A DNA stretch of 34,657 bases from Bacillota bacterium (lineage in GTDB: Bacteria > Bacillota > UBA4882 > UBA10575). Below are positions 1-34,657 of the stretch, piece after piece. Both the position numbers and the translations under genes were made by a program. Positions within the stretch are counted from its first letter, which is position 1, and each line of letters begins with the position of its first letter. Under the pieces are notes generated by a model. That model was not told the origin of the DNA. It was given only the letters and a program-made list of their open reading frames with translations, and ran no database searches. The stretch spans positions 1 through 34,657 of the forward strand of contig DUQR01000037.1 in the NCBI GenBank assembly GCA_012837715.1, in the 5' to 3' direction.

Positions 1-96
1 ACTTATTGGCGCTTAGGTTTTGACGTTGTCCTTACTTTAGTCAGCCCCATACAATATCTGGTACGTACTTGAAGCGGTGATCGATCTAAGCATCCC

Positions 97-1593
97 TCAT
101 TGTTTAGGGCAAACCAAACTTAATTGAAGAACGGAAGCAGCGGGCAGCGTCGCGAGAAAACCTTTCTCATTAAACTGCACACTCTCAAACACTTCCGGTT
201 TAACTTTGTCCAGTTCTTCAAAAGTATTATGGGCGTTAACTTGATCGGCGGTTAAGACCCTTCCCTCTACCCTTTCCAGTTTCAGTTCCGCACTGTTAAA
301 GAGAATTTCCAAGTTAATCCTTGCACTCGCATGTAAGTTACAAAGGGTGACATTGACTCTCCCCGCTTCGTCCCGGGATACCGAAGCGCTGAGCGCCGGG
401 ATCTTTTCCCCATTCAGCTCATAATCCCCACAGTCAAGTTGAAAATCTAGTAAATCAGCATCCTGGTGCACCTGATATAAATCAAAAACATGATAGGTGG
501 GAGTTAAGAGCATCTCCCCGCCTCTGGTCAAAATTAAGGCTTGTAGAACATTAACGATCTGGGCCAGATTGGCCATGCGCACCCGGGCGCAATGGCTGTT
601 GAAGATATTAAGACTGACCCCGGCAATCAGCGCATCCCGCAGGGTATTCTGCTGATATAAAAACCGGGGATTGGTGCCGGGCTCGGCCTGGTGCCAGGCG
701 CCCCATTCATCCACAATCAGCGCCACCTTTTTCTCCGGATCGTATTTGTCCATAATCCCACTGTGTTCTGTGATTAAACGATCCATGACCAAAGCTTTTT
801 GGAGACAACGGAAATATTCCTCCTGCCCAAACTCGGTGGCGGATCCCTTCTCTTTCCAGCTCTTACCCGAAACCGTATAATAATGCAGACTCAGGCCGTC
901 CATATATTTTCCGGCCTGCGCCATTAAGACCTCCGTCCAGTGATAATAATCATCATGAGACCCGCAGGCAATTTTAAAGATCTTTTCCTCCCCGTAAGAT
1001 TTAACATAGGTCTGATATCGCCGGTAGAGATCGGCGTAATATTCGGGACGCATATTCCCGCCACAACCCCAGCTTTCATTGCCGATCCCGAAATATTTTA
1101 ATTCCCACGGTTTTTCCCGGCCGTTCTCCTTCCTTAAACTGGTGAGCGGGGTTTCGCCGTCAAAGGTCATATATTCAATCCACTGTTCCATCTCATAAAC
1201 ACTGCCACTACCCACATTACCGCAGATATAAGGTTCGGCGCCCAGTTGGGCGCAGAGGTCCATAAACTCATGGGTGCCAAAGTGGTTGTTTTCCATTATC
1301 CCACCCCAGTAGGAATTAAGAGTCTGCTTGCGCTTCTCCCGGGGGCCGATTCCATCTTGCCAATGATATTGATCGGCAAAACAGCCGCCCGGCCACCGGA
1401 GAACCGGTACTCTAATCTTCCGGAGGGCTTCCACGACATCCTTTCTAATCCCCCGGGTATTGGGGATCGGAGACTCCTCACCGACCCAGAAGCCTTCATA
1501 AATACATCTACCGAGATGTTCGGCAAAATGCCCGTAAATATTCCGGTCAATCTTCCCTTTCTTACGATCGGCATTAATGATCAACCTATTCAT
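97..1593 (-). CDS. GH51 alpha-L-arabinofuranosidase (first of two)
   Basis: This 498-residue protein is a GH51 retaining alpha-L-arabinofuranosidase that should release terminal arabinose from arabinan, arabinogalactan or arabinoxylan fragments. The acid/base Glu is E173 in GIGNESWG and the nucleophile is E296 in VDEWGAW, almost the same positions as in characterised bacterial GH51 enzymes (about 175 and 294). [19 protein letters not shown] near residue 66 is the family substrate-pocket segment. A C-terminal beta-sandwich follows the TIM barrel from about residue 390. There is no signal peptide, so it acts in the cytoplasm on imported oligosaccharides. The ATG follows GGAG with 6 nt spacing. 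It lies 62 nt downstream of the other GH51 gene and is probably co-transcribed with it. The two copies are clearly diverged in the N-terminal third and around the acid/base residue, so they likely differ in linkage preference. The family call is firm; the exact substrate is inferred. Confidence 0.93.
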
Positions 1594-1655
1594 CTTTCTC
1601 TCCTATCTTTAAGTTTGATCCGGAATGTGCCTGAAAGCCCCCTGTCTTCAAGTTT

Positions 1656-3517
<1,862 letters not shown>

Positions 3518-4516
3518 CTACGTAGATTCGCCAATTACCAGTCTGGGTAGGATCTCTTCATGTCTGGGCTCAAACTCTTCACGGGCGATACGCTTAAATA
3601 AAAGTTCCATGGCCTCTTCAACCATTTTTTCTTTGAAAAGGTCCATCGTTGTCAATTTCGGCCGTGTATAACTGGCTACACTATTATCATACCCGACGAC
3701 CGCCACATCCTGGGGGATCCTTAACCCCAAATTATTAAGGCTGTCCAGTACCCCGGCGGCCATTACATCATTATAAACAAAGATGGCGCTCATTTCCGGA
3801 GCTCTCTGGCAGAGTTTTTGCGCTAAAGCGTATCCCTCTTCCCGGCTGAAGCTTTTTCCCCTTTCAATATATTTTTCATCCAATTCCAGGTTAGCATCGT
3901 TAAGTGCTTTTTTATATCCTTTTAACCGTTGCTCAGTGGTTTTACTCTCTTCAATCCCAATAAAGCCGATTTTTTGATGGCCTTTCGCCAATAAATGACG
4001 GGTCGCTAATTCCGCACCGCCCACATCATTAAAGGTAATAGTATCAATCCCATCAATCACCCGGGCGCCGGCCAGTCCGATAATGGGAATCTCCTCTTCC
4101 TGCATGGCCTCGATTAAACCATTTTCGATAATATCCCAGGTTAGGGTAGTTATCACCCCGCCCACTCTGTTTTCGATTAAAATATCCTTATAGAGCTCAA
4201 CCCGGTCAACCATGCTGTGGGTGTTACAAAGATAAACCCCATACTTTTTTTCAAAGGCTTGATTCTCAATCATCTGCGCCATTTGGGAGAAAAACGTATT
4301 GTTCACCGTCGGTACCACATAAGCGATGGTCTGGGTCTGTTTTCTGGAAAGCGCACGGGCGATGCGATTTGGGCGGTAATTCAATTCTTTGATCGCTTCT
4401 TCCACTTTTTCCGTCAGTTTTTTACTAACTTTGACCCCGGAATCCCGGTTGATCACTGCAGAAACAGTGGCTACGGAAACACCAGCACGTTTGGCTACAT
4501 CCTTTATTGTCGGCAT
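3518..4516 (-). CDS. LacI-family transcriptional regulator
   Basis: This is a 332-residue LacI/GalR-type repressor. The N-terminus carries the classic helix-turn-helix (TIKDVAKRAGVSVATVSAVIN, residues 3-23) and the hinge segment NYRPNRIARALSRKQT (about 46-61). A periplasmic-binding-protein-like effector domain follows to the C-terminus (IAYVVPTVNNTFFSQM onward; VYNDVMAAGVLDSL; DVAVVGYDNS). The ATG has GGAGG at 6 nt. A TATAAT -10 element is present at 4567-4562, but no good -35 accompanies it, so co-transcription from the transporter operon 76 nt upstream is equally possible. Its position between arabinofuranosidases and an arabinan-type transporter, and the three copies of one LacI-like operator within the locus, make it the probable local repressor. 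The effector is likely arabinose or an arabino-oligosaccharide; that is inference. Confidence 0.94.
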   Translation of the reverse strand: MPTIKDVAKRAGVSVATVSAVINRDSGVKVSKKLTEKVEEAIKELNYRPNRIARALSRKQTQTIAYVVPTVNNTFFSQMAQMIENQAFEKKYGVYLCNTHSMVDRVELYKDILIENRVGGVITTLTWDIIENGLIEAMQEEEIPIIGLAGARVIDGIDTITFNDVGGAELATRHLLAKGHQKIGFIGIEESKTTEQRLKGYKKALNDANLELDEKYIERGKSFSREEGYALAQKLCQRAPEMSAIFVYNDVMAAGVLDSLNNLGLRIPQDVAVVGYDNSVASYTRPKLTTMDLFKEKMVEEAMELLFKRIAREEFEPRHEEILPRLVIGEST

Positions 4517-4592
4517 GGCGTTCCTCCTCAGTTCAGTGATGACAGATGGTCTTTATTCTTCATTATATGACAATTTCCCTTTTTGGGCTTTA

Positions 4593-5405
4593 TTAATGAA
4601 TTGTATATATTTGGGGTTTAAAGTATTTTTGCATCGCGATAAACAAGACCAATAAAGGAAGAATGGCAAAAAAGCTGGAAGTAATGGTCAAATTGTAAAC
4701 CGGGAAACCCTGCGGGTCGGTTATAGTTGTTATTCCAAGAATTAGCGGCATCTTTGCTCTACTGTTGAGCACAACCAGGGGCAGGAAGAAATTATTCCAG
4801 ATGCTGACAAAGGAAAGTAAAAACTGGGTGATAAAACCGGGAATAATGTTGGGCAGCCCGATCTGAAAAAAGATTCGTAAATCATTCGCGCCATCGATTT
4901 GCGCGGCGTTAAATACTTCTTCCGAAACTTGATTCCAATAAGAAACCATCATATAAACGCCAAAGACATTAACAAAGCTGGGCAACATGACGGCCAACCG
5001 TGAATTGATCAATCCTAAATCCCGAAAAAGCATAAAAAGGGGCAAGGTGGTAGCGTAGATCGGAACCATGGCAAACCCTAAAATCAAAATAAAAAGGATT
5101 TTTTTGCCGTAAAAATTATACCGCCGAAAAGCAAAACCAGCCATACTGGCAAAAAAGATGGCGGCAAAGGCTCCTACAACCGCATATAAACCGGAATTGG
5201 CCAACCATTTTAAATAAACACCATTTTCGTAGGTGAAAACACCGCGGATGTTTTCCAGAAAATGACTGGGCACTCCCGGAAGCAAGGATTTTTGAAATAA
5301 CTGGCTAACATTCTTCGTTGTGCCAATAACTAACCAGTAAAAAGGAAAGATAAAAAAGAGTGCTAGAATTACCATCACGATTGTAGTTAACGTCCGTTTC
5401 CGCAA
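4593..5405 (-). CDS. CUT1 sugar ABC permease, MalG/AraQ type
   Basis: This 270-residue inner-membrane permease has six predicted helices. The cytoplasmic EAA loop reads EEVFNAAQIDGANDLRIFFQIGLPNIIP (about residues 163-190) and is the docking site for the transporter ATPase. The length and the short N-terminus before helix 1 match MalG-type subunits. The start is TTG at 5405, directly behind a strong GAGGAGGGG ribosome site; the first in-frame ATG would remove half of helix 1. It is the last transporter gene of a three-gene set (binding protein, MalF-type, MalG-type). No ATPase gene accompanies the set, so a shared MsmK/UgpC-like ATPase encoded elsewhere is expected. The neighbouring GH51 genes suggest arabino-oligosaccharide uptake. 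Confidence 0.92.
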   Translation of the reverse strand: MRKRTLTTIVMVILALFFIFPFYWLVIGTTKNVSQLFQKSLLPGVPSHFLENIRGVFTYENGVYLKWLANSGLYAVVGAFAAIFFASMAGFAFRRYNFYGKKILFILILGFAMVPIYATTLPLFMLFRDLGLINSRLAVMLPSFVNVFGVYMMVSYWNQVSEEVFNAAQIDGANDLRIFFQIGLPNIIPGFITQFLLSFVSIWNNFFLPLVVLNSRAKMPLILGITTITDPQGFPVYNLTITSSFFAILPLLVLFIAMQKYFKPQIYTIH

Positions 5406-5488
5406 AGGTACCCCTCCTCCTCAATTTATTAGTTATCATCACCGTTTTCCCTTCTCCACCGCTCAACTTCGCCGTCAACAATTTACAT

Positions 5489-6430
5489 TTATTCCGTTAG
5501 CATCTGCTTGGCCGCACTGCGTAAAACCCCAAAAGAAATCAGGAAAGTAAGGACCGCCAGAATCATCCCCATGGCGGAGGCATAGGTGAACCTTCCTTGG
5601 GCAAAAGCCGCATTATAGATATACATGGCCGGCGTATAATTGGAGGGTAAAACCACCAATTCTTTCAACATCCACGGTTCGTTAAAGACTTGAATGGCGC
5701 CGATCGCATTAAAGATGAACAAGGGAATAAACACGCCCTTCAAAAGGGGCACTTTGATTTTAAAAGCAACTTGCCAGAAAGTAGCCCCATCCAACTGTGC
5801 TTGCTCCGAAAATTCCTTAGGAATGGATATTAACGCGGAATAGATGACAAACGCGGTATATCCGGTAAAAGCCCATAAGATGATCACGAGGAGAATCGCC
5901 GGCAGGTGTGGCCTGGTCAGAATTTTAGTTCCGGAATAACCCAGTAGATCAAGTACCGGTCGAAAAGGAGACATGCCATCGGAGAAAATATACGACCAAA
6001 TAATACCAGTCACAATCCCGGGAATGGTGTAGGGAAGGTAATATATGAAGCGAAAGATGCTCCCGCCGTGCTTTTCCAACCTTTCATAGGAAAAGGCAAT
6101 GAGCGTCGCGATAAAAATCATTAAGGGAACCTGTACCAGCAAAAGGAAGAGGGGGATCCGGAGCGATTCCCAGAACTTGGGATCCTGCAATATCGTGGCA
6201 AAGTTTTGAAAACCAATATACCACATTCTTGCTCCTCTTTGTCCATAAAGAGATAGTTTAACCCCTAATGCAATCGGATAAATTACCATCGTCGCGAAAA
6301 GGAGTAGAAAAGGGGCAAGAAAGAGATAGGCTTTGATTGTTGCAACCGCCTTTTTATTCCTCTTTTTCTTCTTGATCATGACCTGATCCATCTTTACATT
6401 CGTCTTCTTATTCATCGTATCATACCCCAT
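5489..6430 (-). CDS. CUT1 sugar ABC permease, MalF/AraP type
   Basis: This 313-residue inner-membrane permease is the MalF-type partner of the following MalG-type gene. A basic N-terminus (KKKKRNKKAVATIKAY) precedes helix 1 (LFLAPFLLLFATMVIYPIAL). The EAA loop is EFSEQAQLDGATFWQVAFKIKVPLL in the C-terminal third. The longest reading frame begins at 6463, but the ribosome site GGAGGTGG sits just before the ATG at 6430 (MGYDTMNKKTN), so that start was taken. It is separated by 83 nt from the next permease and by 73 nt from the upstream binding-protein gene, consistent with one operon from the promoter at 8096-8068. Confidence 0.92.
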   Translation of the reverse strand: MGYDTMNKKTNVKMDQVMIKKKKRNKKAVATIKAYLFLAPFLLLFATMVIYPIALGVKLSLYGQRGARMWYIGFQNFATILQDPKFWESLRIPLFLLLVQVPLMIFIATLIAFSYERLEKHGGSIFRFIYYLPYTIPGIVTGIIWSYIFSDGMSPFRPVLDLLGYSGTKILTRPHLPAILLVIILWAFTGYTAFVIYSALISIPKEFSEQAQLDGATFWQVAFKIKVPLLKGVFIPLFIFNAIGAIQVFNEPWMLKELVVLPSNYTPAMYIYNAAFAQGRFTYASAMGMILAVLTFLISFGVLRSAAKQMLTE

Positions 6431-6503
6431 CTGTTCCCACCTCCATTTTAAAAATTTGTCCAAAAAAGGAAGTGGGGGAGGAGATTCCTCCCCCTTTCAC
6501 CGG

Positions 6504-7811
6504 TCACGGTAATTTACCGGTCACCAAATTAGTATAGCCGAATTCCTTCATCGTATTGATTACTTCTTTTTCCCACATGGGAAGGATATCGGCAAACCGT
6601 TTGATTTTACCGTCCACGTACTGCTGGATAAGCAGGCTCAGGCTTTCATCCATATTGGAGGAGATGGGCAAGGTGATAAAGGTCGTATTAACCAGATGAT
6701 GGGCTTCCCACAAAGACTCCACGATGTTCTGGCCGCCAAAGAAAGCATCGGGTCCGGAAACCTCATCAAGCACCTCTTCGTATCTGGAGGAAACCATCAC
6801 CGGCAAGTTACTGTATTTATGTAAGCATTTGAGGGAAGTAGGATGGGAGTTCAACCAGTTGACAAAGAGCGCAGCCGCTTCCGGATTCTTGGAATGGGAG
6901 GTTACATAGAAACCGGAACCGCCAAGCATCGCGTTGGTCGGTTTCGCCGGGTTCCATTGCGGCGGAATCCCCACCCGCCATTTGCCTTCTGATTCAGGAG
7001 CATTATACTTCAGCCATTCGGCAAACCAGGCGCCGTTTTCCACCACCGCGGTCGTGCCTTGGTTCAAAGAATTGAACCAGTCGGCGTTCCACCACATTTC
7101 CAGATCGAAGATGCCTTCGTCAAAGCATTTCCCTAAAGTCGCAAAGACTTCTTTCGCAACCGGGTTGGTAAAATGAATGTACCATTTGCCATCATGGTAA
7201 TCGTAGAGTTTACCGCCGGCCTTCCAAACCTGGGCAATCCACCACTGGACATTACCGATGGGCGCGGCATAGTACTTCAGGTTCGACGGGGCGACTTGCT
7301 TAAATTTCTTGGCCTGTTCGATGAATTCATCCATGCTCTTGGGGACCGTCAAGCCATATTGATCAAACAGATCTTTCCGGTAGAACATCGTCAAGGCGCC
7401 ACTGTCTTGCGGGGTGCCATAGATCTGACCGTCCGCGGCGCACCAGCCTAAAGCCGCTTCCCCGTACAATTCGACAAAGGTCTTCTCATCCAGCCATTTA
7501 TTAATGGGTTGGAAAGCACCGAGATCCATAAATTGAGGAGCGAAGGAGTACTCAACCATCAACACATCCGGCAGCCCGCTTCCGGCGGACAGGGCCGTCT
7601 GGGCCTTTTCATAATGAACATCAAAATTTTCCCACTTAACTTTAATATTGGGGTATACTTTCTCAAATTCCTCAATCGAGTAATTTTCGTTACTCGTCCA
7701 TGCCCACATGGTTATGGTAGTTGATTTCCCGGAATATTTTGGATAATAGTCAGCGGCAAAACAGGAAATTCCCAGAATTAAAATCAAGGTAACCAGTAAA
7801 AACCTTTTCAT
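6504..7811 (-). CDS. Family 1 sugar-binding protein of CUT1 transporter
   Basis: This 435-residue extracellular solute-binding protein is the first gene of the CUT1 operon. Residues 1-19 form a signal peptide (MKRFLLVTLILILGISCFA) with probable signal peptidase I cleavage before ADYY; the Cys at 17 is not in a good lipobox. Family 1 features are TTITMWAWTSNENYSIEEFEKVYPNIKVKWE near the N-terminus, LPDVLMVEYSFAPQF, GQIYGTPQDSGALTMFYRKDLF and the aromatic-rich WNPAKPTNAMLGGSGFYV. GGAGG is 9 nt before the ATG. The gene lies behind a consensus promoter and two LacI-type operators, so it should be strongly inducible. An arabino-oligosaccharide ligand is inferred from the neighbouring GH51 genes. 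Confidence 0.92.
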   Translation of the reverse strand: MKRFLLVTLILILGISCFAADYYPKYSGKSTTITMWAWTSNENYSIEEFEKVYPNIKVKWENFDVHYEKAQTALSAGSGLPDVLMVEYSFAPQFMDLGAFQPINKWLDEKTFVELYGEAALGWCAADGQIYGTPQDSGALTMFYRKDLFDQYGLTVPKSMDEFIEQAKKFKQVAPSNLKYYAAPIGNVQWWIAQVWKAGGKLYDYHDGKWYIHFTNPVAKEVFATLGKCFDEGIFDLEMWWNADWFNSLNQGTTAVVENGAWFAEWLKYNAPESEGKWRVGIPPQWNPAKPTNAMLGGSGFYVTSHSKNPEAAALFVNWLNSHPTSLKCLHKYSNLPVMVSSRYEEVLDEVSGPDAFFGGQNIVESLWEAHHLVNTTFITLPISSNMDESLSLLIQQYVDGKIKRFADILPMWEKEVINTMKEFGYTNLVTGKLP

Positions 7812-7970
7812 CTTTAATTACCCTCCTCATGTTAATTTACTGTCCTTACCTCTCGACCTCAACCAACGACTCACATCCGGTGGAATTAGACGATCTGTTT
7901 TTCTCCGCCGATCACCCCCTTTTGCGCTTTTTCCTTACTGTTCCAAGCACTTAGCATTTACCAACTGATT

Positions 7971-7984
7971 TCTAAACGGTTAGA
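7971..7984. promoter_or_regulatory. LacI-type operator copy A1
   Basis: TCTAAACGGTTAGA is a near-perfect palindrome with the central CG typical of LacI-family operators. It lies in the 5' leader of the CUT1 operon. It is the inverted copy of the site at 8038-8051, and the two centres are exactly 67 bp apart. The local LacI is the likely binder. Confidence 0.8.
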
Positions 7985-8037
7985 TTTTACTGTTTATAAA
8001 AGCCGCTCTTGAAGGTATAATCTAGCGTCTGAAAATT

Positions 8038-8051
8038 TCTAACCGTTTAGA
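8038..8051. promoter_or_regulatory. LacI-type operator copy A2
   Basis: TCTAACCGTTTAGA is the reverse complement of the operator at 7971-7984 and of the one at 14074-14087. Its centre is at about +17 relative to the transcription start predicted from the promoter at 8096-8068, a position where bound repressor would block early transcription and could loop to copy A1. Confidence 0.82.
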
Positions 8052-8067
8052 TTGATGCTTTGTTAAT

Positions 8068-8096
8068 ATTATATAAATTATCCTTTACTTTGTCAA
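8068..8096 (-). promoter_or_regulatory. Consensus sigma-A promoter of CUT1 operon
   Basis: On the minus strand TTGACA (8096-8091) and TATAAT (8073-8068) are separated by exactly 17 bp, a perfect match to the housekeeping consensus. The predicted start is near 8061, about 250 nt before the binding-protein gene. The operator at 8038-8051 lies immediately downstream. No strong terminator separates this promoter from the end of the upstream Opp-type operon, so some read-through is possible. Confidence 0.88.
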
Positions 8097-8148
8097 GGAA
8101 CCATTTTTGAGAATACGCTATACCTTCACCCATTTGGCCCAAAAAACC

Positions 8149-9150
8149 CTATTTATATAAATGACATTTTACAGACCGGCCATCGACCATGTAATTTTCG
8201 GGTTCTCTTTCTTTACAGATGGTTTGGACTTTTGGACATCTTCCCGAAAATTTACAGCCGACCCGTGCAAATTCTTTCGTTTCCAGATCACTTAAGGCAA
8301 TGTCACTTACCCATTTATGAGCCGGATCCGGGGTAGGAATTGAGGCTTTTAATAGTTGTGTATAAGGGTGGAGCGGTTTATCCAGCACTTTTTCTACCGA
8401 ACCCATCTCCACAATCTGTCCCCGTAACATGATGGCAATCCGGTCACTGACATAATAAGCGGTGGCCAAATCATGGGTAATATAGATGATACTGACCCCT
8501 TGCTCTTCCTTTAGTCTTTTAAATAAATTGATAATCGACATCCGCAAAGAAGCATCAATCATGGAAACGGGTTCATCGGTAATTAATAAGGACGGGTTGG
8601 TAATTAAGGCTCTGGCAATCGATGTTCTCTGTAACTGACCCCCTGACATTTCACTGGGATACTTATCTTTGACTTCGGCCAGGGAAAGGCCTACCAATTC
8701 CAAGGATTTTTCCACAAGCTGCGGTTGCTCTGCTTCAGCCATCCTAAAGTTTTTTGCTGTTTCATAGAGATAAGTATCGATTTTTTTCAAAGGGTTAAAG
8801 GTTTCAAAAGGATTTTGAAAAACGGGTTGCATATCCCGCATAAATTCTAATTTTCCCTTAAGCTTGGCTATTCTTTCCCCTTTATATCTGATCCGTCCGG
8901 AAGTAGGCATTTCAAAACCGAGGATCAGTTTAGCCATCGTTGATTTTCCACTACCGCTTTCCCCCGCGAGCGTAAAGATTTCCGGTTGATCCAGTTCCAT
9001 CGAGAATGAAACATTATTTACGGCCGCAATTTTGGATTTGGCCAAACCCTGCCCTTTGGTAAAGACTTTCGTTACATTTTCGACCGTAAGCAGTTTTGCT
9101 TCTTCAACCCCGATGTTGGTTGGTTTTGTCTTCTTCAGCTTTGTATTCAT
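8149..9150 (-). CDS. Opp/Dpp-type ABC ATPase, second subunit (OppF/DppF type)
   Basis: This 333-residue ATPase energises the Opp-type importer. It has Walker A GESGSGKST (63-71), Q-loop Gln112, an ABC signature of MSGGQ (168-172) instead of LSGGQ, Walker B LLITDEP with Asp192-Glu193, and switch His226. The C-terminal oligopeptide-transporter extension has four cysteines (299, 305, 312, 329) in the spacing seen in Opp/Dpp ATPases that bind a [4Fe-4S] cluster. Its ATG overlaps the stop of the preceding ATPase gene (ATGA) and has GAGGAGGG 6 nt upstream, so the pair is translationally coupled. It is the last gene of a five-gene operon. By context the cargo is more likely plant oligosaccharides than peptides, as in related family-5 systems of anaerobic polysaccharide degraders; this is inference. 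Confidence 0.93.
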   Translation of the reverse strand: MNTKLKKTKPTNIGVEEAKLLTVENVTKVFTKGQGLAKSKIAAVNNVSFSMELDQPEIFTLAGESGSGKSTMAKLILGFEMPTSGRIRYKGERIAKLKGKLEFMRDMQPVFQNPFETFNPLKKIDTYLYETAKNFRMAEAEQPQLVEKSLELVGLSLAEVKDKYPSEMSGGQLQRTSIARALITNPSLLITDEPVSMIDASLRMSIINLFKRLKEEQGVSIIYITHDLATAYYVSDRIAIMLRGQIVEMGSVEKVLDKPLHPYTQLLKASIPTPDPAHKWVSDIALSDLETKEFARVGCKFSGRCPKVQTICKEREPENYMVDGRSVKCHLYK

Positions 9151-10142
9151 TTCGAACCCTCCTCAAGAAAGCATGCGACCCGATGGCCTTTTTCCACCTC
9201 TACCAATTCCGGGATTTCTCTTCGGCAGCGTTCCGTTGCTTCGGGACAACGCGGATGAAATCTACAGCCAGGTGGCACATTTATTAAGGAAGGTGGCGTT
9301 CCGGGGGCACTTGTCCGGGTTGATTTATCTCCTAATTTCGGCAACGAGTCTAACAGCATCTGCGTATAAGGATGTTTGGGCTGGTTAAAGAGGAGGTTAA
9401 CATCGGCTTCTTCCACGATTTTTCCGGCGTACATAATGGCCAGTCGATCACATAAATTAGCATGGATCGCCAGATCATGAGTGACCATAATCAGCGTATT
9501 TTGCTGCTCTTTTTTAATCTTTTTGATTAATTGCACTACTCCCCTTTGCACGACCACATCCAGGGCGGTGGTGGGTTCATCCGCGAAAATTATGTCCGGC
9601 TTTAAAATCGTGGCTAAGGCAATCGTAATCCGCTGTCTCATGCCGCCAGATAGTTGATGGGGGAAGGAATGCATCACATTCCATTCCAGTCCCAAGGCAT
9701 CCAAGTGTTTTTTCACCATATTCATATCATTTAAGTGCGTCCGGTTTTCGAGCTTAAGATGGGCATCAATCAGATCCTGGAAGGATTTTCTGATCCGGCG
9801 CACTGGATTCAAGACACTCATCGAGCCTTGGGGAATATGGGAGAGCCGAATACCGCGCACCTTACGCCGTTGTTTATCTTCTTGTAAAGATAAAATGTTT
9901 AAGCTTTGATCATCAAAATTATAAATTACTTCTCCCTCTAGAATCTCTAATGGGGGCTTAATCAGTCCACTGATCGCTTTGAGCAGGGTTGATTTGCCGC
10001 AACCGGATTCCCCGGCAATCCCATAAATCTCATTTTTATGGACTTGAAAGGAGACACCATCAACCGCTCTCACCCGGTAGATACGGCCGTATTTTTCTGT
10101 GGTATAATAAGCCTTTAGTTCTTTTACATCGATCATCGACAT
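9147..10142 (-). CDS. Opp/Dpp-type ABC ATPase, first subunit (OppD/DppD type)
   Basis: This 331-residue ATPase has Walker A GESGCGKST (44-52), Q-loop Gln105, signature LSGGM (164-168) followed by RQRITIALA, and Walker B DIIFADEP with Asp188-Glu189. The C-terminal region (GCRFHPRCPEATERCRREIPE ending in HRVACFLEE) carries the four-Cys motif of the oligopeptide/dipeptide ATPase family. The ATG at 10142 has a GAGGAG ribosome site 7 nt upstream and follows the permease stop by 4 nt; its own stop overlaps the next ATPase start by 4 nt. It forms a heterodimer with the 8149-9150 product and powers the two permeases upstream in the operon. Confidence 0.94.
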   Translation of the reverse strand: MSMIDVKELKAYYTTEKYGRIYRVRAVDGVSFQVHKNEIYGIAGESGCGKSTLLKAISGLIKPPLEILEGEVIYNFDDQSLNILSLQEDKQRRKVRGIRLSHIPQGSMSVLNPVRRIRKSFQDLIDAHLKLENRTHLNDMNMVKKHLDALGLEWNVMHSFPHQLSGGMRQRITIALATILKPDIIFADEPTTALDVVVQRGVVQLIKKIKKEQQNTLIMVTHDLAIHANLCDRLAIMYAGKIVEEADVNLLFNQPKHPYTQMLLDSLPKLGDKSTRTSAPGTPPSLINVPPGCRFHPRCPEATERCRREIPELVEVEKGHRVACFLEEGSK

Positions 10143-10146
10143 GCTT

Positions 10147-11007
10147 TCACTCCTCTTTGATCAGCTGTAATCGGGTTCTCGGATCAAGATATTCGCTAAT
10201 ACTGGTTGAAAGCATATATAAAGCGAGAATCAAGACAATACAGCTGATTATTGGGGTCAAAATCCAATTCCACATTTCCAAAAAGATTGCCTGGTATTGT
10301 AAAGCCCAGTAGATCATCGTCCCAATGGTTGGGGTGTTAAGATTGGAGAGTCCTAACATGGATAAAGTTACTTCCATGCCCAGGACCCAGATGACATTAT
10401 TGATTGTTGCCGCCATAATAAGCGGGATGATATAAGGCATATGCTCTGAAATAATAATTTTATACGTTTTCATTCCTGACAAAACTGCTGTTTTGGTGAA
10501 TTCCCTTTCCTTTAGGCTTAAAATTTGGGAACGAAAAAGCCGGGCGTCCCAGGCCCAACCAAATAAGCCAATGATGATCCCTAACACCGTTATACTTAAA
10601 GAAGTCCGCAGGATACTGGCGATCAGGATCAAAATCGGAAATAAAGGAATGATGATAAAACTGTCGTTAATTGTCATCACAATCCGATCAAAAAGGCCCC
10701 CTTTATATCCGGCCAGCAAACCCAGGATAATTGCAATGACACGTGAGATCAAAGCAGCAATTAAGGCCAGGATTAAAGAATTCTTAATCGCAGCCGTAGC
10801 TTGCCAAAAGATATCCTGACCCAATGAGTTTGTACCCAGGAGATATTTCCAACTGGAAGGCATATCTCTGGGGACTGTATTCCAGGCTTTCATATTGTAA
10901 GGCGCAAATAGGGATATCACCGCGATCACGATAAACAAGGTTAAGACTGAAAAGCCAAACGTAAATCTTTTATCGTGGCGAAATAATCTTTTGAAAACAT
11001 TAAACAT
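10147..11007 (-). CDS. Opp/Dpp-type ABC permease (OppC/DppC type)
   Basis: This 286-residue membrane permease is of the DppC type. A cytoplasmic N-terminus (MFNVFKRLFRHDKRF) leads into helix 1 (FTFGFSVLTLFIVIAVISLF). Family motifs YLLGTNSLGQDIFWQ and GAWDARLFRSQILSLKEREFTKTAVLSGM (EAA-like region) follow. The longest reading frame starts at 11046 inside the upstream permease gene, but GGGAGG lies 8 nt before the ATG at 11007, so that start was used; it leaves a 13-nt gap from the upstream stop. It pairs with the DppB-type subunit. Confidence 0.92.
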   Translation of the reverse strand: MFNVFKRLFRHDKRFTFGFSVLTLFIVIAVISLFAPYNMKAWNTVPRDMPSSWKYLLGTNSLGQDIFWQATAAIKNSLILALIAALISRVIAIILGLLAGYKGGLFDRIVMTINDSFIIIPLFPILILIASILRTSLSITVLGIIIGLFGWAWDARLFRSQILSLKEREFTKTAVLSGMKTYKIIISEHMPYIIPLIMAATINNVIWVLGMEVTLSMLGLSNLNTPTIGTMIYWALQYQAIFLEMWNWILTPIISCIVLILALYMLSTSISEYLDPRTRLQLIKEE

Positions 11008-11020
11008 CTTTGCTCCCTCC

Positions 11021-12025
11021 CTATTGATACCTGACGCGGGGGTCAAGTAACGGATAAATTAGATCAATAATGAGCATGGCAGTAGATACTCCGACAATCG
11101 AAAAGATATTGACACCCATAATCAAATTATAATCCCCAGCCAAGATTGCCGAATACAGTAAAGTGCCGATCCCGGGATATGAAAAGACGATTTCGGTAAT
11201 TAAAGCACCCCCAAAGATAAAACCAAGATTAAGCGCTAATCCTGTTATTTGTGGGATAATCGCATTCCGCATAATATACCGAAAAATTATTTTTATTTTG
11301 GGCAATCCTAAGGCCTCGGCATAAACCACATAATCCTCTTCGATGACATTGGAAGCTACATTCCGCATCTGGATAAACCAGCCGCCAATCTCCAGCACGA
11401 CCATGGACATGATGGGCAGAAAAGCATGTCTCAGTAAATCAAGGATAAATTTTAAGTTAAAACCTATTTCCGCCCCCATACTGTAACCTCCGGTCATCGG
11501 AAAAACAGGAAAAACAAAGGCAAAGAGGATCAGTAAAACAAGGGCCATTATATAATAGGGAATGGGGCGAATACCCATTGCAAAAAATTCGATTATTTTT
11601 GCCACAATTGAATTGGGGAAACTCACCTTTATTCCCCCAAGAACCGTCCCAATTAACCAGGACAGCAATAACGACACTAGTAATAGACCTGCGGTCCAAG
11701 GCAATGAGATCTTTATTAACTGGATAACAGGGGTGGGAAACTGGGTGAAAGAAGGGCCTAGATTTCCTGTAAATAACCTTTTCCAGTAAATAAGATACTG
11801 TTCAAGTAGACCGCCTTTCAAACCATACAATTCCTGTAGCGTTTCTCTCATTTCCTCAACCGCCGCCGGATCCAAATACTGTCCCTGGGCTGTCATCCGA
11901 TTGAGCTGGTGTTCGACCGGATCTGAAGGTAATAGCCGGGGAATAATGAAGACCAAAGTAATTCCGATAAATAAAACAGTTAGGTATTGGATAAAGCGGG
12001 GGATAAAATATTTTTTAAACACCAT
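11021..12025 (-). CDS. Opp/Dpp-type ABC permease (OppB/DppB type)
   Basis: This 334-residue membrane permease is of the DppB type. The N-terminus reads MVFKKYFIPRFIQYLTVLFIG, followed by IIPRLLPSDPVEHQ, the usual segment after helix 1. The EAA-like loop EEDYVVYAEALGLPKIKIIFRYIMRNAIIPQ and the C-terminal LIMGVNIFSIVGVSTAMLIIDLIYPLLDPRVRY are family hallmarks. The ATG has GGAGG only 4 nt upstream; the next codon is GTG at a better 7 nt and could also be used. It begins 72 nt after the binding-protein gene, with a strong hairpin between them that probably sets lower permease than binding-protein expression. Confidence 0.93.
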   Translation of the reverse strand: MVFKKYFIPRFIQYLTVLFIGITLVFIIPRLLPSDPVEHQLNRMTAQGQYLDPAAVEEMRETLQELYGLKGGLLEQYLIYWKRLFTGNLGPSFTQFPTPVIQLIKISLPWTAGLLLVSLLLSWLIGTVLGGIKVSFPNSIVAKIIEFFAMGIRPIPYYIMALVLLILFAFVFPVFPMTGGYSMGAEIGFNLKFILDLLRHAFLPIMSMVVLEIGGWFIQMRNVASNVIEEDYVVYAEALGLPKIKIIFRYIMRNAIIPQITGLALNLGFIFGGALITEIVFSYPGIGTLLYSAILAGDYNLIMGVNIFSIVGVSTAMLIIDLIYPLLDPRVRYQ

Positions 12026-12063
12026 CAGCCCTCCACAATACGATATTTCATAAAATCTTTGTT

Positions 12064-12091
12064 AAAAGCCTCCCTACATAGGGAGGCTTTT
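12064..12091 (-). other. Strong hairpin between binding-protein and permease genes
   Basis: AAAAGCCTCCCTA and TAGGGAGGCTTTT form a perfect 13-bp inverted repeat around a 2-nt centre, directly after the binding-protein stop codon. On the minus strand it ends in TTTTAAC rather than a long T-run, so it is more likely a partial attenuator or a 3'-end mRNA stabiliser than a full terminator. Such elements let binding proteins be made in excess of permeases. Confidence 0.75.
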
Positions 12092-12097
12092 AGCTCC

Positions 12098-13975
12098 TTA
12101 TTTCCTTCCAGTAGGCTTGAGGAACGGTAATACGAACTTCAAGTTAGGCCAATGGTACCAAGGAACCGCATAGGGATTTTCACCGCCGGGATAATTGGTC
12201 CAATAATAGGTGTCCAGTCCCATAAAGCCCGGGAAGGAAGCCAATGAAACGCCCGGTTGTCCGTCAATTAATATTTTTGCCACTTCGACACCTAGATCAA
12301 TAATGGCGGGATCATTGTAATCGGTATTTTCCATTTTTTCAATGAGCTTATCCAATTCCGGATGGACCCATCTTGACTGATGACCAACTAGTTTTTCACC
12401 GAGCGGTTTGAAATAAGCCGATTTGAAAACATGGAATGCTCTGTACAGATCGATCCCGGCGCCAAAGGGTTCTGCTGACGGTTGGCCGCCGACGACCTGG
12501 TAATCACCGGTCTCGGTTAACGATTCAACCTGTTCGGTCGGCCTGGCTTCGCAATCGATCCCAAACTCTTGCCATTGATTAGCAATAGCAAATGCCCATT
12601 TAAATGAGGGGTTGGTCGAAGTGGTCAGGGAAACAATCTCAATTTTCCAAGGAGTGCCATCGGGTAATAACCATTTACCATCCCGATTACGGGTAAAGCC
12701 GTTCTTTTTCAGCAGTTTTTCGGCAAGCTCAGGTGAATGCTTCCACCAGCCATAACCAAACATCTCTCTAATCCCTTGCTCGGTTTCAGGGACCTTATAT
12801 CCTCTTGCCTTAATTTCTTCTGCCATCTCAAAGGGGAGATTAGGATTATAAGGTTTAAATTTCTCACCATCGACTTCAATTGTATACTCTCTTAACCATG
12901 GTTGTAACCTTTCGTAGTAGGTCTCATAGTAAGGCAAGAGCGCGGGAATATAGGCCGGCGAAAAGGCTACGGCCCCATTATAGGCGGTCATGGCCAGTTT
13001 TTTCGCGTCCAAGGCCAGATTTAAAGCCCAACGCACTTCCCGATTGTCAAATGGTTTGACCAGCGTATTGAAGGCTGCCCCTGTCGCACAAGGATGTAAC
13101 AACTCGGCAAAAGGAAAATCTTCATAGTACCCACGGGCATATTTATTACGTGACATGACAACTTGGAGTGATTCAGGGGTCAAATCAGCCATATCCAGCT
13201 GATGACTGATTTGTGCCATCGCTTTTTTCGAAGCGTCGCCATGATGGATAAACTTAACATATTTGGGGGCCGGCTTGCCATAGACCATTCCCGTTACTGT
13301 TCGATCCCAATCTTCTCTTCGTTCATACAGGAACCAGTAGCCGCCCAGATCGTATTCGACCAGTTTATAAGGGCCTGTTCCGACCGGTGGATTGAACTGG
13401 AAACTCAGCGGATCTTCAACTTTTTCAAAAATATGTTTTGGTAAAATACGGCAGGCGCCCCACCGGTCCAAGAACTGATAATGGAACCGGGAATTCGGGT
13501 TTTTAAGCTCAAATACTACTGTATACTTATCCGTTTTATACACTTTTTCAATATTCTGATTAAACTGGGTGTGGTAGCCAAAACCTGGAGTTTCCATACT
13601 GAGTGTAACCGTATAGAGCACATCGTCGGCGGTAAATTCTACGCCATCGTTCCAATAAACCCCTTCCCGCAACTCAACGGTGAGCTTGGTAAAATCCTTA
13701 TTATAAATCGGGTTTGATTTGGCGAGCACATTAACGATTTCACCAGTAACATAATCCGCCATCCAGAGCGGATCAATCACTAACTGTTGGAGACCTTTAT
13801 CATTTCCTACCCAGGTCGCCCAGAAATTAAAATTCCCTGGATTGCCCACTTTACCGGTGAGAATATCCGCAATTAACATTTCATTCCGGGGTGGATCAAT
13901 CGCCAATACTGAATTGGACAGGATCAAACAAACAACGGTCAAAATCAGGAAGAACAACCATCTTTTAACTTTCAT
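12098..13975 (-). CDS. Family 5 extracellular solute-binding protein
   Basis: This 625-residue secreted binding protein is the first gene of the Opp-type operon. Residues 1 to about 25 (MKVKRWLFFLILTVVCLILSN, then SVLA) form a signal peptide cleaved before IDPPRNE; there is no lipobox Cys. Family 5 hallmarks are KLTVELREGVYWNDGVEFTADDVLYT, VGTGPYKLVEYD and a long two-lobe body. The reading frame extends up to 14050, but GGAGG is 6-7 nt before the ATG at 13975, so the upstream residues are dismissed. A LacI-type operator lies 99 bp upstream of this start. Family 5 proteins usually bind peptides, but in anaerobic polysaccharide degraders many bind oligosaccharides, and sharing the operator of the sugar operon argues for an arabino-oligosaccharide ligand here. 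Confidence 0.92.
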   Translation of the reverse strand: MKVKRWLFFLILTVVCLILSNSVLAIDPPRNEMLIADILTGKVGNPGNFNFWATWVGNDKGLQQLVIDPLWMADYVTGEIVNVLAKSNPIYNKDFTKLTVELREGVYWNDGVEFTADDVLYTVTLSMETPGFGYHTQFNQNIEKVYKTDKYTVVFELKNPNSRFHYQFLDRWGACRILPKHIFEKVEDPLSFQFNPPVGTGPYKLVEYDLGGYWFLYERREDWDRTVTGMVYGKPAPKYVKFIHHGDASKKAMAQISHQLDMADLTPESLQVVMSRNKYARGYYEDFPFAELLHPCATGAAFNTLVKPFDNREVRWALNLALDAKKLAMTAYNGAVAFSPAYIPALLPYYETYYERLQPWLREYTIEVDGEKFKPYNPNLPFEMAEEIKARGYKVPETEQGIREMFGYGWWKHSPELAEKLLKKNGFTRNRDGKWLLPDGTPWKIEIVSLTTSTNPSFKWAFAIANQWQEFGIDCEARPTEQVESLTETGDYQVVGGQPSAEPFGAGIDLYRAFHVFKSAYFKPLGEKLVGHQSRWVHPELDKLIEKMENTDYNDPAIIDLGVEVAKILIDGQPGVSLASFPGFMGLDTYYWTNYPGGENPYAVPWYHWPNLKFVLPFLKPTGRK

Positions 13976-14073
13976 TTTTTTTCCTCCTTCAAAATTCTCA
14001 TGTTGGTGGATACACCAACAATCCTTCCGCTTTTTTTCTTCTTCTATCACCCCTTTCCGGATAAAACGGATTT

Positions 14074-14087
14074 TCTAAACGGTTAGA
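14074..14087. promoter_or_regulatory. LacI-type operator upstream of Opp-type operon
   Basis: TCTAAACGGTTAGA is identical over 14 bp to the operator at 7971-7984. It lies between the family 5 binding-protein gene and the divergent NSS transporter gene. A candidate minus-strand promoter (TTGACA at 14315-14310, then TGT-TATTCA ending at 14287) is over 200 bp upstream, so a bound repressor could act as a roadblock. No second copy is visible nearby. Confidence 0.8.
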
Positions 14088-14450
14088 TTTGTGACGAAAA
14101 AATAGGGCAATTGGTTCCAGATCTTTTGCTTGAACTGATTCAATTGCTTTGAACGAGCTGAGTCATTATTATTTCAATGTTGGAGCGGATATGCACATAA
14201 AATATTTGATGTGTATCCAGCAAATTAATTTCCAAAGGTTACATTTACTGTTGCTTAGTTAACATAGATTCAATATTCCTAGCAATTGAATAACATTTTT
14301 TGTAATCATTGTCAAGTTTTTTTCGCAACTCCAATACAATATATTATTATTCTATAAAAAGATTGGATCAGAATGAACGTAAAAGCGCCTGGGGAACTTT
14401 GTCGGCAGGTGACCCTAAGTTAAGGCCGGAAAAGAAAAAGTTCAAATCTG
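14088..14450. other. Divergent intergenic region, weak signals only
   Basis: No gene is seen. On the minus strand TTGACA at 14315-14310 followed after 17 bp by an extended -10 (TGT then TATTCA, 14292-14287) could be the Opp-type operon promoter, giving a leader of about 300 nt. An imperfect hairpin at 14187-14218 (GGATA, bulge, CACAT; ATGTGTATCC) would lie within that leader. Both calls are weak. Confidence 0.35.
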
Positions 14451-14479
14451 TTGATTAACAACAATTAATATCATATAAT
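14451..14479 (+). promoter_or_regulatory. Promoter of NSS transporter gene
   Basis: TTGATT (14451-14456), a 17-bp spacer and TATAAT (14474-14479) make a good sigma-A promoter, with transcription starting near 14486 and a leader of about 108 nt before the GTG start. Confidence 0.7.
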
Positions 14480-14527
14480 CTATTTTATATATTACTTCCA
14501 AATTATGTTGCAAGATGAATCCTTTCT

Positions 14528-14568
14528 CTTCCGGGAAGCTTTTTGCGGTAAGCAAAAAGCTTTGGAAG
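14528..14568 (+). other. Leader hairpin of NSS transporter mRNA
   Basis: AAGCTTTTTGC (14536-14546), GGTAA loop and GCAAAAAGCTT (14552-14562) form a perfect 11-bp stem, extended by CTTCC/GGAAG (14528-14532 with 14564-14568). There is no T-run after it, so it is not an obvious terminator. It ends 12 nt before the ribosome site at 14581 and may affect translation or RNA stability. Confidence 0.6.
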
Positions 14569-14593
14569 TAAGGAGCTTTGAGGAGGTTGGAAA

Positions 14594-15964
14594 GTGGAAA
14601 AAAGAGAAAGGTTTGCCTCCCGTTTGGGATTTATTCTCATCTCGGCAGGTTGTTCCATCGGGCTTGGTGATGTTTGGCGTTTCCCTTACATCACAGGGCA
14701 GTACGGTGGAGGGATCTTTGTCCTGATCTATCTAGTTTGTATTGTTGCGCTTGGTATACCGATCATGACCATGGAGCTGGCGGTCGGGCGGGCGAGCCAG
14801 AAAAGCATCGCCACCTCTTTCCAGGTGATAGAGCGCAAAGGACAAAAGTGGCATCTAATGGGTTATGCGGGTATAGCTGGCAATTATCTGCTCATGATGT
14901 TTTACACCACCGTTGCCGGATGGATGCTGGCCTATTTCTACAAGTTCCTGATCGGGCAGTTTAACGGACTCAATATTGAGCAGGTGGGACAGGTTTTTGT
15001 CAATCTTACCGCTAACCCGCTGGAAATGACGCTTTGGATGGTGATCACCACCGTCTTTTGCTTTGGCGTCTGTTCCCTTGGCTTGCAAGAAGGTGTGGAA
15101 AAGGTGACCAAGGTGATGATGGGCCTCCTGCTGGCGATCATTACTGTACTGGTCATTAAAGCGCTGACCTTACCCAACGCCAGTGCCGGCCTGAAGTTTT
15201 ACCTGCTGCCTGATCTTAACCGCATGCAGGAAAATGGGGTCTGGGAAACGATCTTCGCTGCAATGAGCCAGGCCTTTTTCACCTTAAGTCTGGGCGTTGG
15301 CTCGATGGCGATCTTCGGAAGTTACATCGATAAAAAACGAAATCTCTTCGGTGAATCGATCAATATCGCCTCGATCGATACAGCAATTTCGCTGCTTGCC
15401 GGGCTCATTATCTTCCCGGCCTGTTTTGCTTTTGGCGTGGACCCGGGTGACGGCCCCGGTCTCGTTTTCGTTACCTTGCCCAATATCTTCAATTCGATGG
15501 GGGGCGGGCAAATCTGGGGCACCTTGTTCTTCATCTTTATGACCTTTGCCGCCTATTCGACCGTCATCGCCGTCTTTGAAAACATTATCGCCTTTGCGAT
15601 GGATCTTTGGGGCTGGAGCCGGAAGAAGGCTTCGTTCATCAATATGGTTTTGATGATTATCCTTTCCCTTCCCTGTATTTTAGGGTTTAATGTGCTCAGT
15701 GGGTTCAATCCTTTAGGTGAAGGCACGGACATCCTGGCTCTGGAGGATTTCATTCTTAGCTACAACCTGCTCCCCTTGGGTTCGCTAATTTACCTTCTTT
15801 TCTGTGTCACCCGCTGGGGATGGGGTTTTGATAACTACCTAGAGGAAGTCAATACGGGTAAAGGGGTGAAGTTACCCCGTGCGTTCAAAGGATATTTCCA
15901 ATGGGTCCTGCCGATTATCATCATTATTGTACTAGTTCAAGGCTACTTTAACTTCTTCGGTTGA
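14594..15964 (+). CDS. Sodium-dependent NSS/SNF-family transporter
   Basis: This 456-residue membrane protein belongs to the neurotransmitter:sodium symporter family (LeuT/MhsT/TnaT fold). The hallmark unwound helix 1, AGCSIGLGDVWRFPYITGQY (residues 18-37), supplies the sodium- and substrate-binding backbone. About 11 helices can be drawn, as in the shorter prokaryotic members. It should import an amino acid or similar amine with Na+; the substrate cannot be told from the sequence. The start is GTG at 14594 with AGGAGG 7 nt upstream. It is a single-gene unit with its own promoter and terminator, set between the Opp-type and gan operons, and has no obvious link to sugar use. Confidence 0.93.
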   Translation: MEKRERFASRLGFILISAGCSIGLGDVWRFPYITGQYGGGIFVLIYLVCIVALGIPIMTMELAVGRASQKSIATSFQVIERKGQKWHLMGYAGIAGNYLLMMFYTTVAGWMLAYFYKFLIGQFNGLNIEQVGQVFVNLTANPLEMTLWMVITTVFCFGVCSLGLQEGVEKVTKVMMGLLLAIITVLVIKALTLPNASAGLKFYLLPDLNRMQENGVWETIFAAMSQAFFTLSLGVGSMAIFGSYIDKKRNLFGESINIASIDTAISLLAGLIIFPACFAFGVDPGDGPGLVFVTLPNIFNSMGGGQIWGTLFFIFMTFAAYSTVIAVFENIIAFAMDLWGWSRKKASFINMVLMIILSLPCILGFNVLSGFNPLGEGTDILALEDFILSYNLLPLGSLIYLLFCVTRWGWGFDNYLEEVNTGKGVKLPRAFKGYFQWVLPIIIIIVLVQGYFNFFG

Positions 15965-16084
15965 TAAGTGGTTCACGCCGACTTCCGACAGCTTGACCGG
16001 AGTGAGGATGAAAACCGGATCTTTCCTACCTTCGGACCTGCCGGATAAATGCTGGCCTAGATCGCATGTTATATCGTATGTGAG

Positions 16085-16117
16085 AGAAAGGAACCGTCTG
16101 GATTCCTTTCTTTTTTT
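16085..16117 (+). terminator. Intrinsic terminator after NSS transporter gene
   Basis: AGAAAGGAA and TTCCTTTCT form a 9-bp stem with a 9-nt loop, followed by a T-run. It lies about 120 nt after the stop codon. Confidence 0.85.
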
Positions 16118-16142
16118 ATGTGTTCGACAGTAATGAAGTGCT

Positions 16143-16152
16143 AAAGCGCTTT
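16143..16152. promoter_or_regulatory. Palindrome upstream of gan promoter
   Basis: AAAGCGCTTT is a perfect 10-bp palindrome ending 11 bp before the -35 element. Its CG-centred, A/T-flanked form resembles LacI-family or catabolite-control sites, but it matches neither operator class in this window. Function unknown. Confidence 0.35.
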
Positions 16153-16163
16153 TGTCCCCACTC

Positions 16164-16192
16164 TTGACAAAAGAAGGAAAGCATGTTACTAT
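16164..16192 (+). promoter_or_regulatory. Upstream promoter of gan operon
   Basis: TTGACA (16164-16169), a 17-bp spacer and TACTAT (16187-16192) preceded by TG form a strong sigma-A promoter. Transcription would start near 16199, within operator B1, and give a leader of about 480 nt before ganS. Confidence 0.8.
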
Positions 16193-16194
16193 TT

Positions 16195-16212
16195 ATTTAA
16201 AACGATTTAAAT
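16195..16212. promoter_or_regulatory. LacI-type operator B1 at gan promoter
   Basis: ATTTAAAACGATTTAAAT differs by one base from a perfect palindrome and has the central CG of LacI-family operators. It covers the predicted transcription start. Its core differs from the arabinan operator TCTAAACGGTTAGA, so a different LacI protein, not encoded in this window, is likely. Confidence 0.78.
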
Positions 16213-16261
16213 TAGATTTTACTTGAACGCTATTTCCTTGGGGAAATTTTTTTCGACACGA

Positions 16262-16279
16262 ATTTAAAACGTTTTAAAT
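16262..16279. promoter_or_regulatory. LacI-type operator B2 at gan promoter
   Basis: ATTTAAAACGTTTTAAAT is a perfect 18-bp palindrome. Its centre is 67 bp from that of operator B1, the same distance as between the two arabinan operators. Confidence 0.8.
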
Positions 16280-16305
16280 GCTAGCTTGAATTCCATCAAG
16301 AAAGC

Positions 16306-16509
16306 GGACCAACTTTTCCGGTCCAACCTCGAGGCTTAAGCTTTCCCATTGTACTTTGTGCCAGGGATCGATCGTTTTTTTACTGGTCTTCAGGTTGGAC
16401 AAAAACCCTGGGGGGTGGTGCCAGGCCAAACAGAACAGCACAGCGGGAAAAAATCGGGCAGTCGCTCGCGCCCTATTTCCTCGCTGTTCACGCGGGCGCG
16501 AAACCGCAA
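16306..16509 (+). other. Structured leader of gan mRNA with alternative pairings
   Basis: Several strong pairings fall in the 5' leader. GGACC/GGTCC is at 16306-16310 with 16320-16324. GTCCAACCT/AGGTTGGAC is at 16321-16329 with 16392-16400, overlapping and excluding the first. CCAGGG/CCCTGG is at 16361-16366 with 16406-16411, crossing the second like a pseudoknot. TCGCGCCC/GGGCGCGA is at 16468-16475 with 16496-16503, bracketed by GCGG/CCGC. A T-run sits at 16374-16380. I do not recognise a known riboswitch. It could be a regulatory or processed leader. Confidence 0.45.
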
Positions 16510-16597
16510 GTAAAGGTATATATCCTGCTACCTAATCATATTTATGATTTAGTTTAGAAAATTACCGTTTTAACCCCGATGAGAAATCATTCCAGAA

Positions 16598-16627
16598 TTG
16601 ACAATTATGGGCTGACAGTGATAAACT
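16598..16627 (+). promoter_or_regulatory. Possible second promoter close to ganS
   Basis: TTGACA (16598-16603), an 18-bp spacer and an extended -10 (TGA then TAAACT, 16622-16627) could start transcription near 16634. Two GTTAAC boxes (16632-16637 and 16643-16648) cover this start and may be a binding site. Confidence 0.5.
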
Positions 16628-16676
16628 TTTTGTTAACGGATGGTTAACTAAACTTAAAACAATGGGAGGTTTGCTA

Positions 16677-17858
16677 ATGAAACCGCGAATTTTAGTGCTT
16701 GTCTGTTCTTTGCTTCTGGTATTTTCCCTGGTCACCACCGGTAAAACAAAAGAGATCACCTTGACGGTCTGGGAATCGACCGCCGGTCCCGATGAGTTCA
16801 TCAAACAAGCCGGTGCTGCGTTCACCAAACTTTACCCCCACATCAAGATTAATTACGTCAATGTGGAACTGGGTGATTCCTCCGGCCAAATCGCGTTAGA
16901 CGGACCAGCCGGAGTCGGCCCCGACTTGTTTGCCTCCCCCCATGATAAGCTTGGAGAGTTGGTCACCGGCGGGCATGTTTTACCGACCGCCGATGCGCAA
17001 ACCATTGGCGCGCAGGTCTTAGAATCCTGCCGAACTGCGTTGACTTACGATGGAATCATGTACGGTTACCCCGTATCGGCCGAAACATATGCGTTGTTTT
17101 ACAACAAAGCGCTGATCAACGAGAAAGACGTCCCGACCACCTGGGATGAGCTGAAGAAATTTGCCGCAGCCTTTAACAAAGCCAACCCCGGAAAGTATGG
17201 ATTTATCATGGATGTCGGGAATGGTTACTACACGATTATCTTCACCACCAGTAAGGGCAACCGCTTGTTCGGACCGAATGGGAACGACACGTCAAACACG
17301 AATATTAACTCCCCGGCTTCGGTGGAAGGGATGAAGTTCTTCCGTAGTTTACGGGAGATCTTAGATGTTCCCGCCGCCGACCTGACCACATCCATCTGTG
17401 ACAGTGTCTTCGCCAGCGGAGGAGCGGCAATGTACATCACCGGCCTCTGGAACGTAGCCAACTTCGAGAATGCCGGTTTGGATTTCGGGGTTGCTCCCCT
17501 CCCCGCTTTACCGGGTAATAATACGCCGGTTGCTTCCTTCTCCGGTGTCCGCTCCATGTTTGTTTCCGCTTACACTAATTACCAGGAGGAAGCCGAACTC
17601 TTTGCCAAGTTCTTGGTCACGGAAGAGATGCAGAGACTACGCTTTGATATAACGGGAACACTACCGGCGATTCCGATGAAGGTGGAAAGCCCGTATATTG
17701 ACGGCTTCCTGAAACAGCTGGAGCACGCCTTCCCGATGCCCTCTATTCCTCAGATGGGCGCTTATTGGGACGCCATGAATGCGGCCAGCGCCAATATTTG
17801 GGACGGCGCCGATATCCAAGGAGAACTTGATGCCTGTAACGCCGCTATTCTACGCTAA
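16677..17858 (+). CDS. ganS: Sugar-binding protein of galactan-type ABC transporter (GanS/CycB-like)
   Basis: This 393-residue family 1 solute-binding protein resembles MalE/CycB. Residues 1 to about 22 form a signal peptide (MKPRILVLVCSLLLVFSLVT), cleaved near TGKTKE; a lipobox is not evident. Mature-protein features are LTVWESTAGPDEFIKQAGAAFTKLYPHIKI, GPDLFASPHDKLGELV and YGYPVSAETYALFYNKALI. The reading frame opens at an ATG at 16662, but that ATG precedes the ribosome site GGGAGG; the ATG at 16677, 7 nt after it, is the start. It heads an operon with MalF- and MalG-type permeases and a secreted GH53 galactanase, so galacto-oligosaccharides from pectic galactan are the likely ligand. The gene name follows that context rather than a binding residue I can verify. 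Confidence 0.88.
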   Translation: MKPRILVLVCSLLLVFSLVTTGKTKEITLTVWESTAGPDEFIKQAGAAFTKLYPHIKINYVNVELGDSSGQIALDGPAGVGPDLFASPHDKLGELVTGGHVLPTADAQTIGAQVLESCRTALTYDGIMYGYPVSAETYALFYNKALINEKDVPTTWDELKKFAAAFNKANPGKYGFIMDVGNGYYTIIFTTSKGNRLFGPNGNDTSNTNINSPASVEGMKFFRSLREILDVPAADLTTSICDSVFASGGAAMYITGLWNVANFENAGLDFGVAPLPALPGNNTPVASFSGVRSMFVSAYTNYQEEAELFAKFLVTEEMQRLRFDITGTLPAIPMKVESPYIDGFLKQLEHAFPMPSIPQMGAYWDAMNAASANIWDGADIQGELDACNAAILR

Positions 17859-18164
17859 AAAGATCCCGTCTGACCCGCTTTCAAGCTCCGCAGCGTAAAG
17901 CAGGGCTTATTACATTGTTCTTGCTTTAAATCTTCCGCAATGATACAACGGAAAAAGCTTAAGCAATACCGAGCGGAGCGAGGAACGAGCATTTTCAGTA
18001 ATGGCGGGTTTTCGAGGAGGTATCGGTCTGGTACCTCCTTGTTATATTTTAAATCTTCGTTTTCGGACAAGATGAAATAGGCTTTTTGCGTTGTTTTCAG
18101 AACAGGAGATTCCGTTCCGCTCCAAAATCATCACGCAAAAAGCCCGCTAAAGAGGTGGTTATAA
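17859..18164 (+). other. Hairpin-rich spacer between ganS and ganP
   Basis: No gene is seen in these 306 bp. A stem AGGAGGTA/TACCTCCT (18015-18022 with 18032-18039) and a long-range 12-bp stem GGCTTTTTGCGT/ACGCAAAAAGCC (18080-18091 with 18133-18144) stand out. The latter ends 7 nt before the ribosome site of the permease gene. A further imperfect stem pairs TTGCTT near 17920 with AAGCAA near 17965. None has a strong T-run. The likely effect is to lower permease expression relative to the binding protein. Confidence 0.55.
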
Positions 18165-19478
18165 ATGGAAGCCTCCATTCGGACCGGGGAAAAAGAGACC
18201 GGGAGAAAAAAGGTGTTAATCAGCGCGCTCCTCTTTATGGGCCTAGGACATCTTCTCCATTTAAAGCAATACCTGAAAGGATTATTCTATGCTGCCTGCG
18301 AAGTCCTTCTGCTCGTTTTCTTACCGAAGATCATCACCGGCATCGGCAATCTGCGGACCCTGGGAGAAGCCCAGCCCCATCTTCCCATCCGGGAAAGGGC
18401 GAATTCCATGTTCATGCTCATTGACGGCATTATTTTACTGGCGGTGATCTTCATCTTCATCATCATCTACATCATCTCGGTCAGGAGCGCCCTGGCCGCG
18501 TATGACCAAACATCGAGCGCAGGAGCGAAAAAGACCAAACAAGGGCTGAACAAAGCCTTTCCCATTCTCGGACTGGCGCCCGGGGTCGGTCTCGTTGTTT
18601 TCTTTGTGATCGTTCCCCTTATTTTCTCCGCCAGTGTGGCCTTTACCAACTATTCGTCCCCCGGGCATATTCCACCCAACAATACCGTTGATTGGGTCGG
18701 GTTTGATAATTTTGTGACCCTTTTTGGCGGTGATGCGACGTGGGCCGGAGCCCTGGGCCGGGTCGCACTGTGGACCGTGGTCTGGGCGGCGCTGGCCACC
18801 GCAACCTGTTATTTTGGGGGGATGCTGATGGCGGTCGTGCTCAAGGAGAGCAATCTCCGGATTGCGCCGCTGTTTCGCATGGTCTTCATCTTGCCTTATG
18901 CTGTCCCCTCGGTCATCAGTATGCTTGTCTGGCAGAATCTCCTCAATGGAACCTTTGGCACTTTAAACCGGACGTTAAGGACATTAGGCTTAATTTCCAG
19001 TCCTATCCCGTGGCTGGGCGATCCATGGCTGGCTAAATTCATGGTCGTATTGATTAATCTCTGGGCCGGGTTCCCCTATTTCATGCTCCTGACCTTGGGC
19101 AGCATGACCGCCATCGCACAGGATATTTACGAAGCCGCCCTCATTGACGGGGCCAATAAATTTCAAGTCTTCCGCAAGGTTACTTTCCCGATTGTGCTTT
19201 ACCAGACCGCGCCCCTGATCATTATGTCGTTCACGCATAACATTAACAATTTCGGCGCCATCTTCTTCCTGACCGGCGGCGGCCCCATGGTCAAAGACTC
19301 CACCTTAACCAGCGCCGGTGGGACCGACATCCTCGTCACCTGGATTTACAAGTTGACGGTCAACCTCCTCAAGTACAACTACGCTTCGGTCTTGGCGGTG
19401 ATGATCTTTGTTGTCCTGGCGCCCCTGGCCATAATCAACCTTAGGCGTACCAGGTCCTTTAGGGAGGGAGAGTTGTAA
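18165..19478 (+). CDS. ganP: Galactan-type ABC permease (GanP/MalF-like)
   Basis: This 437-residue membrane permease is long for its class. It has the N-terminal extension typical of MalF/GanP proteins (LFMGLGHLLHLKQYLKGLFYA), an extra helix near residues 80-110 and then the canonical six-helix core starting at FPILGLAPGVGLVVFFVIVP. The EAA loop is IYEAALIDGANKFQVFRKVTF in the C-terminal third. GAGGTGG lies 6 nt before the ATG. The next gene starts one base after this stop, so the two permeases are co-translated. It forms the channel with the GanQ-like subunit. No ATPase is in the operon, as is usual for CUT1 systems that share one multifunctional ATPase. Confidence 0.9.
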   Translation: MEASIRTGEKETGRKKVLISALLFMGLGHLLHLKQYLKGLFYAACEVLLLVFLPKIITGIGNLRTLGEAQPHLPIRERANSMFMLIDGIILLAVIFIFIIIYIISVRSALAAYDQTSSAGAKKTKQGLNKAFPILGLAPGVGLVVFFVIVPLIFSASVAFTNYSSPGHIPPNNTVDWVGFDNFVTLFGGDATWAGALGRVALWTVVWAALATATCYFGGMLMAVVLKESNLRIAPLFRMVFILPYAVPSVISMLVWQNLLNGTFGTLNRTLRTLGLISSPIPWLGDPWLAKFMVVLINLWAGFPYFMLLTLGSMTAIAQDIYEAALIDGANKFQVFRKVTFPIVLYQTAPLIIMSFTHNINNFGAIFFLTGGGPMVKDSTLTSAGGTDILVTWIYKLTVNLLKYNYASVLAVMIFVVLAPLAIINLRRTRSFREGEL

Positions 19479-19479
19479 G

Positions 19480-22343
<2,864 letters not shown>

Positions 22344-22426
22344 GTGAGTTTCGGCGCAGTTTCCCGGCAAACTAGAAAACGCAGCGTTTCTTTGCTTAAG
22401 CAGGTTTATTCAACCTTTCTTAATTG

Positions 22427-22453
22427 AAAAACCCGCCCTTCGGCGGGTTTTTT
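22427..22453. terminator. Bidirectional terminator between gan and liv operons
   Basis: AAAAACCCGCC and GGCGGGTTTTT form an 11-bp stem with a 4-nt loop. A-runs and T-runs on both sides let it terminate both converging operons. Confidence 0.9.
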
Positions 22454-22530
22454 GCTTAGATTTTTTGGGGTAAAAGACCGAAAAAAGAGGCCTTCCCCTT
22501 TCCACGGCAAGCCACGGCAGAATAATCTAT

Positions 22531-23250
22531 TCAACCCTGATCTCTTCTTTTCCCCAGGTAAGCCGCTTTCACCTCTTGGTTGGCCAAGAGCTCCCGGCCC
22601 GAACCCTCCAGGACAATCCGGCCGGTTTCCATTACATATCCCCGGTCGGCAATCTGCAAAGCCGCATTGGCGTTCTGTTCGATCAGGAGAATAGTCACCC
22701 CCTGCCGATTAATCTCCTTGATAATCCGGAAAATCTCCTTCACCAGTAAGGGAGCAAGACCCAGGGAAGGTTCGTCCATCATCAGTAAGCGCGGCCGGGA
22801 CATCAAAGCACGCCCTACCGCCAACATCTGTTGCTCGCCTCCGGAAAGGGTCCCCGCCAGTTGCCAGGAGCGCTCCTGAAGAATGGGAAAAAGGCTAAAT
22901 ACCCACTCCAGATCGGTTTTTATTTCCTTCTCATCCCGGCGGCAGTAAGCCCCAATGCGCAGATTCTCCATGACGGTCAGTTTAGGGAAGATCCTTCTCC
23001 CCTCCGGCACCAACGTGATTTGGAGCTGGGCCAGATGATGCGTCTTCTCCGCCAGCAGATCCTTTTCTTGAAAGAAAATGCGCCCGCTAACCGGTTTGAC
23101 CAGGCCCATCACCGTGCGTAAAGTAGTGCTTTTTCCGGCGCCATTGGCTCCGACAAGGGTTATAATCTTCCCTTCTTCCACTTCAAGACTGATTCCTTTT
23201 AACGCCTCAATGCCTCCGTAAGCCACCACTAAGTCTTCAATCTTCAACAT
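22531..23250 (-). CDS. livF: Branched-chain amino acid ABC ATPase LivF
   Basis: This 239-residue ATPase is the LivF subunit of a HAAT-type importer. It has Walker A GANGAGKST (33-41), signature LSGGEQQMLAVGRALM, Walker B LLMMDEPSLGLAP and switch His replaced by Gln in LIEQNANAAL, as is normal for LivF. The family segment VPEGRRIFPKLTVMENL is present. The ATG lies 14 nt inside the end of livG and has only a G-rich weak ribosome site (GGGGGT), so it depends on translational coupling. It is the last gene of the liv operon. Confidence 0.95.
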   Translation of the reverse strand: MLKIEDLVVAYGGIEALKGISLEVEEGKIITLVGANGAGKSTTLRTVMGLVKPVSGRIFFQEKDLLAEKTHHLAQLQITLVPEGRRIFPKLTVMENLRIGAYCRRDEKEIKTDLEWVFSLFPILQERSWQLAGTLSGGEQQMLAVGRALMSRPRLLMMDEPSLGLAPLLVKEIFRIIKEINRQGVTILLIEQNANAALQIADRGYVMETGRIVLEGSGRELLANQEVKAAYLGKRRDQG

Positions 23251-24013
23251 TTTCGTCTACCCCCAGATAGGCTTCGATCACCCTTGGATTATTTTGGACC
23301 TCCTCCGGTTTACCCTTGGCAATCGTCATCCCGTAATCAAGCACAAAGATCCGTTGTGAGATGTTGAGCACCACATCCATGTGATGTTCAATTAAGAAGA
23401 TGGTGAGGTCAAACTCCTGCTGAATCTCCTTGATAAATTCGGTTAAATCATCGGCCTCCTTTGGATTCATCCCCGCGGCCGGTTCGTCAAGGAGCAGAAG
23501 CTGAGGGTTGGTGGCTAAAGCCCGGGCGATCTCCAGTCGCCTTTGTAGCCCGTAGGGTAGTGCGCTCGCCAGCTCATCCCGTTGATCGGCCAGACCCACC
23601 CTTTCCAATAAAGCAAGGGACTTCTCGCGCATCATCCGTTCTTCCTTCCAGTAGCCGGGAAGCTTCAGAATGGCGGTCAGATAATTGGCTTTAAGATGGA
23701 GATGATTGGCAATCAGGACATTTTCCAAAACGCTTAATCCTTTAAACAACCGGATATTCTGGAAGGTCCTGGCAATGCCCGCCTTGGTGATCAGGTCCGG
23801 GCGCATCCCCGTAATCTCCTGATCCTTAAAGAAAACCTGTCCGCGGGAAGGTTTATAGACACCGGTAATGATATTAAAGACGGTGGTCTTCCCTGCGCCG
23901 TTCGGACCGATCAGGCCGACAATCTCGCCCGGGGTCAACTCCAGGTTAAAATTCTTCAGCGCAGCCACACCGCCAAACCACATGGTGATGTCTTCTAGCT
24001 TTAGCAGGCTCAT
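23237..24013 (-). CDS. livG: Branched-chain amino acid ABC ATPase LivG
   Basis: This 258-residue ATPase is the LivG subunit. Walker A is GPNGAGKTT (37-45), followed by TGVYKPSRGQVFF and the family segment GIARTFQNIRLFKGLSVLENV. The signature region is modified to LPYGLQRRLEIARAL, as usual in LivG, and Walker B is LLLLDEPAAGMNP. Switch His is in FLIEHHMDVVL. The start overlaps the livM stop by 4 nt (ATGA). It pairs with LivF to drive LivH-LivM. Confidence 0.95.
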   Translation of the reverse strand: MSLLKLEDITMWFGGVAALKNFNLELTPGEIVGLIGPNGAGKTTVFNIITGVYKPSRGQVFFKDQEITGMRPDLITKAGIARTFQNIRLFKGLSVLENVLIANHLHLKANYLTAILKLPGYWKEERMMREKSLALLERVGLADQRDELASALPYGLQRRLEIARALATNPQLLLLDEPAAGMNPKEADDLTEFIKEIQQEFDLTIFLIEHHMDVVLNISQRIFVLDYGMTIAKGKPEEVQNNPRVIEAYLGVDENVED

Positions 24014-25071
24014 CCGGCGTAACCTCCTTTCCGCGGTCTCTTCGTCCAGCGGCCCAAGGTTTTCTGATACACCTTGTTCCCAAAGAGCCGCTCCCAGCTG
24101 AACTCATTGGCCCCCATTAGTCCGTGGCGATAAAAAAGCACGACAAACATAAGCAACGCGGAGAAGACAACCGAGCGCATTCCCACTTTGATTGATTCAT
24201 CCAGGAACCGCAGATACTCGTTGGCGATGGTGACAATGAACGCGGAAATAATCGAACCACTGAAACTGCCCATCCCGCCCAGGACGATAATTAAAAGAAT
24301 ATTGAAGGTGAAGGTAAAACTGAACATCTTCGGATCAATCGTGCCGAGCAGGTTACCAAGGAGTCCGCCGCCAATTCCGGCAAAAAAAGCGCCGATCACA
24401 AACGAAAGGGTTTTGTGTTTCGCCAGGTGAATCCCCATGCTTTCCGCAGCAATCTCATCCTCCCGGATCGCCTTTAAAGCCCGGCCGTAACTACTATTAA
24501 TCAGGGAGAGGAGGACCACAAGGGTGAAGGCGGCGGCGCCGAAACTCCACCATAGATTGGTTAGCGCCGGGATGCCCTTTAAACCCAAAGCGCCGTTGGT
24601 AATCGTCTGGGTATTCGTGAAAACCACCCGGATAATCTCAGCAAAACCTAATGTGGCAATGGCCAGGTAATCCCCTTTTAACCTCAGCGTCGGCGCGGCA
24701 ATGAGGCCGCCGACTACCGCCGCCAACAGGCCACCGACGAAGAGCGCTACAGGAAAGGGTAGGTTCATCTGGTCCAGGGGTTTAATGAGCGGAGCCAAAT
24801 AAAAGATCTGTGCCTTAATTGCCGGCGGAATGGTTAAAAGAGCGGTCGTATAAGCCCCCACCGCCATGAAACCGGCATGTCCCAAGGAAAAGAGGCCGGT
24901 GAACCCGTTAATCAGGTTCATGCTCATGCCTAAAATGGCATAAATGGCGCAGACGTTAAGGATCCGGACGATATATAAATCCAGATGATTCTCGGCGAAA
25001 CCAATGAACACCAGCAACAACAGTAAAGAGACGATCGTCAAAATTCGATAATTGTTCTTTTGCGCTGCCAT
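24010..25071 (-). CDS. livM: Branched-chain amino acid ABC permease LivM
   Basis: This 353-residue membrane permease belongs to the LivM family. Hallmarks are MSMNLINGFTGLFSLGHAGFMAVGAYTTALL in the first third, LRLKGDYLAIATLGFAEIIRVVF and RALKAIREDEIAAESMGI, the cytoplasmic ATPase-contact loop. The C-terminus extends about 40 residues beyond the last helix (GANEFSWERLFGNK onward). A GTG at 25074 directly follows the livH stop; the next codon is an ATG at 25071 spaced 6 nt from AAGGTG, so 25071 was chosen. The two genes are effectively fused end to end and translationally coupled. Confidence 0.94.
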   Translation of the reverse strand: MAAQKNNYRILTIVSLLLLLVFIGFAENHLDLYIVRILNVCAIYAILGMSMNLINGFTGLFSLGHAGFMAVGAYTTALLTIPPAIKAQIFYLAPLIKPLDQMNLPFPVALFVGGLLAAVVGGLIAAPTLRLKGDYLAIATLGFAEIIRVVFTNTQTITNGALGLKGIPALTNLWWSFGAAAFTLVVLLSLINSSYGRALKAIREDEIAAESMGIHLAKHKTLSFVIGAFFAGIGGGLLGNLLGTIDPKMFSFTFTFNILLIIVLGGMGSFSGSIISAFIVTIANEYLRFLDESIKVGMRSVVFSALLMFVVLFYRHGLMGANEFSWERLFGNKVYQKTLGRWTKRPRKGGYAG

Positions 25072-25074
25072 CAC

Positions 25075-25968
25075 TCACACCTTCTCCGCTGTTTTTTCGC
25101 CCAAAATCCCGGTTGGTTTGGACAAGAGAATCAGAATCAACAAAACAAAGGCAAATGCGTCGCGGTAACCAGTGAGATTAGGCAGGAACGCAACGAGCAT
25201 AATTTCGCCAATGCCAAGGATGAAGCCGCCGATCACAGCCCCACCGATATTGCCGATCCCGCCGATCACAGCCGCAATGAAGCACTTCAAGCCGGGGATT
25301 ACCCCCATCAAAGGCTGGATCTGGGGAAACTTCATCCCCCACATAATCCCGCCCACCGCGGCCAAGAATGAGCCCAAGCCAAAAGTAAAAGCGATGGTGT
25401 GATTGATGTTAATCCCCATGACCCGGGCGGTTTCCTGATCCATCGAAACGGCCCGCATCGCCATGCCGGTTTTGGTTTTGTTAATCAGATAGAGTAAGGC
25501 CAGGAGGGAAAGGACCGTCACAATTGGGATGTAGAAAGTCAGTTTTTGAATGGCGACCGTCCCCACCTGCACCACATCGGTAAAGAGCGTGGGCGCGGGA
25601 AAAGGTTTGGGCACTCCGCCAAAGAGCACAATGGTCAGATTCTCCAGAAAAAAGGAGGCGCCAATCGCTGAGATCAGGATCGAAATTTTCGGCGCTTCCC
25701 GGATCGGCCGGTAAGCAACGGCCTCCACCGTCATCCCTAAAGCAGCGGTAAGCACCAAGACCAGTGGGAAAGTGATGAACCAAGGAATCCGAAAAGTAAC
25801 GATCCCGAAAAAGGCAAAATAGGTCGCCATCATAAAAATATCGCCATGGGCGAAGTTAATTAAGCGTAAAACTCCATAGACCATTGTATACCCGATGGCA
25901 ATCAACGCATATAAACTACCCAGGGAGATTCCATTACTCAGGTGTTGGAGGAAAAGATCCAGCGTCAT
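25075..25968 (-). CDS. livH: Branched-chain amino acid ABC permease LivH
   Basis: This 297-residue permease belongs to the LivH family. It has GISLGSLYALIAIGYTMVYGVLRLINFAHGD at the N-terminus, RPIREAPKISILISAIGASFFLEN in the middle and AMRAVSMDQETARVMGININ as the ATPase-contact loop. The ATG at 25968 has GGGGTG 5 nt upstream. It follows the binding-protein gene after 83 nt containing a strong hairpin. Transport of leucine, isoleucine and valine is the usual role, but related systems take up other amino acids or urea, so specificity is open. Confidence 0.94.
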   Translation of the reverse strand: MTLDLFLQHLSNGISLGSLYALIAIGYTMVYGVLRLINFAHGDIFMMATYFAFFGIVTFRIPWFITFPLVLVLTAALGMTVEAVAYRPIREAPKISILISAIGASFFLENLTIVLFGGVPKPFPAPTLFTDVVQVGTVAIQKLTFYIPIVTVLSLLALLYLINKTKTGMAMRAVSMDQETARVMGININHTIAFTFGLGSFLAAVGGIMWGMKFPQIQPLMGVIPGLKCFIAAVIGGIGNIGGAVIGGFILGIGEIMLVAFLPNLTGYRDAFAFVLLILILLSKPTGILGEKTAEKV

Positions 25969-25995
25969 GTAAACACCCCGATTTTAATTTTCTAG

Positions 25996-26035
25996 AAGCC
26001 CTGCTTCTTCCGTTGTGCCGGGAGAAGCAGGGCTT
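25996..26035 (-). other. Hairpin between liv binding-protein and permease genes
   Basis: AAGCCCTGCTTCT (25996-26008) and AGAAGCAGGGCTT (26023-26035) form a perfect 13-bp stem with a 14-nt loop just after the binding-protein stop codon. On the minus strand it is followed by CTAGAAAATT, not a T-run, so partial attenuation or 3'-end protection of the binding-protein message is more likely than full termination. Confidence 0.72.
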
Positions 26036-26051
26036 TTCTTAGCTTCTTATT

Positions 26052-27194
26052 TTATTGTGGCGCAATCGTATCTAAATAGGTGAATTTCTGAGCTTTGACG
26101 ACCTTAATGACGGCATTTTTCACCGCATCACCATTGGCGTCAAGGGTGATAATCCCGGCGGCCCCTTCAAAGTTTTTCGTCTTGGCTATCTCATCCCGGA
26201 GTTTAACCCGGTCAGTGGTGTTGGCCCGTTTCAGCGCATCCAGAATCAGAATATAGGCGTCATAACCGAGGGCGGCTACAGCAGCCGGTTCCTTGTTATA
26301 CTCATCCCGGTAAGCTTTGATAAATTTGGCCGATTCCGCGGTGATCGGGGTTTCGGTCGCGAAGAAAGTGGAAAAGACCACGCCCTCCACCGCCTCTTGC
26401 CCGATATCCAAAAATTCTTGGGTCTCCCAGGTGTCCCCGCCAATAAAGGGGCAGTCAATTCCCAGTTTTCTCGCCTGACTAATAATCAAAGCCGATTCGG
26501 TAAAGTTACCGGGGGCGAAGATCACATCCGGATTCTGCGCTTTAACATTGGTCAATTGGGCGGAAAAATCTTGGTCACCGGTATTGTAATTGGCGACCGC
26601 CACAATCGCCTCCTGATCGCCGGTGAGCGCTTTGAAACTATCCATAAAGAATTTGGCCAAACCGACGGCGTAATCATTATTAATCTCCTGAATGATAGCG
26701 GCTTTTTTGGCATTAAGTTTACTATAGGCATAATTGGCCATCACTGTTCCCTGGAACGGATCGATAAAACAAACACGGAAATAAAAGTCATTCCCCGCCG
26801 TGACCAAAGGATTGGTACAGGAAGCGCCCACCGTCGGCACCTTCCCTTGTTTAACAATATCCCCGGCGGCCATCGAAAGGGAACTGCCCCAACTCCCGAT
26901 AATCGCTGTTACTTTATCCTTCTCGACTAAACGGGCGGCGGCCGTCGCGGCTTCCACTTTGTCCGATTTGTTATCGGCAATCACCAACTCCACCTTTTTA
27001 CCAAGGACTTCCGGGTAGAGCTTGTTGGCCAGTTTGATCCCTTCCACCTCTAGCTGCCCACCGGCGGCGTTAGCGCCGGTAATCGGTTCAAAAACCCCGA
27101 TCTTAATCACATTGCTCTCTTTTTTCGTGCAACCGCTCCCCGCGAGCACCAGCAGAACAATAAGTAATAGATAGAAGATAGTCCTCCGTTTCAA
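26052..27194 (-). CDS. livJ: Branched-chain amino acid-binding lipoprotein LivJ/LivK type
   Basis: This solute-binding protein of about 380 residues is of the LivJ type. The N-terminus is a lipoprotein signal peptide ending LAGSGC, with Cys as the lipidation site. The mature start KIGVFEPITGANAAGGQLEVEGIKLA is the family signature, and VTAIIGSWGSSLSMAAGDIV is the ligand-pocket loop with the Ser-Ser/Thr pattern. An ATG at 27200 lies only 1 nt after GGGAGG; the TTG at 27194 lies 6 nt after it and gives MKRRTIFYLLL, so TTG was preferred, with the ATG as alternative (2 residues longer). It is the first gene of the liv operon. Confidence 0.9.
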   Translation of the reverse strand: MKRRTIFYLLLIVLLVLAGSGCTKKESNVIKIGVFEPITGANAAGGQLEVEGIKLANKLYPEVLGKKVELVIADNKSDKVEAATAAARLVEKDKVTAIIGSWGSSLSMAAGDIVKQGKVPTVGASCTNPLVTAGNDFYFRVCFIDPFQGTVMANYAYSKLNAKKAAIIQEINNDYAVGLAKFFMDSFKALTGDQEAIVAVANYNTGDQDFSAQLTNVKAQNPDVIFAPGNFTESALIISQARKLGIDCPFIGGDTWETQEFLDIGQEAVEGVVFSTFFATETPITAESAKFIKAYRDEYNKEPAAVAALGYDAYILILDALKRANTTDRVKLRDEIAKTKNFEGAAGIITLDANGDAVKNAVIKVVKAQKFTYLDTIAPQ

Positions 27195-27236
27195 ATTCAT
27201 TCCTCCCTTTTACTCTTGAAAACAAATGTATTAATA

Positions 27237-27266
27237 ATAATACAATCTTTTCGTGAAAATGTACAA
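27237..27266 (-). promoter_or_regulatory. Probable promoter of liv operon
   Basis: On the minus strand TTGTAC (27266-27261), an 18-bp spacer and TATTAT (27242-27237) form a moderate sigma-A promoter, about 40 bp before the livJ start. Confidence 0.5.
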
Positions 27267-27366
27267 AAATCCTCTATAATCCAAAAAAAATTCCGCCGCA
27301 CCACCCCACAGCAGATTTCCGTTTTTTTTAAGGCAGAATTTGGATTCATCCTTGACGCGGGTCCTT

Positions 27367-27394
27367 TTGGATATTGCATAAAATATACTATAAT
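27367..27394 (+). promoter_or_regulatory. Probable promoter of hydrogenase-like chemoreceptor gene
   Basis: TTGGAT (27367-27372), a 16-bp spacer and a perfect TATAAT (27389-27394) lie 124 bp before the GTG start. A second candidate, TTGCAG-18 bp-TACAAT (27405-27434), follows. The region is divergent with the liv promoter. Confidence 0.55.
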
Positions 27395-27517
27395 TAGCAG
27401 GATTTTGCAGAAAAATAACGAATTGTATTACAATATTGCGACTAAAGGGATTGACGAAAATGCGTAAAAGATTGCTGATCCATATTTTGGGCAGATGGTG
27501 GCGGGAGGAGAAAAGTC

Positions 27518-29461
27518 GTGGAAAATAAAGGTTTCGGCGCAGAAACTATTTTTATTATTGAGGAGAATTGCCAGGGATGTAATAAATGCATTAGAAATTG
27601 TCCGGTGTTTGGCGCTAATGTTTCCTATACGATCGACGGTGCGACCAAAGTGCGGGTGAATCCGAAAATGTGTATCCATTGTGGAAAGTGTATCGACGTT
27701 TGCGACCATAACGCCAGAGATTACAGGGATGATACAGAGCGGTTCTTCCAAGATCTTCAACAAGGAAAGGAGATCTCGGTATTGGTTGCTCCCGCGGCGC
27801 GGGCTAACTTCCCCGAGTATAAGCGGGTGATCGGGTACTTAAAGGAAGCGGGGGCCCATTTGGTCTACGATGTTTCCTTTGGGGCGGATATTACGGTTTG
27901 GGCTTATCTGAAAGTAATGGCGGAGAAAGGGGTTAGTTCGATTATTGCCCAGCCTTGTCCGGTAATCGTAAATTATGTGGAGAAACACAATCCCGTGTTA
28001 CTTGATTACCTGGCGCCGGTCCATAGCCCGATGCTGTGTGCAGCCATTTATTTACGGAAATATCAGGGATGTCGGGACCGACTAGCCTTTCTTTCCCCTT
28101 GTATCGGAAAGAGCGATGAGATCCGGGACACCAACACCGAAAAGATCGTTACATATAATGTAACCTTCAAAAAATTGAACGCTTATCTCACCATGAAGGG
28201 CATAAATTTAAACGAGTATCCGGAACGGGAATTTGACGACCCCGGTTGCGGGTTGGGCTATGTTTTTCCGCGGCCGGGCGGCCTCAGGGAAAATGTACAG
28301 GCGATAGCGGGGAAGATCTGGATTCGGCAAGTCGAAGGACAGGAAGAAGCCTATCATTATTTGCATGAATACAGACGACGACTGGAAAGAGGAAAAAAGC
28401 TCCCCCCTTTGGTGGATATTCTGAACTGTCCGTATGGCTGCAATAAAGGAACCGGAACTAACCAAGAGGTTGATCTCGACGATATTGACCTGGCGATGGA
28501 GGCGTTCGCTCAAGAAAAGTCAGCGGATGAAAAAAGTCGGAAACTGAAGAACTCCTCCGCGAAACTGTTTAAGATCTTCAATAAAGAGTTGAAACTGGAT
28601 GACTTTTACCGCCGGTATAAAAAAGTGGAAGTGCAACCCTTAATGGAACCAACCCCGGAAGAGTATGCCGCGATTTTTTTGAAACTGCATAAGGATACGC
28701 CTGATTCCCAAAAGATCAACTGCTCGGCGTGTGGTTATCAAACCTGTCATGAGATGGCCAGAGCAATCTTTAACCAACTGGACCGGCCGGAAGATTGTAT
28801 GGATTATAACAGAAAAGAAGTCATTCGGGAAAATTTACGTCTAGAAGAAAAGAACCGGGAGATCGAAAGGATGTTGGCGGAGATAACCCAGCTCAGCGAC
28901 GAACGGCAGCAACGGGCCGCAGAATTAACCAGGCGTATCCATGAAATCACCATCTCCATGGAGCAGGTCTACCGTGGAAATGAACAGGCGGCTCAAGAGA
29001 TTGAAAAGATCGGGTCTGATGTGGGCGAGGTGGCCGAGTACGCCGAAAGACTCCGAAAGCTGGTCGCCGAGATCAATGACAATGTCGATCGCTTTACCGA
29101 AGCGACCGGGGATATCCTTGGTGTAGCGCGCCAAACAAAAATTCTTTCTTTGAATGCCGGGATTGAAGCGGCGAGAAGTGGCGAACACGGTAAAGGATTT
29201 AATGTGTTGGCTCAAGAAATCAAAAGACTGGCTGAGGAATCTCAGAATACTGCGGAAGAGGCCTTAGGGAATGAGGAGGCTATTCAAGTTCTGGTCGTCA
29301 AGGTGTTTGAGATCTCCAACACAATTGATCAGAAGATGGCCGCGGTTAATATGGCGATTAAGAATATTGCGGCCATCATTCAAGAATTTATTGCCCAGGG
29401 TGAAGAGATGGTGGCTGCCACCACTAACATTGTCCATGACTATACTCGCAACCAGGATTGA
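27518..29461 (+). CDS. Soluble chemoreceptor with ferredoxin and [FeFe]-hydrogenase-like sensor domains
   Basis: This 647-residue protein has no signal peptide or membrane helix. Residues 18-28 and 52-62 are two CxxCxxCxxxC [4Fe-4S] ferredoxin motifs. Residues about 85-330 form an [FeFe]-hydrogenase H-cluster-like domain with all four cluster cysteines: C147 (AQPCPVIVNYVEK, motif L1), C195 with Lys198 (SPCIGKSDE, L2), and C304/C308 (LNCPYGCNKGTG, L3). The proton-relay Cys that precedes the L1 ligand in catalytic enzymes is Pro here, and the L2 Met is Ser, as expected of a sensor rather than an efficient catalyst. Cys402, 405, 410 and 427 form a further [4Fe-4S]-type motif. A coiled coil (about 435-475) leads to an MCP signalling domain with the conserved tip KILSLNAGIEAARSGEHGKG. 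It probably senses H2, CO or redox state and signals to CheA. GTG start, GGGAGGAG 7 nt upstream. No che or hyd maturase genes are nearby. Confidence 0.9.
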   Translation: MENKGFGAETIFIIEENCQGCNKCIRNCPVFGANVSYTIDGATKVRVNPKMCIHCGKCIDVCDHNARDYRDDTERFFQDLQQGKEISVLVAPAARANFPEYKRVIGYLKEAGAHLVYDVSFGADITVWAYLKVMAEKGVSSIIAQPCPVIVNYVEKHNPVLLDYLAPVHSPMLCAAIYLRKYQGCRDRLAFLSPCIGKSDEIRDTNTEKIVTYNVTFKKLNAYLTMKGINLNEYPEREFDDPGCGLGYVFPRPGGLRENVQAIAGKIWIRQVEGQEEAYHYLHEYRRRLERGKKLPPLVDILNCPYGCNKGTGTNQEVDLDDIDLAMEAFAQEKSADEKSRKLKNSSAKLFKIFNKELKLDDFYRRYKKVEVQPLMEPTPEEYAAIFLKLHKDTPDSQKINCSACGYQTCHEMARAIFNQLDRPEDCMDYNRKEVIRENLRLEEKNREIERMLAEITQLSDERQQRAAELTRRIHEITISMEQVYRGNEQAAQEIEKIGSDVGEVAEYAERLRKLVAEINDNVDRFTEATGDILGVARQTKILSLNAGIEAARSGEHGKGFNVLAQEIKRLAEESQNTAEEALGNEEAIQVLVVKVFEISNTIDQKMAAVNMAIKNIAAIIQEFIAQGEEMVAATTNIVHDYTRNQD

Positions 29462-29497
29462 CCAAAAACGGAACCCCGGGCGGACTAGCACCGGCGC

Positions 29498-30055
29498 TTA
29501 AAAATGATACCGTAACCCGACCGTGGTCGCAAAACCATTGACATAGAGCGGTTTATCTTCGATCTTTTCCGCTCGGGCCTTGCTGCCCACACTTCCTAGT
29601 TCGATGAAGTAGCTAAGGGGGTGGTTCTCAGTCATAAAGAATTCAAACCCGAAATACCCGTAACCGCCGAAACAATTTTCCTCCGAAAAAAGACGATTGG
29701 GCACAATATACATAACTCCGCCCTCACCGTACAAACGGACCCGATCATTAACCGCTGAGCCGACGCCGACCAGTCCCAGTTTATATATGGCATAAGGCAT
29801 CCATTCATCCTCGGTTTGGCCGGCGGGAATCCCGTCAAAATAGGCGGCGTTCACCGAAAACCGCACCGCCACCCGGTCGTTGAAAAAGTAGGGACTGGTC
29901 ACGTTCAGACCAAAACCAAAGTCATGCCGGAAATTGTTCAAATGATAGCCAAGGGCGAAACGGGTATTGCGCGGCGCGGCGCCATCCCCCGCCAAGACAA
30001 CCGCCGGCGCGGTAAGAATCAACAAGAGGGCCAGAACGAAAGCCACCTTTTTCAT
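29498..30055 (-). CDS. Secreted beta-barrel protein, probably outer membrane
   Basis: This 185-residue protein has a clear signal peptide (MKKVAFVLALLLILTAPAVV, then LA) cleaved before GDGAAPRN. The mature part is a run of short alternating, aromatic- and glycine-rich strands (FGFGLNVTSPYFF, VAVRFSVNAAYFD, YAIYKLGLVGVGSAV, FGGYGYFGFEFFM) and ends in GLRYHF. A terminal Phe with alternating hydrophobic residues is the recognition signature of outer-membrane beta-barrels. About eight strands fit a small OmpW/OmpX-sized barrel. The start is the ATG at 30055, 7 nt from GGAGG, rather than the preceding TTG. It is the last gene of an operon with a winged-helix regulator and a membrane protein. I do not recognise a specific family; its presence suggests a diderm cell envelope. 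Confidence 0.75.
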   Translation of the reverse strand: MKKVAFVLALLLILTAPAVVLAGDGAAPRNTRFALGYHLNNFRHDFGFGLNVTSPYFFNDRVAVRFSVNAAYFDGIPAGQTEDEWMPYAIYKLGLVGVGSAVNDRVRLYGEGGVMYIVPNRLFSEENCFGGYGYFGFEFFMTENHPLSYFIELGSVGSKARAEKIEDKPLYVNGFATTVGLRYHF

Positions 30056-30080
30056 CAAAAAACCTCCTTTTCGATCTCCT

Positions 30081-30395
30081 TTATTTTTCCTCTTTCCGGG
30101 CCAACTGGATGATCTGCTCCAATTGTTTTAGATAGTGCAGAAAGGCCTCCCGTCCCGACGGGGTCAAGCGACAGAGGGTTTTTGGTTTTCGCTTAACGAA
30201 CTTTTTTTCAAGCTGGATATAGCCGGCTTCTTCCAGGACCCGGAGATGGGCGCTGAGATTACCGTCGGTTAAACCCAGTTGGTCTTTGATGGTTAAAAAA
30301 TCACTATCCCCCATCGAAGTCAGGACCGTCATGATCCCCAGACGGGCTTTTGCTTGGAATATTTCGTTTAGATTTTGGATAATGTTATCACGCAT
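30081..30395 (-). CDS. Winged-helix transcriptional regulator
   Basis: This 104-residue DNA-binding protein is a small stand-alone winged helix of the type annotated as HTH_34 / ArsR- or MarR-like. RLGIMTVLTSMGDSDFLTIKDQLGLTDGNLSAHLRVLEEAGYIQLEKKFVKRKPKTLCRLTPSGREAFLHYL contains the recognition helix (DGNLSAHLRVLEEAGY, about residues 43-60) and the wing (KKFVKRKPKTLCRLT). There is no sensor domain. The start overlaps the upstream gene by 8 nt and has no good ribosome site, so translation is probably coupled. A perfect palindrome in the operon promoter is its probable operator, which would make it autoregulatory. Confidence 0.9.
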   Translation of the reverse strand: MRDNIIQNLNEIFQAKARLGIMTVLTSMGDSDFLTIKDQLGLTDGNLSAHLRVLEEAGYIQLEKKFVKRKPKTLCRLTPSGREAFLHYLKQLEQIIQLARKEEK

Positions 30396-30942
30396 CTTTA
30401 TTCACTTGTTTCCGCATAATGACGCCGGTAAGGATTAAACTGCCACCTCCGCCGGTCGCCAGCCATATTTCTTGGAAAGGGAAAGGGATCCAAAATCCCG
30501 CCACCGCCGCCACGATCAGCCAGCCACCGATCAGAAGCATCGAGCGTCCTTCAAAGATTCCTGCTAATATGTAGAGTAAACCAATGTGAAAGGGCCAGAA
30601 AGTATTGATTATTTGTGGACTATCCGTGTTGAGCAGTAACCGACTGAACAGAAAAGCAATATAGATAAACATAATTAGCATCAACCAGCCGATTTTTTTC
30701 AGAAGCGGAGGGACAGGAAGCTCTTTTTTCTTCTTGAAGGCGATCACGACAGAAAGAAGGGCGCCGACCGGCGCAATTATGACCCACACCCCATGGGACC
30801 ACCAGATGGAGCCCATATAGCCCACGATCCAGAGCAGGCCCCAAAGGAGAAAAAAGGGATAACCATCCGCCACCCGGAGACGAGTCTGGGCAATTAACTT
30901 CTGTAAATAGGCAATCTGATCCAAGGCTTCCTCCGTTTTCAT
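30388..30942 (-). CDS. Multi-helix membrane protein paired with winged-helix regulator
   Basis: This 184-residue integral membrane protein has about five helices: FFLLWGLLWIVGYMGSIWW, VWVIIAPVGALLSVVIAF, IGWLMLIMFIYIAFLFSRLL, FHIGLLYILAGIFEGRSM, then a hairpin LLIGGWLIVAAVAGFWIPF. The N-terminal 25 residues (EEALDQIAYLQKLIAQTRLRV) are a cytoplasmic amphipathic helix. The reading frame extends to 30981, but GGAGGTG is close before the ATG at 30942. Such proteins are often found directly upstream of small HTH_34-type regulators; their function is not known to me. It heads the operon and overlaps the regulator gene by 8 nt. Confidence 0.82.
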   Translation of the reverse strand: MKTEEALDQIAYLQKLIAQTRLRVADGYPFFLLWGLLWIVGYMGSIWWSHGVWVIIAPVGALLSVVIAFKKKKELPVPPLLKKIGWLMLIMFIYIAFLFSRLLLNTDSPQIINTFWPFHIGLLYILAGIFEGRSMLLIGGWLIVAAVAGFWIPFPFQEIWLATGGGGSLILTGVIMRKQVNKDA

Positions 30943-30972
30943 TGGCCGCACCTCCTTTATTGATTTTACTTT

Positions 30973-31001
30973 ATAATACAAAGTACTTTGTGATTTGTCA
31001 A
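30973..31001 (-). promoter_or_regulatory. Promoter of membrane protein/regulator/barrel operon
   Basis: On the minus strand TTGACA (31001-30996), a 17-bp spacer and TATTAT (30978-30973) form a near-consensus sigma-A promoter, about 30 bp before the first gene. The spacer is almost entirely occupied by the palindrome at 30978-30991. Confidence 0.83.
30978..30991. promoter_or_regulatory. Perfect palindrome operator in promoter spacer
   Basis: ACAAAGTACTTTGT is a perfect 14-bp palindrome between the -35 and -10 elements. A further AAAGTA half-site lies across and beyond the -10 (minus strand TACTTTGTATTATAAAGTA). A bound repressor would exclude RNA polymerase. The co-encoded winged-helix protein is the likely ligand. 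Confidence 0.7.
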
Positions 31002-31082
31002 GCGCAAATTTAATTCCTCGCCGAAGATGGAGCGATGCTTAAGGCAAATCGGCGCTTCATTCCCTTATACGTGCTCCAAAGG

Positions 31083-31123
31083 CTAAAAAAAACCCGCCGG
31101 CGCTTCGCGCTTCCGGTGGGTTT
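31083..31123 (-). terminator. Intrinsic terminator of homocysteine/metF operon
   Basis: On the minus strand AAACCCACCGG pairs with CCGGCGGGTTT, with one mismatch and an inner GCGC-GAA-GCGC hairpin, followed by eight T in all. The stem overlaps the metF stop codon. Confidence 0.88.
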
Positions 31124-32009
31124 ATGCTTCTGCTTTTAGATGTTTACGGATCCCGGCAATTTGGCTGAAAATCTTCTTCGCCACCTCCGGTCTGTTCATC
31201 GTGTACAGATGGATCCCATCCACCCCGCTGGAGAGCAGGTCGATGATTTGTTCTGTGGCGTAGGCGATGCCCGCTTCCTTTAATGCTTCCGGATTGTCTT
31301 CGTATTTGTCCAGGATCCGTCGGAACTTTGGCGGGATACTAGCCCCGCAAAGGCTGGTGATCCGCTCGATCTGCTTTTTATTGATTACCGGCATGATCCC
31401 GGCGGAAACCGGGGTCTTCACTTCCATCAACGCCAGTTTTTCACGAAAAGCATAGAATAAGTTATTATCCAAAAAAAGCTGGGTGATGAGAAAATCAACC
31501 CCGGCTTTGACCTTTCTTCTTAAATTCAATAAATCGGTCAGGGCGTTTTCGGCTTCGGTATGCACCTCTGGGTAGCAGGCCGCCCCGATACAAAAACCCC
31601 CGGTTGCTTTGATATAGGCAATCAAGTCGGCGGCATAGGTAAAATCGGAAAGGAGAGGCGCATCCGGACTCTCCTTCTCCGGTCGGTCGCCTCTTAGTGC
31701 TAAAACATTCTCCACCTTGGCTTTTTGCAGTTGACCAAGAACTTCCCCCACCTCTTCCCGGGAGGAATTGATACAGGTGAGATGGGCAAGGGCTTCGATC
31801 CCGTATTTGTTTTTGATGGTATCGGCAATCTGGACGGTATAGGCTTTACTGCCCCCGGCGGCGCCGTAGGTGACACTGATGAAATCGGGGCGGAGCACAG
31901 AAAGGGCATCAATGGTCGCGAAGACCCCGTCAAGGGGGGTTCCGGGTTTGGGGGGAAATATTTCCAGGGAGATGACGGGTTTCTTTTTATATAAATCGAT
32001 GATTCTCAT
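31122..32009 (-). CDS. metF: 5,10-methylenetetrahydrofolate reductase MetF
   Basis: This 295-residue cytoplasmic flavoprotein reduces methylene-THF to methyl-THF, the methyl donor for methionine synthesis. Family landmarks are SLEIFPPK (catalytic Glu16), FISVTYGAAGGS, HLTCIN, NVLALRGDRP (FAD site), FCIGAACYPEVHTEA, GVDFLITQLFLDN and GIMPVINKKQ. The length is normal for the bacterial type without a regulatory domain. GGAG lies 6 nt before the ATG. It is the last gene of the SAM-riboswitch operon, 12 nt after the COG2122 gene. In this context it supplies the methyl group for the homocysteine made by the upstream genes. No methionine synthase is seen in the window. Confidence 0.96.
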   Translation of the reverse strand: MRIIDLYKKKPVISLEIFPPKPGTPLDGVFATIDALSVLRPDFISVTYGAAGGSKAYTVQIADTIKNKYGIEALAHLTCINSSREEVGEVLGQLQKAKVENVLALRGDRPEKESPDAPLLSDFTYAADLIAYIKATGGFCIGAACYPEVHTEAENALTDLLNLRRKVKAGVDFLITQLFLDNNLFYAFREKLALMEVKTPVSAGIMPVINKKQIERITSLCGASIPPKFRRILDKYEDNPEALKEAGIAYATEQIIDLLSSGVDGIHLYTMNRPEVAKKIFSQIAGIRKHLKAEA

Positions 32010-32021
32010 TTTATTCTCCTT

Positions 32022-32744
32022 TCATGGCCGGGTTAGATTAATCCGCCCGTAGGCGCCCATTTTATCTCCGATGATGATTACAACTCCTTCCACCCCGGGA
32101 ATGGCCATCGCCGTTTCGATCCCCTTTTCAATCTCTGCTGCTGTTGTTACTTGGTTGGCCACGGCGGTAGCCGCCGCATCGGCCAGCAGCGCATCCCTGG
32201 CGACAATGACCACCGCATCGGCCCGGCCAAAACTTAAAGCGGGGCCCACGGTACCGCTGGAAGCACAGATCCCCCATGGCTGGTAATCACCGGGAACCAA
32301 AAGGGCAAGACGGTTGGAAAAAGGAGAATCACCCGCATAAATCAGCACTTTTCGCTCGCAACCGGTGACGAGAAAAAGGTCGCCACCGTTCTCAATGATG
32401 ATCTCCTTGGTCTTCCTTAACAAGGAAAACCCTACATACTGGGCAAGAGCGCCGGCGACGGCTGCCATCGGCCCGACCTTTGCCGCTTGGGCCGCTTGAC
32501 ACATGGCGACAATAATCTCCGGACTCCCCTCGGGCGGTGTCACCGGAACAAGACTATGGAGGAAAGTTGGATCTTTTCTGATCTGGCCCTGGATTTCCCG
32601 CCGGTATTTACGCAAGACTTGCCGGGCTTGGTCGGCCAAATTAACCTCGGCAAAGATTTGCAGATCCGATTCTTGTTCGGTCACATTAAAACAGCATAAA
32701 TCCTTAGTCTGCATAAACTCCCGGTAAAACCGTTGCTCATGCAT
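32022..32744 (-). CDS. UPF0280/COG2122 protein of anaerobic sulfide assimilation
   Basis: This 240-residue protein belongs to UPF0280 (COG2122), distantly related to the ApbE flavin-transferase fold. Typical segments are the KVGPMAAVAGALAQYVG helix, EIIIENGGDLFLV and the C-terminal AVVIIIGDKMGAYGRINL. In Methanosarcina the COG2122 protein MA1715 is reported to improve sulfide assimilation together with the DUF39 and ferredoxin proteins; here all three are adjacent, which supports the same role. The start overlaps the ferredoxin gene by 8 nt, behind a weak GGTGG ribosome site. No signal peptide is present. The biochemical reaction is not established. Confidence 0.88.
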   Translation of the reverse strand: MHEQRFYREFMQTKDLCCFNVTEQESDLQIFAEVNLADQARQVLRKYRREIQGQIRKDPTFLHSLVPVTPPEGSPEIIVAMCQAAQAAKVGPMAAVAGALAQYVGFSLLRKTKEIIIENGGDLFLVTGCERKVLIYAGDSPFSNRLALLVPGDYQPWGICASSGTVGPALSFGRADAVVIVARDALLADAAATAVANQVTTAAEIEKGIETAMAIPGVEGVVIIIGDKMGAYGRINLTRP

Positions 32745-32943
32745 AGAGCCACCGTACCGAGGTGTTGAGCGTAATCGCCCGTAACGGACAGGCTTTCAGA
32801 CAGCTGCCACAATCCTCACAACATTCTTCGTCAAAGACGAGGGTTGCCTCCGGCCCGCTTAAGCGGAGAGCCGCCGGAGCACAGACCGCTGTACAAGCTC
32901 CACAGTGAACACACTTTACCCGATCTATATTTATGATCGACAT
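32737..32943 (-). CDS. 2[4Fe-4S] ferredoxin of homocysteine synthesis operon
   Basis: This 68-residue ferredoxin has two CxxCxxCxxxC motifs: C11, C14, C17, C21 and C42, C45, C48, C52, with an extra Cys41. The first motif is followed by Ala instead of the usual Pro. It lacks the NIL domain found on some homologues in this pathway. GGAGG is 7 nt before the ATG, and it starts 2 nt after the DUF39 stop. It is expected to donate electrons for reductive sulfur transfer by the DUF39 protein, as in the MA1821/MA1822 pair of Methanosarcina. Confidence 0.9.
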   Translation of the reverse strand: MSIINIDRVKCVHCGACTAVCAPAALRLSGPEATLVFDEECCEDCGSCLKACPLRAITLNTSVRWLYA

Positions 32944-32945
32944 TT

Positions 32946-34115
32946 TTATTCCTCCCTTTTCGTTATTTCCAATGTTTTCAAGCCCGGGACTTTAGGGAAA
33001 AACTCAATCGGCGGTTGCAGCGTGAATTTTTCTTGGGCGACCCACCTTTTGAGCTCCTGCGCAATCTGTCTGGCCTTATGCAAGCTGGAAAGGGGCGCCG
33101 TTTTGACCCTTTTCCCTTCCAGGATAATTTCACCCGTCCTTAGCTCGGCATAACTGCATTGGCCAAGCACCGGCCGGGACCGGCTAGGCACGCTGTAGTC
33201 GATAATCCGGGTGTAGATCTCCTTGTTTTCCACCGCCAGTTTCACCAGTAAATCTTCGTCCAGAACGGGGATGGGAATGCCAATCCCCACAAAGATGGAA
33301 GTGCCGTATTTTTCAATGACTGCCGGTTGAATATATTCGGTGCTCATCTTTTTCAGATCGCCGATCACCGCCAGGGTACCGGCGGGCGAAAGGGGGATCC
33401 CGTTTTCGCTGCGCGGCTTTTCGGTGACAAACTGGGTTCCTTGCCAGGAAACATAACCGGGCGCCCCACCCAGGAAGATCTTGGTGCCGATCCCGATCGT
33501 CCGGAGCTCAGGATCATTCAACAACGGGCTTAATTCTCCGGATGTGGAGTAATTCACATTACCCATTTGCGGCTGTAAAACCCCCATGTAGGTATAGATG
33601 GTTCTCTCCGAAGTGTTGGTGGCCGCGGCGTAGTTTTGATAACAGTTCCGGGGGTTAAATAAATAGGCTTCATTGATGGACTCCAGAGAAATATAGGTGT
33701 TAATCTCCTTCCGGGGATAACAATCGGTCCCGGTGGAGGAGGCCTCCAGCTGCACAGTTTTCCCCGCAATCAGATCACAGATCACATGGGCGCCGCCATA
33801 CTCAATTCCCCGGTCCAAGGAAGGTTCGGTTGCGCCGAGATAAGTATCGACCGCCGCCAGGCCTCCATAAGCGTTCACCTTGTTCAATAAGATCTTTCCC
33901 ATCTTGATGGGTGGGTCGGCATGGCCAAAATTAAGGAAGGCGCCTGAAGAACACATGGGCCCAAAGGTGCCGGTGGTCACCACATCCACATATTTGGTGG
34001 CCTCTTTAACCCCTTTTTCCTTGGCGATGTCGATGACTTCTTCGGCGGTCACCACCACAGCGCGGCCTTCTCTGATTTTCGCATTGATCTCCTCGTAACT
34101 TTTTTTAATCCCCAT
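32946..34115 (-). CDS. DUF39/COG1900 homocysteine synthase-like protein
   Basis: This 389-residue protein belongs to DUF39 (COG1900). The Methanosarcina homologue MA1821 converts aspartate semialdehyde and sulfide to homocysteine, bypassing O-acyl-homoserine. Family motifs are VVTTGTFGPMCSSGAFLNFG, GGLAAVDTYLGATEPS, EASSTGTDCYPRKE and LGGAPGYVSWQGTQF. Cys55 and Cys132 in this numbering correspond to the two cysteines reported as essential in the methanogen protein. No CBS domain is attached. An ATG at 34124 is only 1 nt from GGAGG; the ATG at 34115 is 10 nt away and was chosen (the alternative adds 3 residues). It is the first gene after a SAM-I riboswitch, so it is switched off when SAM is plentiful. 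Confidence 0.92.
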   Translation of the reverse strand: MGIKKSYEEINAKIREGRAVVVTAEEVIDIAKEKGVKEATKYVDVVTTGTFGPMCSSGAFLNFGHADPPIKMGKILLNKVNAYGGLAAVDTYLGATEPSLDRGIEYGGAHVICDLIAGKTVQLEASSTGTDCYPRKEINTYISLESINEAYLFNPRNCYQNYAAATNTSERTIYTYMGVLQPQMGNVNYSTSGELSPLLNDPELRTIGIGTKIFLGGAPGYVSWQGTQFVTEKPRSENGIPLSPAGTLAVIGDLKKMSTEYIQPAVIEKYGTSIFVGIGIPIPVLDEDLLVKLAVENKEIYTRIIDYSVPSRSRPVLGQCSYAELRTGEIILEGKRVKTAPLSSLHKARQIAQELKRWVAQEKFTLQPPIEFFPKVPGLKTLEITKREE

Positions 34116-34158
34116 ACTAACCATACCTCCTTTTCATTGGTGGTCCGTGCGGCGGAAC

Positions 34159-34189
34159 AAAAAAGGCTGCTTTCGATAAGAAAGCAGCC
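34159..34189 (-). terminator. Riboswitch-controlled intrinsic terminator
   Basis: On the minus strand GGCTGCTTTC, a 5-nt loop and GAAAGCAGCC form a perfect 10-bp stem followed by T6. It lies between the SAM-I aptamer and the first gene, and is the expected expression platform. Confidence 0.92.
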
Positions 34190-34227
34190 CTTAAAATACA
34201 AGCATCCTATGGTTTAATGCCTAGGCT

Positions 34228-34345
34228 CTTCTTATCTTTCAGGGTTATTGTTTAACCCTGCAGGAATTGACACCGCTACATTCGAATGAGAATGCCGGTT
34301 GTCGGGCTTCATTGGGCCAGTCCCTCCGCCGCTCTAGATAAGAAA
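34228..34345 (-). ncRNA. SAM-I (S-box) riboswitch aptamer
   Basis: The minus strand carries the S-box core: P1 TTCTTATC paired with GATAAGAA, then GGAGGGACTGGCCCAATGAA, GCCCGACAACC, GGTGTCAATTCCTGC and the closing GAAAGATAAG. A P4 hairpin AGGGTT/AACCCT is also present. SAM binding stabilises the aptamer and favours the downstream terminator, turning off homocysteine and methyl-THF synthesis when SAM is abundant. Confidence 0.96.
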
Positions 34346-34480
34346 CATATAGGTTTGTTCGCGTTGCCCCTCGCTTTAAATCCCGGTATCAGACTAATGG
34401 GAGCTTGCTTGAATTCACAGGTTTTGTCGGGCCGGGATTTTGGGGCCAACAGATAAAATATTTATCAATTTTGATATTGC
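34346..34480 (-). other. Long leader upstream of SAM riboswitch
   Basis: About 130 nt lie between the predicted transcription start and the aptamer. On the minus strand AAATCCCGG (34440-34432) can pair with CCGGGATTT (34386-34378) around a 45-nt loop. I recognise no known riboswitch or T-box here. Confidence 0.4.
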
Positions 34481-34485
34481 ATAGG

Positions 34486-34514
34486 ATTATACGGCAAATC
34501 AAAGCAATTGTCAA
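34486..34514 (-). promoter_or_regulatory. Consensus promoter of homocysteine/metF operon
   Basis: On the minus strand TTGACA (34514-34509), exactly 17 bp and TATAAT (34491-34486) match the sigma-A consensus perfectly. Strong constitutive initiation fits control by the downstream riboswitch. Confidence 0.9.
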
Positions 34515-34537
34515 GTTAAAATATGAAGATCTGTAGT

Positions 34538-34606
34538 TATTCTGTGATAATGTCAGGTTGAATCTATTCTGGTAAAATGTCACCCATGAGAGAGGAGACA
34601 TTTTAC
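34538..34606. mobile_element. Left end of an insertion sequence
   Basis: Two 18-bp direct repeats (34538-34555 and 34565-34582, 15 of 18 identical, both ending AATGTCA) and an inverted copy (GTAAAATGTC at 34572-34581 with GACATTTTAC at 34597-34606) precede a transposase-like start. This arrangement looks like subterminal transposase-binding repeats. The exact tip and any target duplication cannot be fixed because the right end is outside the window. Confidence 0.6.
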
Positions 34607-34657
34607 ATGACTCAACAGGAAATGAAAAAACTGAGGGTCATCGATTTGACGATCGCC
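34607..34657 (+). CDS. Transposase N-terminus, cut by window edge
   Basis: The 17 codons present read MTQQEMKKLRVIDLTIA, behind GAGGAG 9 nt upstream. This matches the start of the helix-turn-helix domain of a transposase group often annotated as ISNCY-type. The gene runs off the right edge, so completeness is unknown and the family call is tentative. Confidence 0.6.
   Translation, partial: MTQQEMKKLRVIDLTIA

Follow-up and report, generated by a model that had tools for sequence, protein, structure and literature searches.

The Locus and the Fusion Protein

The window, i.e. the whole stretch of 34,657 nucleotides analyzed here, is contig 20 of the genome of a Bacillota bacterium, a fragmented draft of 2.43 Mb in 53 contigs with 98.68% completeness. 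It carries an open reading frame for a soluble fusion protein of 647 amino acids with a GTG start (P0001, hereafter the window protein), in which a 2[4Fe-4S] ferredoxin region, the H-cluster domain (H-domain) of an [FeFe]-hydrogenase, a C-terminal FeS domain and the signaling hairpin of a methyl-accepting chemotaxis protein (MCP) follow one another. Its features are compiled in Table 1.

Table 1. Features of the gene for the window protein; positions refer to the window, residues to the protein.
Feature	Positions	Strand	Residues	Basis and remarks
Ribosome-binding site GGAGGAG	27504..27510	+		7 nt 5' of the GTG start; read from the sequence
Whole gene, ferredoxin/H-domain/FeS/MCP fusion, 647 aa	27518..29461	+		ORF and Pfam
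2[4Fe-4S] ferredoxin region	27569..27706	+	18-63	Pfam Fer4_10/Fer4_7; 8 Cys invariant in 20 fusions
H-cluster domain	27770..28450	+	85-311	PF02906 (Fe_hyd_lg_C), E 5.6e-30; family profile vs solved [FeFe]-hydrogenases, E ≈ 5e-39
L1 motif AQPCPVI	27947..27967	+	144-150	Cys 147 ligand; Pro 146 replaces the proton-relay Cys (CpI C299)
L2 motif LSPCIGK	28091..28111	+	192-198	Cys 195 ligand; Ser 193 = CpI M353; Lys 198 = CpI K358
L3 motif NCPYGCNKGTG	28424..28456	+	303-313	Cys 304 and Cys 308 ligands; Asn 303 = CpI M497
C-terminal FeS domain, Cx2Cx4Cx16C	28712..28798	+	399-427	PF04060, E 8e-8; Cys 402, Cys 405, Cys 410, Cys 427
Direct coiled-coil linker and MCP signaling hairpin	28799..29458	+	428-647	Tip Glu 556; PF00015, hydropathy, low-confidence model

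The ferredoxin ligands are Cys 18, Cys 21, Cys 24 and Cys 28 together with Cys 52, Cys 55, Cys 58 and Cys 62 (Fer4_10 match at residues 11-62, E 3.6e-9), and the MCP signaling domain was matched at residues 518-638 with E 1.6e-19; the Pfam matches of the protein are far beyond chance. The tip, QTKILSLNAGIEAARSGEHGKGFNVLAQEIKRLAEES, is that of a recognizable MCP hairpin. Neither a HAMP or PAS domain (Pfam) nor a membrane helix (19-residue Kyte-Doolittle mean, maximum 1.29) was found in the window protein, and the FeS domain is joined directly to a hairpin of the CheA/CheW type. Just this assembly had been described in the initial annotation, two ferredoxin motifs, an H-cluster-like domain, a second four-cysteine motif and an MCP tip in one protein devoid of membrane helices, and its assignment of the individual residues was correct throughout, including the four H-cluster cysteines, the motif from Cys 402 to Cys 427, and the exchange of the relay cysteine for Pro 146 and of the L2 methionine for Ser 193. 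The Cx2Cx4Cx16C motif has also been described for the sensory groups C and D (PMC8163306).

Structure prediction, proposed early on, was of limited value: an AlphaFold2 model built from three alignment rows places helices at residues 425-553 and 555-646, over the linker and the hairpin, but with a pLDDT of 46.8 it is too poor for use. In view of this low confidence, the match of a family profile to solved structures is the best substitute for a model. Solved MCP hairpins were matched at ≈ 3e-33; in the top chain among the solved [FeFe]-hydrogenases L1 and L2 are in register and L3 forms a separate weak segment, and chain 7p5h_A was matched in one stretch from residue 9 to 311. Only 91 residues follow the tip, compared with at least 130 in the intact other MCPs of the host; with this shorter C-terminal arm the window protein may not join their arrays, and it probably forms cytosolic assemblies of its own. 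The spacing from Cys 427 to the tip amounts to 129 residues in 11 of 20 aligned fusions, with too few deviations to prove heptad phasing.

Host Genome and Gene Neighborhood

Besides the window protein, the host encodes four H-domain proteins, which makes five in all: L001 and L002 are group A-like enzymes, L003 belongs to group C and has a PAS-like tail, and L004 is group D-like. The gene of the window protein stands alone between neighbors on the opposite strand, a branched-chain amino-acid-type ABC transporter upstream and an unrelated ORF downstream, and the immediate neighbors of the MCP fusion vary among relatives. The nearest named relative, from Hydrogenispora sp. (DUQQ01000009.1, L006), is 78% identical. 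Near the fusion, both the window (31122-34124) and L006 (4270-7357, 10125-13158) hold the same three genes, coding for an MTHFR-like protein, a conserved protein of ≈ 240 amino acids, and a protein of ≈ 390 amino acids that resembles homocysteine-biosynthesis proteins. A methionine-synthase-like gene is additionally present in L006, and a gene for an NSS-type transporter recurs near the fusion in the window, L006 and L084.

The chemotaxis genes of the host comprise two each for CheA and CheW, which had been named early on as partners to look for, as well as those for CheR, CheB, CheC, CheD and a CheY-like regulator. One CheA has a P2 domain and adjoins flhA, CheC, CheD and a sigma factor; FlhA with its neighboring export genes represents the flagellar apparatus. 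The host encodes ≈ 15 MCPs, that is ≈ 14 besides the window protein. Elsewhere in the host genome, an MCP signaling domain is split over two adjoining frames (L029/L031, G000 C40 18821-19349), which looks like a frameshifted receptor gene.

Distribution and Conservation

A full-length MCP fusion occurs in 5 of the 29 genomes of the class, namely the host (G000), G006 with a pair of copies at 81 and 80% identity to the window protein, G007, G009 (78%) and G025 (48%). Counted from match rows and ORFs, the carriers number ≈ 21 in a phylum-wide sample of 398 genomes, and a further fusion was found in a Ruminococcaceae genome (L007, genome G029). Four of the carriers, G383, G227, G084 and G122, are single-contig genomes. 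No relative of the window protein was found in the viral contigs scanned. Four other candidates (L008-L011) were discarded as fusions of this kind: L008 holds a group A-like hydrogenase, and L009-L011 match the MCP or the ferredoxin part only. The fragmented draft state of the host genome might raise the suspicion that the gene is a nonfunctional relic or chimera, or an artefact of assembly. Such an origin is hardly credible, as Hydrogenispora sp., G006, G009, G025 and the four single-contig genomes all have this full-length fusion, and the ligand columns are invariant; an assembly chimera was dismissed on account of these many independent genomes, some of them single-contig.

In an alignment of 20 MCP fusions, whose identity to the window protein ranges from 32 to 81%, all 16 predicted Fe-S ligand cysteines (eight in the ferredoxin region, four of the H-cluster, four in the C-terminal FeS domain) are invariant in 20/20, and so are Pro 146, Lys 198, Ser 170, Glu 273 and Asn 303. 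Cysteines other than ligands drift, Cys 174 being present in 15 of the fusions, Cys 244 in six and Cys 185 in two. At the signaling tip, Asn 546, Ala 547, Glu 550, Phe 561, Ala 565 and Leu 571 are invariant. The alignment at L1-L3 that the initial annotation had called for brings Cys 147, Cys 195, Cys 304 and Cys 308 into line with the group A sequences. In those group A rows that were examined, cysteine precedes the L1 ligand and methionine precedes the L2 and L3 ligands; all three residues are lost in the window protein. Group C proteins of the same class keep the cysteine at L1 and have glycine at L2, and group D rows have serine or alanine at L1. The window clade, on the other hand, has P-C-P at L1 in all intact rows but L166 (SCP), and serine or glycine at L2. 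We know of no purified protein with proline at the relay position. Fast catalysis by the window protein is unlikely, as the side chain of proline cannot relay protons. Among the sensory sequences of HydDB, proline is found at the relay position in ≈ 10% and serine at the L2 position in ≈ 32% (PMC10055695).

Another deviation was noted at L3, where an apparent deletion of one residue turns the canonical C-x3-C of the H-cluster into C-x2-C (e.g. LFCEGCINGP) in L157-L165, L123:7108-9363, L124:7076-9322, L155 and L156. The outputs of these H-domain sensors are of the PAS-histidine kinase or sigma-54 type, except for the two outlying MCP fusions L155/L156.

Phylogeny and Exchange of Output Domains

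With Fe_hyd_lg_C and the four H-cluster cysteines in L1, L2 and L3, the window protein fits the H-domain superfamily of [FeFe]-hydrogenases. Identity with the catalytic group A was rejected in view of Pro 146, Ser 193 and Asn 303, and of the NCBIfam group A/B models, which scored far under cutoff. In a careful tree of 61 H-domains (support given as bootstrap/aLRT; a wider quick tree was also made), the window protein falls into a clade of 29 rows of sensory [FeFe]-hydrogenases with support of 100/100. The sister of this clade consists of the two MCP fusions L155/L156 of a different L1/L3 type (95/93); at the deep node which joins the window clade to other proteins of group C, support is weak (87/59). 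In the broad sense, the protein is of group C, combining ferredoxin, H-domain, Cx2Cx4Cx16C FeS domain and output, and it groups with PAS, HK and sigma54 sensory proteins. The TmHydS type of group C (M2f) was set aside, as no PAS match was obtained for the window protein with Pfam; group D (M2e), hinted at by the serine in L2, was set aside because of the placement outside the D clade (100/100) and the MCP output.

The outputs within the 29-row clade are MCP (18 rows), HK, HK-RR, HATPase-CheX, a PAS-sigma54 activator and GGDEF; rows that were not scanned took the label of similar rows that were. The well-supported branches require the MCP label to have changed at least five times. Such an exchange of signaling outputs within one clade is typical of sensor modules and argues for a sensor role of the core. 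MCP is likely the ancestral output, to judge from the MCP rows on both sides of the first splits. The low activity retained by TmHydS and by TamHydS, the group D protein discussed below, would be in keeping with a slow enzyme, in which the MCP hairpin served mainly as a scaffold or which fed electrons to a partner, with no part in chemotaxis. We regard this as quite improbable, since the other outputs of the clade are signaling domains of the HK, GGDEF, sigma-54 activator and CheX types and the six tip residues are invariant in the 20 fusions.

The HATPase and CheX-like phosphatase joined to an H-domain sensor give proteins of ≈ 1125 amino acids (L137:3156-6536, L138:3075-6452, L139:4990-8367), and in G234 hydG lies ≈ 2.5 kb from such a gene.

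Maturases and Hydrogenase Context

The maturase genes hydE, hydF and hydG, whose absence from the genome the initial annotation would have taken as a refutation, a condition that formally applies here, were not found in the host assembly (98.7% complete) in searches with HydE, HydF and HydG models; the two group A-like hydrogenases of the host should need HydEFG. HydG scored above cutoff in 23 of the 29 class genomes and, among the 24 genomes that carry an MCP fusion, in 20 (raw counts); the four carriers of the class besides the host all have it. Carriers without HydG are G000, G029 (of uncertain completeness), G135 (81% complete) and G343; a HydG match is also absent from the class genomes G004, G013 and G014. 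In G007 (L082) the three genes form one operon, such that a single gap could remove them all. Given the frequency of HydG among the carriers, the missing hydEFG of the host is read as an assembly gap or a lineage loss and not as a refutation.

Another H-domain protein is present in 25 of 26 carrier genomes. The fusion L007 of G029 keeps all 16 ligands in a genome with neither another H-domain protein nor a HydG match. In G084, the genes for HydG, HydF, a sigma54-type H-domain sensor, the MCP fusion, a NuoF-like protein, a group A6 [FeFe]-hydrogenase and pieces of formate dehydrogenase follow each other on one strand (NCBIfam; ORFs), the MCP fusion sharing an apparent operon with hydG, hydF and the [FeFe]-hydrogenase. 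The same order of matches was obtained for G122, and in G145 hydF, hydE and hydG lie ≈ 7 kb from the fusion. A group D-like H-domain gene adjoins the MCP fusion in G152 and G181 (L135:7175-8491, L136:7049-8356), a possible sensor pair.

The lack of hydEFG in the host assembly and of HydG in G029, G343 and G135 would also be understood if only the [4Fe-4S] half of the H-cluster had been kept, with no diiron subsite, in a receptor for general redox, O2 or NO taxis instead of an H2 sensor; with proline in place of the relay cysteine, the usual first acceptor of protons is gone, and ferredoxin and FeS clusters can sense redox by themselves. We take this possibility seriously but consider it unlikely, because the four cysteines and Lys 198 are invariant down to 32% identity, hydG and hydF share the apparent operon of G084 with the fusion, most carriers have HydG, and the H-cluster is accepted by TmHydS and TamHydS in spite of comparable substitutions.

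Proposed Function and Significance

In our opinion, the window protein is probably a cytosolic chemoreceptor, which uses a catalytically detuned sensory [FeFe]-hydrogenase module as its sensor, for H2 (or redox) taxis. The conservation within the family, the exchange of outputs within one clade, the operon of a relative and the che/fla set of the host together give good support to the sensor coupled to a chemoreceptor, as opposed to an enzyme, that the initial annotation had envisaged. The input may be H2, CO or redox, and H-cluster occupancy and ligand are put forward here as predictions. HydEFG would build the H-cluster in the H-domain, where binding of H2 and slow turnover would alter the redox state or the conformation of the sensor module; alternatively, a change in cellular redox state might reach the H-cluster via the two ferredoxin clusters. 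The altered arrangement of H-domain and FeS domain would be passed via the helix leaving the FeS domain into the coiled coil, and the signaling hairpin would change the kinase activity of CheA and bias flagellar rotation. An anaerobe making or using H2 could thereby swim according to the level of H2 or redox. In TamHydS, the C-terminal cluster gives no response to H2, i.e. it is not reduced by H2 (PMC13104023), which weakens a redox relay via the equivalent cluster here; by analogy, a conformational role of the C-terminal FeS domain is favored over one in electron relay.

A more far-reaching proposal can be made only tentatively, as we would put it somewhat below even: the proline-fixed clade might be a dedicated modular chassis for H2 sensing, in which the H-cluster acts on the coiled coil without PAS or HAMP and an ancestral MCP output gave way in time to kinase, GGDEF, CheX and sigma-54 domains. 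It would then be the first molecularly identifiable family of bacterial H2-taxis receptors.

The energetics of syntrophic anaerobic communities are controlled by the level of H2. A methanogen has been reported to show taxis towards H2 (Brileya 2013, as cited in PMC12403587), but to our knowledge no bacterial chemoreceptor for H2 has been demonstrated to function. The present family, with its invariant ligands, naturally swapped outputs and operon context, stands out as one in which H2 taxis can be tested directly. Furthermore, its natural set of proteins with proline in place of the relay cysteine should be useful for learning how an H-cluster signals without fast catalysis.

Comparison with Known Systems

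The initial annotation set the window protein apart from the PAS-bearing sensory [FeFe]-hydrogenases. The direct coupling to an MCP stands, but the protein is not outside the known kinds: the HydDB paper (PMC5037454) has an [FeFe] group C2, labeled 'Chemotactic (putative)', whose members may detect H2 and signal by way of methyl-accepting chemotaxis proteins, and gives its role as undetermined. The chemotactic assignment of C2 is repeated in PMC9431212. Judged by the table entry for C2, the window clade is its natural candidate. The window protein is thus best filed under a known, predicted kind, of which we found no experimentally tested member; what the present analysis adds to this kind are the invariance of the ligands, proline as a signature, the operon context with hydG and hydF, and a view of how far outputs have been swapped.

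Like the window protein, TmHydS from Thermotoga maritima (group C, M2f) has two ferredoxin clusters, an H-domain and a C-terminal FeS domain, and its relay cysteine and both methionines are replaced as well, by Ala 131, Gly 177 and Ser 267 (PMC10055695). TamHydS from Thermoanaerobacter mathranii (group D, M2e) shares the three-part core, the Cx2Cx4Cx16C motif and a hydroxyl residue in place of M353 (PMC8163306). Both proteins, lacking C299 and with M353 replaced, still take up the H-cluster (PMC10055695, PMC10407848, PMC8163306). The differences are equally clear: TmHydS carries a terminal PAS domain where the window protein has its MCP hairpin, with alanine, not proline, at the relay position and glycine, not serine, at L2, whereas TamHydS has no output domain, and in the trees group D is a clade apart.

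In termite-gut treponemes, Ballor, Paulsen and Leadbetter (2012, Microb Ecol 63:282, a title cited in PMC4070709) reportedly described H-domain sensor/transducers thought to act through phosphorelay or methylation pathways, possibly in chemotaxis; the likeness of these hydrogen sensors to the window protein is one of description. The regulatory [NiFe]-hydrogenases HoxBC/HupUV are likewise H2 sensors built on a hydrogenase of low activity; their fold and metal center are unrelated, however, and their kinase output controls gene expression. Finally, the redox and gas chemoreceptors Aer and Aer2 also feed a redox or gas input into an MCP signaling hairpin, but they do so with an FAD- or heme-PAS sensor and HAMP domains, in contrast to the H-domain joined directly to the hairpin in the window protein.
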